Positions 1-64,000 of a stretch of 64,000 nucleotides of DNA are shown one piece after another (the stretch's first letter is position 1; the number at the start of each line of letters is the position of its first letter). The stretch is taken from NCBI GenBank assembly GCA_000237975.1, contig CP003179.1:2820270-2884269 (forward strand), read 5' to 3'. The notes under the pieces were generated by a model. That model was not told the origin of the DNA. It ran no database searches and worked only from the letters and a program-made list of their open reading frames with translations. Both the position numbers and the translations under genes were made by a program. Source of the stretch: Sulfobacillus acidophilus DSM 10332. Its GTDB lineage: Bacteria > Bacillota > Sulfobacillia > Sulfobacillales > Sulfobacillaceae.

Positions 1-1442
1 CTGGCGTGATGAGCCATACTGACCAAGTAACGAGACACCGCACGCGGGCCGTATTGACGGCGCGCTTGAGAAATGACCTGAAATGTCTCTTTCAGCTCGG
101 CGGTAACGGACGACGAAGGAATCCACGCCGGTGGATGCTCAATCAATTGCGCTAACACCTTCATCTTGTCGCGCTCGGATAATGTCCGATATTCCTCACC
201 GGCCAGATCGACCACGCCTTCAATGTGCACGCGGCTATGCTGGCGAATATCCAAACTGGCCAAGTGAAATCCGAAGATATCGATCTGACGCAAAAGGCGC
301 TTTAGTTCATAGGGCCAACGGTCGGGATCGGCATCCCAAAAACGACCTAACTGCTCCACATCCTGCCGAAATTGATGCGCTTGCCGATATCCGCGAGGAT
401 CGTGGTTCAGCGTTGCCGCCAGCCGCTCGCGCATCAGGCCGACCATCTGCCGCAGAGGCTCCATCGGGTACCGCCGCGCCAAGACATCCGCCACGTCAGG
501 AAACTCTTCGGCCAAAAGCGCAATCCACCGCCGGCATTGTTCGCTCTTCTCCAGATACCGATCGCTTGCCGTTAAGGTCCGCTCCAAATCATCCAACAGC
601 GGCTGATAAAGTCGCAAAATCGTCTCTTGATGCCGCCGAAGCGTGTGCTCGGTCACCTGAGCGGTCACCTGGGGATGCCCGTCGCGGTCGCCCCCAATCC
701 AGGAGTCCACCGCCCAGTCAATCCGCCCCAACCGATGCCGAGCCAAGACCTGATCGAGTTCCAGCAAGAGATCCGGTAACATGGAAAATAAACTGTGTTC
801 TAAATAAAAAATGCCAAGCTCCACTTCGTCAAGCACCGTCGGGCGATCCTGACGCCGACTGGGGGTTCGCCAAAGCGCCCGAATCTCTTCCCGCAACCGG
901 AAGATTTGCGTGTCATGTTGAGCATGGGCTACCGAGACACCCGATGCGGGATCCAAGAGCTGGCCTAATTTGCGAATGTGCTGCAAGATCGTCCGTCGCG
1001 TACTTTCCGTCGGATGAAACGTAAGCACCATACGACCTACAAGGGGGCGGCCAAACGGCTCGGCCTGCCGCTGATCCAAGAGCTTGGCCAATTGATTCAA
1101 CGATCCACGGGGTGGCTCACTGCCATCTTTCCGGCGCATTTCGACGACTTTAGCCCGCGCCAAATCCTCGGCCAGGTTTTGCAATCGAAGCCGCTCCGTA
1201 AAATACCGAGCCAATGCTTCCGCTTCCCGTACATCCGGCTTGGGCTGGAACCCGCCGGATTCCCGATGCTGCAGCACCTCATCGAAATATCCGTGCGCGT
1301 CATCCACCAAGTGAGGATTATCTTCTCCCCGAACCACATCATCCAATAGCGACCACAGCAAGTTCACCATTGGCCGCCATAAATCAACATGCCCAGTGGA
1401 CGAAATAGTCCCCGTTCGATTTGCCAATGGTTGCGCCTGCAA
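1..1442 (-). CDS. ppc: Phosphoenolpyruvate carboxylase, C-terminal part beyond the left edge
   Basis: Carboxylates phosphoenolpyruvate with bicarbonate to oxaloacetate in the cytoplasm (anaplerosis). The minus-strand frame stays open from about 1442 to the window edge, roughly 480 residues of a family usually about 900 long. It shows the PEPC signature LTFHPTESTRR (near 1050-1020) with the catalytic histidine, then WIGGDRDGHP (near 695) with substrate-binding arginine, and near the edge YLVSMAHHA, which fits the later family motif. The start is uncertain: I prefer TTG at 1442 behind GGAAGGAGGGAG; an ATG at 1370 is the alternative. The gene diverges from the Calvin operon, so the two may share a control region. 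Family call firm, start weak. Confidence 0.88.
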   Translation of the reverse strand, partial: MQAQPLANRTGTISSTGHVDLWRPMVNLLWSLLDDVVRGEDNPHLVDDAHGYFDEVLQHRESGGFQPKPDVREAEALARYFTERLRLQNLAEDLARAKVVEMRRKDGSEPPRGSLNQLAKLLDQRQAEPFGRPLVGRMVLTFHPTESTRRTILQHIRKLGQLLDPASGVSVAHAQHDTQIFRLREEIRALWRTPSRRQDRPTVLDEVELGIFYLEHSLFSMLPDLLLELDQVLARHRLGRIDWAVDSWIGGDRDGHPQVTAQVTEHTLRRHQETILRLYQPLLDDLERTLTASDRYLEKSEQCRRWIALLAEEFPDVADVLARRYPMEPLRQMVGLMRERLAATLNHDPRGYRQAHQFRQDVEQLGRFWDADPDRWPYELKRLLRQIDIFGFHLASLDIRQHSRVHIEGVVDLAGEEYRTLSERDKMKVLAQLIEHPPAWIPSSSVTAELKETFQVISQARRQYGPRAVSRYLVSMAHHA

Positions 1443-1553
1443 CTTTCCGCAGGCTCCCTCCTTCCGCTGTCGCCAAAATATTATGTTTAAGCATACCGTT
1501 CCCCAGACGGATTGGGTAGTAGGTTTTCCCCGAAATTACCGTTGACCTTGTGT

Positions 1554-1594
1554 ATTTTTACATTTCACCCGTCAATTTTTACAATTCACCTGCC
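1554..1594. repeat. Tandem direct repeat of about 20 bp, 21-bp period
   Basis: ATTTTTACATTTCACCCGTC at 1554 and ATTTTTACAATTCACCTGCC at 1575 match at 16 of 20 positions. The 21-bp spacing puts both copies on the same DNA face, as expected of a paired protein-binding site. The function is inferred from position only. Confidence 0.5.
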
Positions 1595-1620
1595 AAAACC
1601 GACGATTGGCGGATAATTTA

Positions 1621-1634
1621 GTGAACGTGTTCAC
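1621..1634. promoter_or_regulatory. Palindromic operator-like site
   Basis: GTGAAC and GTTCAC are perfect inverted 6-bp arms around a central GT, about 260 bp upstream of fba. This size and symmetry suit a dimeric repressor or activator. No cognate regulator is in the window. Confidence 0.35.
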
Positions 1635-1813
1635 ATGCACATATAACATATCAGCAAGGCTGCGATCCCCATTCCCCAAGGTAAAACGGTTCTAATTTTC
1701 AGAATACCTTGTAAGGTGATCCGCTGCACCCAACGCGCCCATTTACTTGCGTAGCACTCGGACAGCATCAGGCATACGGAAAGTCCAGAATAATTCGAGA
1801 CATGACCGGCCGA

Positions 1814-1840
1814 GAGCACCAAAAGACAATTTTTGTGCTC
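1814..1840. repeat. Inverted repeat in the fba leader
   Basis: GAGCACCAAAA and TTTTTGTGCTC form 11-bp arms with one mismatch around a 5-base loop, 53 bp before the fba start codon. It could be an operator, or a stem-loop in the mRNA leader; there is no terminator T-run directly after it on the plus strand. Confidence 0.4.
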
Positions 1841-1893
1841 GGCAGCGGCGGTGGGTGATGATTTTTTTAAATTGACGGAAGGGAGAGAGAACC

Positions 1894-2760
1894 GTGGGTT
1901 TTGCGTCCTTTCGCACTATTGTGCGCGATGCCTTCGAACATGGATATGCCGTCGGGCATATCAACATTAATAACCTGGAATTTGTCCAAGCGATCGTGGA
2001 CGCCGCCGAGGCGGAGGAAGCCCCTGTAATTTTAGGGGTCAGCGAAGGCGCGATCAAATATATGGGGCTCGACTATACCGTTGCTCTGGCACGTACGGCG
2101 GCGGAGCGGGCTAAAGTCCCTGTCATGCTTCATCTCGACCACGGTTCCAGCTTTGAATGGGTTGTCCGGGCAGTCCGCGCCGGATTTTCTTCCGTCATGA
2201 TTGATGGGTCTCATTTGCCGCTGGAAGAAAACATTCGGCTGACCCAACGAGTCGTAGAGCTGTGTCATCCCCTCGGGATTGATGTGGAGGGCGAATTAGG
2301 CCGTATTGGCGGAACCGATGATGACCTCACGGTGGATGAACGGCTCGCCACGTTGGCACGACCGGAAGATGCCGAAAAATTCGTCTCGAGTACCGGCGTC
2401 GACGCGCTGGCCGCCGCCATTGGGTCCGCCCATGGACGATACAAAGGGCGTCCCCAACTCGACTTCGATCGTCTCGTCGCGATCCGCCGAGCCACCAACA
2501 CCCCATTGGTACTCCACGGGGGATCGGGAATTCCCGATGAAGACGTGGTCCGGGCGATTTCGTTGGGAATTGCGAAAGTCAATATTAATACCGAAAACCA
2601 AGAGGCCTTCACCGCCACCGTTCGAGCCCTCTTGCAAAAGAACCCGGATGTCTATGATCCGCGGAAATATCTGGCGCCTGCTCGGGATGCGATTAAGGAA
2701 ACCGTACGGGCCAAGCTACGGCTTTTGGGTTCCTCGCATCGTGTCCTAACATCGGTTTAA
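1894..2760 (+). CDS. fba: Class II (zinc) fructose-bisphosphate aldolase
   Basis: Condenses dihydroxyacetone phosphate with glyceraldehyde-3-phosphate (or erythrose-4-phosphate in the Calvin cycle). The 288-residue length is normal for the family. Class II signatures are visible: HLDHGSSFE with zinc and catalytic residues, VEGELGRIGG, SAHGRYKG, VLHGGSGIP and KVNINTENQ. The start is GTG at 1894 behind GGAAGGGAGAGAG. It is the first gene of the carbon-fixation run and is followed 32 bp later by phosphoribulokinase, so its job here is regeneration of the CO2 acceptor. Call firm; exact substrate preference cannot be read from sequence. Confidence 0.93.
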   Translation: MGFASFRTIVRDAFEHGYAVGHININNLEFVQAIVDAAEAEEAPVILGVSEGAIKYMGLDYTVALARTAAERAKVPVMLHLDHGSSFEWVVRAVRAGFSSVMIDGSHLPLEENIRLTQRVVELCHPLGIDVEGELGRIGGTDDDLTVDERLATLARPEDAEKFVSSTGVDALAAAIGSAHGRYKGRPQLDFDRLVAIRRATNTPLVLHGGSGIPDEDVVRAISLGIAKVNINTENQEAFTATVRALLQKNPDVYDPRKYLAPARDAIKETVRAKLRLLGSSHRVLTSV

Positions 2761-2792
2761 CAAACATGAGTGAGGTGAAGGAGGTGAATACG

Positions 2793-3734
2793 ATGAATCC
2801 GTCCCGCCGGGTTGTCATGGTAGGGATTTGCGGCGACAGTGGTGCGGGTAAATCCACGTATGCCCACGCTTTGCGTGAGCTTTTGGATCCCGAGCGAGTC
2901 ACCGTCATCACCTTAGACGACTATCATTCGCTCAACCGACACGAACGGAACGCTATCGGCATCACTGCGCTCCATCCTTGGAAAGCGAATAACCTCGGCC
3001 TTCTAACCGAACATGTGTGGGCTCTTCGGCGTGGTCAGTCCATTGTCAAACCGACCTATGATCATGCGACGGGAGAGTTTGGGGCCCCCGAAGAGATCGT
3101 CCCTCGCGACATTGTGATTTTGGAGGGACTCCACACGTTTTATCTCGAGCGGCTTCGGGAAGCCTTAGACCTGAAAATCTACTTCGACACCGACATTCAG
3201 TTGCGGGTGCAGTGGAAAATTGCGCGCGACTCCAGCCAACGGGGTTATACCCCGGAGGAAGTGATGGCGGAGATCGAGCGGCGGCGGCCCGATGTAGAAC
3301 GCTACATTGAACCCCAAAAGGCCCTCGCCGATATTGTGATTCACTACCTGCCGGACAACGAAACGCCTCCCCATCCGGATTATCCGGATCCTGTACGAGT
3401 CCGTTTTGCCGAACGGTTACGCGGATCCAAACGGCGCCTGGTAAAATGGTTGGCTTTGGCCGGCCAATTGGGACTGATCCAAACCGACCACTTCCATGAC
3501 CATATCATCGGGGAAGAAATGGAAATCGCCTCGGTATCGGGTATCACCGACAGTAAAACCCTAAACTCCCTGATCGAAATGGTCAGTGAACGGCAACTCG
3601 TCACCGAAAGGGTGCGCCAACAACTCGAAGCGCGCCACCACGATCCGGTGATTGTCTCCCGCATCTTGGTTGCCAGCATGATTGCTCATCTCGGTCATCA
3701 AAGTCGCCAAGACGTCTCGGCAGAATTGCGGTAA
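2793..3734 (+). CDS. prk: Phosphoribulokinase
   Basis: Phosphorylates ribulose-5-phosphate with ATP to ribulose-1,5-bisphosphate, the RuBisCO substrate. A P-loop GDSGAGKST spans residues 14-22, followed by the LDDYHSLNR region and an acidic/basic kinase core. An in-frame ATG lies at 2766, but GGAGGTG at 2780-2786 is placed correctly for the ATG at 2793, giving 313 residues; I use that start. The kinase sits between fba and rpe in the same operon. Together with RuBisCO it shows a working Calvin cycle rather than RuBisCO in another pathway. Confidence 0.94.
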   Translation: MNPSRRVVMVGICGDSGAGKSTYAHALRELLDPERVTVITLDDYHSLNRHERNAIGITALHPWKANNLGLLTEHVWALRRGQSIVKPTYDHATGEFGAPEEIVPRDIVILEGLHTFYLERLREALDLKIYFDTDIQLRVQWKIARDSSQRGYTPEEVMAEIERRRPDVERYIEPQKALADIVIHYLPDNETPPHPDYPDPVRVRFAERLRGSKRRLVKWLALAGQLGLIQTDHFHDHIIGEEMEIASVSGITDSKTLNSLIEMVSERQLVTERVRQQLEARHHDPVIVSRILVASMIAHLGHQSRQDVSAELR

Positions 3735-3781
3735 CCGGCTAACGGAACAAGGGATTTTTACTCCCGAGAGGAGGGGGCTTC

Positions 3782-4480
3782 ATGTCGCATACCCCATTAC
3801 CGGTTCTGATCGCCCCGTCTATTCTCAGCGCAGATTTCGGCCATTTGGCCGACGACGTGCGGGATGTGGTTAATCGGGGAGCCGATTGGATTCACGTGGA
3901 TGTCATGGACGGGCGCTTTGTGCCCAACATTACCATGGGTCCGGTGGTTGTCGAAGGGATTCGCCCGGTGACCGACCGCCCGTTGGATGTTCATCTGATG
4001 ATTGTCGAGCCGGAGCGTTACTTGGAGGACTTTGCCCGTGCCGGCGCCGAGCGCATCAGCGTCCACGCGGAAGCCACGCCCCATCTGCACCGGGCCCTAG
4101 AAATGATTCACGGCCTGGGCAAATTGGCTGGCGTCGCATTAAACCCGTCGACCCCGGTCAGCGCCATTTATCATGTGGCGGAAAATCTGGACCTGGTTCT
4201 GCTGATGACCGTCAACCCCGGATTTGGGGGGCAATCCTTCATACGCCCAATGCTGACGAAAATCCGGGAGACGCGGGATTGGCTCGACCGGCAGGGCCTC
4301 ACACACGTTCCGATTGAAGTCGACGGCGGGATTAACCCGGAAACGGCCAAGTGGGCCATCGAAAGTGGCGCCACGGTGATGGTGGCAGGATCCGCGATCT
4401 TCCGCGCCCCGGATCGGACCCTTATGATTCAACAAATTCGGCAGGCGGCTTCGCATCCGTCTGTACCCATCAGCCGATAA
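3782..4480 (+). CDS. rpe: Ribulose-phosphate 3-epimerase
   Basis: Interconverts xylulose-5-phosphate and ribulose-5-phosphate, supplying phosphoribulokinase. The 232-residue TIM barrel shows HVDVMDGRFVPNITMGP near the N-terminus, MTVNPGFGGQSF mid-protein and EVDGGIN near the C-terminus, which carry the metal and phosphate ligands of the family. The ATG follows GAGAGGAGGGGG. The next gene, cbbL, starts 22 bp downstream, so the two are almost surely co-transcribed. Confidence 0.94.
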   Translation: MSHTPLPVLIAPSILSADFGHLADDVRDVVNRGADWIHVDVMDGRFVPNITMGPVVVEGIRPVTDRPLDVHLMIVEPERYLEDFARAGAERISVHAEATPHLHRALEMIHGLGKLAGVALNPSTPVSAIYHVAENLDLVLLMTVNPGFGGQSFIRPMLTKIRETRDWLDRQGLTHVPIEVDGGINPETAKWAIESGATVMVAGSAIFRAPDRTLMIQQIRQAASHPSVPISR

Positions 4481-5941
<1,461 letters not shown>

Positions 5942-5972
5942 TCCACACCGCCAAATTAAAGGAGTGTAGAGT

Positions 5973-6395
5973 ATGCCATTTCATTTAACCCAAGGGACGT
6001 TTTCCTTCCTCCCGCCTCTCAACGACGATCAGATTCGCGCCCAAATCCAATATGCCATCAACAACGGCTGGGCGATCAACATCGAATTTACCGATGATCC
6101 GCATCCTCGCAACTTTCTATGGGACATGTGGGGCTTGCCGATGTTTGACCTGCAAGACCCGGCCGCGGTCATGTACGAGTTAAACCAGTGCAAAGAGGCG
6201 TATCCGCATCATTACATCCGGATTAACGCCTATGACAGCAGCCTAGGCCGTCAAACCACCGCCTTGTCCTTTATTGTCAATCGCCCGCCGTCCGACCCGG
6301 GCATGAACGTCATCCGGCAAGAAGGTCCCGATCGGCAGATTCGGTACACCATTCACAGCTACGCCACCGACAACCCGCCGGGAAGCCGCCTTTAA
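5973..6395 (+). CDS. cbbS: RuBisCO small subunit
   Basis: Small subunit of the L8S8 holoenzyme. The 140-residue protein has the family core ([11 protein letters not shown], then [27 protein letters not shown] cut across its middle, and [10 protein letters not shown]). The C-terminal stretch beyond the core is the extension seen in red-type small subunits, where it helps assembly. It lies 31 bp after cbbL behind AAAGGAGTG and 39 bp before cbbX. Confidence 0.95.
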
Positions 6396-6434
6396 GCGGC
6401 CCCCCGGCCCCTCTGGTAAAGGAGATGACCGACG

Positions 6435-7349
6435 ATGAGCACCTACGACGCGACGACGGATGTCCAGCCTACTTGGGTTGATTTCGAACAAGTGCTGAAA
6501 GAATCCCAGGTGCTAGAAGTCTTGGAACGGTTAGACCAAGACTTGGTCGGCTTAATCCCGGTGAAAACGCGAATTCGCGAAATCGCGGCCTTGCTGTTGG
6601 TCGACCGGATGCGACGGACTATGGAACTCAATTCCAGCCCACCGTCGCTCCATATGTCCTTTACCGGCAACCCCGGCACCGGCAAGACAACGGTGGCCAT
6701 GCGCATGGCGGAAGTCCTCCATCGTTTGGGTTATGTCCGAAAAGGCCATTTGGTCGCGGTGACCCGCGACGACCTGGTTGGCCAGTACATTGGCCACACG
6801 GCCCCCAAAACCAAAGAGGTTTTAAAGCGAGCGATGGGCGGCGTATTGTTCATCGACGAAGCCTATTATCTCTATCGGCAAGAAAACGAACGGGATTACG
6901 GCCAGGAGACCATCGAAATTCTCTTGCAAGTGATGGAAAACCAACGAGACGACTTGGTCGTCATTCTGGCCGGCTATAAAGACCGGATGGAAACCTTTTT
7001 CAAGTCCAACCCCGGGATGAGTTCCCGGATTGCCCACCACATCGACTTTCCGGATTACACGCCGGAAGAATTGTGGGCCATTGCGCAGTTGATGGCCGCT
7101 CAAATGCAATACCGGTTTAGCGACGAGGGCGGTGCGGCTATGCAGGAATACATTCGGCGTCGCCTCACCATGCCACACTTTGCAAACGCCCGGAGTATTC
7201 GAAACGCCATTGATCGGGCACGCCTACGTCATGCAAACCGTCTATTTGCCAAAGGGGGGCGGGTCAGCAAAGAAGCCCTCATGACGTTGGAAGCGGAAGA
7301 CATCCTCCAAAGCCGCGTCTTTGTCGAAAACGAACCGGATGCCGGTTGA
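6435..7349 (+). CDS. cbbX: Red-type RuBisCO activase CbbX (AAA+ ATPase)
   Basis: Uses ATP to remodel inhibited RuBisCO by pulling on the large-subunit C-terminus. The 304-residue protein has Walker A GNPGTGKT (residues 78-85), Walker [14 protein letters not shown] and a C-terminal AAA+ lid. It is the last gene before a strong terminator, so fba-prk-rpe-cbbL-cbbS-cbbX can form one transcript. CbbX pairs only with red-type RuBisCO, in agreement with cbbL and cbbS. Confidence 0.95.
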
Positions 7350-7352
7350 CCT

Positions 7353-7383
7353 GTGCGGGGCTCGTGCCCCGCACTCTTTTTTA
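7353..7383 (+). terminator. Rho-independent terminator after cbbX
   Basis: GTGCGGGGC and GCCCCGCAC form a perfect 9-bp GC-rich stem with a TCGT loop, followed by a T-rich run. It ends the RuBisCO transcript or attenuates read-through into gap. Confidence 0.88.
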
Positions 7384-7409
7384 TCACAATATTCTTTGTC
7401 TTTTGATGA

Positions 7410-8438
<1,029 letters not shown>

Positions 8439-8464
8439 ATCCGGAATTTATCAGGGAGGCTTTC

Positions 8465-10489
8465 ATGATGGCAATCAACAATCCGTCTGCCGAACTCGAC
8501 CAACGTATGATTAATACGCTGCGCACGCTGGCCATCGATGCGGTGGAACAAGCCAATTCGGGACATCCCGGAATGCCCATGGGAGCCGCCCCAATGGCGC
8601 ATGTGTTGTGGACCCGGTTTCTTCGACATAACCCCAAAAATCCTCGCTGGGTCAATCGTGACCGCTTTATCCTGTCCGCCGGTCACGGTTCGATGTTGCT
8701 CTATGCCCTTTTATATCTCACGGGCTATGACATTAGCCTGGATGACTTAAAACGGTTTCGCCAATGGGGGTCGAAGGCCGCCGGCCATCCGGAATACGGC
8801 TGGACCCCGGGAGTGGAAACCACCACCGGCCCGTTAGGCCAGGGATTTGCCACCGGCGTGGGGATGGCCATTGCCGAACGCCATTTGGCTGCCCGCTATA
8901 ACCAGCCGGGCTTTCCCCTCATTGATCACTATACGTACGCCATCGTCAGTGACGGCGACTTAATGGAAGGCATCGCCTCAGAAGCCGCGTCCTTGGCCGG
9001 CCATCTCAAACTGGGCAAACTGATTTATCTCTACGATAACAACCATATTTCCATTGAAGGCACTACCGACGTGGCGTTCACCGAAAATGTGGGAGCCCGC
9101 TTTAAAGCTTATGGCTGGCATGTACTCACGGTAGATGACGGGAACGACATTCAAGCCATCCACGAAGCGATCGTCAGTGCACGCTCGACCCCTGACCAGC
9201 CCAGCTTGATAATGGTCCGAACCCATATCGGCTATGGTAGTCCTAACAAACAAGACACCCCGGATGCGCATGGAGCCCCTCTCGGTAAAGAAGAAGCCCG
9301 TTTAGCCAAACAAGCTTATGGCTGGCCGGAAGATCAGCCGTTTTGGGTTCCCACGGAAGTACTGAGTCAATACCGTACCCAGGAATCTCTAGGACCGTTA
9401 TGGGAGCGGCAATGGCAAACGCTATGGCGAGAGTATCAACAGAAGTTTCCGGAACTGGCCCGGTCTTTGCGATCGATATGGGAAGCCGATAGTCCGAGCT
9501 GGCCCGATGTGCCCCCCTTTCCGTCCGGACAAGAAATGGCCACGCGTACCGCGTCCGGCCGCGTGATTAACCTCATTGCCGACCAACGCCCCCATTTTAT
9601 CGGCGGGTCGGCCGATTTGGGCCCATCCAACGAAACCCGCATCAAAAACGGGGGCGATTTTACCCCGGACACTCCCGACGGCAGAAATCTTCACTTCGGG
9701 GTGCGGGAACATGCGATGGGAGCCCTCTTGAACGGGATTTCCTTACATGGGGAGTTCCGGGTCTTCGGCGGCACCTTTCTCATTTTTTCGGATTACATGT
9801 TGCCCGCCATGCGGCTCGCCGCCCTCATGCATCAACCGGTCACCTATGTTTTGACTCACGACTCGATTGGCGTCGGGGAAGACGGACCGACCCACCAACC
9901 CATTGAGCAAGTGACCCATTTGCGGGCAATCCCCAATTTAGTCTTGATTCGGCCCGCAGACGCCAACGAAACGCGAGAAGCCTGGCGCCTAGCGTTCACC
10001 AGTCAATCCCGCCCGGTGGCATTGGCCCTGACCCGCCAAAAAGTTCCGGTGCTGGACGCCGATCGAACGACCGGCGTTGCCCAAGGGGCCTATATTCTCG
10101 AGGACGCCTCGACAGGTCGACCCCGATGCATTCTGTTGGCTAGCGGCTCGGAAGTGCACTTGGCTCTTGCCGCACGACAAACCTTAGAAGCCAAAGGGAT
10201 TCCCACCCGCGTGGTCAGTATGCCGTCTTGGGCACTCTTTGAAGAACAATCGGATGAATATCGTCAGAGGGTCATTCCTCCGGACGTGCCGGCGCGCATC
10301 GCGATTGAAGCGGCTTCTCCGCTGGGCTGGGACCGCTATGTAGGCCCCCAAGGCCAGATTTTGGCCATGCGCCGATTTGGTGCCTCCGCCCCCGGTCCCG
10401 AACTCTACCGTCAGTTTGGGTTTACCCCGGAAAATATCGTGGCAATCGCCGAATCGTTGGTCGCCAGTCTCGATCTGGATCGAGTATAA
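8465..10489 (+). CDS. tkt: Transketolase
   Basis: Thiamine-diphosphate enzyme that moves two-carbon units in the Calvin and pentose phosphate pathways. The 674-residue protein has [14 protein letters not shown] near the N-terminus, the ThDP-binding region SDGDLMEGI, and [17 protein letters not shown] in the pyrimidine-binding half. The frame is open upstream to 8363, but that lies inside gap; ATG at 8465 behind CAGGGAGG is the real start (a second ATG follows at once). It completes the carbon-fixation run. Sedoheptulose bisphosphatase activity may come from glpX at 15.4 kb. Confidence 0.95.
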
Positions 10490-10496
10490 ACGACAC

Positions 10497-10546
10497 AATG
10501 CCGGTCCGGGTGTCGGGGGATTACTCCGGCACCCGGGGCGGGCATT
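10497..10546. terminator. Long hairpin between convergent tkt and acetyltransferase genes
   Basis: AATGCC/GGCATT outer arms and an inner CCGGGTGTCGG/CCGGCACCCGG stem (one G-U) form a large imperfect hairpin in the 55-bp convergent gap. There is no clear T-run on either side, so it may be Rho-linked or protective rather than a classic intrinsic terminator. Confidence 0.5.
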
Positions 10547-11024
10547 AATCCCAACGGAGGTGCTGAACCTCCCCCATCGTCTCCGCGCCCAACCCGCGAT
10601 AAAACCGGGAGGCTTCCTGATTCCACACCAACCACAGCATTTGTCGTACCCCACGATCCGAAGCCCAATTCCGGGCCGCTTCAAAGAGACGCCGGCCAAT
10701 GCCTTGGCCCCGCACCTCCGGTCGAACATAAAGGCGGACCAATAACGCCCACTGCTGACGCCATCTGGTCCCTGGCCACCCGAGTTCATGAATCATGATT
10801 TCAACGCTTCCCACGATTGTCCCGGTTTGTTCGGCTACGCCGATCCAGGCATCGGGATCTTCTAGCGCGCTACGATATACCGATCGCGGCTCAACCACAT
10901 CCGACATCGGAAACAGATCCGGCCGAAAACTCGCATGCCACTCATCTAACGCTCGCCACAACTCAGACACGGCCGGCCAATCGCGGATGACGGCGGGTCG
11001 AATGGTTACCGGTGCAGCGGTCAT
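10545..11024 (-). CDS. GNAT-family N-acetyltransferase
   Basis: Probable acetyl-CoA dependent N-acetyltransferase of unknown substrate. The 159-residue protein has the GNAT acetyl-CoA loop VRPEVRGQGIGRRLFEAA and a C-terminal RFYRGLGAETMG strand. Its ATG overlaps the stop of the upstream sensor kinase by 4 bases, so it is the last gene of a response regulator-kinase-acetyltransferase operon and is probably controlled with them. No substrate can be assigned. Confidence 0.82.
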   Translation of the reverse strand: MTAAPVTIRPAVIRDWPAVSELWRALDEWHASFRPDLFPMSDVVEPRSVYRSALEDPDAWIGVAEQTGTIVGSVEIMIHELGWPGTRWRQQWALLVRLYVRPEVRGQGIGRRLFEAARNWASDRGVRQMLWLVWNQEASRFYRGLGAETMGEVQHLRWD

Positions 11025-12454
11025 GCCAAAGACGCCTCCTCAACCGGAAACCTTAAGGTGACACGGGTCCCGCCTTCGGGTCGCCGCTCGATGACAACCG
11101 AGCCCTGATGTTGGCGCACCACGTCTTCCACTATCGCCAATCCGAGCCCGCTCGATCCTTGTCGCGACAAATCGCCGGTGACAAACCGTTCAAAAACCCG
11201 CGGAAGCAACTCGTCCGGAATCCCCGGTCCTTGATCGTCCACCTCAATCACGGCCTGCCCGTCAACCACGTCGCTTATCACCTCCACCGTACTTCCTGGC
11301 GGTGACCATTTAATCGCATTATCCAGTACATTCATCAAAGCTTCCATAAGATAATCTTCATTGCCCCACATCACCCCGTCCTGGCGGTTCTGCCAAACTA
11401 CCCCCACTTGTGCACGGTCGGCTACCGGACGTACCCGTTCGATCGTCTTGCCGACCCACGCTTGGAGAGCCAGCCGTTCCCGCGAACCCGTCTGACTCCA
11501 GATGCGGGTGGCTTTTAACAGGCGATCCACCAGTCGCTGCAACCGTAGCGTTTCCTCCCACGCCACATGAATCGCCCGCTTTTGTTGTTCGCCGGTTGCC
11601 ACGCCGTCTTCTATGGCTTCCAAAAATCCCCGAATCGAGGTCAGAGGCGTGCGTAAATCATGGGCGACATGAGCCAAGAGCGCATCCCGGGCCTCCGCTT
11701 CACGACGTAATTGCTCCATTTGCCTTTCAATGCGATCTTGTAAGCGATTAAATTCCACCGCCAACGCCTGCACTTCGGTCGGCCCTTGCACCTCGGCCCG
11801 CACCGATTCGGGCCCTTGGCCCATCGTCGCCACGGTTCGGCGCAGCCGGTCGATGGGTTGGGCCAATCGTTGACTGATTTCATAGGCTAATGCCCCCACC
11901 ACGACGACCGCCACCATTTCTCCCAGCACTAAAAGACGCGTCAACGACCCGGCCGTCCGATTGGCCAGCGAAAGCGGCGACTCCAAAAACACCCCGCCCG
12001 CCACTTGATTGCCCACGACAATCGGCACGCCGACCGCCGCCACATGCTGATTCAAAATCCCACGGTAAGGCAATCCGCTCTCCAAGACCCGCGCCAGTAC
12101 CGGCTCGGGCAACGGAGTCACCGGGATACGAGGCGACCCGGTTTCCAATAGCACTTGACCGGTATCATCGACCACAAAAACCCGATCATTTAACGTCCCT
12201 TGCAAAAGATTGACCAAGTATACGCCCATTTCCGGGTAGATAGCGCCCGTAAAATATCCATGCATGACCGGCGCAATGGCATCGGCTTGACTGACCAAGC
12301 GCGCCATTTGGCTTCGCACCAGATATTGCCGAAAGGTCACCTGAGATACCCCCAGTGCAAACGCCAGCACTAATACCGCCACAAAGACGTGACTCAGCAC
12401 CAAGCGCGTCGAGAGCTGTTGATACCAATGACCGAACCGCTCGCGCCAACTCAT
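11021..12454 (-). CDS. Membrane sensor histidine kinase
   Basis: Two-component sensor of 477 residues. Order: TM1 (about residues 20-40), an extracytoplasmic domain of about 120 residues, TM2, HAMP, HisKA with HVAHDLRTPLTS (phospho-accepting His), and HATPase with N-box NVLDNAIKWSPPG, DQGPGIP and GSSGLGLAIV. The open frame reaches 12496, but the ATG at 12454 forms an ATGA overlap with the response-regulator stop and is the likely start. The signal is unknown. Confidence 0.9.
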   Translation of the reverse strand: MSWRERFGHWYQQLSTRLVLSHVFVAVLVLAFALGVSQVTFRQYLVRSQMARLVSQADAIAPVMHGYFTGAIYPEMGVYLVNLLQGTLNDRVFVVDDTGQVLLETGSPRIPVTPLPEPVLARVLESGLPYRGILNQHVAAVGVPIVVGNQVAGGVFLESPLSLANRTAGSLTRLLVLGEMVAVVVVGALAYEISQRLAQPIDRLRRTVATMGQGPESVRAEVQGPTEVQALAVEFNRLQDRIERQMEQLRREAEARDALLAHVAHDLRTPLTSIRGFLEAIEDGVATGEQQKRAIHVAWEETLRLQRLVDRLLKATRIWSQTGSRERLALQAWVGKTIERVRPVADRAQVGVVWQNRQDGVMWGNEDYLMEALMNVLDNAIKWSPPGSTVEVISDVVDGQAVIEVDDQGPGIPDELLPRVFERFVTGDLSRQGSSGLGLAIVEDVVRQHQGSVVIERRPEGGTRVTLRFPVEEASLA

Positions 12455-13167
12455 GCCGACCGCGCTTTCACGACAAATCGATAGCCTTGTCCCCATACGG
12501 TTTCTAGATATTCATACGGCGTATTGCTAGCCAAAAGCTTTTGCCTAAGACGCGTGACATGCACATCCACTGTCCGGCTATCCCCGTCAAAATCGAGGCC
12601 CCAAACCCGATCCAATAAATGTTCGCGGGAAAAAACCTGTTTCGGATGGCTGGCCAAAAAATAGAGCAAATCAAATTCCCTTGGCGTCAGATTCAGCACG
12701 TCGTCCCCCGCCTGCACCCGGCGTTGGGCGACGTCCACAATAAGACCCGGATGGCGCAAAAGTTTTCCCTCGTCGGCCGGAGCCAAAAAGGCTCGGCGCA
12801 GGACCGCCCGCACGCGAGAAACCAACTCCCGAGGACTAAAAGGCTTAATTAAATAATCATCGGCCCCTTGATCAAGGCCCATAATCCGGTCCTCTTCATC
12901 CCCTAGCGCCGTTAACATAATGACCGGAAGCCAGGTTTCCCGTCGCCGCACCTCGGCCAACACCTGAAACCCGTCCATTTCCGGCAACATCAAATCCAGC
13001 ACCATGACGTCCACAGGATGCTGCTCCAACTGCGTCAAGGCCGTCGGCCCATCTCCCGCTTCCAAAACATCAAACCCGGCATGTTCAAGATACATGCGAC
13101 AAAGTTCCCGGATATGCGCATCATCATCGACCAGTAACACACGCCCCGACCGCACGGGATCTGCCAC
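12451..13167 (-). CDS. OmpR/PhoB-family response regulator
   Basis: Receiver plus winged-helix DNA-binding protein of about 238 residues. The receiver shows the acidic pair in LLVDDDAH, the phospho-acceptor in VMVLDLMLPEMDG, and the conserved lysine in LIKPFSPREL. The C-terminal half ends with the OmpR recognition helix SRTVDVHVTRLRQKL. GTG at 13182 also opens the frame, but GGGGGAT is better placed for GTG at 13167. It is the first gene of the three-gene operon. Confidence 0.9.
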   Translation of the reverse strand: MADPVRSGRVLLVDDDAHIRELCRMYLEHAGFDVLEAGDGPTALTQLEQHPVDVMVLDLMLPEMDGFQVLAEVRRRETWLPVIMLTALGDEEDRIMGLDQGADDYLIKPFSPRELVSRVRAVLRRAFLAPADEGKLLRHPGLIVDVAQRRVQAGDDVLNLTPREFDLLYFLASHPKQVFSREHLLDRVWGLDFDGDSRTVDVHVTRLRQKLLASNTPYEYLETVWGQGYRFVVKARSA

Positions 13168-13248
13168 GATTTGATCCCCCACCGGCCTATCGGGCCGATG
13201 GAGTCCCCCTCTCTTGTTTTACGCCATCTTACCGTATGTCCGATCGGG

Positions 13249-13303
13249 AAAAAAGCCCAAGAGGCGGCAAAGGCCCCCCTCCTTTTGGGAGGAAAGGACC
13301 TTT
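13249..13303 (-). terminator. Probable terminator after rho
   Basis: Read on the minus strand after the rho stop, AAAGGTCC pairs with GGGCCTTT and an inner CCTCC with GGAGG; a TTTTTT run follows about 15 bases on. It separates rho from the downstream response-regulator operon. Confidence 0.55.
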
Positions 13304-13324
13304 ACCCTCGATTATCCTGTCAAA

Positions 13325-15418
13325 CTACCCGTTGCTTTGGCTAGCCAAAAACCGCTGAAAAAACTCCGCATTGGATTTGGTTCGTTTGAGATTTTGCAGT
13401 AAAAGCTCCGTGGCTTCGGGATTTTGCAAATTGTGAATGGCTTTTCGCACTGCCCAAATGACGTCCAATTCTTCGGGCGTAAGCAATAACTCTTCCCGTC
13501 GGGTTCCCGATCGCTTAATATCCACCGCCGGAAATGTCCGCCGCTCGGCCAACTTTCGATCCAAGTGGAGTTCCATGTTACCGGTACCTTTAAACTCTTC
13601 GTAAATCACGTCGTCCATTCGTGATCCCGTATCCACCAGCGCCGTGGCTAAAATCGTCAAGCTGCCACCGTTTTCCACTTTACGGGCGGCTCCGAAAAAG
13701 CGCTTCGGCTTGTGCAGAGCAGCGGGATCCATCCCACCGGATAAAGTTCGTCCCGAGGGCGGAATGGTTAAATTGTAAGCCCGGGCCAGCCGGGTGATGG
13801 AATCCAAAAAGATGACCACATCTTTCCCCATTTCCACCAGCCGTTTGGCGCGTTCCAACACCATCTCCGCCACCCGGATATGATCTTCCGGCGGCTCGTC
13901 AAACGTGGAGCTGGCGACTTCAGCCCGTACTGACCGCTCCATGTCGGTCACTTCTTCCGGCCGTTCGTCGATCAAGAGGACCATCAAATGGGTTTCCGGA
14001 CTGTTTTGCGCGATTGCGTTGGCTAATTTCTTTAATAAGACGGTTTTCCCGGCCTTAGGAGGGGCCACAATCAATCCCCGCTGACCTCGGCCAATCGGGG
14101 CCACAATATCCACCAGCCGGCACGCTAAGTCTTCACGGGTCGTTTCAAGGCGAAAACGCGAATCGGGAAAGATGGGCGTGAGGGCATCAAAATCGGGGCG
14201 CTCGGCAGACTTTTCCGGCGAGAGGCTGTTGACCGCTTCCACCCGCAAAAGGGCGAAATAGCGTTCGCCATCCTTAGGTGGCCGCGCTTGACCCGAAACC
14301 AGATCGCCCGGTCGCAAATCAAATCGTCGAATTTGAGACGCCGATACATAAACGTCTTCCCGACTCCGTTGGAAATCCATGGGGCGAAGAAAACCATAAT
14401 CGCCCACGACATCTAATAATCCCTGAACAAAGATAAACCCGTCTTTTTGGGTTCTGGCCCGCAGAATCTCCCAAATCAGTTCACCTTTACGATATTGGCG
14501 GAAATTTTCCACGTTAAGCTGGCGGGCTAACTTATAGAGATCTAAAAGGGTCATGGCTTCCAGCTGGGCCATGGTCAGCTGGGGTTCACGCGACCGAATG
14601 TCGCGTCGCGGATTCGGATTATTTCCCCGATACCCGTTTTCTTGCGGCGGACGACGGTCCGGCTGACGGCGCCAGTTGCCGTTATTCGTGGGGCCGGCAC
14701 CGCGTGATTCGCGCGCTTCTGTCACGTCAATCGGAGCCGGTACGCCTGATATTTCCGGTTGCGCCGGGGCCTCGGGTTCGGCCGGAGCCTCCGACGTCGC
14801 CTCAACCGTGGCCGGTGTCGCTTGGGAGAGTTCCTTGGCCGTCTCCGACTCTTTCGGTTCAAGTGGGGTTTCCGATTCTTTCGCCAACACCGCTACCGAC
14901 GTTTGGGCCGCCGACGCTTCAGCGGTTTTGGCCGGCAAACCGGCCGTCTCCGTCACCGGGTAGGGCATCGGCGACGCGACGTCGACCATAACAGCCGGAG
15001 GTTCGGGGAGAGGTTCAGGTTCGGCCTTAGCCGTTTCGGGTTGCGCCGCGCTAACGGCTTGCGGTTCCTCTCCAGCCGGGGTTTCCGGGGCTTCGGCCTT
15101 TGTCCGTCGGCGTCGGCGTTTCGGTTTTTCAGGTTCCTCCGAGGATACGGGAGACACGGGTAGGACGGGTTCGCTGACAACCGTCTCGTCAGCCGTGGTA
15201 GCCGGGGGGGTGGTTATAGCGATGTCGTCGGTTTTTTTCCGTCGACCTCCCCGACGTTTGGGTTTTTCTTCCGGATGGTTCTCGACTATGATCCCGTCGG
15301 TCCCCGCCGCATCCGCGGCGGGCACCTCCTGGGTCTCGGCAGTTGCCGCTTTTCGTGTGCGTCGCGTGCGCTTGCGCGGCGGTTCAGTCGCTTCGCCCAC
15401 TTTTTGTTCATCGGCCAT
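13325..15418 (-). CDS. rho: Transcription termination factor Rho with long N-terminal extension
   Basis: Hexameric RNA helicase that ends transcription. At 697 residues it is about 280 longer than a typical 420-residue Rho. The extra N-terminal part (residues about 1-265) is low-complexity, rich in Ala, Pro, Glu, Lys and Arg. Then come the Rho N-domain ([24 protein letters not shown]), the RNA-binding fold ([16 protein letters not shown]), Walker A ([14 protein letters not shown]) and the Q/R loops ([22 protein letters not shown]). It lies 30 bp after glpX, as in other Firmicutes. Confidence 0.95.
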
Positions 15419-15448
15419 GAATCTCGTGTTTCCTCCTTAGGAAGAGTG

Positions 15449-16414
15449 CTAGGATGTCCGTTTTGGCCATTTGCGATCCAACCGGTGCTCCGCATTGACA
15501 TAGCGGATGGTGCCGCTCTTTGAACGCATAACCACCGAGTGGGTGGTTACGATATGCCGACCATATTGCACGCCCGGCATTAAATCGGTATCGGTAATCG
15601 CTGTCGCGACGTATAAGACATCGTCCCCACGGACTAAATCCTCCAAGGTTAATAATTGCCGGGGATCTTTTAATCCCATGCCGCGCGCCCGTTCGGCCTG
15701 GGCATCGTCCTCAGGCACGAGGCGTCCTTGCATTTCGCCGCCGAGACACTTGACTGCAGCGGCGGCAATGACCCCTTCGGGTGCCCCGCCGATACCAATC
15801 ATCATATCAATTCCAGAACCCTCAACACACGCCGCGACTGCAGGAGAGACATCCCCGTCGGAAATCAGCTTGATCCGACAGCCCAAACGACGAATCCGCT
15901 GGATAATCTCTTCGTGCCGCTCGCGGTCCAAAATCACGGCGGTTAGCTCGTCCACCGATTTACCCGAGGACTTGGCCAACATCCGTAGGTTGTCCTCGAT
16001 CGGCGCATCTAATGAAATCACCCCGCGCCCGGCCGGGCCGGTCACGATTTTTTCCATGTACATATCGGGCGCATGCAATAAATGACCGCGCGGCGCAACC
16101 GCCATCACCGATATGGCGCCGGGTAACCCTTTGGCAACCAGATTGGTGCCTTCTAACGGATCGACGGCAATATCAACCGGTTCCCCTTGGCCGTCGCCGA
16201 TTTCTTCACCAATATACAGCATCGGCGCTTCATCCATTTCGCCCTCACCAATAACCACGGTTCCCCGGATGTCTACCGTATCCAACATGGCACGCATAGC
16301 ATCCACCGCCAACTTGTCGGCACCATTTTTGTCGCCACGGCCCATGAGCCGCCCCGCTTCAATCGCGGCGGCTTCCGTGACTCGCACAAATTCTAGCGCA
16401 AGTTCGCGCTCCAT
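15449..16414 (-). CDS. glpX: Class II fructose-1,6-bisphosphatase (GlpX type)
   Basis: Removes the 1-phosphate from fructose-1,6-bisphosphate in gluconeogenesis and the Calvin cycle; some GlpX enzymes also act on sedoheptulose-1,7-bisphosphate. The 321-residue protein has VIGEGEMDEAPMLYIGE, AVDPLEGTNLVAKG (metal site) and IGIGGAPEGVIAAAAVKCLGG. The ATG follows TGGAGGAAACAT. As no other bisphosphatase is in the window, it is the likely supplier of this step for the cbb pathway (inference). Confidence 0.93.
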   Translation of the reverse strand: MERELALEFVRVTEAAAIEAGRLMGRGDKNGADKLAVDAMRAMLDTVDIRGTVVIGEGEMDEAPMLYIGEEIGDGQGEPVDIAVDPLEGTNLVAKGLPGAISVMAVAPRGHLLHAPDMYMEKIVTGPAGRGVISLDAPIEDNLRMLAKSSGKSVDELTAVILDRERHEEIIQRIRRLGCRIKLISDGDVSPAVAACVEGSGIDMMIGIGGAPEGVIAAAAVKCLGGEMQGRLVPEDDAQAERARGMGLKDPRQLLTLEDLVRGDDVLYVATAITDTDLMPGVQYGRHIVTTHSVVMRSKSGTIRYVNAEHRLDRKWPKRTS

Positions 16415-16611
16415 ATGTTTCCTCCATACAATTGATTTGGATTTTCGGCAATGTGGGGGAATAACTAATGAGGGTGCTAGGCGACTGGCAGCGCGTCACC
16501 ACTCATGTGCTGTACGACTACGTTTGGGGCCCGCCTCCGATATGGTTCAATCGAGCTAAGGTGTGTAAGGAATTCTGCCATAATGCTACCACATACCGCG
16601 ATTTCACGCAA

Positions 16612-16959
16612 TTATCCCGGCTTAAACACAGTCCCCGCAATCACGTCATAAATATGGGCCAAACGAAACGGCTTGGACAACCACCGCACATGGTCCGGCA
16701 ACTGCTGCTCCACGGCCGGGTCTCCGGACATCACAATCATTGGAACATCGGACATTAAATGGACTAAGGAAAGCGGGGGGCCGCCCGGGATGGACCAGTC
16801 GGCCAAGACGACATCGGGTCGACGACGCCTCATTTCATACGCGAGATGAGCCGCCTCCAAACTGGAAAACGTCTCGACGCTCCATCCTTGATAGGTCAGA
16901 GCCTCTTTGATCATGGTCAAAAGGTCGGCATCGTCGTCAATTACCCACACCGTCATCAT
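16612..16959 (-). CDS. Stand-alone receiver-domain protein
   Basis: A 115-residue single-domain response regulator with no output domain. VWVIDDDADL carries the acidic pocket, VVLADWSIPGG the phospho-acceptor aspartate and WLSKPFRL the conserved lysine. There is no kinase beside it; it diverges from the htrA gene. It may act through protein contacts or as a phosphate sink. Two adjacent ATG codons lie behind GGAGGACGCCG. Confidence 0.8.
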   Translation of the reverse strand: MMTVWVIDDDADLLTMIKEALTYQGWSVETFSSLEAAHLAYEMRRRRPDVVLADWSIPGGPPLSLVHLMSDVPMIVMSGDPAVEQQLPDHVRWLSKPFRLAHIYDVIAGTVFKPG

Positions 16960-17106
16960 CGGCGTCCTCCAGATTCAACTGGAATCTTATCCCAGGTATT
17001 CGGCACAAAAGACAAAACTCCTGTTTCCCCGTAATTATTTTGTAACATTTTCGGGCTACACTAGTTCTAGCTCGTCACAGGAATCTATGTTGGGGAAGGT
17101 GATACC

Positions 17107-18297
17107 ATGCCGACCATTTCGCGCACGATTGCGGCAGCCGTCGTCGGATTTGCCGTCGGAGCCGGAGCTGTCGGTGGCGGCTTTTACACGTATGACCACC
17201 TAAATCCGTCGGCTGCGGGCCAAACCGCTCCGAACATTCATCAATATGCTACCGTCGCATCGGCTCCCGCGACCCTGCCCTTGGGTCCGGACACCATTTC
17301 CAACGTGGTCCAGCGGGTCAGTCCGGCGGTCGTAAAGATTGTGGCGACCGTGCCGCAACAAGTAAACATTAACTCGTCGCCCTTTTTTAACCCGTTTTTC
17401 GGATCATTGTTCGGTGGCAATCTTTTGCCCCAAACACAGATTCAAACCGACATCGGAACCGGATTTTTCTTTAATCCGGCCGGTTACATTTTGACCAACG
17501 ACCATGTCATCCAGGGAGCCAGCAAAATTCAAGTATACGTCAAGGGCTATAGTCAACCGTTTACCGCCACGGTCGTCGGTACCGATTATCAAACCGACTT
17601 GGCGGTCATTAAAATTAACGCCCCCAAACCCATGCCGTCCCTGGTGTTAGGCAATTCCAACACGACACCGGTCGGCGCCTGGGTCATTGCCATCGGGAAC
17701 CCGTATGACCTCAACGATACCGTAACGGTCGGGGTGATTAGCGCGAAAGGGCGCCCCTTGACGATTGGATCCCGTAACTATACGAATCTGCTGCAAACGT
17801 CGGCGGCCATCAATCCGGGCAATAGCGGCGGGCCCTTATTAAACCTGGCCGGCCAAGTCGTGGGGATTAATACGGCCGTGTCGACCCAAGGTCAAGGTAT
17901 CGGTTTTGCTATTCCCACCTCAACCGTGGATCAAATTTTGCCCCAACTGATGAAATACGGGCACGTTTCGCGGCCTTGGCTAGGAGTCTTTATCACGACC
18001 GACAACGCCTCGATGAAAAGCCAATATAACCTTCCGACCGCCTCCGGCGTCGTTATCGCGTACGTCGAGCCCAATAGTCCGGCCGCTCAAGCGGGTCTAA
18101 GCGCCGGCGAAGTGATTACGGCGGTCAACGGCCAAACCGTGTCCTCCGCCAACCAACTGCAAACGATGGTTGAACGGCAGTCGGTAGGAAGCCAAATCAC
18201 GTTGACGGTCAACGATCAAGGGCATATCTTCACCAAAACGGTGACGCTGGCCCAAGAACCGAACGGGCCCATCACCATGCCGTCTCCCTCGCCCTAA
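17107..18297 (+). CDS. HtrA/DegP-type serine protease with PDZ domain
   Basis: Membrane-anchored envelope quality-control protease of 396 residues. An N-terminal hydrophobic segment (residues about 6-27) acts as anchor or signal. The trypsin-like domain has the triad His133 (NDHVIQGA), Asp164 (TDLAV) and Ser240 (GNSGGPLL). One PDZ domain follows (residues about 285-380, with SPAAQAGLSAGEVI). SD GGGAAGGTG precedes the ATG. It diverges from the orphan receiver gene. Confidence 0.92.
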   Translation: MPTISRTIAAAVVGFAVGAGAVGGGFYTYDHLNPSAAGQTAPNIHQYATVASAPATLPLGPDTISNVVQRVSPAVVKIVATVPQQVNINSSPFFNPFFGSLFGGNLLPQTQIQTDIGTGFFFNPAGYILTNDHVIQGASKIQVYVKGYSQPFTATVVGTDYQTDLAVIKINAPKPMPSLVLGNSNTTPVGAWVIAIGNPYDLNDTVTVGVISAKGRPLTIGSRNYTNLLQTSAAINPGNSGGPLLNLAGQVVGINTAVSTQGQGIGFAIPTSTVDQILPQLMKYGHVSRPWLGVFITTDNASMKSQYNLPTASGVVIAYVEPNSPAAQAGLSAGEVITAVNGQTVSSANQLQTMVERQSVGSQITLTVNDQGHIFTKTVTLAQEPNGPITMPSPSP

Positions 18298-18326
18298 CGG
18301 CGCCGGGCTTTAGCGTCCCGGCGCCG
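18298..18326. terminator. GC-rich hairpin between convergent htrA and acetyltransferase genes
   Basis: CGGCGCCGGG and CCCGGCGCCG form a perfect 10-bp stem with a 9-base loop right after the htrA stop. It overlaps the last codons of the acetyltransferase on the other strand and has no T-run, so an intrinsic terminator role is only possible. Confidence 0.4.
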
Positions 18327-18777
18327 GCGGCATCGGCCGTTCCATTTCATAGCGTGTAATCTGATAGCCGCTACGCTGATATAAACGGACCGCATCCTGA
18401 TTATCGGCCGTCACGTATAACCGTGCGGTAGTAAGCCCGTGTTGAACAATAAACTGATGAGCCGCGTCCATTAAGAGTTCCCCCAACCCCTGGCGGCGAT
18501 AGGGCGGCCACAAGTACACTTGATCCACCGACCCGTATGCGCCCTGCAAGTCCATTCGCACCGCGACCCAGACGAACCCGGCAATGGTGCCGTTATCATC
18601 TAAAATAAAAATCCCGTTTTCCAGCGGACGTCGACCGGCCACCCGGAGCCGCTGGGCTTGGTCCGCCAAGAAGGAGGAAGTGCAGACAAAACGCGGAAAA
18701 TTAATTTGATATAAATCACACTGCGCATCCAAAAGCGCCCGAAAATCCTGATGCGGGCGATAGGGACGCACCAGCAT
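18310..18777 (-). CDS. GNAT-family N-acetyltransferase
   Basis: Probable acetyl-CoA dependent acetyltransferase, 155 residues. The central motif is VYLWPPYRRQGLGELLMDAAHQF (split here into strand and acetyl-CoA loop), followed by ARLYVTADNQDAVRLYQRSGY. The frame is open to 18888, but ATG at 18777 follows GGAAGGGGGGAG and aligns with the usual GNAT start. It lies 64 bp after the cupin gene on the same strand. Substrate unknown. Confidence 0.82.
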   Translation of the reverse strand: MLVRPYRPHQDFRALLDAQCDLYQINFPRFVCTSSFLADQAQRLRVAGRRPLENGIFILDDNGTIAGFVWVAVRMDLQGAYGSVDQVYLWPPYRRQGLGELLMDAAHQFIVQHGLTTARLYVTADNQDAVRLYQRSGYQITRYEMERPMPPAPGR

Positions 18778-18841
18778 GGAACTCCCCCCTTCCCGTCTTG
18801 TCATTGTATTGTACACGTTCCCCGAAAGAACCCCGTGCGGT

Positions 18842-19816
18842 CTATGACGATTTTTCATCCCGCGGCTGCCGGGAATTGCCGCGGTCACGCCAATACCGTT
18901 CGGAATAATGGGCCATCACATCGGCCCCGTCAAAAAGCGACTCTTCGGCACAGGCGGTCTCTAGCCCCGGTCCCCGCAAGTACCATTCGCCATGGTCGGG
19001 ATAGATCACCACATCCGTTTGGGAAAAATGTCGCCACCCTTCCACGTCGAAGACCACCAGGCCGTCCGGTCCCGCTTCAAAGGCCAATGCCAACCGACTG
19101 CCGGACGGCTTCGCCACCACATCCCCGGCCACCAAGGGAATCGACCGCTCCCCGATTCTTAAGGTGCCTGAGCCCTCCCATACGAGATAGCATTCATCCA
19201 CGTCCGAATGGGCATGATTCCGATTGGCAACACCCCCCGGCTTTATCCGGTAGGTTTGCACCGCCAATCGGTCGGACCCGAGCATGCCGCCTAAATAGAC
19301 AAAGTCTGCCGTCGGCGTTTTTTTGACCGACTTTAACAACATCGGATGGCGCCCCGAATCCCAAGGCCGGACCATCGGTGGAGTCCAACCGTCAACCCAG
19401 CCGGACGGCGAACCTTGGACAAATGCCGACCATTCGGCCAGTAACGTTTCCACTGCCTCTTGCCCGGTTAGGCGCCAAATCCCCAGACGACGGGTATAAA
19501 ACGAAAATTGACGGGTCAACCATTCTTCCGCCGCCGCCGTCAAAGGAGGTACCCAAGCTATGACCGGCGAAGGATGGACCCCGGCAACCGCACGGGAAAG
19601 GGTTTGCCGTATCCAATCCGCCATGAGGCGCCATTGGGTCCGCGGATTGCCGGCCGGCAGATCGCCGACGCCCCCTTGCCAGCTTTCCGGGAAAAACAGC
19701 GGCCAAGCCCAATCGACTCGAATCACACCCTGTCCGCCGACAGCGGCGGAAAATTCGCCCACCAGCCCGACTTCGGTCGGCGACGCCGCCGTGCCGAACA
19801 CTAACGCGCCATCCAC
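18842..19816 (-). CDS. Two-part protein with C-terminal cupin domain
   Basis: A 324-residue protein. The N-terminal 150 residues are Trp-rich and not recognised by me. The C-terminal half is a cupin: GGVANRNHAHSDVDECYLVWEG has the metal-binding His/Glu set and IPLVAGDVVAKPSGSRLAL the second cupin motif. The start is GTG at 19816 behind GAGGGGAGGGGG. It could be a sugar isomerase-like or dioxygenase-like protein, or just a binding protein; no reaction can be assigned. Confidence 0.65.
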   Translation of the reverse strand: MDGALVFGTAASPTEVGLVGEFSAAVGGQGVIRVDWAWPLFFPESWQGGVGDLPAGNPRTQWRLMADWIRQTLSRAVAGVHPSPVIAWVPPLTAAAEEWLTRQFSFYTRRLGIWRLTGQEAVETLLAEWSAFVQGSPSGWVDGWTPPMVRPWDSGRHPMLLKSVKKTPTADFVYLGGMLGSDRLAVQTYRIKPGGVANRNHAHSDVDECYLVWEGSGTLRIGERSIPLVAGDVVAKPSGSRLALAFEAGPDGLVVFDVEGWRHFSQTDVVIYPDHGEWYLRGPGLETACAEESLFDGADVMAHYSERYWRDRGNSRQPRDEKSS

Positions 19817-19848
19817 CTGATCGCCCCCTCCCCTCTATATTACGAACT

Positions 19849-19879
19849 GAAAAAAACCCCTGCCAGAGGCAGGGGCTTT
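19849..19879 (-). terminator. Terminator after the NCS1 permease gene
   Basis: CCCCTGCC and GGCAGGGG form an 8-bp stem with a 3-base loop. On the minus strand it is followed by seven Ts, fitting the end of the permease transcript; the AT-rich flanks on both sides could allow some bidirectional use. Confidence 0.85.
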
Positions 19880-19904
19880 TCCCGACCGACACGCCGACGG
19901 TCGT

Positions 19905-21281
19905 TTACCGGGAGGCCGACCGACGAGTCATCGCCAAGTAGACGATGCCGGCCACCACAAAGCTGACATAATAGGAAATATCCCCTAGCTGCGGATATTT
20001 GAGGGCAATCGGTCCTTGATAGAGTGACTGGTTAAAGAACGGGATAGAAGCGATTACCCCAATTAACCACGCCCAAAATCCGCGGCCGAGGATCCGTCGG
20101 GGATCGTAAAAAATCGCGGTCGTATAACGTCCCCGATGCACCACAAAGAAATCGACGAGAACGATGGCGGTCCACGGCGCCAACCAATAACCCAGTAAAA
20201 ACAAGAAGTTTTCGAAGCTCAGATAATAGGACGTCCGCCCAATCCAAGCGACCACGCCCCCGACCAGCCCGACCAGAATCGCGGCCACCCAACGCTTTAA
20301 GGGTACATTAATGACCAACGCCGATAGGGAACTCGAATAGATATTGAGGACATTGGCGGTAATGGTTCCAATAATTACGGCCACCAACGTCAGTCCCACC
20401 AACCAATGCGGCTGGATCCCGGTCAAAAGATTGATGGGATTGGTCCCGGCCGCCGCCTGCGGAAAGATGGTCGCTAAGGCCACCCCCACCAACTCGAGCC
20501 AGAATGCGGCAATAAAATTGGAGCTGGAGGCATTGAAAAATACCACCCCGGGTTTCGTCTGATTCGGCAAATACCGGGTATAATCCGACCCGTAAACTGT
20601 CCAGCCCAATAAATACGAGAAGGCCAGTCCTATCGCCTCAATGAAACTGCCACTTAACCCGCTGTACTGTCCCAATGGCGATTTGGCGTTAAACGGCAGG
20701 TGATATTGGGCATGCGCAAACGCGAAGACGGATACGGCCAAAAATATCAGCGTAAGAATACCGGCCATAACCCGTTCCACCGCATGAATCATGTTATAGC
20801 CGAATACCGCCACAATCACTTGAACCAGTACCATGACGACCAACCCGATCCAAAAAGGCGCATGAAACAAACTGGTAAAGGCGAATGTGCCCAATACCGT
20901 ATTTACGGCAAACCACATGGCCCCGGAAATCAGGTTTAGCGCCCCGGGCACAAAATTACCGAAAAAGCCGAACGCCGCCCGCGAATGAACCAATTGCGGA
21001 ACGCCGAGTCGCGGGCCGAACGTGGACACCAGGCCTAACACGGTCGCGCCCAAAAGATTACCGATTAAAAGTCCGATGGCGGCTTGCCAAAAATTCAATC
21101 CGAAAAGGGCGACCGCCGCAACCCCGGTCGTGAGGGTGGCGAGTTCCACGTTGGCACCAAACCACAGCGTAAATACCGAAAAAGGTTTCCCATGCCGCTC
21201 GCTGTCGGGAATATGCTCAATCCCAATGGGCTCGATTTGGGCAATTTCATCCCCATAATGCGGGGTGACTTCACTGGCCAT
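19905..21281 (-). CDS. NCS1-family permease (nucleobase/cation or related substrate)
   Basis: A 458-residue integral membrane protein with about 12 transmembrane segments. The N-terminal GIEHIPDSERHGKPFSVFTLWFGAN and GPRLGVPQLVHSRAAFGFFGN are typical of the NCS1 family, which imports cytosine, purines, uracil, allantoin, hydantoins or thiamine with H+ or Na+. The ATG follows AAAGGAGG. No catabolic or riboswitch context narrows the substrate. It diverges from the phosphohexomutase gene. Confidence 0.85.
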   Translation of the reverse strand: MASEVTPHYGDEIAQIEPIGIEHIPDSERHGKPFSVFTLWFGANVELATLTTGVAAVALFGLNFWQAAIGLLIGNLLGATVLGLVSTFGPRLGVPQLVHSRAAFGFFGNFVPGALNLISGAMWFAVNTVLGTFAFTSLFHAPFWIGLVVMVLVQVIVAVFGYNMIHAVERVMAGILTLIFLAVSVFAFAHAQYHLPFNAKSPLGQYSGLSGSFIEAIGLAFSYLLGWTVYGSDYTRYLPNQTKPGVVFFNASSSNFIAAFWLELVGVALATIFPQAAAGTNPINLLTGIQPHWLVGLTLVAVIIGTITANVLNIYSSSLSALVINVPLKRWVAAILVGLVGGVVAWIGRTSYYLSFENFLFLLGYWLAPWTAIVLVDFFVVHRGRYTTAIFYDPRRILGRGFWAWLIGVIASIPFFNQSLYQGPIALKYPQLGDISYYVSFVVAGIVYLAMTRRSASR

Positions 21282-21469
21282 AGTTGCCTCCTTTGTGCTA
21301 TGCCACTACCGCGGAAGACTGCTCCCACCGTTTAGTGAACATTCAACATGAATTTATCGCATTTTGTTCGGAAAATCTACCCCGACTGCCGATGACCATA
21401 GTCTTTCGCTCTTTCGCGAGAAGATTACAATAGAATGGAGCTCGGATAATCTGAGAAGGGGCGAAGCGA

Positions 21470-22852
21470 TTGAACACCAGTATTTTTCGGGAATATGATA
21501 TCCGTGCGGTGGTGGATGTCGATTTAACGGACGAGGAAGTGACCACTCTGGGTCAGGCCTTCGGCACCTTCCTGCGGGACCGTCAAGTGACCAGTGCGGT
21601 GCTAGGCTGGGACAGTCGGGCGTCCTCACCCCGATGGCGCGACCGGATGACGGAGGGTCTCATCAAAACCGGTATCCATGTGATCGACATTGGACAAGTG
21701 ACCACCCCCATCTTTTATTTTGCCCGCATCCATTTCGATCAACCGGCCGGGGTCATGATCACCGCCAGCCATAATCCCGCCGAGTTTAACGGGTTTAAAT
21801 TGGCTTATGGACCCGCCACCATCTACGGTGAGGATATCCAAGAAGTCCGGCGCATCATGGAACGCGGCGAGTTTGCGGAAGGCCGCGGTTCCCGTACCGA
21901 GGCCAACCCGGTGCCCGCCTATCTGACCATGTTGAAAGAAAAAATCCGGCTCGGGCCGCGCCGCCCCAAGGTCGTAGTCGATTGCGGCAACGGAACGCCG
22001 AGTTTATTTGCCCAGGACGTTATGAAGGCCTTTGGAGTCGAGGCGATTCCGCTTTATTGCACGCCCGACCCGACGTTTCCTCACCATCATCCGGATCCCG
22101 TGGTCGCGAAAAACTTAACCGATTTAATTGCCGCGGTGAAGCGAGAAGGGGCCGACTTAGGAGTCGCATTTGACGGTGACGGGGATCGCATCGGAGTCGT
22201 GGACGAGACAGGCGAGATTATCTGGGGTGACCGGTTAATGGTGCTCTATTGGCGAGAAATCGCGCCCAAGTATCCCGGCACGCCGGCCATTATCGAAGTC
22301 AAGTGTTCCCAGACCCTTTATGACGAAGTGGCCCGACTCGGTGCCAAGCCGTTATTTTATAAAACCGGCCATTCCTTGATTAAGGCCAAGATGCGGGAAA
22401 TGGGCGCCGTATTCACCGGGGAAATGAGCGGGCATATGTTTTTTGCCGATGAATACTACGGATATGACGATGCGTTTTACGCGGCGGGTCGGCTATTCCG
22501 TATTCTCTCCGAAACCGATGCCCCGTTATCCCGGTTATTGGCCGACGTTCCGCATCTGCCGGCAACGCCGGAAATCCGCATCGACTGTCCCGACGAACAA
22601 AAAATGGCCGTGGTCGCCAGTCTTCAAAAAACCTATCAGGCCCGTTCAGACGTCTCGGTTATCGACGTCGACGGCCTGCGAGTCGTCTTTCCCTATGGCT
22701 GGGGCCTTATTCGGGCATCCAATACGCAACCGGCCTTAGTGGCCCGAGCGGAAGCCGACACCGAAGAGCATTTAAAAATGATTACCGAGGATTTTGATCA
22801 AGCCCTCCGGCAATTCCCCTTCGTGCCGCCGGTTGATTGGTCCGGCGAATAA
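21470..22852 (+). CDS. Phosphomannomutase / phosphoglucomutase
   Basis: Alpha-D-phosphohexomutase of 460 residues that interconverts hexose 6- and 1-phosphates for cell-wall and exopolysaccharide precursors. Visible motifs: N-terminal IFREYDIRAV, the active-site phosphoserine loop ITASHNPAEFNG, the metal-binding DGDGDRIGV, the sugar-binding GEMSGHMFF and the phosphate-binding RASNTQPALVAR. The start is TTG at 21470 behind GAGAAGGGG. Motif GEMSGH fits bifunctional PMM/PGM enzymes. It is a single-gene unit with its own terminator. Confidence 0.92.
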   Translation: MNTSIFREYDIRAVVDVDLTDEEVTTLGQAFGTFLRDRQVTSAVLGWDSRASSPRWRDRMTEGLIKTGIHVIDIGQVTTPIFYFARIHFDQPAGVMITASHNPAEFNGFKLAYGPATIYGEDIQEVRRIMERGEFAEGRGSRTEANPVPAYLTMLKEKIRLGPRRPKVVVDCGNGTPSLFAQDVMKAFGVEAIPLYCTPDPTFPHHHPDPVVAKNLTDLIAAVKREGADLGVAFDGDGDRIGVVDETGEIIWGDRLMVLYWREIAPKYPGTPAIIEVKCSQTLYDEVARLGAKPLFYKTGHSLIKAKMREMGAVFTGEMSGHMFFADEYYGYDDAFYAAGRLFRILSETDAPLSRLLADVPHLPATPEIRIDCPDEQKMAVVASLQKTYQARSDVSVIDVDGLRVVFPYGWGLIRASNTQPALVARAEADTEEHLKMITEDFDQALRQFPFVPPVDWSGE

Positions 22853-22860
22853 GTTCCCGT

Positions 22861-22890
22861 AAAAATCCCCGGAACCCCCGGGGATTTTTT
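22861..22890 (+). terminator. Terminator after the phosphohexomutase gene
   Basis: AAAAATCCCCGG pairs perfectly with CCGGGGATTTTT around a 5-base loop and ends in six Ts. It insulates the lipoate operon from the upstream gene. Confidence 0.92.
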
Positions 22891-23010
22891 ATTGACCCAT
22901 CCCATCACAGGATGTGATAGCCGCCATGCCAAACCGCGATACCCCCTGTAGCACCCTATTTTTCCCGGGATGCGTTATACCGTCTTCTTTTATCAGGATT
23001 TTTCTGTTGA

Positions 23011-23056
23011 TTGGTATTTTCGCAATTTATTCTTTATAATTTGAACATCGATTCAA
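23011..23056 (+). promoter_or_regulatory. Sigma-A-like promoter and inverted repeat before the lipoate operon
   Basis: TTGGTA (23011-23016) and a perfect TATAAT (23035-23040) are 18 bp apart. Directly after the -10 box TTGAA and TTCAA (23041-23056) form an inverted repeat around 6 bases, which could be an operator over the transcription start. Confidence 0.6.
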
Positions 23057-23092
23057 TAAATACAAAAACAATTTGTCGGGGTGAGGGTTCCC

Positions 23093-24088
23093 ATGTTGCC
23101 GCTCTATCCCTTGGGCCCGGTCGATTGGCTGACCACCCAATCCCTTTACCATACCTTGCCGTTGTTGAACGAAGAAGGCATTGTCCTCTGTTGGCCCCGG
23201 ACTCCTTATGTTTCTCTGGGGTGTCATCAAGACTGGGCCGATGTCAATCCCGAGTGCGGATTGCCCATCATGCGACGACGGGTGGGCGGGTCGTTGGTCT
23301 ACCTGGACGCCCAGCAAGTGTTTTACCAAATTGTCGTGTCTCCGTCGCGCCTTTCCCGCCTTTCCCATCCGACAGACTGGTATCGCTGGGCATTAGACCC
23401 GGTCGTCGCCCTCTTGCGTTCCTGGGGGCTGAAGGCCGAGCATCATGCTCCGGCCGATATCTGGGTCGGATCGCGGAAAATTTCGGGTAATGCCGGTGGC
23501 ACCCTAGACGATAAAATAGTGGTCGTCGGGAACATTTTGCTCGATTTCCCGGTAGCTACCATGGTTCGCGCGCGTTATGCCCCCACCCCGCAATTTGCCC
23601 AGGCATTCGAAGATACGCTGACCCGCTCCGTCGTCACGCTAAAGGCCCTCCGACCGGCCCTGGCCGACCCCGAGACCGTGCAAGCGGCGTTGGCGCGCCA
23701 ATTCCAAGACATCTGGCGCGCCACGGTAAAGCCCTTTCCCTGGGCCCGGTGGGATGTGTCTTTACAAAAAACCGGCCGTGAGTTGATTGACCCCGGCTGG
23801 CTTATCCAATCCGGGCGACCACGTCCCTTTTATGAAGTCAAAGTCCAAGAAGGCCGGTACTTGAGGGCTCCGAAGGATCCCCGGTTTCATCACTTGACCG
23901 TCGAATATGAAACGGCTCGGGGGGCCATCACCCGCATCTGGGGATGGCCGGACGATCCCCTGCCGTTACCCCTTAGCCGAGAACAGCTTCAGATGTGGCC
24001 CGTCGTCTCACCGGGGATCGAATGGTTACGACAGTTAGTGGATTTACCCCAACGGTCTCCCCACTCGTCGACGCTCTTTTCCCATTAA
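23093..24088 (+). CDS. Lipoate-protein ligase-like protein (first paralogue)
   Basis: BPL/LplA/LipB-fold protein of 331 residues, probably attaching or transferring lipoyl or octanoyl groups. It has RRRVGGSLVYLD, a variant of the family motif RRxxGGGxVYHD with Ser in the third Gly position, and the conserved lysine in GSRKISGNAGG. A GTG at 23081 opens the frame, but GGGGTGAGGG fits ATG at 23093. It leads a five-gene operon with a lipoyl-acceptor protein, a second ligase and two radical SAM proteins. Whether this copy is ligase, amidotransferase or octanoyltransferase is open. Confidence 0.85.
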   Translation: MLPLYPLGPVDWLTTQSLYHTLPLLNEEGIVLCWPRTPYVSLGCHQDWADVNPECGLPIMRRRVGGSLVYLDAQQVFYQIVVSPSRLSRLSHPTDWYRWALDPVVALLRSWGLKAEHHAPADIWVGSRKISGNAGGTLDDKIVVVGNILLDFPVATMVRARYAPTPQFAQAFEDTLTRSVVTLKALRPALADPETVQAALARQFQDIWRATVKPFPWARWDVSLQKTGRELIDPGWLIQSGRPRPFYEVKVQEGRYLRAPKDPRFHHLTVEYETARGAITRIWGWPDDPLPLPLSREQLQMWPVVSPGIEWLRQLVDLPQRSPHSSTLFSH

Positions 24089-24113
24089 ATCTTGAAGAAA
24101 GTTGGTGATTTAT

Positions 24114-24530
24114 GTGGCAACCGAACCGCGTATTCATTGGCTGGTCCCCGACGATCGGCATTTTGACCGCCACCATCAATGGATTCAACCCCGAGAAACG
24201 TTATGGGCAATCGGTGTGACCGATTATACCCAAGACACCGCCGGCGATATTCTCTATATCGCCTTGCCCGCGCCGGGCACCAGGTTAGAAGAAGGGCGCC
24301 CCTTTGGCAGCATCGAATCCGGCAAATGGGTCGGTCAACTGTACGCGCCCTTTAACGGCATTGTGATCGCGTCCAATGAACCATTAATCGAATCCCCGCA
24401 TTTACTCAATCAAGATCCGTATGGCCAATGGCTGATATTAGCGAGCCCCGATCCCGAAGCGCCATTGCCCCCTTGGTTATCGGCCGACGAATATCGACAA
24501 CAATTGGCCCTATTGGAGGAATCCCGATGA
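24114..24530 (+). CDS. lbpA: Lipoate-binding protein, GcvH-like (LbpA type)
   Basis: Small lipoyl-carrier protein of 138 residues resembling glycine cleavage H protein. The acceptor lysine is Lys71 in GSIESGKWVG, followed by the family tail PFNGIV..NEPL..SPHLLNQDPYG. No gcvT or gcvP is nearby; instead the gene is flanked by lipoate ligases, and its stop overlaps the next start (ATGA). In sulfur oxidisers such carriers (LbpA) serve the sHdr sulfane-sulfur oxidation complex; that role is inferred here because no hdr genes are in the window. Start uncertain: GTG 24114 is preferred, TTG 24102 and GTG 24105 are possible. Confidence 0.78.
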   Translation: MATEPRIHWLVPDDRHFDRHHQWIQPRETLWAIGVTDYTQDTAGDILYIALPAPGTRLEEGRPFGSIESGKWVGQLYAPFNGIVIASNEPLIESPHLLNQDPYGQWLILASPDPEAPLPPWLSADEYRQQLALLEESR

Positions 24531-25597
24531 GCGCCCCGGCTTGGCGGGTGCTGGATTTCGGCCCCCTCCCGGCCTGGCAACAAATGGCTTTAGATGCGGT
24601 GATCATTCGTGCACGAGCCGAAGACCGCGTGCCGAATACGCTTCGGTTTATGGAGTTTTCTCCGCACACCGCGCTTATCGGTTACCACCAGGCGGTTGAT
24701 CTGGAAATTCACCGGGATACCGCCCTGAAGTTGGGCGTGGAAATTAATCGGCGGATGACCGGCGGCGGTGCCGTGTATATTGACCAGCGGCAATTAGGGT
24801 GGGAATTCTGTCTGAAATTCCCTGACCCTCACATCCGCCCGGATGCCCTTTACCCGGCGTTAGCCTCGGTGGTCATCAATACCTTGCGGCAATGGCATAT
24901 CTCCGCCGAATTTCGCCCGGTTAACGATGTGGAAGTGCAGGGGCGAAAAATTTCCGGGACAGGGGGAACGGAATATCAAGGAGCTATCATCTACCAGGGA
25001 ACCCTCCTACGAGACTTTGACATCGAGACCATGATAGAGGTCCTGCGACTCCCGGTGGAAAAACTCTCGGACAAAGTGGCCCAATCTTTCCGGCAACGAT
25101 TGGTCACGATGAAAGAACTCCTAGGCGAAGCTCCGCCGTTGTCCGCGTTAAAAACCGCCATCATGCGTGCCGTCGAAGAAATCTTCGACGTATCGCTGGT
25201 GATAGGCGATCTGACCCCCGCCGAGCAAATGGAATGGCAAGCCACAAAAGAAAGTTACCGTTCGCCGACCTGGATTGACCGGCGATTAGCCGACAGCCAC
25301 CACGTAGGGCTTCGCCAACTGGCTTATAAAGCACCCGGGGGGCTCATTCGGATTCATGCCTCCGTCGAACCGGAACGCCGCCGGCTTCGCTATGTCTTTA
25401 TTACCGGCGACTTCTTTGTGCAACCGGACCGAGCCGTCCTTGATCTGGAATCTCTCTTAAAAGAAGCGCCGCTCTCGCCGGCAGCTATCGAAGAGCGGAT
25501 CGCCGCCCATTATCGAACGGGCGTCCAATATTTAGGCGTGAGCCCTCAGGATTGGTTGCACGCGTTGTCTCCCCTATGGCAGGATTCCCTAGTTTAA
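24527..25597 (+). CDS. Lipoate-protein ligase, sLpl(AB) type
   Basis: Ligase of 356 residues that activates and attaches lipoate or octanoate to the carrier. The catalytic part has NRRMTGGGAVYIDQRQLGWEF (canonical GGG) and VQGRKISGTGG with the conserved lysine; the C-terminal about 100 residues resemble the LplB/accessory domain. The ATG overlaps the lbpA stop by 4 bases, which indicates translational coupling and suggests LbpA as its target. Two radical SAM genes that could insert sulfur follow directly. Confidence 0.82.
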   Translation: MSAPAWRVLDFGPLPAWQQMALDAVIIRARAEDRVPNTLRFMEFSPHTALIGYHQAVDLEIHRDTALKLGVEINRRMTGGGAVYIDQRQLGWEFCLKFPDPHIRPDALYPALASVVINTLRQWHISAEFRPVNDVEVQGRKISGTGGTEYQGAIIYQGTLLRDFDIETMIEVLRLPVEKLSDKVAQSFRQRLVTMKELLGEAPPLSALKTAIMRAVEEIFDVSLVIGDLTPAEQMEWQATKESYRSPTWIDRRLADSHHVGLRQLAYKAPGGLIRIHASVEPERRRLRYVFITGDFFVQPDRAVLDLESLLKEAPLSPAAIEERIAAHYRTGVQYLGVSPQDWLHALSPLWQDSLV

Positions 25598-25618
25598 AGG
25601 AAATGAGGTGTATGTTTT

Positions 25619-26734
25619 ATGGCCCATCCACTACCCTCCCCGTCTGACGATATTGAGCTCCGTCCCCCTTCCGACGATCCGCGGCAAAGTCCGGAATATG
25701 TCATGACCTCGTTGGCCGGGGCAATGACCTTGGGCATTGAAAAGGGCAAGTTCGCCCGGCCGGAAATCGTATTGACCGGCCTCAACATCCTGACCACTTA
25801 TCCCCAAAATTGTGTCGCCAACTGCTCCTATTGCGGCGTGTCCCGCGAACGCCGCACCCCCCGTGAGGAAACCACGTTTATTCGAGTGAAATGGCCCATT
25901 GTGGCGGTGGACGAGTTAATCGAGCGCACCAACTCGGTACCGCATCAGATGAGACGGTTATGCGTCGGCATGTTGGCCAATCGGCCCTCCTACCAACACT
26001 CGTTGGAAATCATCCGCCAATTTCGCGAAAGAACGCCCCTCCTCATCTCCGGATTAATCACGGCGTCCTTAATCCACAGCCGCCATGACTTGGAGCAGAT
26101 TCGCGATGCCGGAGCCGACCGGGTAGACATTGCCATCGACGCGGCCACGCCCGAACTGTTTGAGCAACATCGAGGGCGCCCGGTCAAAGGTCCTCATCGT
26201 TGGGAACACTTTTGGTGGGTGACCGAACTGGCGACCACGGTCTTCCCGCCGGGTACGGTCGGGATTCATCTTGTCGCCGGACTTGGCGAAACCGAGCAGG
26301 AATTTTTAAGCGCATGTCAACGCGCCCAAGATATGGGAGTGGTCACCCATGTATTCTCCTTCAATCCGGAACCGTCGACGCTGCTCGGCGATTACCCTCA
26401 GCCGCCCATAGGACATTACCGGCGGATTCAGCTCGGCCGCTATTTAATTAATGAACTGGGGGTCAACGTCGCCCACTTCCGATTTAACCAGGCCGGCCAA
26501 GTCGCCAGCTATCAAGTGGACCCCGATTGGCTAGACCGCATCATCGAGTCGGGGAGGCCCTTCATGACGTCCGGTTGCCCGGATGAAACCGGGGAGACGG
26601 CGTGTAATCGCCCCTATGGGAACGGCCGCCCCAGCGAGAAAATCCGCAATTTTCCCTTTGCCCCGACGGCCGACGATATTCGGGACATCCGGGAACAACT
26701 GTGGAGCGATTGGGCAGGCGACACCGATGCGTAA
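25619..26734 (+). CDS. lipS1: Radical SAM protein, LipS1-like half of a split lipoyl synthase
   Basis: A 371-residue radical SAM enzyme with CX3CX2C at Cys65, Cys69 and Cys72 (NCVANCSYC) and two late cysteines (Cys320, Cys329) that could bind an auxiliary Fe-S cluster. It is related to the BioB/LipA superfamily, but the operon contains lbpA and lipoate ligase genes and no biotin genes. The known LipS1/LipS2 pair jointly inserts two sulfurs into octanoyl chains. That assignment rests mainly on context; biotin-synthase-like function is the alternative. Confidence 0.75.
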   Translation: MAHPLPSPSDDIELRPPSDDPRQSPEYVMTSLAGAMTLGIEKGKFARPEIVLTGLNILTTYPQNCVANCSYCGVSRERRTPREETTFIRVKWPIVAVDELIERTNSVPHQMRRLCVGMLANRPSYQHSLEIIRQFRERTPLLISGLITASLIHSRHDLEQIRDAGADRVDIAIDAATPELFEQHRGRPVKGPHRWEHFWWVTELATTVFPPGTVGIHLVAGLGETEQEFLSACQRAQDMGVVTHVFSFNPEPSTLLGDYPQPPIGHYRRIQLGRYLINELGVNVAHFRFNQAGQVASYQVDPDWLDRIIESGRPFMTSGCPDETGETACNRPYGNGRPSEKIRNFPFAPTADDIRDIREQLWSDWAGDTDA

Positions 26735-27686
26735 CTGGCGGGAGGAAAGCCTCCCCCTCCTCTTGGAGGAAGCCGAAGCCCTCTCCCGCGTCCATTTTCC
26801 CCAAGAACTGCTGGTTTCGGCCCCCAGTCAGAAACAATATGACGTCGCTCACTATCAAAACCAGCGCCAAGCCTTTCAGACCTTAAGCGTCACCGGATCG
26901 CATTGCGCGTTGAATTGTGATCACTGTGGAACCAAAGTGCTCGAGGGGATGCGGGTGGCGTCTTCGCGCACCCGTTTTCAACAAGCGGTCGTCGAATTGC
27001 CGCAAAACGGTGCAGAAGGCGTCTTGATCAGTGGAGGGTGCCTTGACGACGGCTCGGTTCCGCTCGACCGTTTTTTGGACCAAATCGCCGATTTGAAAGC
27101 CCAAGGCTTGACCGTGTTAGTGCATACCGGTCTCGTCCGACCGGAAATTGCCCGCGGACTCAAGGCAGCCGGCGTCGATCAGGTCCTGCTGGACATTATT
27201 GGCGATAACCAAACCATTCGCGACGTCTATCATCTCGACAAAACGGTCGACGACTATCGGCGCGCCCTGAGTCTCTTGCAGACACACGGTCTCTATGCGG
27301 TACCGCATATTGTGGTAGGCCTCCACTATGGGGCGCTACGGGGGGAATTCGAAGCCCTTCGCATGATTTCCGAAGAAGGAGCCAACCAATTGGTCGTGGT
27401 GGTACTGACCGGACTACCCGGTACGCCTATGGCTCGTGTGCCGTCCGTGTCGGGTGACGATGTGGCCCGTGTGTTAGCCGCCGCCCGTCTTATGATGCCG
27501 ACCATGCCGCTTTCGTTAGGATGCGCGAAACCGCCGGGACCGGAAAAACGGGCCATGGAGCGCTACGCCGTGGATGTCGGCGTTCAGAGTCTCGCCTATC
27601 CTTTGGCCGAGACGATCGACTATGCGACGGCCAAAGGCTATCAGATCCGCTTTCATGAGAAGTGTTGTTCCCTTCTGACGGGATAA
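26727..27686 (+). CDS. lipS2: Radical SAM protein, LipS2-like half of a split lipoyl synthase
   Basis: A 319-residue radical SAM enzyme with CX3CX2C at Cys60, Cys64 and Cys67 (HCALNCDHC) and a Cys-Cys pair near the C-terminus (HEKCCSLL). The ATG at 26727 lies inside the end of the preceding gene (8-base overlap), so both halves are translationally coupled, as expected of partners. The frame is open further upstream inside the first gene, which I do not use. Role as in the LipS1 entry, by context. Confidence 0.75.
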   Translation: MRNWREESLPLLLEEAEALSRVHFPQELLVSAPSQKQYDVAHYQNQRQAFQTLSVTGSHCALNCDHCGTKVLEGMRVASSRTRFQQAVVELPQNGAEGVLISGGCLDDGSVPLDRFLDQIADLKAQGLTVLVHTGLVRPEIARGLKAAGVDQVLLDIIGDNQTIRDVYHLDKTVDDYRRALSLLQTHGLYAVPHIVVGLHYGALRGEFEALRMISEEGANQLVVVVLTGLPGTPMARVPSVSGDDVARVLAAARLMMPTMPLSLGCAKPPGPEKRAMERYAVDVGVQSLAYPLAETIDYATAKGYQIRFHEKCCSLLTG

Positions 27687-27747
27687 ATCGTGCCCAAAAA
27701 GGAGGGTTTTGTCGTTCGGACACGAATCGGTTCATAGGAGGAACGTC

Positions 27748-29208
27748 ATGAACCGATGGTGGTGGCGGGGAGCCCGCTGGGCCGGCTGGATCTTTATAGC
27801 ATATTGGACCCTGACGGTCAGCCTCTATCTCGGGGCCCGCGGGCTCTTCCCCGCCCGACCGGTCGACCTGTCTTGGCCGGTGCGGCTGGTGGGGTTTCTG
27901 GTGTCCTTCGGCTTCTGGCTCAGGGATCCCCGCATCCGCCCGATGGCTCGCATCGCCGGTGTCGCCAGCATTGCCGCCCTCAGTCCCTGGGCCGGGTTGT
28001 GCGGACTCGTGGGGCTCGGCGGCTGGATGTTGCGCCAACGGTCTCTTCAAGGCACCGCCGTCGGCTATCGCTGGATTCCCCTTTTGCCCCTTCGGCTCCC
28101 GCTACCCGATCGCTTCTTACATATGCATGTGGTCGGTCCCACAGGGTCCGGCAAATCCTCCTCGGTGTTGATGCCTTTAATCGCGCAAGATGTCAAAGCC
28201 GGTTATGGGCTTTTATTGTTGGATCCCAAGGGCGATTTGGCCTGGTCCGCCTATCACGCGGCGCTGGCGCACCGACGAGCCGTCATCTGGTTGAATCCCC
28301 AAGCGAACGACTGCCCGCACTTTAATCCTTTGGCGGGTCCCGCCGCCGCGGCGGCTGAGGGGCTCAACTGGGCCCTGAATCGGATCAGCCAGGCCGGCCA
28401 TCCCTATTATGCGGTGACGAGCCGTATTTGGCTGACCCACAGTGTCACGGTGATTAAACACCAGCAGGGGGAGTCGGCCGATATCGGCACGTTATTGACG
28501 TTTTTACGGCAAGACACGTTGCAGAAACGCTGGGCCGACAATACCCCGGACCCGGCCGCCCAAAGTTTTTTTGCCGAGGTCACCCGGGCCAAGAGTCCCG
28601 ATGCCCATCGGGACCGCCAAGGCCTCATTCATCGGTTAGAATTGCTCTGGGCCAATCCCCATCTCCGACGATTATTCAGTGTTCCCGCCGATTTCACCTG
28701 GGACGACGTGCTCAGCCAATCCACGGTGGTGCTCTGTCCGGTGTCGTTAGCCGAATTTGGCGCGTCAGCGACCGTGCTGGGTACGCTCATCTGGCATAGT
28801 CTGGCGCAAGCCGCCTATCGGCGGGCGCCTGGCCTCGCCCATCCCCCTTATTTTCTCTATATCGATGAATTTCAAGAATTTGTCACCCCGGACCTCGGCC
28901 ACTTTCTGGCACTTGCTCGTGGCTATCGAGTCGGTATGACGTTAGCGCATCAGACGCTCGGACAGCTCACGCCGGATATCCAAGCGGCCGTATTGGCCAA
29001 CGCCCGTCAACGCATTTGGTTATCCGGACTCGCGGTGGACGATTATGCGACCTTGTCCCGGATAGTCATGCCCCATCAGCTCCCCGAAGATTTCCGTTAT
29101 TGGCCGCAAGGACGAGCCGTCGCTCATTTAACCGTCCAGGGACGTATGAGGCCTCCAAAAACCGTGCGCCTGCCCTGGATGCGGCTAGAAAGCCCCCCGG
29201 CGCCATGA
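27748..29208 (+). CDS. VirD4/TraG-like type IV coupling ATPase
   Basis: A 486-residue protein with two to three N-terminal transmembrane segments (to about residue 100), Walker A VGPTGSGKSSSVLMPLI, LLLDPKGDLAW and Walker B YFLYIDEFQEF with a TraM-recognition-type C-terminal region. Such ATPases feed DNA-protein substrates to type IV secretion channels. ATG at 27748 follows AGGAGG. No relaxase or other secretion genes are nearby, so it is either a mobile-element remnant or a chromosomal system of another kind. Confidence 0.8.
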   Translation: MNRWWWRGARWAGWIFIAYWTLTVSLYLGARGLFPARPVDLSWPVRLVGFLVSFGFWLRDPRIRPMARIAGVASIAALSPWAGLCGLVGLGGWMLRQRSLQGTAVGYRWIPLLPLRLPLPDRFLHMHVVGPTGSGKSSSVLMPLIAQDVKAGYGLLLLDPKGDLAWSAYHAALAHRRAVIWLNPQANDCPHFNPLAGPAAAAAEGLNWALNRISQAGHPYYAVTSRIWLTHSVTVIKHQQGESADIGTLLTFLRQDTLQKRWADNTPDPAAQSFFAEVTRAKSPDAHRDRQGLIHRLELLWANPHLRRLFSVPADFTWDDVLSQSTVVLCPVSLAEFGASATVLGTLIWHSLAQAAYRRAPGLAHPPYFLYIDEFQEFVTPDLGHFLALARGYRVGMTLAHQTLGQLTPDIQAAVLANARQRIWLSGLAVDDYATLSRIVMPHQLPEDFRYWPQGRAVAHLTVQGRMRPPKTVRLPWMRLESPPAP

Positions 29209-29888
29209 CGCCCGATTGGCAAGACACCCTGACGGAGCTGGGCTACCTGAGTGTGGCGCAATTAGCTCAATGGTTTGGGCTGACCCTGTCGGACATCGAA
29301 CCGTCGTCCTATATTCTCTACCAAGACGCCCTGTGGTTACCGGAACGGTTTGGTCAGGGCCGCCACCGCCGCCATCGAGAGGCCACCACCGAGGCCTTTT
29401 TGACGTTATCCCCCCACATCCAAAGCTGGCAGAAATCCGCCCAAAAGAGCGCCCCGATTCCCGACGGGGTGTTAACCGTCCCCGACGATTCCCACCAATA
29501 TTGGGTAGAAATCGACACCGGCAGCGAAAGCGTACGCCAATGGCGCGATAAACTGGCTCAATACCAGGGGATTTCCACGACCGTCCGATTACTGGTGATT
29601 GCGGTGGGAGGCCAAAGGCGGCTAGAACGTCTCCATCGCTGGCTCTTGCAGGACAGTCCGATTGCCTGGACGCTCGTATCCCTGACCGATTTGGGACCGC
29701 CCCCTTGGCCCTTTCATACTCCCCAGCGGCCTCCTCTTGTCTCCAATCCCCCTCCACGAGAAGTGGTTTACGAATTTCAAGGCCATCCCGTTTCGTCCGA
29801 CGAAGCCGAGGCCGGGCTGGCGTCCGGCCGCTTTCGCCGGGGAGCCCGTCAAATTCACCATCGGAAAGACGTCATTCAACTGCTTTAA
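29205..29888 (+). CDS. Replication-relaxation-like protein
   Basis: A 227-residue protein with an N-terminal helix-turn-helix-like part (LGYLSVAQLAQWFGL) and a central YWVEIDTGSESVRQWRDKLAQYQ segment (positions about 105-127) that resembles the nuclease-like core of the plasmid replication-relaxation family. Its ATG overlaps the stop of the TraG-like gene by 4 bases. The pair is common on plasmids and integrative elements. Family call is moderate; function is not known with certainty. Confidence 0.6.
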   Translation: MTPDWQDTLTELGYLSVAQLAQWFGLTLSDIEPSSYILYQDALWLPERFGQGRHRRHREATTEAFLTLSPHIQSWQKSAQKSAPIPDGVLTVPDDSHQYWVEIDTGSESVRQWRDKLAQYQGISTTVRLLVIAVGGQRRLERLHRWLLQDSPIAWTLVSLTDLGPPPWPFHTPQRPPLVSNPPPREVVYEFQGHPVSSDEAEAGLASGRFRRGARQIHHRKDVIQLL

Positions 29889-29971
29889 ATCCCGGCGGCA
29901 CGAGCGACAAACGCATACAATTTTTTACACACGCCCCAGAACTCTTTTCCAAGTTGTGGTGTCCAGCGTAT

Positions 29972-29977
29972 TATAAT
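29972..29977 (+). promoter_or_regulatory. Possible -10 box of minC
   Basis: A perfect TATAAT lies 34 bp before the minC start codon. No good -35 box is at the usual distance, so the site is only a candidate. Confidence 0.35.
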
Positions 29978-30010
29978 AGGAAGAAGGTGTCGAGACGGAG
30001 GGAGTTTCGG

Positions 30011-30691
30011 GTGGAAATTAAGGGGGATCGCCGCGGATTACGACTGATTGCTGAAGGTTTTGAGTCTGACGCCGCACTTATTGACGATTTGCGCCGGACC
30101 TTAAATGACCGGGCGGCATTTCTTGGGCGGGCCGAACTATTGGTGGAGGTTGACCGCTTGCCTTTGACGGGGGGACTTTTTCAGCAAATCGCCGATGTTT
30201 TTCAGGACTTTCCCAATCTCCAGTTGCGAGGCGTCCATCAACGGGACGCCAGTAACGGCTTGATTCCCTGGGATGGCCGGGAAAAGGCCGGAGAGCGGTT
30301 GAGCGCCCCTCCGAAGGTCGTCCGACAAACCCTCCGCTCGGGTCAGCGCCTGGTCCATGCCGGAGACGTGATTATTGTCGGGGATGTCAATCCCGGTGCC
30401 ACGGTCATTGCCGGCGGTGACGTGATGGTATTCGGTTGGCTACGGGGAATCGTCCATGCCGGTCAACCCGACGATGTCAGTCGGGGGGTATTTGCCTTAC
30501 GCTTCGATCCGGCTCAAATTCGCATCGGGCCGATTTTGGCTATCGGCGATTCGGAAAGCCGGGGCGAGCCCGAACAAGCCGTGGTTGAGGAAGGTCAGGT
30601 GGTCGTCCGTCCCTGGACCGATGTCCGTTTGCCCGACATTGTCACCCACGCCCCGACCGCTTGGCGTTCATCTACCGCCACGCCCTCCTAA
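30011..30691 (+). CDS. minC: Septum site-determining protein MinC
   Basis: Inhibitor of FtsZ ring formation away from midcell, 226 residues. The C-terminal beta-helix is clear: RSGQRLVHAGDVIIVGDVNPGATVIAGGDVMVFGWLRGIVHAG (about residues 108-150, cut from one stretch) and the Ala/Gly-rich turns that follow. The start is GTG at 30011 behind ACGGAGGGAG; the open frame upstream is not used. The usual partner minD is not adjacent. Confidence 0.88.
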   Translation: MEIKGDRRGLRLIAEGFESDAALIDDLRRTLNDRAAFLGRAELLVEVDRLPLTGGLFQQIADVFQDFPNLQLRGVHQRDASNGLIPWDGREKAGERLSAPPKVVRQTLRSGQRLVHAGDVIIVGDVNPGATVIAGGDVMVFGWLRGIVHAGQPDDVSRGVFALRFDPAQIRIGPILAIGDSESRGEPEQAVVEEGQVVVRPWTDVRLPDIVTHAPTAWRSSTATPS

Positions 30692-30719
30692 CATCCGCCG
30701 GAAGGAGGGCGTCGGACCC

Positions 30720-31016
30720 ATGGCCAAATACCGTCATAGCAAAATTAAACGCCAACACCATGTCCTCGAGGCACTGGAAGACGGATTGGCCCAAATTGCC
30801 GCCTTAGATATCGTCGACGGCATTATTCCCGGCATGATTAAACCGAAAAGTGGCGGATCCACGGGGTTTAGTTTTCAATATCGGACGCCAAGCGGCTTGA
30901 AGTTAATTGGCCGATCCGGTGGGGCCGCCCAAGAAGTGTTTGTGATTACCCAAAATCCGGACGCGGTCATTCAATTTTTAGTGGCCTCGGGCCTGATTGA
31001 AGGCCCGCCGTCTTAA
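30720..31016 (+). CDS. Small conserved protein, DUF2103-like
   Basis: A 98-residue protein, basic at its N-terminus (KYRHSKIKRQHH), with IIPGMIKPKSGG and PSGLKLIGRSGGAAQEVFVIT. It resembles the DUF2103 family of predicted metal-binding proteins, from memory. The ATG follows GGAAGGAGGG, 28 bp after minC, so it probably shares the minC transcript. Its stop overlaps the end of the convergent exporter gene by 4 bases. Confidence 0.6.
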   Translation: MAKYRHSKIKRQHHVLEALEDGLAQIAALDIVDGIIPGMIKPKSGGSTGFSFQYRTPSGLKLIGRSGGAAQEVFVITQNPDAVIQFLVASGLIEGPPS

Positions 31017-31435
31017 GTTCCCCGGCGTAAAAGGGGTCGGATGAACGCGGCCGATAAGGCTAACCCCAAACTAATGGCCCCGGCCGCCAACAATGCCGTT
31101 AACCCGGATTGTAGGCCCGCCGGAAAATGGCCCCTTAAAAAAGACACCATGCTTTGGTAGGCCAGTTCCCCCGGCACGTAAACGACAATGGCCGGCACCA
31201 CAAACACCGGGCTCGGTTCCCGTTCCCAGGTGGCCGCGATTTCGCCTAATGTCCCCACGACCAACGCGCCGATGAAATCCATCAACAGGCCCGAACCGGG
31301 AATACGGTGGACCAAACTCGCCACGGCCCAAGAAACCGCCCCAATGATACCCGACAACAATAAGGCGCGACGTGACACCTGATATAAAAGGCCGAAAGCC
31401 ACGGCGGTCAACCCGGCTAAGAGCAAATCTTTCAT
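31013..31435 (-). CDS. Threonine/serine exporter small subunit (YjjB/DUF3815 type)
   Basis: A 140-residue membrane protein with four to five hydrophobic segments, matching the C-terminal half of ThrE-type exporters. The motif VPAIVVYVPGELAYQSM is typical of the YjjB-like subunit. It overlaps the upstream YjjP-like gene by 4 bases (ATGA), so the two halves are made together as one transporter. It is the last gene of a six-gene minus-strand operon. Confidence 0.85.
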   Translation of the reverse strand: MKDLLLAGLTAVAFGLLYQVSRRALLLSGIIGAVSWAVASLVHRIPGSGLLMDFIGALVVGTLGEIAATWEREPSPVFVVPAIVVYVPGELAYQSMVSFLRGHFPAGLQSGLTALLAAGAISLGLALSAAFIRPLLRRGT

Positions 31436-32214
31436 GAAGTCCAGCGTCCCCCCAGCGCCAAATAAAGATATAACGGCAAGGACGCACCGGCCGCTATGGC
31501 CCCGGCAGACAGCATCGCCTCCAACATCCGAGCCGCCGCCGATAAGAGGTCGCCTTGAATTCCGTCACGCACCGCCGTGGTCATGAGGAGTCCAGGCGTC
31601 AATACCATAATGCCCCCGACAACGATCGCCCCGGGATGAGGCCACCCTAAACTGGCGGCGCCCAACGCGGGGAGCACCGCCAGTAACGCTGCCAATAAAT
31701 CCGAGATACCGCCTACCACCCGGGTCCCAAACCGCCCTTGTCGCACCCATTGCGCTAAAGCCCCGGACACCAGCGCCGGTAGGGCATCCGCCGGTTGCCC
31801 GCCCATTAACTGGCTTAAAATCGCCGCCCCGACAGCGGCAAATCCCAAATGCATCCAACGCGGATAACGGCGAAACGTTTTAGCGGTTTCCACCCGCCGG
31901 GATAGCTCTTCCAACGGCATCGGGTGCTCCGCCACATCCCGCGAAATTTGGTTTATGGCCGCCAAGACCGCTAAATTGACCGACCGCCGATGGATCCGGC
32001 GCACGAGGGTAATACCGTCCGGACCGTGTAAGAAAAGTCCGGTGGGTAAAACCATCACCTCGACCGGATGAATGGCATAACTCTGCGCCAAGCGCTGCAT
32101 GGTATCTTCCACCCGAAAGGCTTCCGCCCCACTGGCCAGAAGCGCCATCCCGGCTTCAGCGATCGCTTCCAGAACGTTGAGGACGGGGCGCTCGCGGGGG
32201 GTCGACGTCGGCAT
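31432..32214 (-). CDS. Threonine/serine exporter large subunit (YjjP type)
   Basis: A 260-residue protein with an N-terminal cytoplasmic domain (LLASGAEAFRVEDTMQRLA, typical of the ThrE N-terminal family) and about five transmembrane segments. ATG at 32214 behind GGGAGGAGG fits family length; the frame is open to 32361. This start overlaps the end of gtrA by 59 bases, an unusually long same-strand overlap. Transport of threonine or serine is inferred from the family. Confidence 0.85.
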   Translation of the reverse strand: MPTSTPRERPVLNVLEAIAEAGMALLASGAEAFRVEDTMQRLAQSYAIHPVEVMVLPTGLFLHGPDGITLVRRIHRRSVNLAVLAAINQISRDVAEHPMPLEELSRRVETAKTFRRYPRWMHLGFAAVGAAILSQLMGGQPADALPALVSGALAQWVRQGRFGTRVVGGISDLLAALLAVLPALGAASLGWPHPGAIVVGGIMVLTPGLLMTTAVRDGIQGDLLSAAARMLEAMLSAGAIAAGASLPLYLYLALGGRWTS

Positions 32215-32596
32215 GCTCGGTAGCCTCCTCCCTGCGACGAAACACCCACAACAGCGACAAAACGAATCCGATAGCGGTTGCAAAGGGGATAGCCAGAAGA
32301 TCTGCCCAAATATAGTGCCAGCCTCGCCCCAAAAGATAGCGATAAATGGCGGTTTGGACAACGGCCCCGAAAGCGGTCACCACATTATATTCACCCATCC
32401 CGCGCCAACTAGGCGGTTGCCGAAAGGTGAGCCGGGCGTTGAGAAGATAGTTGGTGACAATCGACGCTTCCACGGCGATTAAATACGTTAGGGTCGGAAA
32501 ATGGGGTAGGAGCCAGCGCGCTATCGTCAACACGACAATGTTGACAGCTACCCCGCTCGCTCCCACAATCCCGTAAAATATGATCTTTCGTAACAT
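32156..32596 (-). CDS. GtrA-family membrane protein
   Basis: A 146-residue protein with four transmembrane segments and the family motif YLIAVEASIVTNYLLNARLTF. GtrA proteins are thought to help move lipid-linked sugars across the membrane. The ATG at 32596 lies 2 bases after the stop of the polyprenyl-phosphate glycosyltransferase gene, its probable partner. The tail after residue 125 is charged and lies over the start of the next gene. Confidence 0.85.
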   Translation of the reverse strand: MLRKIIFYGIVGASGVAVNIVVLTIARWLLPHFPTLTYLIAVEASIVTNYLLNARLTFRQPPSWRGMGEYNVVTAFGAVVQTAIYRYLLGRGWHYIWADLLAIPFATAIGFVLSLLWVFRRREEATEHADVDPPRAPRPQRSGSDR

Positions 32597-32598
32597 GG

Positions 32599-33348
32599 TT
32601 ACGGCCGTAGCCGCTCCTCGGCCGGCTGTCGGCCTTTGCCCAGCGATTCCGCACGCATCTTGGCCACCATCCACAAAGCCTCCATAAAGATGCTGGCCGA
32701 CATTTTGCTTTGCCCTTCGCGCCGTTCTTCAAAAATAATGGGCATTTCCACCACGGTAAACCCGGCTTGGACTGCCCGATAAGTCATTTCAATTTGGAAC
32801 CCATAGCCCGACGACTGGATTTGATCGAGATCTAAATGTTCAAGGACCGTCCGTCGGAAACACTTAAATCCCCCGGTCACATCCTTCAAGCCTAGACCTA
32901 GGAGGATTGACGCATATAGACTGCCCCCCCGGGAGATCAGACGACGGTACCAGGGCCAATTGGTGGCCCCTCCCCCGTTGACGTAACGCGACCCGAGAAC
33001 CACGTCAGCTCCCGTTTTTTGCATCGTCTCAATAAATTTCGGTAGGTATTGGGGATTATGCGAAAAATCGGCATCCATTTCGAAAAGATATTCATAACCC
33101 CGGCTCAAGCCATAACGAAATCCGGTCAGATAGGCTGTAGCCAAACCCAATTTGCCTTGACGGTGAATGACCTCCACCCGGCCAGGAAATTCTTCTTTAA
33201 GTCGGTCTGCCAACAGCCCGGTCCCGTCCGGCGAGCCGTCATCAATCACCAAAATGTCAAACATGGCCCCCTGATCCAATATAGCGTGAACCATCGGTGC
33301 CAAATTGCCCAACTCGTTGTAAGTTGGCAAAATCACCAAGGCTTTCAC
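32599..33348 (-). CDS. Polyprenyl-phosphate mannosyl/glucosyltransferase (DPM1-like, GT2)
   Basis: Transfers a sugar from a nucleotide donor to polyprenyl phosphate on the cytoplasmic face. The 249-residue protein shows ILPTYNELGNL, VIDDGSPDGTG, EMDADFSHNP (metal-binding DxD-like) and FEERREGQSKMS, all typical of dolichol-phosphate mannose synthase homologues. GTG at 33348 follows GGAGGAGG. With GtrA and a PIG-V-like enzyme it forms a lipid-linked glycosylation set. Confidence 0.9.
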   Translation of the reverse strand: MKALVILPTYNELGNLAPMVHAILDQGAMFDILVIDDGSPDGTGLLADRLKEEFPGRVEVIHRQGKLGLATAYLTGFRYGLSRGYEYLFEMDADFSHNPQYLPKFIETMQKTGADVVLGSRYVNGGGATNWPWYRRLISRGGSLYASILLGLGLKDVTGGFKCFRRTVLEHLDLDQIQSSGYGFQIEMTYRAVQAGFTVVEMPIIFEERREGQSKMSASIFMEALWMVAKMRAESLGKGRQPAEERLRP

Positions 33349-33373
33349 GATTCCAGAGCCTCCTCCGACAACC

Positions 33374-34528
33374 TCAGGCAATCCAATGCCATGTGGCAAA
33401 GGTGACGAAAAACACGACTTGCAACATCGGCAATACGAACCCTAGAAAACGTCGCCAACTTTCCCGTTCCGCCAGCATCGCCAACGTCACAAACATCGGG
33501 AAAATCACCAACACTAACCGGGACATACTGAGCAAAGGACTTTCTCCCGATGCCACCGGCGCGCTCACATCGACCAACCACAAGACCGCCCAGTAAACGA
33601 GCCAATCCCACGGTAATCGATGCTTCAGCCCATAAACCCACAAAAGGCCTGCCGATATGGCAGCCAACAAATCTATCATACTGAGTACGGCGCTCGGTTG
33701 CAATGGACTGCCATTCCAGATCGTGCGTACTGCCCAAAAAAAACCCAGCACGGGCCAAGTGATATGCCGACCCCAATAGGCTTGCGCCTGCATAAAAGCC
33801 AACGGCGTACCGAAGTCAATCCATTGATAGGTCATGAACGCCGCCAACCCGAGTCCAATAGGCAATACGCCCAATATTTTCCATCGCCAACGCCAACCGA
33901 AGTGTTGATAGTATACCACGAAAAAGGCGAGGGCCAAAAAGAGTCCCTCGTTGCGAGTTAACGTGGCCAACATCCCAAAAATCCCGGCGGCTACAAACCG
34001 GCGCCGTTTCAGCGCCAAAAAAGTTGCGGTACTGAGCCACAAAAAGAGGGATTCGGTATACGCCGCCGACAAAAAAAAGGCACTGGGAAATATCAGCGCC
34101 AGCCATACGGCACGCCGGGCCAAGGTGTCGTCAAAAGTTTCCCGGACAAGATAATATAACGTAAAAACGAATAACAAGAGGCTCACATTGGCCACGAAAA
34201 CGGCGCTGGCATCATAACCGAGCCGAAAAACGAGATGGCCGGCCGCAATTAATAAGGGATAGAGCGGGAAAAAGGCTAACGCCTGCGTCCAATACCCGTG
34301 TTGGGCGATTTGGGTATACCAAATCCCGTCCCAACGCACCCACATCAGAATCCAAGGGGAGCTACTCGTATTAAACGTCGGCGAGAGATATTGCCACGGC
34401 AATAATGCCAACGCCACCCAGCCGGCCAGAAGTAAACCTACCCGGGTCCAAAGCAAGGTTTCGACAATTTCCCGGCCGGCTTCCGAACCGGGCCACCACG
34501 CTTGAAGCCATGTACGTATCCGATGCAT
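33374..34528 (-). CDS. PIG-V-like membrane mannosyltransferase
   Basis: A 384-residue multi-pass membrane enzyme with the N-terminal loop WVRWDGIWYTQIAQHGY and FFPLYPLLI, features of PIG-V-type GT-C transferases that use polyprenyl-phosphate sugars. The ATG at 34528 lies 2 bases after the preceding stop. It probably consumes the product of the GT2 enzyme encoded downstream. The acceptor (protein, lipid or polymer) is unknown. Confidence 0.82.
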   Translation of the reverse strand: MHRIRTWLQAWWPGSEAGREIVETLLWTRVGLLLAGWVALALLPWQYLSPTFNTSSSPWILMWVRWDGIWYTQIAQHGYWTQALAFFPLYPLLIAAGHLVFRLGYDASAVFVANVSLLLFVFTLYYLVRETFDDTLARRAVWLALIFPSAFFLSAAYTESLFLWLSTATFLALKRRRFVAAGIFGMLATLTRNEGLFLALAFFVVYYQHFGWRWRWKILGVLPIGLGLAAFMTYQWIDFGTPLAFMQAQAYWGRHITWPVLGFFWAVRTIWNGSPLQPSAVLSMIDLLAAISAGLLWVYGLKHRLPWDWLVYWAVLWLVDVSAPVASGESPLLSMSRLVLVIFPMFVTLAMLAERESWRRFLGFVLPMLQVVFFVTFATWHWIA

Positions 34529-34530
34529 AC

Positions 34531-35400
34531 CTAGATGGACGGCTGGGGCGATAATCCAACCTGCTTTTCTAAAATCAGGCCGCGCCATTCGTTAAGGACC
34601 GGTAAAGCTGCCGCTTCCTTCAATTTATCGGCCTGGGGCCGAGGCAACCCAAATCGCAGAGTTTTGACACCCCACGCACGGGCTTCAACCCACAAATATT
34701 CTAACAAGGCTTTTAGATGCGTGCCCATCGACCGCATATAGTGCACGGTTAAATCGCGATCATTGATGGCATAGAGGGCCAACGTATCGACGGCCTGGCC
34801 GACCTCTTGCGGCGCGACTAACGCCCCGCCCGCCTCCAATCGTCCCCAAATGTCGTCCAACGTTAACGATTGGGGAATCCAGGGATCCGGCATGGCCCAT
34901 AAATCTCGGGGATGTTGTTCGTAAAACGCCTCAATCCGTTGCCGATCAATCGCCCAGGCCGGGCCGGCCACCTCATTGCCGTAGGGAGGGCCTTGGAAGC
35001 CCTCAAAGGTCCCGACGACCCATTCTTCGACCACCCGAAACCCTAAGCCTTCCCAAATACTTCGGGACGCATCATTGCCGCGGGGTACCAACGCGCGAAT
35101 CACCGTCGCCCCCAACCGCTCGGCCTCGGCCACCTGAAAGGCCGCAAATTCCTCCCCCACCCCTTTACCTTGGACATCCGGGCGAATGCGCATGCCCCCT
35201 AGGTAAGCCTCATGGGGTTTCGGAAGGGCAATGACGGACAACCCGACCAGCTGGTCGTCATCATTGGCCAAATAGATTCCACCGGTTTTATATGTAAGAT
35301 ACCGAGGAAATTCGTGCACCAAATAGTCGTCCACAAACTGACCCAAAAATTGCTCAATCCGCGCCTGATCCTCCGCGGCGGCTCGGACATACCGTAACAA
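34531..35400 (-). CDS. GNAT acetyltransferase with C-terminal extension
   Basis: A protein of about 289 residues. The N-terminal half is a GNAT domain with MRIRPDVQGKGVGEEFAAFQ and NDASRSIWEGLGFR. The C-terminal half (from about residue 160) may be a second, degenerate GNAT fold. TTG at 35400 fits GGGGGAGGG well; an ATG at 35433 would add CPCC residues encoded over the ribosome-binding site, which I think are not real. It heads the operon. Substrate unknown. Confidence 0.75.
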   Translation of the reverse strand: MLRYVRAAAEDQARIEQFLGQFVDDYLVHEFPRYLTYKTGGIYLANDDDQLVGLSVIALPKPHEAYLGGMRIRPDVQGKGVGEEFAAFQVAEAERLGATVIRALVPRGNDASRSIWEGLGFRVVEEWVVGTFEGFQGPPYGNEVAGPAWAIDRQRIEAFYEQHPRDLWAMPDPWIPQSLTLDDIWGRLEAGGALVAPQEVGQAVDTLALYAINDRDLTVHYMRSMGTHLKALLEYLWVEARAWGVKTLRFGLPRPQADKLKEAAALPVLNEWRGLILEKQVGLSPQPSI

Positions 35401-35475
35401 CCAAGGCCCTCCCCCATTGCAACATGGACACATTGTAACGTCAAAGGACAGCAACTTCAACTTTAAGGGAGCCGG

Positions 35476-35841
35476 CTAAGGCTGCTGCGGCACCAAATGA
35501 TTCAGTTGACGAATATATAGGGCCAATTCCGTCGCCTGCTGGCTGGTCAGTATCCCCGGGTCCGACGCGGGCATATGCGTTTGGATGAAGGTCGCCAAAG
35601 CGGTGGTAGTAGGGTACGTTGTCGTCACGCTCCCGTCATTCAAGACCGGAGCGTTTCCCGCACCATTGCCGCCAGGGCCATGACACGTCTCACACATTTG
35701 CTGGAATAACACGGCCCCCGCCTGCGCTTCTTGGAGCTGACTGGTCGTTGCCGCCGTTTGATGATCATGATACCCCAACGCCCCGGCACTTAATACCGCT
35801 ACAACCCCCACTCCGAGGCCGATCCAGTGTTTGACCGCCAT
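35476..35841 (-). CDS. Small membrane-anchored cytochrome c
   Basis: A 121-residue protein with one N-terminal membrane anchor (residues about 6-24) and a CETCH haem site (Cys50, Cys53, His54); a Met in HMPASDP is a likely sixth ligand. It starts directly after the stop of the beta-propeller cytochrome gene, so both are co-translated and this protein probably carries electrons away from that enzyme to the respiratory chain. Confidence 0.85.
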   Translation of the reverse strand: MAVKHWIGLGVGVVAVLSAGALGYHDHQTAATTSQLQEAQAGAVLFQQMCETCHGPGGNGAGNAPVLNDGSVTTTYPTTTALATFIQTHMPASDPGILTSQQATELALYIRQLNHLVPQQP

Positions 35842-37569
35842 TTACTTACAGCCTCCTCCAGCCCCGGAACCTTTTTGGGTACTGGCTTCAAGGTTATCCG
35901 TCCATCCACTGGACAGCCAGTGCAAATATAAATTCAGATCGACCAATCGGGGATCGCTGACCGAAAGGGGTTTGCCGCCCATCGATTTAATGCAATGGTT
36001 AATCTGCCCGTCAAGCGTTTTAACTTGACCATTGACCACTTTGGGAAACCCGGCCGCCGCCCCTAACAGCGACGGCACAATAATGCCGTTTTGATATGTG
36101 GTCAAGGTGCCGCCGCCCACATGGCACGAATCACACGAAAGGCCGGTCGGTGAAAGGCTATGCCCCATAAAGAGAGCCTCGCCTTTTTGGATATCTTGGC
36201 CTAAAACCCCGGAGGGAATCGGGATATTCGGCGCATGCATTTCATTTTTCAACAACAAATCCGCAGTCGGCAGGGCAAACATTTGGCCGTTCTCATCAGG
36301 CTGATAGAGGGTTTGTCCTATCACAATCGGAAAGTCCGCCGCCAAGGTCCCCGACAAAAACCGGCTACCCAGCTCCTGCCCGGTCGTCGGGTTCAAGGCA
36401 TACAAAAATCCGGCACTGTCCCCGACATAAAGGGCACTGGAGGTTACGGCGGCCGATTCGGAAATCCCTCCGGCGGCTTTGAACGCCCACTTAATCTGAC
36501 CGGTGTGGGCATTGACCGCGTATTCTTTGTCCGTCACGGGACTGCCGACATACACCGCACCATTGACCACCGTCGGCGCCGACACTTCAATGTCCGTCGG
36601 CAATATCCCCGATCCCAATCGCGTCATCCAGTCCAGCCGCCCGCTCGTGGCATTAAAGGCGTACAAAACCGATTGGGGCGCGGTCCAGCTGCCGGTGGTG
36701 CCTTCGACATAAACCATGTTGGCGGCATAGGCCAATGAACTGTCGTCCGAGCCGCCAAATACATGCGGCACGGCCGACTGCCAGGCTATTTGCCGGGTCG
36801 CGGTATTAATCGCGTAAACCTGATAGGGGTGAGCCCCCGACACATAGAGATACCCGTTGGGCCCCAACACCGGGGACGACATGCTGACATAGGACCCGAT
36901 ATTTAGGGACCAAAGCAACTGGCCGCTCGTCGCATTAAATGCATAGACCGTTCCGTTGCCGTTGGCGGCATAGAGGGTGTTGCCGTTCAATACAAAAGAC
37001 GGCATGTCTTCCCCCGGGGTGGAAAACTTCCAGACCACATGGCCATTGGCGGCATCCAATGCATAAATCGCGTTGGGTCCGGTCCCGCGAACGATATTGG
37101 TGGCGTTCAAGTTATTCTCGTTGGCCAGGTTGTTGCCTTGAAACAGTTGATTGCCGCTCCCGACAAACACCAAGCCGTCCCCCACCACCGGCGTCGTCAT
37201 CGACATATTGTTCAGCTGCCGACTCCACAAGAGGGTCCCGTTAGCCGCATCTAATGCATAAATGCGGTCATCCTGGGGGTCCGTTAAATTACCGCCGTCC
37301 CCGGAAGCGTATATGACCCCATTCGCTATGGAGGCTTGCTGGAGCGGTTCCGGCGCGGTGTAGGTCCAACGGACTTGCCAGTTCGCCACCGACGCCGATT
37401 CATCGACCGGATTATTGTTGTCGGTCATCGCATACTTATCGAAACTGGTCGGCCCCACATGGGTTGACGCGGTCGCCACGGTCGTTTGAGTCCCCGAAAA
37501 GCCCAACCATACGCCCACCCCGGCAATCACCGGTAACGCCCACAGCCCATAACGCGACACCCAGTTCAT
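35842..37569 (-). CDS. PQQ-like beta-propeller fused to a thiosulfate-dehydrogenase-like cytochrome c domain
   Basis: A 575-residue exported or anchored protein. An N-terminal hydrophobic segment (residues about 9-26) is followed by a beta-propeller with repeated YALDAANG/YAFNATSG..LLW blades (about 55-430) and a cytochrome c domain with CDSCH (Cys479-His483). Cys526 in INHC lies 43 residues after the haem histidine, and the tail SMGGKPL..VDLNLYLHWLS closely follows TsdA/SoxA-type domains, where such a Cys ligates haem. Propeller-type tetrathionate hydrolases are known in acidophiles. A thiosulfate or tetrathionate redox role is inferred; an alcohol-dehydrogenase-like enzyme is the alternative. 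ATG at 37569 follows AGGGAGGGG. Confidence 0.8.
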   Translation of the reverse strand: MNWVSRYGLWALPVIAGVGVWLGFSGTQTTVATASTHVGPTSFDKYAMTDNNNPVDESASVANWQVRWTYTAPEPLQQASIANGVIYASGDGGNLTDPQDDRIYALDAANGTLLWSRQLNNMSMTTPVVGDGLVFVGSGNQLFQGNNLANENNLNATNIVRGTGPNAIYALDAANGHVVWKFSTPGEDMPSFVLNGNTLYAANGNGTVYAFNATSGQLLWSLNIGSYVSMSSPVLGPNGYLYVSGAHPYQVYAINTATRQIAWQSAVPHVFGGSDDSSLAYAANMVYVEGTTGSWTAPQSVLYAFNATSGRLDWMTRLGSGILPTDIEVSAPTVVNGAVYVGSPVTDKEYAVNAHTGQIKWAFKAAGGISESAAVTSSALYVGDSAGFLYALNPTTGQELGSRFLSGTLAADFPIVIGQTLYQPDENGQMFALPTADLLLKNEMHAPNIPIPSGVLGQDIQKGEALFMGHSLSPTGLSCDSCHVGGGTLTTYQNGIIVPSLLGAAAGFPKVVNGQVKTLDGQINHCIKSMGGKPLSVSDPRLVDLNLYLHWLSSGWTDNLEASTQKGSGAGGGCK

Positions 37570-37732
37570 GAAACCCCTCCCTGCGGTCGACACAAAACCT
37601 CTAGCATTCACTTTAACCGTGTCCATTGGAATTCAGGCTGAAACTTAGCTGAAACTCACCCCGCCGCGCGGCGTGATCCCGTCGGCAAAATTCCCTATAA
37701 TGGCGAGGATAGTCGAAAAGGGAGGCCGCCAG

Positions 37733-38212
37733 ATGAGACACCGGAGATGGTCGTGGGGGGTCGCGACCGGCATTCTCTTGGGAAGTTTGTTCGGATTCGT
37801 GCAGCCAACAGGAGCCACCAGCGCCAAACCGCCCGCGGTGGTACTGGTAGTGCGACCGCAACCACCCGAAGCGTTGGTCCGCAACGTGTTTTTGATTACG
37901 ACACCCGTGACGCATGGTCTCACGCCGCAAAGCCTCATCATCCGCTATCAAGGCGGGGGCCACCGGCTCACCGTTCGGTTGACGTTAAGTCATCCCGCCA
38001 CCGGCGAATGGGAGGCACTCTGGGCACCTCCGGCTCCCGGTCGGATGACGGCCGAAGTCGAAGCGGCCCATGGTGTCGTGCTCACCACCAAATCCTATCC
38101 GGTGGTCAAACCAAAACCTCAACGGACCGCGCGGATTATCGTCGGTGCGCTCTTTATCGGATTATCCCTATGGTACTGGTGGCGGATGCAGCGATTTTAC
38201 CGCCGCCGTTAG
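37733..38212 (+). CDS. Exported protein with C-terminal membrane anchor, unknown function
   Basis: Not recognised. The 159-residue protein has a signal peptide (residues about 6-28), a beta-rich middle of about 95 residues that could be an Ig-like fold as in small YtkA/FixH-type proteins, and a C-terminal transmembrane helix (IIVGALFIGLSLWYWW) with a basic tail. ATG at 37733 follows GGGAGG; it diverges from the cytochrome fusion gene and may share its promoter region. Confidence 0.6.
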   Translation: MRHRRWSWGVATGILLGSLFGFVQPTGATSAKPPAVVLVVRPQPPEALVRNVFLITTPVTHGLTPQSLIIRYQGGGHRLTVRLTLSHPATGEWEALWAPPAPGRMTAEVEAAHGVVLTTKSYPVVKPKPQRTARIIVGALFIGLSLWYWWRMQRFYRRR

Positions 38213-38607
38213 CTGGGGGTATGGCGCCAAGAATCGCCTACCCGACGAGACTCCTCCGCCAGTTCGGCCAGCCGAATCCAGGCCAGGTAAGCGCCGGCCA
38301 CCGCCCGACCGCTACCGGTCCCCAGCAACCGGAAAAGCCATAATAGGCGGCGGGGAATATGCGATTCCTGCCGTCCGGGCGATCGCCATAACGAACGGGC
38401 CGCCAGAAGGGAGCCTAGCCAAATGGCCTGACATAGCGGCCAATCGAGACCCGGCGGCGACTCGGGCGCTAAAAAACGCCAGCGGTTCATTAAAAATTCA
38501 CTGATTCGCATACGCACGCGGTAACGGGTCTTCTTGTTATGTGCCCAGGCAAGTCGCACACTCCACCACATAAGCCGCCAAAGTCGGATGCTATTGGGTT
38601 TTTGCAT
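38209..38607 (-). CDS. Hypothetical basic protein
   Basis: Not recognised. The 132-residue frame is rich in Arg, Trp and Leu, with short hydrophobic stretches (LCQAIWLGSLLAARSLW) that may associate with a membrane. ATG at 38607 follows GCGGAGGAA. Its stop overlaps that of the convergent exported-protein gene by 4 bases. The composition alone does not prove it is expressed. Confidence 0.45.
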   Translation of the reverse strand: MQKPNSIRLWRLMWWSVRLAWAHNKKTRYRVRMRISEFLMNRWRFLAPESPPGLDWPLCQAIWLGSLLAARSLWRSPGRQESHIPRRLLWLFRLLGTGSGRAVAGAYLAWIRLAELAEESRRVGDSWRHTPS

Positions 38608-38810
38608 GGCCGGTTCCTCCGCCGTGTAAAATCTAAAGCCGTTGGATTTCTTGACGTCCCCTGTCCTGTCACAGCCACGATGTAACCGAACGCCGCGGCG
38701 CTGGAAGACCATGAAGCAGTCGGATTGATTTACCGCTTATTAGTTTTCCCGCAGTCGGCCATTTTAGGCATAAGCCAGGGCGGCGGGCAGAAATTCGGGC
38801 GCAAGTTCGG

Positions 38811-38834
38811 TATAATACTGAGTAAGTTAGTCAG
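38811..38834 (+). promoter_or_regulatory. -10 box and palindrome before the MIP18-type gene
   Basis: A perfect TATAAT (38811-38816) is followed at once by the near-perfect palindrome CTGAGTAA-G-TTAGTCAG (38818-38834, one mismatch), which would cover the transcription start. It is a candidate operator for an Fe-S or redox-sensing repressor such as an Rrf2-family protein; the regulator is not known. Confidence 0.5.
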
Positions 38835-38854
38835 ATTTAAGAGGAGGTGAAAAA

Positions 38855-39151
38855 GTGCCTACGACTGATCAGGTATTAGAGGTACTGAAAGAGGTCCATG
38901 ACCCGGAAATCGGTGTCAATGTCGTTGACCTGGGGTTGATTTATGATGTGGCGATCCAAGACGGACAAGTTCACGTTAAAATGACATTAACCGCACCGGG
39001 TTGCCCGATGCACGATACCATTGCCCGCGCGGCTGAAATGGCCATCGAAACCTTGGACGGGGTGGAAAAAGCCCAGGTGGAAATGGTGTGGGATCCGCCG
39101 TGGACCCCGGAACGGTTAACCGATGAAGGCCGTCGGCTTTTAGGATTTTAG
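38855..39151 (+). CDS. MIP18/SufT-family Fe-S assembly protein (DUF59)
   Basis: A 98-residue single DUF59 domain: VHDPEIGVNVVDLGLIYDV and the reactive cysteine region LTAPGCPMHDTI. Such proteins help mature Fe-S proteins. GTG at 38855 follows AGAGGAGGTG. An Mrp ATPase with its own N-terminal DUF59 domain follows 78 bp later, so the two probably act in the same process. Confidence 0.9.
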   Translation: MPTTDQVLEVLKEVHDPEIGVNVVDLGLIYDVAIQDGQVHVKMTLTAPGCPMHDTIARAAEMAIETLDGVEKAQVEMVWDPPWTPERLTDEGRRLLGF

Positions 39152-39229
39152 GCCCGACCCAGTGACTCTCCGCCGTTTTTTGACCGAAAAGGCGGCCGGG
39201 GAAATTCGACGATTAAGGATGTCGGTACA

Positions 39230-40366
39230 ATGATCAATCATGGGATGGTATTAGAGGCACTCCGCCACGTCACCGATCCGGAACTTCATTATGATATTGT
39301 GACCTTAAACATGGTCCGCAACATCCGGATTGAAGGCGATCGGGTGGCGATTGACGTGGCTTTGACGGTGGCCGGTTGCCCTTTGCATCAAAAAATTGAA
39401 CAAGATATTCGTAACCAGGTCGGGCAATTGCCGGATGTGAAAGACATTGCCGTGACCCTGGACGTGATGACCGAAGAGGAGCGCCGCACGGCGTTTTCCC
39501 GTGCCTTTCAGCAAGCGCAAGCCAAACATCCCGAAGCCGCCGCGCCCCAAAACGCCGGTCCCAAAATCCAGCCCCCGGGATTGGAAATCCCCTGGTCCCC
39601 CATGTTGTCCGAGGATCACCCCACCGTGATCATCGGGATTGCCAGCGGCAAAGGCGGGGTCGGTAAATCCACCGTCACCGCCAATTTAGCGGTAGCCCTG
39701 ACGCGGTTAGGGAAACGGGTGGGCGTCATGGACATGGATATCTACGGCTTTAGTCAGGGACGCTTGTTTGGCGCGGATGGGCCGGCCCGGGCCAATCAAG
39801 AACAAAAAGTGATCCCCATGCACGCCCATCAAGTGCATTTGGTCACCATGAGTATGTTTGTTCCGAAAAATCAAGCCGTGGTCTGGCGCGGTCCCATGTT
39901 GGGCAAAATGATGCAACAATTCTTTACCGATGTGGCTTGGCCGGAGCTGGATTATTTATTGATTGACTTACCGCCCGGCACCGGCGATGTCGCGTTGGAT
40001 GTCGCTCAGCGGATTCCCAAAGCGCGGCTGGTTTTGGTCACCACACCCCAACAAGTGGCCACCGAAGTCGCCTACCGGGCCGCCGACGTAGCCCAGCGCG
40101 CTCATCAACGCATTATCGGCGTCATCGAAAATATGTCTTTCGTCCCGTTGGCCCACGGAGAACGGTTGGAAGTGTTCGGACATGGCGGCGGCCAAGAGCT
40201 GGCCCAAACGCTCGACGTACCGCTATTGGGACAAATTCCCTTGGAGCCGGTCGTGCGGGAAGGCAGCGATCAAGGGACCCCGGTCGTGCTCAGTGCGCCG
40301 GAATCCTTGGCGGCCGAAACCTTCCTCCAAATCGCCCAAAAAATGCAAGCGGCGGCCTCGCTTTAG
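39230..40366 (+). CDS. Mrp/ApbC-family Fe-S carrier ATPase
   Basis: A 378-residue protein: N-terminal DUF59 domain (residues 1-90, with TVAGCPLH) and a ParA-like ATPase with the deviant Walker A GIASGKGGVGKSTVTANLA and YLLIDLPPGTGDVALD. It probably carries or inserts Fe-S clusters in the cytoplasm. The CxxC pair of many Mrp proteins is not evident in the C-terminal part (only IENMSFVPLAHGE there), a notable difference. Confidence 0.9.
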   Translation: MINHGMVLEALRHVTDPELHYDIVTLNMVRNIRIEGDRVAIDVALTVAGCPLHQKIEQDIRNQVGQLPDVKDIAVTLDVMTEEERRTAFSRAFQQAQAKHPEAAAPQNAGPKIQPPGLEIPWSPMLSEDHPTVIIGIASGKGGVGKSTVTANLAVALTRLGKRVGVMDMDIYGFSQGRLFGADGPARANQEQKVIPMHAHQVHLVTMSMFVPKNQAVVWRGPMLGKMMQQFFTDVAWPELDYLLIDLPPGTGDVALDVAQRIPKARLVLVTTPQQVATEVAYRAADVAQRAHQRIIGVIENMSFVPLAHGERLEVFGHGGGQELAQTLDVPLLGQIPLEPVVREGSDQGTPVVLSAPESLAAETFLQIAQKMQAAASL

Positions 40367-40385
40367 GCCGCCGAGGCGGTTGGCT

Positions 40386-40727
40386 TTATGGGGTGGACGT
40401 CCCCTCCCGGCCATAGCGATCTTCGAGCCGCACCACATCATCCAACTCGGGAGTCGACACTTCAATCACGTCCACGTCCGTAATCGCCGTGAGTCGGTGC
40501 CGAGTCGGGGGAGCAATCATGACGGCATCCCCCGGCTTGAGCCGCCGGGTTTCTTCCCCTAACAACAGTTCGGCTTCTCCTTGGATGACATACATACTTT
40601 CGTGCTTTTGCACATGATATTGTAGGCTTAACGAATGGCCCTGATTGACATGAATGAGCTTTCCGACGTACCGTTCGGTAACCGCCCACCACACCTCATA
40701 ACCCCAGGGCTTCTCAACAGTTTGCAC
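40386..40727 (-). CDS. Cupin, mannose-6-phosphate isomerase type II-like
   Basis: A 113-residue single cupin: KPWGYEVWWAV, LSLQYHVQKHESMYVIQGEAEL and LKPGDAVMIAPPTRHRL, matching the C-terminal isomerase domain of ManC/type II phosphomannose isomerases. A free-standing domain of this sort may isomerise mannose-6-phosphate, feeding the mannosylation genes at 32-34 kb (inference). It converges on the Mrp gene. Confidence 0.8.
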   Translation of the reverse strand: MQTVEKPWGYEVWWAVTERYVGKLIHVNQGHSLSLQYHVQKHESMYVIQGEAELLLGEETRRLKPGDAVMIAPPTRHRLTAITDVDVIEVSTPELDDVVRLEDRYGREGTSTP

Positions 40728-40810
40728 AATGTCTTCCCTCCGATGCCATTGTCTTTGCCATCATAACACTTTAGTCGATCCTTGCAAGTCTCAAGGGATT
40801 CCCAACCGAA

Positions 40811-40840
40811 TTCGACAACCGACCGGCAAATGGGTACACT
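40811..40840 (+). promoter_or_regulatory. Possible promoter of the selenoperoxiredoxin gene
   Basis: TTCGAC (40811-40816) and TACACT (40835-40840) are 18 bp apart, 40 bp before the start codon. Both boxes are imperfect. Confidence 0.35.
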
Positions 40841-40879
40841 AAAAACGCAGCACCCATATTCTGACACCGAGGTGAGATA

Positions 40880-41356
40880 ATGGCTTCCGAAACCAAGACC
40901 CTCCGGGTCGGCGATCAAGCCCCGACGTTTCGCTTGCCGACTAAAGACGACCGCACGGTCGATTTAGCCGATTATCGCGGACGCCGCAGCGTGATTCTCG
41001 TCTTCTATCCGTTAGCCTGGACCCCCGTCTGAACGCACGAAATGCCGGCTTTCAATCAGGCGTTGCCTGAATTTGACCGGATCAATGCCCAAGTTTTGGG
41101 CATTAGTGTGGACTCCGTCCCGTGTAACACCGCTTGGGAAGCATCTCTAGGAGGACTAAACTACCCCCTCCTTTCCGATTTCTGGCCTCATGGCGCGGTC
41201 GCCGAACAATATGGCGTACTTCGTGACGAAGGTTACACCGAACGCGCCATTATTGGGATCGACAAAAACGGCGTGGTGCGTTTTATCGATGTCCATGACA
41301 TTAATCAAGTGCCCGATCCCCACGAGGTGCTCGAGGCCATGCGCCCGTACGCCTAA
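40880..41356 (+). CDS. Peroxiredoxin, probable selenoprotein with in-frame TGA at residue 51
   Basis: AhpC/TSA-family peroxidase that would reduce peroxides. Read through the TGA at 41030-41032, the frame gives 158 residues: GDQAPTFRLP, VILVFYPLAWTPV-U-THEMPAF, then SVDSVPCNTAW, YPLLSDF and VVRFIDVHD. The TGA replaces exactly the peroxidatic cysteine of FYP..TPVC. A 6-bp hairpin (41056-41070) starts 23 bases after the TGA. Cys82 could be the resolving residue. ATG at 40880 follows GAGGTGAG. Other genes here use TGA as a true stop, so recoding would be local. A nonsense mutation or sequencing error is the alternative, but both halves are intact. Confidence 0.85.
41030..41032 (+). other. In-frame TGA, probable selenocysteine codon (peroxiredoxin Sec51)
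   Basis: This TGA sits at the position of the peroxidatic cysteine in the motif TPV-x-THEMPAF, with the same frame open on both sides. Confidence 0.82.
41041..41078 (+). promoter_or_regulatory. SECIS-like hairpin in the peroxiredoxin mRNA
   Basis: TCAGGC (41056-41061) and GCCTGA (41065-41070) form a 6-bp stem with loop GTT. The loop begins with G and lies 29 bases after the TGA, within the roughly 16-37 base range of bacterial SECIS elements. A lower CCGG/CCGG stem is possible. Confidence 0.6.
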
Positions 41357-41375
41357 AACCGCAGATGCCAAAAAT

Positions 41376-41405
41376 AAGGACTCTGGCTTCCGGGCCAGAG
41401 TCCTT
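41376..41405. terminator. Shared terminator between the convergent peroxiredoxin and sqdB genes
   Basis: AAGGACTCTGGC pairs perfectly with GCCAGAGTCCTT over 12 bp with a 6-base loop. On the minus strand a T-rich run (TTATTTTT) follows, so it mainly ends sqdB transcription. Confidence 0.85.
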
Positions 41406-41420
41406 GAACGGCATCGCCTG

Positions 41421-42620
<1,200 letters not shown>

Positions 42621-42796
42621 CTATCTCGAACAGTATATGATAAGTCATGGCCAAGCGTCATCTTTTTCCTGCCCGGTTAAGCTTGGCCACTATTTTCCAC
42701 CCAAACTGGTCGACTCCGACTGTCCACAGATTGTCGAATTTTGATACCATAAGACTCATTGAGAAGATACGGTATAAAGGCAAGGAGGACAATGGC

Positions 42797-43756
42797 GTGC
42801 TGCCCCAAATGCGACCCCAACCGACGCGCCGGTCCCGGTCGGTAGGCATCTTTGTCATCAGTTTGCTATTGGTTGGCGCCGCTTTCATTCATCATACGGT
42901 CGACCTCAGATTGCAGGCGGAGGCCCGGTATCGCGCCACCCCGGCCCATCTCTCGGCTCCCGCTTGGGTACCGGTCCCCCAACCGGTGCCGTCGACGTTA
43001 CCGTTTCCGATTGGAGAAAATTCCGGCGTCCTATGGAATCTGACCAACGGCCAATTATTATGGGCCGATCATCCGCATTTGGTCGAGCCTTATGCCTCAA
43101 CCACCAAATTAATGACCATCTATTTGGCCCTTCAACGCCTCCCGCTTAATCGCGTGGTGACCATTTCGCCGGAGGCCGCCGGCACCGGGGGATCGGACAT
43201 CAATATGGCGGTCGGCCAGCAATATACCGTCAAGCAGTTGCTCTATGCTCTCATGCTGCGGTCGGCGAACGATTCCGCCATCGCGCTCGCCCAAGCCATC
43301 AGTGGGCATGTCTCGCGTTTTGTGACGTTAATGAACCGTACCGCTCGCCAATTGGGAATGACGGGGACCACGTATCAAGATCCGGACGGCCTCAATCCCG
43401 GATCCCGCGGCACGGCCTGGGATTTGTCGCTCATTGCCCAAACCGACATGAAAAATCCCTTGTTCCGGAAAATCGTGGACACCAAAGAGACATCCTTACC
43501 CCACAATCCCATTGTGCAAAATTTAAATGGCCTGCTCTATCGAGACCCGACCGTCATTGGCGTGAAAACCGGTTGGACCACAGAAGCCGGCTTCAATTTA
43601 GTTTTTGCCGCCACTCGGATGGTCCACGGAAAACCGGTCACGTTGCTCGGGGTCATTATGCATGGAACCGGAGGCTTTCCCCCCGAATATCAGGATGCCG
43701 AAAAAATCCTTAACTGGGGTTACCAACAGGTTTCGAGATCCGCCCCGCATTCTTAA
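42797..43756 (+). CDS. D-alanyl-D-alanine carboxypeptidase (peptidase S11)
   Basis: Trims the terminal D-Ala from peptidoglycan stem peptides outside the membrane. The 319-residue protein has an N-terminal anchor (GIFVISLLLVGAAFI) and the S11 motifs SxxK (YASTTKLMT), SxN (RSANDSA) and KTG (GVKTGWT). GTG at 42797 follows AAGGAGG; the frame is open to 42647. Its last 47 bases overlap the end of a second carboxypeptidase gene on the other strand. Confidence 0.88.
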   Translation: MLPQMRPQPTRRSRSVGIFVISLLLVGAAFIHHTVDLRLQAEARYRATPAHLSAPAWVPVPQPVPSTLPFPIGENSGVLWNLTNGQLLWADHPHLVEPYASTTKLMTIYLALQRLPLNRVVTISPEAAGTGGSDINMAVGQQYTVKQLLYALMLRSANDSAIALAQAISGHVSRFVTLMNRTARQLGMTGTTYQDPDGLNPGSRGTAWDLSLIAQTDMKNPLFRKIVDTKETSLPHNPIVQNLNGLLYRDPTVIGVKTGWTTEAGFNLVFAATRMVHGKPVTLLGVIMHGTGGFPPEYQDAEKILNWGYQQVSRSAPHS

Positions 43757-44912
43757 GCGGAATCCACGGCGTGGCCGGCCAGCCCGGTTCGTCCAGGCGC
43801 ACCCAGCCCACCAGTTGTCCGGGACGGCGCCACGGCCCGCTTCGCCAACGATAGGCGAGATGCACAATCCCTGCCGTATCGGGAATCGAAAGACTTTTGG
43901 GGATTACCACCGCATCGGTGACCGGAGATCCCAACCAGGGATAGAACGTCCGCTCTGCCACCATTTGTCCGGCTTTCAAGACCGTCACCCATCGAACGGC
44001 AAACCCCGTATTCAAGAGTTGGGTCACGTCGCCAAACATGGGGTCAAAGCTGGGCTCGCCCAGGACCACGCCATATAGCGTGAGCGAATGCCCGGCAATG
44101 GTTCGATGCGCGGCAAAGGTGAGACAACTGCCCGCATAAGGGGTCCAGCCGGTTTTAATCCCGAAGGCGCCGGGGTACGTCCACAAGAGTCGGTTCAAAT
44201 TCGTCAACCGCCCAAACGCCGACGTGTTTACCGTTTGAGTCCCCACGACCCGCCGAAAGCGCGGAATCGTCATCACGACCCGTTCGAGTCGCCATAAATC
44301 GCGCGCGGTCGAAAACCCATGATGGTTGACCCCGTCGGGATCGACATAATGGGTCTGATCCATGTGGAGTTGTCGAGCCGTCCGGTTCATTTGCCGAATG
44401 AAGGCTTCTGATCCCCCGGGCCACTGATCGGCCAACACCCAGGCCGCATCATCGGCCGACGGTAACATGAGGGCCCACAACAGTTCGCGGACCGTGACGC
44501 ACTCTCCCGCCCGTAAGGGGACCTCGCTATCGGCCTTGATTAGTCCTTTTTGATCATTAGCCTGTTCTTTTGGCGTGATCGTCACGATACGGGATAATGG
44601 ATAAATGGCCGGATGGGTTAACACCAGATAGGCGGTCATGATTTTAGTGGTACTGGCAATCGGCCGCTCCATTTGGCTATTTTTCGTAAAAAGTATCGGC
44701 CCCCCGTTGACCCCGACCAACGCGCTTTCGGCCGTCGTATGCCAGTGCATGGTCACGGCGGGCAACGGCATCGTGGAGGGCAACACCGGTTCAAACGGCC
44801 CGGCTCGGCCCGTCCGGGTGGCCAACACCCCTCCGACGACAAGTGCCAAGCCGATGACCCCGGCAAACCACCCGCGGTATCTGCCTTGTCGATGATGACG
44901 CGTACGCCCCAT
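43710..44912 (-). CDS. D-alanyl-D-alanine carboxypeptidase (peptidase S11), second paralogue
   Basis: A 400-residue relative of the neighbouring enzyme with N-terminal anchor (FAGVIGLALVVGGVLA), SxxK (IASTTKIMT), SxD in place of SxN (LPSADDAAW), and KTG (GIKTGWTPY), plus a longer C-terminal domain. ATG at 44912 follows GAAAGGG. The SAD variant is seen in DacF-like enzymes. The two genes converge and overlap by 47 bases, probably after an inverted duplication followed by divergence (inference). Confidence 0.87.
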   Translation of the reverse strand: MGRTRHHRQGRYRGWFAGVIGLALVVGGVLATRTGRAGPFEPVLPSTMPLPAVTMHWHTTAESALVGVNGGPILFTKNSQMERPIASTTKIMTAYLVLTHPAIYPLSRIVTITPKEQANDQKGLIKADSEVPLRAGECVTVRELLWALMLPSADDAAWVLADQWPGGSEAFIRQMNRTARQLHMDQTHYVDPDGVNHHGFSTARDLWRLERVVMTIPRFRRVVGTQTVNTSAFGRLTNLNRLLWTYPGAFGIKTGWTPYAGSCLTFAAHRTIAGHSLTLYGVVLGEPSFDPMFGDVTQLLNTGFAVRWVTVLKAGQMVAERTFYPWLGSPVTDAVVIPKSLSIPDTAGIVHLAYRWRSGPWRRPGQLVGWVRLDEPGWPATPWIPLKNAGRISKPVGNPS

Positions 44913-45037
44913 AGTGCACCCTTTCATGTAGGAGTCCATATCATATCACGGCTCCGGATCAATCGCGAGCCCCTGGGATATAACGTCTTATCCCCGGATT
45001 AAGATACCGAAATCCGCGGCAAAGGAGGAGGCTTCGG

Positions 45038-45718
45038 TTGGGCGAATCGTTGGAACTCACGAGTCGGCAAATGGAATCATGGAGCGCGTCGGACATTGTC
45101 CTTTGGGCCCTCGATCACTATGGCGACGGACTGTGGCTCGCATCCAGTTTCGGGGCCGAGGACATGGTCTTGATTGACCTTATGTGTCAAAAAACGCCTC
45201 ATCCCCACATCTTTACCCTCGATACCGGCCTCTTGTTTCCGGAAACTTATGATCTGATAAAAACGGTAGAAGAACGGTACCGGGTGTCCATCACGCGCGT
45301 GGTACCGGAACTTACCCTCGAGGAACAAAAAGCGCGGTTTCAGGACGCACTCTGGCAACAAAATCCGGATCTCTGTTGCCAACTCCGTAAAGTGATGCCC
45401 TTGGAACGCTTTTTACAGGACAAAAAAGCCTGGATCACGGGCATACGCCGGGACCAGACGACTGTTCGGGCGGCCAGCCCGATTGTGGGATGGGATACCC
45501 GCTTCCAACTGGTGAAAATCAATCCCTTGGCCCGCTGGACCTATCGCGACGTCTTTCGTTACCTGGTGGCCCATCAGGTCCCTTATAATCCGTTGCATGA
45601 CCAAGGCTATCCCAGCATCGGCTGTGTCCCCTGCACGCGGGCCATTCGGCCGGGCGAAGCGTTGCGGGACGGCCGATGGGCAGAAAAGGAGAAAACCGAA
45701 TGCGGGTTACATCAATAG
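45038..45718 (+). CDS. cysH: APS/PAPS reductase, Fe-S type
   Basis: Reduces adenylyl sulfate (or PAPS) to sulfite in sulfate assimilation. The 226-residue protein has SFGAEDMVLIDL, the TLDTGLLFPETY loop, ITGIRRDQT, and the cysteine set of the Fe-S APS reductases: CC in DLCCQLRK, CxxC in GCVPC and the catalytic C-terminal ECGLH. TTG at 45038 follows AAAGGAGG. The ATP sulfurylase gene overlaps its end, so the pair makes and reduces APS; the sulfite could also supply SqdB. Confidence 0.92.
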   Translation: MGESLELTSRQMESWSASDIVLWALDHYGDGLWLASSFGAEDMVLIDLMCQKTPHPHIFTLDTGLLFPETYDLIKTVEERYRVSITRVVPELTLEEQKARFQDALWQQNPDLCCQLRKVMPLERFLQDKKAWITGIRRDQTTVRAASPIVGWDTRFQLVKINPLARWTYRDVFRYLVAHQVPYNPLHDQGYPSIGCVPCTRAIRPGEALRDGRWAEKEKTECGLHQ

Positions 45719-46860
45719 CCGAACAGACCACCCGAACCTTGTCGGAACCGATGCTGCCTCCGGCAATTGCCCGGGAATTGGCGTTTACCCTGTCCCACGC
45801 GCCTACCGTGGAATTATCGGCCTTTGCCTTTTACGATGCGTGGTGCTTAAGTACCGGGGTTTACACCCCGCTCAACGGATTTATGACCAAAGAAGAAACT
45901 CAGGCCGTACTCGACAGCTGGCGATTACCGGACGGCTCCGTATGGCCCCTGCCGGTTACCCTGCCCATCGAGCCGGAAGACGCCGCCCGGGTGCAAAAAA
46001 GCCCCTGGATTCGGCTGACCGTACAAGGACGCATCGTCGGTATCATGCAAGTCACGGACGTCTTTTGGCAGGATCCGGAAGAGGAGGCGCTAGCCGTCTA
46101 CGGTACCTACGACGAAAAGCACCCGGGGGTTTTCCGGACTCTCGCCTCCAGTCCGGTTCGGGCGGCCGGTCCCGTCGTATTATTTCAGGCCCCTCCTTTC
46201 GCCTTTACGCCGACCTGGACCCCTCGTCAAATGCAGCAGGAAATTCGTCGACGGCACTGGCAGACGGTGGCCGCTTTTCAAACCCGAAATCCCCTGCATC
46301 GGGGGCACGAATATCTTCACAAAGTTACCCTAGAATGGGTTGACGGGCTGGTCATCCATCCCTTGGTGGGCGAAACGAAGGCCGACGACATCCCGGCCCA
46401 CATTCGGGGGCTGGTATATGAGACGCTCCTAACCCACTACTACCCCAAAGATCGGGTGTTGCTCTCCGGCTTTCCGGCATCCATGCGCTACGCGGGTCCC
46501 CGTGAAGCGGTCTTTCACGCCGTCACCCGGAAAAATTACGGGTTCACCCATTTTATCGTAGGCCGTGATCATGCCGGCGTGGGTGATTTTTATGATCCGA
46601 GGGCCAGCCAAAGCGTGTTTGACCAATTTAGCCCGGAAGAAATCGGGATCCGGATCATTTCAGCCGAGCCGGCCTATTATTGTCGGGCGTGCGGACAAAT
46701 GGCCACCCGCCGTACCTGTCCCCATGGCCCGACCGACCACGAATCCCCGTCCGGAACCCGCGTGCGTCGTGCGTTAAGCCAAAATCAAGCGGTGCCGGAC
46801 ACGATTTTACGTCCCGAAGTCGCCGACATTTTGCGGGCCTATTATCGCACCCAGGCCTGA
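45700..46860 (+). CDS. sat: Sulfate adenylyltransferase (ATP sulfurylase)
   Basis: Forms APS from sulfate and ATP. The 386-residue protein has the QTRNPLHRGHEYL (QxRNP and HxGH) motif, PLVGETKADD, GRDHAGVG and a zinc-type cluster YYCRACGQMATRRTCPHG. ATG at 45700 follows AAAGGAGA and overlaps cysH by 19 bases. With cysH it forms an assimilatory unit; a dissimilatory direction is less likely as no aprAB is present. Confidence 0.93.
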   Translation: MRVTSIAEQTTRTLSEPMLPPAIARELAFTLSHAPTVELSAFAFYDAWCLSTGVYTPLNGFMTKEETQAVLDSWRLPDGSVWPLPVTLPIEPEDAARVQKSPWIRLTVQGRIVGIMQVTDVFWQDPEEEALAVYGTYDEKHPGVFRTLASSPVRAAGPVVLFQAPPFAFTPTWTPRQMQQEIRRRHWQTVAAFQTRNPLHRGHEYLHKVTLEWVDGLVIHPLVGETKADDIPAHIRGLVYETLLTHYYPKDRVLLSGFPASMRYAGPREAVFHAVTRKNYGFTHFIVGRDHAGVGDFYDPRASQSVFDQFSPEEIGIRIISAEPAYYCRACGQMATRRTCPHGPTDHESPSGTRVRRALSQNQAVPDTILRPEVADILRAYYRTQA

Positions 46861-47453
46861 ACCCAGCGACGAAAATCGGCGCGCTCGGCATCGATAATCG
46901 TGTGCCCCATCGGATATTCATGCGCGCTTAAGAGCCCCCCGGCCCGCTGGATAGCCTCTTTGAGTCCTTTCCCGCGATCCAGCGGGACCACGGGGTCCGC
47001 CGTTCCATGTGCCCAAAATACCGGCAAACCGGTCAACGCACCCTCGGTCTCCCCCTCGACCGAGGGGAGGGGCGGACCGCTTAAGGCAATGATCGCACGG
47101 ATTCCGCGAGATCGCCGGCGCAGGGAAACGGCCACCGACATGGCCGCTCCTTGGCTAAACCCCAACAGAATAACCGGCTGTTCAGATGCGGGCCGGGTGT
47201 CGAGCCAATCGTCCAAAAGCTCGACACTTTGCCGAAACGTGCCGATATCCGGCTCGCCGACGGCCCGTAGGCCATACCAAGCATAACCGCCGTAGGGTAA
47301 AGGCCAGGGAGCACGCACACTCCATATCCCGGCGTCCGGAAGGTCCGCCGCTAAGGGTGCCAAATCCTTTTCGTCGGCCCCCATGCCATGCAAAAAAACG
47401 ACAAGATTTTGACCGGGGATTAGGGGTCTCACCGTCTCGACGTAGAGTTCCAC
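46842..47453 (-). CDS. Alpha/beta-hydrolase, phospholipase/carboxylesterase family
   Basis: A 203-residue cytoplasmic esterase with FLHGMGADEKDL, nucleophile GFSQGAAMS, acid HGTADPVVP and histidine PMGHTI, the classic triad order. GTG at 47453 follows GAAAGGA. The C-terminal end overlaps the convergent sat gene by 19 bases. Natural substrate unknown. Confidence 0.87.
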   Translation of the reverse strand: MELYVETVRPLIPGQNLVVFLHGMGADEKDLAPLAADLPDAGIWSVRAPWPLPYGGYAWYGLRAVGEPDIGTFRQSVELLDDWLDTRPASEQPVILLGFSQGAAMSVAVSLRRRSRGIRAIIALSGPPLPSVEGETEGALTGLPVFWAHGTADPVVPLDRGKGLKEAIQRAGGLLSAHEYPMGHTIIDAERADFRRWVQAWVR

Positions 47454-47570
47454 CTTGATCGTCCTTTCTGTTCGTCTGTCTTTTTCAGCATACCACGGTC
47501 GATTGCCGAAGGTCCTGGAGGTTTGCTATGCTGGGCTCATGACGTCTAGGAAAAGAAGGATACGCCGACC

Positions 47571-48146
47571 ATGTGGGACAATTGGATTACCGAACCGCTC
47601 ATCCTCGGGGTTTCCCCCGATTGGCCGGAGGATTTTGATCGGGACCTCCGGCAACATCCCTTGGTGCACGTTAAGATGGTCACCACCCCGCCTCAAGTGC
47701 CCTGGACCTGGTTTCCCCGGCACCTACGGCATATCGGTTTAGCGTCGCCTGATGCCCCCGACGTCTATCGTGTTTGGTTTTGGGGGGTGCCGAAGGGACA
47801 GGAAGAAGGGGCTTTTGAAGAGGCCGTGTTGGCCTTGGGCCGCCATCGACGGCAATTGCCGCTACCCATCGCCGACCAAGTCCGTCGTCTCACCACGCCC
47901 CTGACGCTAGCCATTCTCACCACTCCCGGCTGACCGCGTTGTGCCCAAGCCGTGCGCTGGGCTCAAGAAATGGCCTGGGTGGCGCCGGATGTCACCGTGC
48001 ATACCGTCATGCTGGATGAAGTCCCGGAATTGACCGGCACGTTAGAGATTCAAACGGTCCCGGTCATGTTTTTCAACCATGTTCGAACCGACGGCCCTCT
48101 CAACGAGTGGATGATGGCGGCCCGGCTTAATGCGCTAAACCCATAG
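47571..48146 (+). CDS. Thioredoxin-fold protein, probable selenoprotein with UxxC motif (in-frame TGA at residue 121)
   Basis: A 191-residue frame if the TGA at 47931-47933 is read through. The N-terminal 115 residues look like a degenerate thioredoxin fold; the second fold has LAILTTPG-U-PRCAQAVRWA, giving U-P-R-C in place of CxxC, and TVPVMFFN with the cis-proline. The two-fold layout resembles the AhpF N-terminal domain or protein disulfide oxidoreductases, which reduce peroxiredoxins. A hairpin follows the TGA at SECIS distance. ATG at 47571 follows AGAAGGAT. The last 20 bases overlap the convergent transporter gene. Alternative: a broken gene. Confidence 0.83.
47931..47933 (+). other. 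In-frame TGA, probable selenocysteine codon (Sec121)
   Basis: This TGA takes the first cysteine position of the CxxC active site (TTPG-x-PRC) of a thioredoxin-like domain; the frame continues for 70 codons to a normal TAG. Confidence 0.82.
47943..47962 (+). promoter_or_regulatory. SECIS-like hairpin in the thioredoxin-fold mRNA
   Basis: GCCCA-A-GC (47943-47950) pairs with GCTGGGC (47956-47962) with one bulged A and a loop CGTGC, which has a G in its first two bases. The loop is 17 bases after the TGA, at the short end of the known bacterial SECIS range. Confidence 0.6.
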
Positions 48147-49005
48147 CGCTTGGCCGGGGTCGACCGGATAACCACGCCCCGGCCAGCACAATCACCCCGC
48201 CGATAATCTGGTTCAGGGCGAGTTGTTCATGCAACAGGCCGACCCCGAGCACCACCGTCCAAAGGGGCAACAGATTCATGGTCGGTGCCGACCGGGAAGC
48301 GCCCACCCGGCGGACTCCTAAGTTCCACAGCCAATAGGCAACCACGGAGGGGCCCGTGCTGACATAGATCAGGGCGCCCCATCCCACCGCCGATAGATGT
48401 CCGCCCGAGGGGGACGATCCCACCCAACTCAATAGCCAGTTGGGAATAACCGACATCACCGCCGCCCCGGTGGTCAGTTCCAACGGATCACCCGCCACCC
48501 GCTTGCCGACGACGGTGTAAAAAGCCCACGCCCAAGCGGCCAGCACGAGCAGCACGTCGCCGGTGATCAAGTGAGCGGACCAATTCGCCCGTTTTGTCTC
48601 GACTAAGATCACGACGCCCAAAACCGCTAATAGCACACCCGCCCACGTCGATCTGTCGGGCGTCTCTTTGAGAAGCCATAAACTCAATAACACAATCATG
48701 ACCGGGTTGAGTCCCGAAATGAGGCCCGCCTGTACCGCCGGCAATCGAGCCAACCCCAAGTACGTCAAACTCGAGAAGAGCACCATCCCCAAAAGGCCTA
48801 AGAGAAAGTATACCGCCCAGTGACTCCGCCATCTCAGGGTTTTCCCCCCTGCCCGCAAAATGCCCCATAAAAGGACGGCCGAAATGGTCCAGCGGATCGC
48901 ATTGAGTTCCAACGGATCCATCTGACGCGCCAACACGCGTCCGGCAACGTAATTGCCGCTCCATAAAAGAGTGGCACTTATTAAAAAGAGAAAACCACGA
49001 CGCAC
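48127..49005 (-). CDS. EamA/DMT-family transporter
   Basis: A 292-residue membrane protein with ten hydrophobic segments in two EamA repeats (for example SATLLWSGNYVAGRVLA and GVLLAVLGVVILVE). Such proteins export amino acids or other metabolites; the substrate is unknown. GTG at 49005 follows GGGGAGGA. It converges on the selenoprotein gene with a 20-base overlap. Confidence 0.85.
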   Translation of the reverse strand: MRRGFLFLISATLLWSGNYVAGRVLARQMDPLELNAIRWTISAVLLWGILRAGGKTLRWRSHWAVYFLLGLLGMVLFSSLTYLGLARLPAVQAGLISGLNPVMIVLLSLWLLKETPDRSTWAGVLLAVLGVVILVETKRANWSAHLITGDVLLVLAAWAWAFYTVVGKRVAGDPLELTTGAAVMSVIPNWLLSWVGSSPSGGHLSAVGWGALIYVSTGPSVVAYWLWNLGVRRVGASRSAPTMNLLPLWTVVLGVGLLHEQLALNQIIGGVIVLAGAWLSGRPRPSAMGLAH

Positions 49006-49074
49006 GTTTTGTCCTCCCCACGATTGCATAGTGTCGAGAGCTAGGAGCCATCATATCACTGGAGGCTTCGTCGC

Positions 49075-49944
49075 ATGCATATACCGATTAATTTATGGAA
49101 CCCGACCAGCGGACTTCCCATCCCCTGGGTTCTTCTCACGGCTTGGCTTTTAGGCATGCTTCACGGTATTACGCCCGACGAGCATACCTGGCCGATTACG
49201 TTTTCCTACGCCATTGGGTCCTACTCCCGCCGAGGCGGTTTAATGGCCGGATTATCCTTTTCCTTGGCCTTTACGGTGCAGCGCGGGATCGCTTCCGAAC
49301 TCGCCTATTTGGCCCTCGCCCGTTGGATGGAGAACCCGCACATTGATGCCGTCGTCTATGTCATTGTCGGAATTGCCATGGCGGCGGCCGGATTTTATAT
49401 CCGAACCCGAGGGGCGGTAATTCACTTACATGGACTGGAAACCCATCGCCATGATTACGACGAACTCAGAGAAATCCCGCCCCAACTGGCGATGGTGCAC
49501 GGATTTTTGGCCGGATGGGGATTCGGATCATTCGCCCTCATCCTTTATACGGTCTTGGCCCCGTCGATGCATAGTGCCTGGTGGGGCTGGGCACCCGGGG
49601 TCATGTTCGGTCTCGGCACGACCTTAGTCCAAGCGTTGGCCGGCATGCTGTTCGGTCACTGGATGACACGGCTGGGGTTTTCCGCCGGAACGATTCGGCG
49701 CATTGCCCAGTCCACCGCCGGAACCACTCTCTGGTGGGGAGGGTGGGCGTTTGTGACGGCCGGTACCGTCAGTTTGATTCGACCGGCGTGGACCTCTTGG
49801 GCTATCGTCACCCCCCTCAAAATTCATAATCTCCATACTCTGGGCATCGGGTTTGTGTTGGTGACGTTTACCGTCCTGATTGTCGGCTTCGGTAGCCTCT
49901 GGCGGGCCGTAAAATGGGCCAAGCACCGTCCGGTGCGCTCCTAA
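49075..49944 (+). CDS. Membrane protein resembling NicO/UreH-type metal transporters
   Basis: A 289-residue protein with about six to seven transmembrane segments. LLGMLHGITPDEHTWPITFSYAIG resembles the His/Asp-containing first motif of nickel/cobalt transporters (HxxxxDHxxA type), and a His-rich loop HLHGLETHRHDYDE lies mid-protein. Metal export or import is inferred, and the specific metal is unknown. ATG at 49075 follows GGAGG. Its stop overlaps the convergent PsiE gene by 4 bases. Confidence 0.65.
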   Translation: MHIPINLWNPTSGLPIPWVLLTAWLLGMLHGITPDEHTWPITFSYAIGSYSRRGGLMAGLSFSLAFTVQRGIASELAYLALARWMENPHIDAVVYVIVGIAMAAAGFYIRTRGAVIHLHGLETHRHDYDELREIPPQLAMVHGFLAGWGFGSFALILYTVLAPSMHSAWWGWAPGVMFGLGTTLVQALAGMLFGHWMTRLGFSAGTIRRIAQSTAGTTLWWGGWAFVTAGTVSLIRPAWTSWAIVTPLKIHNLHTLGIGFVLVTFTVLIVGFGSLWRAVKWAKHRPVRS

Positions 49945-50420
49945 AATCCGTCTTCTTTCGGACTAATTTTTAAGGCGACACTTAGGACCAGTACCACCAG
50001 CGTCGTAATGCCCAAATCCCAGAGGTAGCCGGAGGCCAAAATTTCGTGGCCGGTGGCCGCTTGGGCGGTAATGACCAAGATCCGGCGAATGGCGGCAATG
50101 ATGCCGACGACTAAAAAGGGTTGATGACGAAATTGGTGGGTTCGGACAAACAGCAACAGCGTGTGCAACAACTCGGCCAACATCAGCACCAACAGGAAAT
50201 GATCCAGGGTGGTGGCGACCAATGAGCTCACCGAATGCCAATCGGCGTGAATGATGGTGTCTATCATGACATAGAGTGCCGCAATGAAAAAGAACAGCGA
50301 CAATAAAACGTAAATGACGTCTTCCAAAATTCCCAACACACCGACTAAAGCTTGCCGAAATTTCGTTCGAATCCAGATCGATTGCAGCATATCCACCCCA
50401 TGGTCAGGCGCCTTGGGCAT
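49941..50420 (-). CDS. PsiE-family membrane protein
   Basis: A 159-residue protein with four transmembrane segments, matching the phosphate-starvation-inducible PsiE family in length and layout (DVIYVLLSLFFFIAALYVMID; RHQPFLVVGIIAAIRRILVIT). Its molecular role is not known. ATG at 50420 follows GAAGGGGGGA; the frame is open upstream to 50543. Confidence 0.78.
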   Translation of the reverse strand: MPKAPDHGVDMLQSIWIRTKFRQALVGVLGILEDVIYVLLSLFFFIAALYVMIDTIIHADWHSVSSLVATTLDHFLLVLMLAELLHTLLLFVRTHQFRHQPFLVVGIIAAIRRILVITAQAATGHEILASGYLWDLGITTLVVLVLSVALKISPKEDGF

Positions 50421-50652
50421 AAAATCCCCCCTTCGCGACACACCTGTCTGAGGAGACTTTATGCCAGCATGAACCGGTTTATTTTGGTTATTGATGTATG
50501 CCTTCTCAGTATAACACGCTTGTCCGGTTCGGCTGCCGTTCACGTTTTCCGTGAGGGGGCCTAGTAATTTCGAGACTGCCGACGAATGGGAAAGGCGTGT
50601 TACAATACCCCTGAGGGCGTATGATGTCCGGCAAACGAAAGGAGTGGCAACG

Positions 50653-51657
50653 ATGAACGATCGCTATCAGCGGCCACTTCATGATTTACGGATTTCGGTG
50701 ATTGACCGATGCAATTTCCGTTGCGTCTATTGCATGCCCAAAGAAGTCTATGGTCAAGCCTTTCAGTTTTTACCGCGGGCCGAACTCTTGACATTCGAGG
50801 AAATCACCCGCATCGCCACGGTCTTTGCTCGGCTGGGAGTGAAAAAAATTCGCCTAACCGGCGGGGAGCCCTTAATTCGGCGGGACATTGAGCACCTGGT
50901 GGCCCAATTGGCCGCCATTCCCGGCATCGACGACATTGCGATGACGACCAACGGGTCGCTTTTGACGTTGGAAAAAGCCACCCAATTACGCGCGGCCGGG
51001 TTAAAGCGCATCACCGTGAGTTTGGATGCGCTCGATGAGACCATTTTTCAAGCCATTAACGATGTGGGTTACCCGGCGGCTCGAGTACTCCAGGCCATTG
51101 ACCATGCGGCGGCCGCGGGGTTAAACCCGGTCAAGGTTAATATGGTCGTCAAGCGCGGGGTCAACGAGAGCCAGATCATTCCAATGGCGGAATATTTTCG
51201 AGGGACCGGGCATGTCCTGCGATTTATCGAGTACATGGACGTCGGAACCTTAAATGGATGGCGGCTGGACGATGTGGTATCGGCGGAGGAAATCCTGACG
51301 GTCATCGATCGCCAATTTCCGCTGGAACCGCTCCCTCCACGCCAGCCCGGCGAGGTTGCCCGCCGTTTTCGGTATCGCGACGGTCGTGGAGAAATCGGTC
51401 TGATCGCCTCGGTCACCCAGCCCTTTTGCCGTCACTGTAACCGCGCTCGGCTTGCGGCCGACGGGCAGTTATACACCTGCCTTTTTAATGGAACGGGGCA
51501 TGATCTGAAAGCCCTGGTCCGCTCGGGAGCGTCCGATGAAGAATTGGCGGACACGATTCGGCAGATTTGGACCGTCCGTCAAGACCGGTACTCCGAACTC
51601 CGAACCCAAGAGACTCGAAACCTGCCTAAAGTGGAAATGTTCCGCATGGGAGGCTAA
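50653..51657 (+). CDS. moaA: GTP 3',8-cyclase MoaA
   Basis: First step of molybdenum cofactor synthesis from GTP. The 334-residue radical SAM protein has CX3CX2C at Cys20, Cys24 and Cys27 (DRCNFRCVYCMP), LTGGEPLIRRD, and the C-terminal cluster FCRHCNRARLAADGQLYTC. ATG at 50653 follows AAAGGAG; the frame is open to 50551. The C-terminal Gly-Gly (RMGG) needed for activity is present. folE follows 36 bp later; the two share GTP as substrate. Confidence 0.94.
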   Translation: MNDRYQRPLHDLRISVIDRCNFRCVYCMPKEVYGQAFQFLPRAELLTFEEITRIATVFARLGVKKIRLTGGEPLIRRDIEHLVAQLAAIPGIDDIAMTTNGSLLTLEKATQLRAAGLKRITVSLDALDETIFQAINDVGYPAARVLQAIDHAAAAGLNPVKVNMVVKRGVNESQIIPMAEYFRGTGHVLRFIEYMDVGTLNGWRLDDVVSAEEILTVIDRQFPLEPLPPRQPGEVARRFRYRDGRGEIGLIASVTQPFCRHCNRARLAADGQLYTCLFNGTGHDLKALVRSGASDEELADTIRQIWTVRQDRYSELRTQETRNLPKVEMFRMGG

Positions 51658-51693
51658 CCGAGTCATTTTATCCTAGAGAGAAGGAACAGCCTG

Positions 51694-52347
51694 ATGCAAA
51701 CATCCGAACCTCCGCGGAATATTATCAACGCCAGTGATTTAGACGCCTGGGAAGAATCCGTTGATCCCCAGAGCACCGGCCCCATCGACACGGTCAAAAT
51801 TCAAACCGCGGTCCGTATGATTTTGGAAGCCATAGGGGAAAACCCCGACCGGGAAGGACTGGTGGAAACCCCCGCCCGCGTCGCACGGATGTATCAAGAA
51901 ATTTTTCAGGGGCTCTATCAAAATCCGCATGACGTGTTGGCGACCCGTTTTCATGTCAAGCAGGCGGATCTTGTACTCGTGAAGGACATCCCTTTTTATT
52001 CGGCGTGTGAGCACCATTTGTTGCCCTTTTTCGGGGTAGCTCACATCGCGTACCTGCCGGAGGCGGGAGAAGTCACCGGGTTATCCAAACTGGCGCGGTT
52101 GGTGGACATTTTTGCCAAAAGGCCCCAAGTGCAAGAGCGGATGACCGAAGATATCGCCCAAGCCTTAAATGACGAATTGGGCGCGCAAGGAGTCGTCGTG
52201 ATGGTGGAAGCCGAGCACCTCTGCATGGCCATGCGCGGCGTTAAAAAGCCGGGCAGCCGAACTCTTACGATTGCCGCCCGGGGCCTCTATGAAACCGAAG
52301 AAGCCAAGCGCCGCGAGGTCATTGACCTGATGCGCCGTTCGTTATGA
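51694..52347 (+). CDS. folE: GTP cyclohydrolase I
   Basis: Opens GTP to dihydroneopterin triphosphate for folate synthesis. The 217-residue protein has [19 protein letters not shown], the zinc site [13 protein letters not shown], and [17 protein letters not shown]. The first 40 residues are an acidic leader longer than usual. ATG at 51694 follows GAGAAGGAA. Its stop overlaps the convergent TPR gene by 6 bases. Confidence 0.95.
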
Positions 52348-52824
52348 CCGATCGCGCCAGTGGTCGCGATAATAGGCGAGGGTCGCTCGGTAAGGTTCCA
52401 GCGTCTCGTCGGCGGCGGTTTTGACAATGACCTCCAACAATTCCCCAAACGCGTCGCCATAGTTGTCTAGGGTCCATAACGTCAGCGCATGGAACACCTT
52501 TAACCCCGCATGATGCGGAAACTCCGCTATCCCTCGTTCGAGTACTTGGCGGGATTCGCTATACCGACCCACCACCCGGAGGCTGGACCCCCAACCGAGA
52601 TATGCGTCCGCCAAGTGCATCCGATCGAGCCCGAGCTCAATGGCCCGCTGATAGTACAACACGGCATCCGCTTCTTTATTTTGGTTGTCCAACAGGACCG
52701 CCATCTCCCATAACAGGCGCGGATTGGCGGGATCCTCGGCGAGCCATTGTTGCAGTTGGGCCTGAGCCTCCTCAAAACGCCCCTTGGCTTTTAAGTGCCG
52801 TACCAATGTTAAGTCCGGTTCCAT
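52342..52824 (-). CDS. TPR-repeat protein
   Basis: A 160-residue protein made of about three to four tetratricopeptide repeats ([51 protein letters not shown]), a scaffold for protein contacts. ATG at 52824 follows AAAGGATGGGG; the open frame reaches 52956 but the upstream part is unlike a TPR. Partner unknown. Confidence 0.8.
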
Positions 52825-52944
52825 ACCGCCACCCCATCCTTTCTCGCTCTCTTCTTCCATGCTACTAAACCCGGCGACGATGCGCATCGGGGAAAAGGAA
52901 TATTCCTCCAGTCTGCCGCATACCGTGAGGCAGGAGGCGATGAG

Positions 52945-53241
52945 ATGGCACGCCAAGATGTCCCTCGAAATCCGTGGGGAGACGCCTTAAAAGCCGCCAT
53001 TGACGAGCGGCGGCAAGCGGAGGAAGCCTTTCAATGGGCTGATACGGAATACCTCGACTACCACGTCTACCGGCTTTTGGCCGCAGAAGAAAAAATATCT
53101 CTCATCTTAAGGCAAGCCCGGGCGGCGTATGGCATCGGACAACCGGCGGCAATTTTGCCGGCCGCCACCCCTGACCCTACCGAGCCGAATGGGGAATCTT
53201 TTCCCACATCCGTTGGCGACGCCCATCCACCATCCGATTAA
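52945..53241 (+). CDS. Small DUF2508-like protein
   Basis: A 98-residue protein; residues 15-65 resemble DUF2508 (YaaL-like) with EEAFQWADTEYLDYHVYRLLAAEEKISLILRQAR (about 26-60). The Pro-rich tail from about residue 70 lies antisense over the end of asnB (65-base overlap), so the tail may be little constrained. ATG at 52945 follows AGGAGG. Function unknown. Confidence 0.6.
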   Translation: MARQDVPRNPWGDALKAAIDERRQAEEAFQWADTEYLDYHVYRLLAAEEKISLILRQARAAYGIGQPAAILPAATPDPTEPNGESFPTSVGDAHPPSD

Positions 53242-55066
53242 TCCACAGTTCCAACATTAACAGCGCGTAAACTTGCCGCGCCACGGTCGATGTCGGTTGA
53301 CTCCCGAGCCGCTGCAAAAGACCGGTAACGGCATCCGGATTAAACCAGCCGCGGCGGGTCGCTGCGGGGTCGGTCAAAACCTGCCAGGTAAAGTCATAAA
53401 GAGGTTGTTCCGTGAGCAACCGAGTCAACGGGGTCGGAAATCCCCGTTTGGGGCGATAGACGATATCGGCCGGTAAATGGCGTTCAGCCACCCGCCTTAA
53501 CACCCGCTTGTCTTCCCGGCCTTGCCGACGTAACGCCAACGGAATTTTTAGCGCCAAGTTGACCACGTCATGATCACAATACGGCACCCGGATTTCCAAA
53601 TTGTGGTGCATGCCGATGCGATCGGCTTTGACCAGCACATCGTCCGGCAAAAACCACTGCACGTCAAACCCTTGCATAGCCTGTAGCTCCGGCAAATCCC
53701 GAGCTTGGGCCCAGTATTCCCGGATAGGGGCGGTAAGTTCCGTACCCCACGCTTCCGGCACCCCCAACGTCAGCCGTTCGGCCGGACTAAAGGTGAAACC
53801 GACGCCCCGATAGCGTTCCGCTACCGACTGGCCGGCCCGGTTGAGAGCCCCCGTTCCCCGCCATCCGTGGCTTATCCACCATTGGCGAAGGGCCGGCGGT
53901 ATTTTCCGCAGCCGGGCCAAAGCCGCGACTTCCCCATATCCGGCATAACCGCCGAAAATTTCATCGGCTCCTTCCCCCGAGATCATCACCGTCTCGCGTT
54001 CCGCGGCTGCCCGAGCCAACCCGTCTAACGGCAAGACCGTCGGATCGGCCATAGGTTCGTCGAGAATAAACGCCAACTCCCGAATGCGGTCAGGGGTAAT
54101 CTCGGAAGCCACCTCCACCCGATGGATCGTCCACCCCAGTTTTTGAGCCACTTTTTCCGCGAAGCCATATTCGTCATACCCGGGATAGCTGGGCGGAAAG
54201 ACGGCGGAGAACGCTTCCACCGGACCCGTATGCTGAATCGCGGTTAAAGCCGCCAACACGCTGGAATCCAGTCCCCCAGACAAAAAGATGCCCAACGGCA
54301 CGTCAGACGCCAAATGCGAGCCCACGACATCCGTTAATAAGGCTTCCAGCCGGTCAGCCCACAGATCCAATGACCCGTCGGTATCCGGGAGGTCAATCGC
54401 CGGCTGCCAATATCGCCAGCGCTCGCGGCGTCCGTCCGGACGAATCCGCATTACTTCACCCGGGCGCAATTTAGTGACTTGGCGAAACAGCGTCATCGGG
54501 GAAGGCACAAAGCGATACGCCAGATAAGCCGGGATAATGCGCGGATCAACCTCCGGATGGAAATCGTCTAAAGCCAAAAAGGCTTTCAGTTCGGAGGAAA
54601 ACCCTAAGGTTTTGTCGTTATCCCATACGTAAAGCGGCTTTTGCCCAACCCGGTCCCGCGCCAAAATGAGTTCCCGGGTTTGCTGATCCCACAGCGCAAT
54701 CGCAAACATCCCCGAGATTCGTTCTAAAAAATCCACCCCATACTCTTCATAGAGGTGAACCAAAACTTCGCCGTCGGCGTCGCTGTTCAATTGGTGACCG
54801 AGGGCCAGCAGATCGCGTTTGAGTTGGGGATAGTTATAAATTTCCCCGTTAAACACCGCCACGATCATACCGTCTTCCGATCGATAGGGCTGATTTCCGT
54901 GAAGTACATCGCGTATGGCTAACCGCCGCATGCCAAGGCTAATGTGTTGCTCGGCAAAGCGCCCTTCACCGTCTGGCCCGCGATGGCGCAACATATCCAG
55001 CATGCCGTCCAGTTCTTGGGTCAAGCCCCGTTTGTCCCGGTGCCAAAGCCCCACGATGCCGCAAAT
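53177..55066 (-). CDS. asnB: Glutamine-hydrolysing asparagine synthase, probable AUU start
   Basis: Makes asparagine from aspartate, ATP and glutamine. The 629-residue protein has an Ntn glutaminase (CGIVGLW, RHRGPDGEG, FNGEIYNY) and a synthetase domain with the PP-loop FLSGGLDSSVLAAL. The catalytic Cys must be residue 2. ATG at 55072 gives MAIC, with Cys at 4; it also lies only 3 bases after AAGGGG. ATT at 55066 gives MCGIVG with 9-base spacing, so I propose an AUU start. A processed leader is the alternative. The C-terminus overlaps the DUF2508 gene. Confidence 0.9.
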   Translation of the reverse strand: MCGIVGLWHRDKRGLTQELDGMLDMLRHRGPDGEGRFAEQHISLGMRRLAIRDVLHGNQPYRSEDGMIVAVFNGEIYNYPQLKRDLLALGHQLNSDADGEVLVHLYEEYGVDFLERISGMFAIALWDQQTRELILARDRVGQKPLYVWDNDKTLGFSSELKAFLALDDFHPEVDPRIIPAYLAYRFVPSPMTLFRQVTKLRPGEVMRIRPDGRRERWRYWQPAIDLPDTDGSLDLWADRLEALLTDVVGSHLASDVPLGIFLSGGLDSSVLAALTAIQHTGPVEAFSAVFPPSYPGYDEYGFAEKVAQKLGWTIHRVEVASEITPDRIRELAFILDEPMADPTVLPLDGLARAAAERETVMISGEGADEIFGGYAGYGEVAALARLRKIPPALRQWWISHGWRGTGALNRAGQSVAERYRGVGFTFSPAERLTLGVPEAWGTELTAPIREYWAQARDLPELQAMQGFDVQWFLPDDVLVKADRIGMHHNLEIRVPYCDHDVVNLALKIPLALRRQGREDKRVLRRVAERHLPADIVYRPKRGFPTPLTRLLTEQPLYDFTWQVLTDPAATRRGWFNPDAVTGLLQRLGSQPTSTVARQVYALLMLELWINRMVDGRRQRMWEKIPHSAR

Positions 55067-55230
55067 AGCCATCAACCCCTTATGTTCATCAGTGCATTTA
55101 GCATGCCCAGTCTTTTAAACGAAGTAGCCCCTCAAAATCTTGCCGCCGATCACGGTTTTCTTTGCCGGTGCATGCACACGGAACGAAGGGCTAAGCGCTA
55201 CGGCCTAGCCCTCTCGCCCATCCCGCCTCG

Positions 55231-56340
55231 TTAATCGAGGTAATCTTTCAGTTTCTTGCTGCGAGTGGGGTGACGCAGCTTTCGTAAAGCCTTTGCCTCA
55301 ATTTGCCGGATCCGTTCCCGAGTGACGCCAAAGACTTGCCCCACTTCTTCCAACGTCCGCGCCCGACCGTCGGTCAACCCGAATCGCAATCGCAAAACCT
55401 TTTCTTCCCGGTTGGTCAACGTGTCAAGCACCTCTTCCAGCTGTTCTTTTAACAGCTGGTAGCCCGCGGCTTCCGCCGGCGCGGGTGCATCTTCGTCTTC
55501 AATGAAGTCGCCCAAGTGAGAATCCTCTTCCTCACCAATCGGGGTTTCCAGCGATACCGGTTCTTGCGCCACTTTTAATATTTCCCGGACCCGTTCCACC
55601 GTGATCCCCATCTCTTTGGCGATTTCTTCCGGTAACGGTTCCCGCCCATATTCTTGCAACAGCTGCCGTTGCACTCGAATCAACTTGTTAATGGTTTCCA
55701 CCATGTGCACGGGAATCCGTATGGTACGCGCTTGATCGGCGATCGCCCGGGTGATCGCTTGGCGGATCCACCATGTAGCATAGGTACTAAATTTGTAGCC
55801 CTTACGGTAGTCAAACTTCTCGACCGCCTTTATCAGGCCTAAATTGCCCTCTTGAATCAAATCCAAAAACAGCATCCCCCGGCCGACGTAGCGCTTGGCA
55901 ATCGACACCACGAGCCGTAAATTGGCCTCGGCCAGCTTTCGCTTGGCCTCCTCGTCCCCGGCCTCGATCCGTTTGGCCAGTTCCACTTCTTCCTCCGCCG
56001 TTAATAGCGGCACACGACCAATTTCTTTCAAGTACATGCGAACGGGATCATCAATCGCCACCCCATCCGGAATCGCCACATCCCGCACCGGATCCTCCAC
56101 TTCGGGTTCGACGTCTTCCGGTTCGGGTTCGTGATCCGATAAGGCGCCATGCTCACCTACCAGCTCAATGCCCAGTTCGCTAAACTTCTCGTAGATGTTA
56201 TCGATTTGATCGGGGGGAAGATCCACCGACTGCAGGGTGTCGACGATTTCACTATAGGATAGTTTGCCACGCTCCTGTCCACGCCGAATGAGCGCTTTAA
56301 CCTCGTCAATTTGCGGTACCGCATTTTTCCCCTGAGCCAT
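55231..56340 (-). CDS. rpoD: Primary sigma factor RpoD (SigA)
   Basis: Housekeeping sigma factor, 369 residues. Region 1.1 at the N-terminus, region 1.2 ([17 protein letters not shown]), region 2 ([35 protein letters not shown]) and region 4 ([37 protein letters not shown]) are all clear. The gene lies 2 bases after dnaG, the conserved dnaG-rpoD macromolecular synthesis pair. No rpsU is adjacent. Confidence 0.97.
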
Positions 56341-56342
56341 CC

Positions 56343-58139
56343 CTATCCCTCCTTTCGATCCGTTAAATCGGGTTGGTATCCTCGTGACCGGACACCAACC
56401 GGTCGCGAACGATACGAACTAATACGTGATTGCAGTTGGCGTATCTCCGCCCATAGTTCCGGGGTATCGATCCCCTGCCGAACCATCTCTTTCAACGATT
56501 GCCACCGCGCCTGATCCCGCCGGGCAATCATTGCCGCAATCAAATCTTTTAGCGCGGCCGTTCCCGCTTCCGGCACCGGACTTTCCCGTACCGCACTAAT
56601 CAGAGAGCTCACCGAACCCTGATGAAACGCGTCGGGCCACTGACCGGGATCATCCAGTATTCCCCTTTCGATAGCATCCAGCACGATAGCCACAGACTCG
56701 TGCGATGCCCATTCGGGTAATAACCGCCGGATACTTCCCACCTCTTCCGGATGCGTCCTCAGTGCCGCCAATAGCCGCACCTCTAACGGAGGCAATCGGC
56801 GGGGCAACGGCACTGCCACCTCCATATTATGCCTATTTTTTCCGTTTGTATGCTGGAGGCCTTGCGATTGCCGCAAACTTTGTGATAGGATTCTAGGATC
56901 CACGTGAAGCGTCTGTGCCAACTCTTCCAAGTAGGCGGCTTTCTCCACCGGATCTCCCACCGCTTGCCACAAAGGACGCACCTGATCCACGATTTCGGCT
57001 TTACCCTGGGAGGTCATCGCCTGGGGCGCTTTCATCCAGCGTTTCACCACCGCCGTAATAAACGGCTCTTTGTGTTCCACTTGGGCGCGTAAGGCCTCTG
57101 ATCCCTGGCGCTCCAACAGTTCCGCCGGATCTTTGACGCCGTCCAACGAGACCAACCGCACTCGTAACCCCGCTTCCGCCAACCCTAAAAATGCGCGCCG
57201 TGCGGCGTCTTGCCCGGCGGCATCCTGGTCCAGCAACAAGTCGGCTTGTTTGGCCCAGCGAGCCAACCACCGCGCATGATGTCCGCTCAGTGCGGTGCCC
57301 AACGTCGCGACGGTTTGTGTCAATCCCGCCTGGTGACACGCCAACACATCAAAGTACCCTTCCACGATGAGCGGGGGAATCCCTTGACGCCACCGGGCTC
57401 GTGCCCGGTGTGCACCATACAACACCGTCTGTTTATGAAAGAGCGGTGTTTCCGGCGAATTCAGGTACTTCGGTTCTTGCTGCGGATCAAGGGCCCGTCC
57501 GCCAAATCCCACCAATCGCCCTTCGTCATCCCGAATCGGAAACATGAGCCGTCCGCGCCAACGATCATAAACGCCCTGACCGCTTTGCCGCGGCACCACC
57601 ACGCCCGCCGCCACCATGTCCTCCGTACGCGCCCCCAACCGGGTCAAGTAAGCGGTTAACCCTTGCCATTGATCGGGCGCGTACCCGAGTTCAAATGCCT
57701 CGACCAGATCGCCGACGATGCCCCGCCCGGTCAGGTAGGGCCCCACCCGTTCTTGATGATCATGAAAGGCTTGGCGGAAATAGCGCAATGTCCAGTCCAA
57801 AATTTGGCGCAACCGCCGATGCGGATCGGTGGCACCAGGCGTGTCCGGGATCGCCACCCCCGCTTCTTCGGCCAGCTGCGAGACGACCTCGCGAAATCCC
57901 CGGCCCTCTTTTAACATTAAAAAGGTAAAAACCGTTCCTCCTTGGTGACAACCGAAACAGTAAAACAGTTGCTGTTCGGGATCCACACTAAACGAAGGCG
58001 TTTTTTCCGCATGGAAAGGGCAAAGGCCCCACCAATGCCGCCCTCGCCGCTTCAACGGCACATACCGGTTAATCACGTCAACAATGTCAACTGCGCGGCG
58101 TACCGTATCCACCCAGGCATCACGATTTTCCGTGGGCAT
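56343..58139 (-). CDS. dnaG: DNA primase
   Basis: Makes RNA primers at the replication fork. The 598-residue protein has the CHC2 zinc finger ([21 protein letters not shown]), a TOPRIM domain with VEGYFDVLA and [11 protein letters not shown], and a C-terminal helicase-binding region. ATG at 58139 follows GGGAG; the frame is open to 58166. It is first in an operon with rpoD. Confidence 0.96.
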
Positions 58140-58304
58140 AGGGATCACTCCCGTCGTACCGATCAAAATTCGTCACAAATCCCAAATCTCCTGCTAGCTC
58201 GTCCCACTTCCGGGAAAGAAAGTCTGACGTCTTGTCTTCTCGGCACCTCGATAACGCATACGGTATAACCAATCTAACACTTGCTTATGATCGGTGGATA
58301 AAAA

Positions 58305-58332
58305 CCCTCGTGAGACATAAATCCCACGAGGG
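58305..58332 (-). terminator. Terminator after ppdK
   Basis: CCCTCGTG and CACGAGGG form an 8-bp stem with a 12-base loop; on the minus strand TTTTTATCC follows. A second hairpin (CGGTTTT/AAAACCG, 58337-58355) lies directly after the ppdK stop. Confidence 0.8.
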
Positions 58333-58355
58333 CAAACGGTTTTTCCCGAAAACCG

Positions 58356-60992
58356 CTAGCTTTGATGACGCAGCGCGGCCTGAGCGGCGGCCAAACGGGC
58401 TACGGGAACCCGAAACGGGGAACAACTGACGTAGTTTAATCCGGCCAGATGACAAAATTCAATCGACGACGGATCTCCCCCATGTTCTCCACAAATCCCT
58501 AACACGAGGTCCGGACGCGTCGCGCGACCTTCTTCGACAGCCCACCGGATAAGCCGCCCCACCCCGTCACGATCCAACACCATAAAGGGGTTTTCGGTGA
58601 GAATCTTTTCGGCCAAATAGGTCGGTAAAAACTTCCCTTCCGCATCATCCCGGCTGTACCCGAACGTGGTTTGCGTGAGGTCATTGGTGCCAAAAGAGAA
58701 GAACTCCGCGTCTTCCGCAATCTGCCCGGCCAATAGGGCGGCCCGCGGGACTTCAATCATGGTTCCGATTTTATACGGCAGGGCGATCCGCCGTTCCTGA
58801 CTGACCTTTTGGTTGACCTCCGCCACCAATGCCTTCATTTTGGCCAACTCGGCCCGGGTACCGACTAAGGGAATCATCACTTCAACGTGGGGATGATAGC
58901 CTTCTTGCAATAAGCGGGCTTGCGCCTGAAAAATGGCCCGCGCTTGCATCGCGTAAATTTCCGGATAGACAATGCCCAAGCGGACCCCCCGGAATCCGAG
59001 CATCGGGTTAAATTCGAACAGCGTGCGAGTGCGCCGCAAAACCGCTTCCAAGCGGGTGATGTCGGCCCAATCCTGACGATCGCGGGCCGCGGCCAACGCT
59101 TTTTCCGTGTCGTCGATGTCCGGCAAAAATTCGTGCAAGGGCGGATCTAACAGCCGAATCGTCACCGAATAGCCGTCCATCGCCTTTAAGATGCCATAAA
59201 AGTCATTTTCTTGCATGGGCAATAGCTGAGCCAGCGCTTTTTCCCGATCCTCCAGCGTTTCGGCCAAAATCATCGCCTGCATCGCCGGTAGTCGGTCCTG
59301 TCCCATAAACATATGCTCGGTCCGGCAGAGGCCAATCCCGGTTGCCCCGAACTCGCGCGCCTTGGCGGCGTCTTCCGGGGTATCGGCGTTGGCTTCTACC
59401 GCTAACCGGCGAAATTCGTCCGCCCACGCCAGGAGTTCGGTGAATTCAGGCGACAAGGCGGGCTCCACGGTGGGAACAAGCCCTAACATGACTCGTCCGG
59501 TCCCCCCGTCGATGGTGATCACCGTGTCCTTTTGAACTTGCTCGTCACCCACTTGGAAATACTCGCCTTCGAGAGAGATTTTAACCGCTTCGCACCCGGT
59601 GACAGCGGGTTTACCCATACCGCGGGCCACAATCGCCGCATGCGAGGTCATCCCGCCCCGGCTGGTGAGGACCCCTTGGGCGGCCACAATCCCGTGAATA
59701 TCGTCCGGGGTGGTCTCCGGCCGCACCAAAATCACCGCTTCTCCCGCGTTACCACGCACCTCGGCTTCGTCGGCAGAAAACACCACTTTGCCGGAGGCGG
59801 CACCCGGCGAAGCCGGTAAGCCCTGGGCCAACACCGTAAGCGAGGCATTGGGATCCACCTGACGATATAAGAGGCGTTGCACTTGCTCGGCATCCATTCG
59901 CAAAAGAGCGTCCTCTTTGCTGATAACCCCTTCATGAACCATATCTACCGCAATTTTCACGGCTGCCCGGGCAGTCCGTTTACCGCTCCGGGTTTGCAAA
60001 ATATAAAGCGTGGTATCTTCCACGGTAAACTCGATATCTTGCATATCGCGATAGTGCGATTCCAGTAGCTGACAAACATCCGTCAGCTGCCGGTAAGTCT
60101 GGGGCATCTCCCGGGCCATTTCTTGAATCGGTTTGGGCGTCCGAATACCCGCCACGACGTCTTCTCCCTGAGCGTTGGTAAGATATTCGCCGTACATCCC
60201 CGGCTCCCCGGTGTTGGGATTGCGGGTAAACAACACCCCGGTCGCCGAAGTATCGCCCATGTTGCCGAACACCATCGACTGCACGTTTACGGCGGTCCCG
60301 AGGTCCTCGGAAATTTTATTCAGCCGACGGTAGACGACCGCGCGGGGATTTTTCCAGGAATCAAAGACCGCGACAATCGCCAGCGTCAATTGCTCTTTGG
60401 CATCGTCCGGAAAAGGCTTGCCGGTTTCGTTGACCACCAGCTCCTTATATTGCCGGATAAGCTCGGTCAAGTGCTCTTCTGTCAGCTGGGTGTCTTCGTG
60501 AATGTTGTGCGCCTGTTTCAACCGGTCCAAAAGATGCTCAAAACGAGAATGTTCCATGTGGAGCACCACATTGCCGAACATCTGGATAAAGCGACGGTAC
60601 GAGTCTAAGGCAAAGCGGCGATTTTGGGTTAGACGCGCCAAGCCTTCCGTGGTCTCGGGATTTAGCCCCAGGTTAAGCACCGTATCCATCATACCCGGCA
60701 TGGAAATCGGAGCCCCCGACCGCACCGACACCAATAAGGGGCGCTCCGGATCCCCGAGTTTTTTACCTAACTTGGCTTCCAACTGGGCCAACTTGTCCCA
60801 GACCTGCTCCATTAATCCGTCGGGCAAACGGCCGAGCGATTGATATGCGTTACAGGCTTCGGTGGTGATGGTGAAGCCTGGCGGCACCGGCAGTCCGATT
60901 TTGCTCATCTCGGCCAACCCGGCGCCTTTTCCTCCCAACAATTGACGATTTTGACCGTCGCCTTCCTCAAAGGCGTAGACGTAACGGGTCAT
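58356..60992 (-). CDS. ppdK: Pyruvate, phosphate dikinase
   Basis: Interconverts pyruvate + ATP + phosphate and PEP + AMP + pyrophosphate. The 878-residue protein has the ATP-grasp N-terminal domain (LLGGKGAGLAEM), the phosphohistidine motif GGMTSHAAIVARGMGKPAVTG (split over residues about 450-470) and the C-terminal TIM barrel (GIGLCRTEHMF, GTNDLTQTTFGYSRDD). It overlaps its regulator gene by 4 bases. It would supply PEP for PEPC and gluconeogenesis from pyruvate. Confidence 0.96.
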   Translation of the reverse strand: MTRYVYAFEEGDGQNRQLLGGKGAGLAEMSKIGLPVPPGFTITTEACNAYQSLGRLPDGLMEQVWDKLAQLEAKLGKKLGDPERPLLVSVRSGAPISMPGMMDTVLNLGLNPETTEGLARLTQNRRFALDSYRRFIQMFGNVVLHMEHSRFEHLLDRLKQAHNIHEDTQLTEEHLTELIRQYKELVVNETGKPFPDDAKEQLTLAIVAVFDSWKNPRAVVYRRLNKISEDLGTAVNVQSMVFGNMGDTSATGVLFTRNPNTGEPGMYGEYLTNAQGEDVVAGIRTPKPIQEMAREMPQTYRQLTDVCQLLESHYRDMQDIEFTVEDTTLYILQTRSGKRTARAAVKIAVDMVHEGVISKEDALLRMDAEQVQRLLYRQVDPNASLTVLAQGLPASPGAASGKVVFSADEAEVRGNAGEAVILVRPETTPDDIHGIVAAQGVLTSRGGMTSHAAIVARGMGKPAVTGCEAVKISLEGEYFQVGDEQVQKDTVITIDGGTGRVMLGLVPTVEPALSPEFTELLAWADEFRRLAVEANADTPEDAAKAREFGATGIGLCRTEHMFMGQDRLPAMQAMILAETLEDREKALAQLLPMQENDFYGILKAMDGYSVTIRLLDPPLHEFLPDIDDTEKALAAARDRQDWADITRLEAVLRRTRTLFEFNPMLGFRGVRLGIVYPEIYAMQARAIFQAQARLLQEGYHPHVEVMIPLVGTRAELAKMKALVAEVNQKVSQERRIALPYKIGTMIEVPRAALLAGQIAEDAEFFSFGTNDLTQTTFGYSRDDAEGKFLPTYLAEKILTENPFMVLDRDGVGRLIRWAVEEGRATRPDLVLGICGEHGGDPSSIEFCHLAGLNYVSCSPFRVPVARLAAAQAALRHQS

Positions 60993-61807
60993 GAACCTAT
61001 GGCCTCCTTTTGACGTATTTCCAGTACGCGGGTGGCCGTCTCCTCGACGGCGTGATTGCTGACATCAATCACGGGACATTTAAGCCGGTTGAAAATTTCC
61101 CAGGCATAATCCAGTTCCACCATGATGCGCTCCATCGTCGCATATTGCGCCGACGTGCCTAATCCTAGGCTTTTCAGCCGTTGCCGCCGAATCGACATTA
61201 AGAGCTCAGGATCAATCATCAGTCCAATGGCCTTTAATCGGCCTTCCGTAAACACCTCGCTGGGCACCGGAATCTCTGGCACCAACGGCACATTGGCCAC
61301 CTTCAGCCGATGATTGGCCAAGTACAGGCTGAGAGGGGTTTTGCTGGTCCGAGACACCCCTAACAGTACGACATCGGCCTCCCGAATCCCTTTCGGATCC
61401 TTACCGTCGTCGTATTTCACGGCAAATTCCACCGCTTCGACCCGGGCAAAATATTCTTGATCCAAACGGTGACTGAGGCCGGGAACCAATAACGGCGGCA
61501 TCGCCAAGACTTGTTGAAACGCGTTTAACACAGGACCCATCACGTCGACGTGGGCAATCCCCCGGGCCGTCGCGACCTCTGCCAAATACTCCCGTAGTTC
61601 GGGTCGAACCAAAGTATAGACAATGACCGACGAACCGGCTGCCGCCCGGTTGAGCACGCGGTCAATGCCTTCCCGGTTGGCCACGTAGGGGACGCGTTCA
61701 ATCTTGATATCCCCGTTCTCAAATTGGATCGCCGCCCCGTGTGCCACCCGTTCCGCCGTTTCTCCCAAAGAATCGGACACAATGTAGACCCGTGTTTCCC
61801 GTCCCAT
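60989..61807 (-). CDS. PPDK regulatory protein (bifunctional kinase/pyrophosphorylase, DUF299)
   Basis: Switches PPDK off and on by phosphorylating and dephosphorylating its active-site region (ADP-dependent kinase and phosphate-dependent pyrophosphorylase). The 272-residue protein has YIVSDSLGETAERV near the start and a P-loop-like LLGVSRTSKTPLSLYLAN. The 4-base overlap with ppdK fits a dedicated regulator of that enzyme rather than of PEP synthase. Confidence 0.93.
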   Translation of the reverse strand: MGRETRVYIVSDSLGETAERVAHGAAIQFENGDIKIERVPYVANREGIDRVLNRAAAGSSVIVYTLVRPELREYLAEVATARGIAHVDVMGPVLNAFQQVLAMPPLLVPGLSHRLDQEYFARVEAVEFAVKYDDGKDPKGIREADVVLLGVSRTSKTPLSLYLANHRLKVANVPLVPEIPVPSEVFTEGRLKAIGLMIDPELLMSIRRQRLKSLGLGTSAQYATMERIMVELDYAWEIFNRLKCPVIDVSNHAVEETATRVLEIRQKEAIGS

Positions 61808-61835
61808 GATGGTCCCCCTTCACTTGTGGGCGTTT

Positions 61836-63875
61836 TTAGCCTAACTCTTCCCAAGCAAAATAGCGGCCATAGGCCTGTTGCCCCCGTGCCAAGAGCGCCA
61901 AGCGGTTTTGACGAATCTTAGGGTCCGGATCCATGACCAGGATCTCGTCAAAAAAGGTTTGAATCAACGGCACCGACGCTTTGACCCGGGCCCACCAGAG
62001 GTCGCGATCCTTGCCGTCTACCGCCGCAATCAAGCGAAACTGATCGTCCAGTTGGCGCTCGAGGTCTAAGGCCTCCGCACGTAGGGTCACCGCCGGATCA
62101 CCGGCTTCGCCGACTCGGCGCATCCGTTTATAGGCCGCCGCCACCGTCTCAAATGCCGGATCGGCGGTCAGTTCGGCGAGCCACGCCAAAGTCGTCCGAA
62201 GATCGCTCCATACCACCCCTGGCCGACCGAGCACGGCCCGCATCCACACCGTCGGATAACGGGTATCCAAATAGGTTTCCACACGTAGCACCACTAGCCG
62301 ATAGACATCGTGGGCAACCTCCGGCGGCACCTCCAAAATCTCTGCCGCCTGCCGAATCACCTCATCTAACGGCCATTCGGCTAAGACGTCGGTCTCCAAC
62401 GCCAATCGGGCGACCGCTAAAGCCGCCCGGCGAAGTCCGAAGGGATCTTCCGATCCGGTGGGCCGGATGTTGTGCCAAAACGCCATCAAGAGCGTATCCA
62501 GCCGGTCCAAAAGCCCCAGAACTTGCCCTAATGCTCCTGTCGGCAATTGGTCGTCCGCCGATTGGGGCCGGTATTGATCCCGAATCGCCGCCGCCACGGC
62601 CGGCGATTCCCCGTCCAACTCCGCATAGAGGCCGCCCATGACGCCTTGCAGTTCCGGAAATTCCTGGACCACATGAGTCAAGAGGTCGCATTTATATAGT
62701 CTGACGGCCCGTTCGAATTCCGTCTCGGCCACCCCTCGGGGGCGAAAGACGGCGGCAAGGCCCTGAAACAACCGACGGACGCGATCGACTTTATCCTGGT
62801 ACGTCCCCAACTCTTGGTGAAAAATCATGTGGGCTAGGCCCGGGGCATAGGCTTCCAACGGCTTTTGCCGATCCGTGCGGTAAAAGTACTCGGCATCCGC
62901 CAATCGGGCCCGCAACACTTTTTCGTTCCCACGGCGCACTAACGCCAAGTCCTCCCCAATCCCGTTACGAACGGCCAAAAAAGCCGGAAGCAAACGGCCC
63001 GTGGAATCGACCAACGGAAAATATCGCTGGTGCGTGCGCATGGACGTCATCAATACCACGTCCGGCACCGCTAAAAAGGCCGAATCAAAATGGCCGATAA
63101 ACGGGGTGGGCCATTCCACCAAATGGGTCACTTCGCGGAGAAGGTCCTCGTCCCATAGCACCTGCCCGCCCGATTCTGCGGCTAAAACATCCCCGGTTTC
63201 CCGAATACGGCGTTGGCGTTCCGTTGCCGACAGGATGACCCGTCCCCGGTCAATCGCCTGAAAATACCCGTCCACCGACGACACGGCCAAGGCTTCGGGA
63301 GCGTCGGTGCGATTGCCGTAAGTCACTCCCCCGGAGGAGACCCCCAACACCGTGACATCCAATAACTGCCCGTCGACGAGTAAAATCACCCAGCGCACGG
63401 GTCGGACAAACCGGTAATCCGAGGCATCCCAGCGCATGCTCCGCGGCAGGGGAATGCCGGCAAAGGCTTGACTGACGACCTCCGGTAACGTAGCTTCCAA
63501 TGACGCTTGCGGCTGGTCTATCACCGCCACCAGATAGGCTTTCTCCCCGACGCCTTCCCGTTCGAGGGATTCCGGCGGCAACCCCACCCGCCGACAAAAT
63601 CCCAAGAGTGCCGGTGTCGGTTGTCCGTCCCGGTAGGCGTGGGCCACGGAGGGACCTTTCACCCGTTCTTGAAACGGCCATTGCCGAGCGGAAGCCCATC
63701 CTTCGGCCACAAATCGGCGGGGTGTACTGCTGACATGTAATCCCTCGACCGCCAGCCGCGCTTGCTGAAACGCCGATTGGAGCGCCTCACGCCAGGCCTC
63801 CGTCAATGGGTCAAGATATAGGCTAGGGATTTCCTCAACGCCGATTTCCGCGACAAACCGTCGCTGTTCAGACAT
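61836..63875 (-). CDS. glyS: Glycyl-tRNA synthetase beta subunit
   Basis: Charges tRNA-Gly together with the alpha subunit (alpha2beta2 enzyme). The 679-residue protein begins with the family motif [14 protein letters not shown] and contains [20 protein letters not shown] and DKVDRV with a C-terminal DALR-like anticodon-binding part. Its ATG overlaps the stop of glyQ by 8 bases. Confidence 0.95.
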
Positions 63876-64000
63876 CGGGCTCCCCCCTTTTGAGATATTG
63901 CGTCGCCGCTTGACGCGCCAATTTGCGCAAACGGGCCAAATAGGCCTGCCGTTCCGTCACGGCAATGGCTCCCCGCGCATCCAACGTGTTAAACACGTGA
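63868..64000 (-). CDS. glyQ: Glycyl-tRNA synthetase alpha subunit, C-terminal end only
   Basis: Only the last 43 codons are in the window: [20 protein letters not shown], then a basic tail ending in KRGEPDV. The motif [15 protein letters not shown] is typical of the alpha subunit. Order glyQ-glyS with coupled translation is the usual bacterial arrangement; a T-box leader may lie beyond the right edge. Confidence 0.93.

Follow-up and report, generated by a model that had tools for sequence, protein, structure and literature searches.

A tetrathionate hydrolase-like propeller joined to a SoxA/TsdA-type haem domain in Sulfobacillus acidophilus: a candidate sulfur-compound oxidoreductase

We describe a gene of Sulfobacillus acidophilus DSM 10332 that encodes, in a single chain, an N-terminal hydrophobic helix, an eight-bladed β-propeller resembling tetrathionate hydrolase (TTH), a haem c domain of the SoxA/TsdA type and a flexible tail with a conserved cysteine next to its end. 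It is directly followed by a gene for a small cytochrome c. We propose that the product may be a membrane-anchored, extracytoplasmic sulfur-compound oxidoreductase in which haem redox chemistry and propeller hydrolysis are combined in one chain, a proposal to which we give an even chance. The open-access papers searched contain no description of this fusion, which does not prove that it is absent from the literature elsewhere.

Results

The fusion gene and its partner cytochrome

The window analysed here is a stretch of 64,000 nucleotides, and positions are given in it unless stated otherwise; it belongs to a host genome whose two contigs add up to 3,557,831 bases, with 3,472,898 in one of them. 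Positions 35476-37569 hold two genes, both on the minus strand (as are all features of the two proteins given below), whose open reading frames abut without a gap: the fusion gene (35842-37569, stop codon included, 575 amino acids) and the cytochrome c gene (35476-35841, 121 amino acids). The mechanical open reading frame of the fusion begins further upstream, at a possible ATG at 37626, and would give 594 amino acids. The ATG at 37569, which the preliminary description had chosen, is probably the true start, because it is preceded by a Shine-Dalgarno-like site, GGGAGGGG (37574-37581, read directly from the sequence), and agrees with the start of the fusion proteins of relatives, which are about 570 amino acids long. 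Residues are numbered from this ATG; the Pfam, blast and locus analyses used the 594-residue frame, so that 19 has to be added to convert to their numbering. Residues 3-25 (37495-37563) form a hydrophobic helix, also present in the AlphaFold2 model of the fusion (pLDDT 77), that is predicted to act as a membrane anchor or signal.

The product of the second gene is a predicted membrane-anchored class I cytochrome c (PF13442) with a CETCH motif at 35680-35694 and Met90 as its presumed sixth ligand. The same gene directly follows the fusion gene in 15 of 15 relatives (14 intact and one split), and the small cytochrome c that had been noticed right after the fusion is thus found in every relative.

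Relatives were sought in 121 genomes and in genome contigs. Full-length fusions were found only in Sulfobacillus-type organisms, namely S. benefaciens AMDSBA4, S. harzensis and further MAGs, one fusion-bearing MAG being filed as Actinomycetes; no additional fusion came from 398 genomes sampled throughout the phylum. IMG/VR contained no relative, on which ground a viral origin was rejected. Plasmid-borne relatives were likewise discarded, as the plasmid matches comprised distant propellers and ordinary TsdA only.

Split, partial and neighbouring genes

In S. thermotolerans Kr1 (locus L048, 6009-7696, minus strand) the fusion is split into a propeller frame of 383 amino acids and a haem frame of 166 amino acids, and this copy retains both the cytochrome c and the GGC tail. 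Propeller-only paralogues (L057-L061; L078-L080, L082) are 54-57% identical and nested within the fusion group, which argues that the haem domain was probably lost from them after duplication. Many of these genomes also contain stand-alone haem proteins of the SoxA/TsdA type, of about 140-190 amino acids (L049-L056, L065, L066). They are usually encoded near ddl and rplA, and nine of ten end in FHER; they keep the Cys ligand, and the active-site Arg is replaced by Gln, Glu or His. The idea that the propeller-only and haem-only relatives might be subunits of one system was rejected because their genes are monocistronic and unlinked.

Downstream of the operon, a block on the minus strand (31013-35460) encodes a GNAT acetyltransferase, a PMT-like protein, a family-2 glycosyltransferase (GT2), a GtrA-like protein and a ThrE-type exporter. 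The block is syntenic in most relatives and holds no sulfur genes; the conserved neighbourhood was therefore dropped as a clue to function, the cytochrome excepted.

The propeller is most similar to tetrathionate hydrolase

The propeller spans residues ~58-440 (36250-37398), in agreement with the roughly 380 residues first estimated. Its closest solved match by sequence is the TTH of Acidithiobacillus ferrooxidans (Af-TTH; E=1e-40), and its closest solved fold, searched with the AlphaFold2 model, is the same protein (6l8a; Z 51.2, rmsd 1.9, 397 residues aligned), far ahead of BamB and designed propellers; the top Pfam family of the fusion is the BamB-like PQQ_2. Asp325 is the general acid of Af-TTH, and the D325N variant is inactive (PMC10859504). 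Its equivalent in the window protein is Asp276 (36742-36744), which is invariant in the 40 propellers aligned. Arg208 and Asn169 (Af-TTH numbering) are also present in all 40, and Met172, Met238 and Met279 in nearly all; this alignment took in TTHs, fusions and other propellers, and the Asp, Arg, Asn and Met residues are kept in all kinds alike. Cys301 of Af-TTH was considered as a catalytic residue as well, and is ruled out by the literature (PMC10859504).

The fusion thus shares with Af-TTH (6l8a / 7cqy) the propeller fold, Asp325, Arg208, Asn169, the three methionines and Ser281, and the TTH-like propeller recognized at the outset is well founded. Unlike Af-TTH, it bears a membrane helix, a haem domain and a GGC tail, and it sits outside the TTH clade: in a tree with a single characterised TTH, Af-TTH and a 616-residue protein of the host formed one group (100/99), and the fusion propellers another (99/99). 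Since the fusions stand apart from the TTH clade and similar propellers exist without haem, the propeller may act on another substrate.

Other propellers and sulfur genes of the host

The host has two further TTH-like propellers. One is the 616-residue TTH-type protein (locus L002, 1471-3321; host C1:2704710-2705822), whose N-terminus bears a sub-threshold resemblance to cell wall binding domain 2 (PF04122; 20.6 bits) and which may for this reason be attached to the cell wall. The other is a fusion of a PMT-type membrane glycosyltransferase with a propeller (L003, 1486-4029; host C1:1952035-1953066, open frame of 908 amino acids; also found at L031). It retains the catalytic Asp, and similar frames of 880-916 amino acids occur in many genomes of the family. 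Locus L024 was rejected as a third glycosyltransferase-propeller fusion, its N-terminal part having no domain.

A DoxD gene is present in the host genome. In S. acidophilus strain TPY, the annotated sulfur oxidation genes include TQO and tetH (PMC5114278). Elsewhere in the window (41421-42602, minus strand) we noted a protein similar to UDP-sulfoquinovose synthase, with 476 bits against an equivalog cut-off of 575, and thus below it; the similarity suggests synthesis of a sulfolipid or a related sugar.

The haem domain is related to TsdA and SoxA

For the full model, VIA-align and Foldseek listed propellers only, and the haem domain was therefore folded and searched separately. Folded from 26 sequences (pLDDT 84), it matched TsdA first (Z 12.8, 110 residues aligned) and SoxAX next (Z 10.9, 1h31). 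The domain (residues ~452-555, 35905-36216) also gave a sequence match to TsdA (E=6e-9) and a match to the SoxA/TsdA family PF21342 of 27.5 bits, where the cut-off is 27. The preliminary description had proposed structure prediction with superposition on TTH and TsdA, and the outcome supports it on both counts, with the propeller on TTH at Z 51 and a C-terminal domain whose best match by sequence and by fold is TsdA. Scores of this size put both homologies well outside anything that chance would give.

The CDSCH haem attachment site (residues 479-483, 36121-36135), in which His483 is the predicted proximal ligand, is the only CxxCH in the chain, and the motif is invariant in the 26 haem domains aligned. 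Cys526 (35992-35994), the presumed distal ligand, is invariant in the same 26 domains and aligns with the haem-ligand Cys of TsdA. It lies 43 residues past His483, as first described, and exactly this spacing was found in all 16 haem domains of fusions. The spacing had also been read as TsdA-like: it is indeed present, but by itself it is not diagnostic, because TsdA varies in this respect (a manual count gives 39 residues for the Cupriavidus TsdA, L100), and we have dropped it as proof of kinship.

The fusions differ from TsdA at the active site. The thiosulfate-binding residue Arg119 of A. vinosum TsdA is located at Cys-4 and is reported to be invariant in TsdA and SoxA (PMC4423706). Its replacement by Ala raised the Km for thiosulfate from 0.22 to 17 mM and lowered kcat from 920 to 378 s-1 (at 0.2 mM ferricyanide); the variant was still active despite its changed kinetics (PMC4423706). 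This position is Arg in six of six TsdA reference proteins (five of which entered the haem-domain tree) and, in its sequence alignment with the fusion, in SoxA 1h31, whereas it is Gln in 15 of the 16 fusions, among them the window protein (Gln522, 36004-36006), and Glu in the remaining one. The position of TsdA Ser127 (Cys+4) is Met in most fusions, and the preceding one (Cys+3) is Ser in the window protein and Gly, Ala or other residues in its relatives.

The fusion is therefore similar to A. vinosum TsdA (4wq7 / 4v2k) in the fold of the haem domain, the CxxCH and the His/Cys pair at 43 residues, and dissimilar in that Gln stands in for Arg119, Ser127 is not conserved, the chain has a single haem domain and a propeller is attached. 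Like SoxA (1h31, 2c1d) it has a haem domain of the SoxA type with a presumed Cys ligand, but it is without the active-site Arg at Cys-4. As Arg119 is replaced by Gln or Glu in every fusion, the fusion is not an ordinary TsdA: to judge from the sequence, the haem domain is akin to TsdA, but its substrate pocket has changed. The preliminary description had envisaged a thiosulfate dehydrogenase or tetrathionate reductase; an enzyme of the plain TsdA type is not supported, in view of the loss of Arg119 in 16 of 16 fusions, the unconserved Ser127 and the missing second haem domain.

A conserved cysteine at the C-terminus

From about residue 556 onward the protein is predicted to be disordered, and it ends in a flexible tail (35845-35904; pLDDT <50 in both models) that closes with Gly-Gly-Cys-Lys. 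Its cysteine, Cys574 (35848-35850), is invariant in the fusion alignment. Every fusion ends in Gly-Cys followed by at most one further residue, with GGC in all but one, whereas the linker past the last helix is poorly conserved. As a control, the fetched DNA was screened for distinct open reading frames of at least 200 amino acids: 14 of 499 end in GGC and at most one residue more, and all 14 are fusions. The Gly-Cys tail is absent from the propeller-only and the haem-only relatives. Cys526 and Cys574 are the sole free cysteines in the window protein.

Thus, of the preliminary description, the likenesses of fold and domains stand and the claim of a TsdA-like enzyme is weakened, and the conserved C-terminal GGC had been overlooked.

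The SoxY motif is GGCGG, and the Gly-Gly-Cys on the flexible arm of the fusion recalls the swinging arm of that protein. In SoxY, intermediates are held on a cysteine at the tip of such an arm; in the Sox model, SoxAX loads thiosulfate onto SoxY, and SoxB then releases sulfate (PMC5336275). The hydrolysis of an S-SO3 group that we propose for the fusion would recall the SoxB step. The likeness does not extend to the proteins themselves: the fusion has neither a SoxY nor a SoxB domain, the part of the hydrolase would fall to a TTH-like propeller, and all components stand in one chain. A Pfam scan of the fusion gave no match to a SoxY domain, and we saw no SoxY-type sequence homology. The SoxY profile PF13501 matched nothing in the host genome, and nothing in the control genomes either.

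Discussion

A proposed reaction sequence

The combination of a SoxA-type haem, a SoxY-like arm and a TTH-like propeller is most simply explained if one adduct is sequentially oxidized and hydrolysed. At the haem, presumably ligated by His and Cys, a thiol would be joined by oxidation to a reduced sulfur compound, for which thiosulfate or a sulfane/persulfide is the likeliest candidate, in the manner of TsdA and SoxA. The C-terminal Gly-Gly-Cys could then receive the adduct in the form -S-S-SO3-, just as SoxAX loads the arm of SoxY; this carrier step is suggested by analogy, and we regard it as tentative, with the chances against it. In the propeller, Asp276 would protonate the sulfane sulfur and water would release sulfate. 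TTH removes sulfate from tetrathionate (PMC10859504), and the proposed chemistry is that of tetrathionate hydrolysis, R-S-S-SO3- + H2O -> R-S-SH + SO4(2-), where R would be the arm cysteine or a second thiosulfate. As the Sox and TTH reactions both have this form, they amount to the same chemical step. The electrons would pass to the abutting cytochrome c and from there to a terminal oxidase. What is observed is the architecture, its conservation, the operon and the folds; how the haem is ligated, which substrate is used, each of the reactions and the tail as a carrier are inferred.

Taken to its full extent, the proposal describes a single-chain, Sox-like machine, anchored in the membrane of acidophilic Gram-positive bacteria, in which a SoxA-type Cys-haem works together with a carrier cysteine of the SoxY type and with a TTH-type propeller that takes the place of SoxB, and in which the thiosulfate-binding Arg site has been redesigned. 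We consider this complete version unlikely to be right in all its parts. The weak points of the oxidoreductase proposal are the missing active-site Arg of TsdA and SoxA, the separate clade of the propellers and the existence of propeller-only copies. If it is correct, two families of inorganic sulfur oxidation enzymes, whose members are separate proteins elsewhere, are joined here, sulfane-sulfonate oxidation and hydrolysis can be coupled within one polypeptide, and Sulfobacillus, a main bioleaching group, has a sulfur enzyme linked to a cytochrome that adds to TQO and TTH and would be new to the literature searched.

Alternative explanations

The alternative nearest to the idea of the preliminary description is a bifunctional enzyme of the S4-intermediate pathway, in which the haem domain would, like TsdA, form tetrathionate from two thiosulfates and the propeller would hydrolyse the product on site, Cys574 serving only for redox protection or structure. 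That pathway has two enzymes, each of which is matched by one of the domains, the neighbouring cytochrome could replace the second haem of TsdA, and thiosulfate-reducible activity survives the R119A exchange in TsdA (PMC4423706). Nevertheless, we hold this explanation to be improbable: it has to contend with Gln in place of an invariant Arg, with a Ser127 that is not conserved and with the lack of a second in-chain haem domain, it leaves the conserved GGC unexplained, and the species, by the TPY annotation (PMC5114278), is already equipped for these steps with TQO and TetH. The loss of the substrate-binding Arg would be easier to understand if the protein were a hub for electron transfer, serving for instance iron oxidation or contact with metal sulfides, its propeller a BamB-like scaffold for binding or docking and its haem domain and cytochrome a path for electrons to the terminal oxidase. 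The BamB-like PQQ_2 is indeed the top Pfam match, and Sulfobacillus oxidizes iron with an iron oxidase that is still unsettled (PMC6315122). The potential of a His/Cys-ligated haem is low, however (-134 mV in C. jejuni TsdA, PMC9562282), and hence unsuited to iron at pH 2; moreover, the propeller retains the catalytic Asp of TTH with its Arg, Asn and Met neighbours, and the conserved tail cysteine would have no explanation. A hub of this kind appears to us a rather poor candidate.

The two conserved, reactive cysteines, and the occurrence of the family in many genomes whatever the number of paralogues, would also suit a sensor or redox regulator without a part in energy metabolism, which would bind a sulfur species or an oxidant through the haem Cys and then either signal or give protection to the surface. 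We found neither a signalling domain in the protein nor a regulator in the operon, and the conserved pairing with a respiratory-type cytochrome c argues against such a role, which we think highly unlikely. Least probable by far is a PQQ-dependent quinohaemoprotein dehydrogenase for alcohols or sugars with unusual domains, a possibility that the preliminary description had itself raised against its reading. The order of the parts, a propeller and then a cytochrome c domain, is that of the quinohaemoprotein alcohol dehydrogenases (1kv9, 1yiq), and 1kv9 does appear in the fold list, far down. Yet the propeller of the window protein has no cysteine and thus no vicinal Cys pair, the model for PQQ alcohol dehydrogenases reaches 48.7 bits where 480 are needed to pass its cut-off, the fold is matched far better by TTH, and the fusion differs from these enzymes in lacking the PQQ signature, in the family of its haem domain and in a far lower similarity. 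On the absent propeller cysteine and the profile score we have rejected a PQQ alcohol dehydrogenase.

Selenocysteine and tRNA genes of the host

Apart from the fusion and the sulfur oxidoreductase proposed for it, the window contains an AhpC/TSA peroxiredoxin gene (40895-41356, plus strand) with an in-frame TGA at 41030-41032, exactly at the position of the peroxidatic Cys (FYPLAWTPV-TGA-THEMPAF). The same TGA is found in five syntenic relatives (L034-L038), and the host genome has SelA and a tRNA-Sec with the anticodon TCA. The gene probably encodes a selenocysteine peroxiredoxin, which gene callers would cut to an open reading frame of 104 amino acids at 41042. Finally, a tRNA-Cys with the anticodon GCA (L112, 1497-1591; host C1:1007566-1007656, minus strand) scores 56 bits with the tRNA-Sec model, above its gathering threshold of 47, and on this score and its anticodon we class it as a cysteine tRNA of Sec-tRNA shape.

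Follow-up and report, generated by a model that had tools for sequence, protein, structure and literature searches.

A probable selenoprotein of the AhpF N-terminal domain/PDO type from Sulfobacillus acidophilus, belonging to a distinct paralogous subfamily of the Sulfobacillales

The read-through gene and its surroundings

The window, a stretch of 64,000 nucleotides from Sulfobacillus acidophilus DSM 10332 (CP003179.1, positions 2,820,270 to 2,884,269), carries on its forward strand a frame of 191 codons that starts with the ATG at 47571, closes with a TAG stop (48144-48146), and is interrupted in phase by a TGA at 47931-47933, which is codon 121 and begins at base 361 of the frame. Ordinary ORF calling puts the end of the gene at 47933. 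When the TGA is read through, the protein begins with MWDNW, passes through LTTPG-U-PRCAQAVRW, IQTVPVMFF, and DGPLNEWMM, and ends in LNP. Residue 121 is then the first residue of a UxxC motif, and U121 and C124 are the only Sec or Cys residues in the protein. The earlier note had placed the TGA at this position and phase, on the first Cys of a CxxC site (TTPG-x-PRC) followed by a TVPV motif with a cis-Pro; the read-through sequence bears out each of these points, the cis-Pro being Pro164. The features of the locus, in window coordinates, are the following.

47553..47559, plus strand: Shine-Dalgarno-like AAGAAGG, 11 nt 5' of the ATG (sequence; 5/6 match in the start scan)
47571..48146, plus strand: read-through CDS of a predicted Sec-containing PDO/AhpF-NTD-like protein, 191 residues plus TAG (sequence; purifying selection before and after the TGA in relatives)
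47571..47855, plus strand: predicted N-terminal domain, about residues 1-95, a reduced thioredoxin fold without Cys (AlphaFold secondary structure; full-length alignment to AhpF-NTD and PDO; Cys listing)
47886..48143, plus strand: predicted C-terminal thioredoxin domain with UxxC, about residues 106-191 (profile matches; AlphaFold; structural alignment)
47931..47933, plus strand: TGA decoded as Sec at residue 121, the first of UxxC (frame; homologue alignment)
47940..47942, plus strand: codon (TGT) of the resolving Cys124, invariant in 27 members (family alignment)
47943..47962, plus strand: putative bacterial SECIS hairpin with a bulged A at 47948, loop 47951-47955 and loop G 47952 (fold; covariation and a consensus structure seen for Sec forms but not for Cys forms; codon-choice tests)
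48060..48062, plus strand: codon of cis-Pro164 of TVPV, invariant (family alignment)
48105..48110, plus strand: Glu179-Trp180, invariant C-terminal subfamily signature (family alignment)

The gene is on its own, flanked by an esterase gene and an EamA gene, with PAPS reductase (cysH) and ATP sulfurylase (sat) just upstream. Membership in a conserved operon was rejected, since the adjacent genes are on the opposite strand and the EamA gene is the only one of them to recur, in one relative (G001). Promoter and terminator consensus scans gave no match, and neither did an Rfam scan of the 64-kb window, which indicates that no tRNA-Sec or other listed RNA lies inside it.

When the whole window was searched for TGA codons in UxxC, CxxU, or TxxU contexts, unshadowed by another ORF, three sites were left, at 47931, 41030, and 46858. 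The last was rejected as a Sec site, since the ATP sulfurylase gene simply ends there. The TGA at 41030-41032 is in frame within a Sec-peroxiredoxin gene (40880-41356, plus strand; WTPV-U-THE, a TxxU site; 158 residues with read-through), which belongs to a selenoprotein type already known. A Sec formate dehydrogenase (PMC4378227) and PrxU (PMC7409299) have already been reported in Sulfobacillus; nothing on the window protein was found in the open-access literature on Sulfobacillus selenoproteins and selenocysteine.

Selenocysteine machinery, Sec/Cys exchange and the hairpin

The source genome (two contigs, 3,557,831 bases in total, with a chromosome of 3,472,898) encodes SelA (551 bits) and SelB (339 bits, with its full C-terminal extension), as well as SelD (357 bits), which has its own in-frame TGA in an SGUGCK site, and a tRNA-Sec with the anticodon TCA. 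All components of the selenium machinery, for which the earlier note had suggested a search, are thus present.

A search of 61 genomes gave matches in 48, and reading through the frames yielded 27 members of the subfamily of the window protein, all within the order Sulfobacillales. Residue 121 is encoded by TGA in 22 members and is Cys (TGC or TGT) in the other 5, so the Cys homologues that had been proposed as a check do exist. The orthologues are just 25-47% identical to the window copy. W45, G72, P74, C124, L154, P164, E179, and W180 are invariant in all 27. In nine close subfamily pairs with usable dS, dN/dS 3' of the TGA is 0.09-0.23, similar to that of the 5' part, and it is 0.31 for the distant pair formed by the window copy and that of G001. 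Selection as strong after the TGA as before it indicates that translation continues in this frame through the second half. A deep branch of the subfamily in genus g11 (L050, L052, L054, L139) has an altered active site, UGHC (TTPGUGHCGHAVRMF).

Three Sec/Cys changes are required inside the subfamily tree. One of them coincides with the loss of SelA, SelB, and tRNA-Sec in genus g4 (G003 and G012), where none of the three was found above cut-off and where Cys is present in both paralogues, that of the window subfamily and the canonical PDO. The machinery is retained at the other two changes (G035; G007 and G023). Two genomes with a TGA form have incomplete sets: in G017, SelB and tRNA-Sec were found with no match for SelA, which is likely an assembly gap given the other two components and the 400 contigs of the assembly, and in G024 (71% complete) only SelB was found, with no SelA or tRNA-Sec above cut-off.

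The putative SECIS hairpin of the window gene has one bulged A (47948) and a 5-nt loop, CGUGC. The earlier note had described a bulged hairpin 17 bases after the TGA; the hairpin is there, and the 17 bases reach as far as the apical loop, but the stem starts 9 nt after the TGA. Its 5-bp core contains one A.G mismatch, which the bulged register avoids. When the hairpin is folded by itself, its stability does not exceed that of shuffled sequences (z -0.59), and the 54 nt after the codon, folded singly in the other members, give z near 0 in Sec and Cys forms alike; the argument for the hairpin is therefore a comparative one. The segments 3' of the codon align without gaps. Pairing in the 5-bp core amounts to 95% across 28 Sec sequences, and 13 cells are doubly changed; none of 500 shuffles scores as high, and slid registers reach at most 41% pairing, whereas in 8 Cys sequences pairing is 67.5%, which is the shuffle level. 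RNAalifold independently recovers the same hairpin.

Since the segment also encodes protein, its silent positions carry most weight in this test. The third base of Arg129 is T in all four sequences with Thr126, which puts an A in the stem, and C in 16 of the 18 others (Fisher p 0.002, uncorrected for relatedness); the T still pairs, as G-U. Similarly, the Leu130 codon ends in C in 4 of 5 sequences with Glu125 and in none of 10 with Gln (Fisher p 0.004, again uncorrected for relatedness). All 21 CGN codons at the residue 129 site end in T or C, compared with CGA and CGG making up almost half of CGN in these genes. All 22 Sec forms have a G at the first or second position of the loop, and a G in a small apical loop is a shared feature of bacterial SECIS elements (PMC1088965). 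The window hairpin, directly 3' of the UGA, has both the small apical loop and the G expected in a bacterial selenoprotein gene.

These data leave very little room for the two readings in which residue 121 is not selenocysteine. If the TGA were an ordinary stop, as standard ORF calling has it, the product would be a protein of 120 residues and the similarity downstream a pseudogene remnant; yet the identical TGA is shared by 22 members from different genera and families, with Cys codons in the remaining ones, C124, P164, E179, and W180 are invariant beyond it under the low dN/dS given above, the hairpin covaries, and the machinery is complete. We regard this reading as already contradicted and its probability as minimal. 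Some UGA read-through is common in bacteria, and the codon might instead be suppressed as Trp or Cys by a near-cognate tRNA. This is just as improbable, as the position is that of the catalytic Cys in the Cys forms, tRNA-Sec, SelA, SelB, and SelD are all encoded, the covariation of the hairpin is confined to Sec forms, and the genus that lost the machinery has Cys. Almost certainly, the TGA at 47931 stands for selenocysteine in a thioredoxin-type redox protein of two domains, in line with the earlier note: homologues run past the TGA and align beyond it, and the machinery is there to decode it.

Fold and relation to known families

An AlphaFold model based on the family alignment has a mean pLDDT of 94.6 and a pTM of 0.90. 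Foldseek ranked the AhpF N-terminal domain first and PDOs next, and VIA-align gave a Z of 22.4 for AhpF-NTD (1zyn; 177 residues, 2.0 Å) and 21.9 for the PDO 1j08, against 9 for single thioredoxins. From this full-length match, the N-terminal half is modelled as a thioredoxin fold with reduced helices, Cys-free and arranged as in AhpF-NTD, in agreement with the second, degenerate thioredoxin-like fold suspected earlier. Structure prediction, which had been suggested for finding two thioredoxin folds, thus did find them. Pfam gives only glutaredoxin and thioredoxin matches below cut-off.

The one point to correct is the remark in the earlier note that it knew of no described selenoprotein with exactly this two-fold layout. 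A Sec-containing "Homolog of AhpF N-terminal domain (Grx-like domain protein)", corresponding to TIGR02187 and having a UxxC site, has been listed since 2006 (PMC1794560, PMC9312934, PMC13188914). The proteins of this model, PDO_seleno_TRX (ABB15282.1 of Carboxydothermus; also Symbiobacterium), likewise consist of two tandem thioredoxin folds with UxxC in the second, have a SECIS right after the UGA, and have Cys homologues. The window protein has the same tandem arrangement with the active site in the second fold; TIGR02187, however, matches it only over residues 65-171, with 69.4 bits compared to a curated cut-off of 185. The canonical Sec-PDO of the same genome (L056:332-979, minus strand, in the G000:C1:1555736 region; VTPTUPYCPRAVR) scores 184.3 bits, itself narrowly below the cut-off. 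A third PDO-like paralogue (L057:236-1000, minus strand, in the G000:C1:1719410 region) is a Cys form, APTCAHSP, in which the second active-site Cys is replaced by Ser, and it adjoins a rhodanese gene.

It is unlikely, in our estimate, that the window protein is a plain member of the canonical TIGR02187 family with no separate identity. The fold and the position of UxxC are indeed shared, TIGR02187 is the best NCBIfam model, and the first fold is Cys-free in canonical copies as well. Nevertheless, its 69 bits, compared with 184 for the canonical Sec-PDO encoded alongside it, leave the window protein outside the family by that model's own cut-off of 185. In the tree, the 27 members lie on one side of a branch (support 97/96), apart from the canonical PDO copies and the third paralogue. 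In 151 genomes of the class, the subfamily profile retrieves 28 genes at 168-250 bits and everything else at 108 or less, the genes occurring only in three families of one order, among them that of the window organism. The subfamily also has its own conserved W45 and E179-W180 motifs and an N-terminal domain about 25 residues shorter, and one genome carries both it and the canonical form. A wider contig scan with strict patterns returned 8 loci, all in Bacillota MAGs, one of them titled Sulfobacillus acidophilus.

Three further known systems resemble it in part. The AhpF N-terminal domain (1zyn, 4o5q) has the fold in common over its full length, with a redox-silent first fold and an active second one, but the window protein is stand-alone: its TAG follows after 191 residues, with no fusion to a flavoprotein resembling thioredoxin reductase, it reaches 27.6 bits with the AhpF model against a cut-off of 502.9, and Sec would replace the first Cys. 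The archaeal and Aquifex PDOs (1a8l, 1j08, 2ayt) share the tandem fold (Z about 21-22), the active site of the second domain, and the cis-Pro; CxxC in both domains would be expected of an archaeal-type PDO, whereas the window protein has no CxxC in the first and Sec in the second. The Uxx-star glutaredoxin-like (seleno)proteins (NF041212) also have Sec on a glutaredoxin/thioredoxin-like fold, but theirs is a single-domain model, with which the window protein scores 15 bits against a cut-off of 66. Taken as a whole, the data are best explained by a selenoprotein of the AhpF-NTD/PDO type, a UxxC oxidoreductase in a distinct paralogous subfamily, and we hold this with high confidence. The two-fold layout itself is known; the divergent subfamily, found in acid-loving sulfur bacteria, is apparently undescribed.

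Proposed mechanism and role

Guided by the hairpin directly 3', SelB and tRNA-Sec would decode UGA 121 as selenocysteine, giving a small cytosolic oxidoreductase with a Cys-free reduced fold followed by a thioredoxin fold with UxxC and cis-Pro. The chemistry of this fold suggests that the Sec121 selenolate attacks a disulfide (or persulfide) of the partner, that Cys124 resolves the mixed selenosulfide, and that an NAD(P)H flavoprotein reductase recharges the protein. The N-terminal domain probably serves docking, by analogy with AhpF.

The neighbourhoods of relatives point to sulfur metabolism. With uniform gene placement assumed and shared ancestry ignored in the expectations, 5 of the 15 subfamily genes have a rhodanese gene at 6 kb or less (about 0.4 expected), and 5 of the 15 have a TauE/SafE gene within that range (about 0.24 expected). 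Among other PDO-like genes in 15 Sulfobacillales genomes, 17 of 36 have a rhodanese within 6 kb (1.0 expected under uniform placement, about 17x). One relative, G028, has five genes head to tail. They encode, in order, a rhodanese, an MBL-fold hydrolase, a tandem rhodanese, the selenoprotein, and a flavoprotein resembling dihydrolipoamide dehydrogenase, whose gene begins 2 nt downstream of the selenoprotein stop codon. The subfamily of this flavoprotein (L080:4657-5976, minus strand; also L094, L095, L096, L097) has GGNxxxHSLVPSK where relatives have GGxCLNxGCIPSK, which indicates that both redox-active Cys are missing in G028 and its Sulfobacillales relatives. In G022, a member of this Cys-less subfamily occurs near a tandem rhodanese.

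The window gene has no rhodanese neighbour, and a sulfur role for its product is therefore carried over from relatives. The protein likely works in sulfur handling as a cytosolic reductase, of the selenol-disulfide or persulfide kind, and the gene neighbourhoods lend moderate weight to substrates such as persulfides, rhodanese-type carriers, or the PAPS-reductase branch; we consider the sulfur role plausible, if a little short of an even chance. A more specific proposal, which we put forward only tentatively and consider unlikely as it stands, is a Sulfobacillales-specific selenol-dependent persulfide (sulfane-sulfur) reductase, whose UxxC relay would discharge rhodanese-bound or low-molecular-weight persulfides. 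The run in G028 would then pair rhodaneses, a persulfide-dioxygenase-like MBL-fold hydrolase, and the Cys-less flavoprotein with the UxxC protein, and one might speculate that the latter stands in for the lost redox disulfide of the flavoprotein. The protein might instead reduce peroxiredoxin, as AhpF-NTD does for AhpC, for example the Sec-peroxiredoxin at 40880-41356, and take no part in sulfur trafficking. AhpF-NTD is the closest structural match, the Sec-peroxiredoxin gene is 6 kb off in the window, and an archaeal PDO reduces Prx (PMC7278568); the neighbourhoods of relatives favour rhodanese and TauE, however, and Prx adjacency is known from the window only, so that we regard this role as somewhat doubtful, and less probable than one in sulfur handling.

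The selenoprotein reading has consequences for annotation and for the biology of these bacteria. The Sec subfamily is clearly bounded and is missed by the current curated model at its cut-off, and gene callers that stop at TGA would cut the protein short ahead of its active site. Genus g4, where loss of the machinery goes with replacement by Cys, is a natural experiment. The subfamily points to the use of selenium in the sulfur trafficking of acidophilic sulfur bacteria, organisms that are employed in bioleaching.
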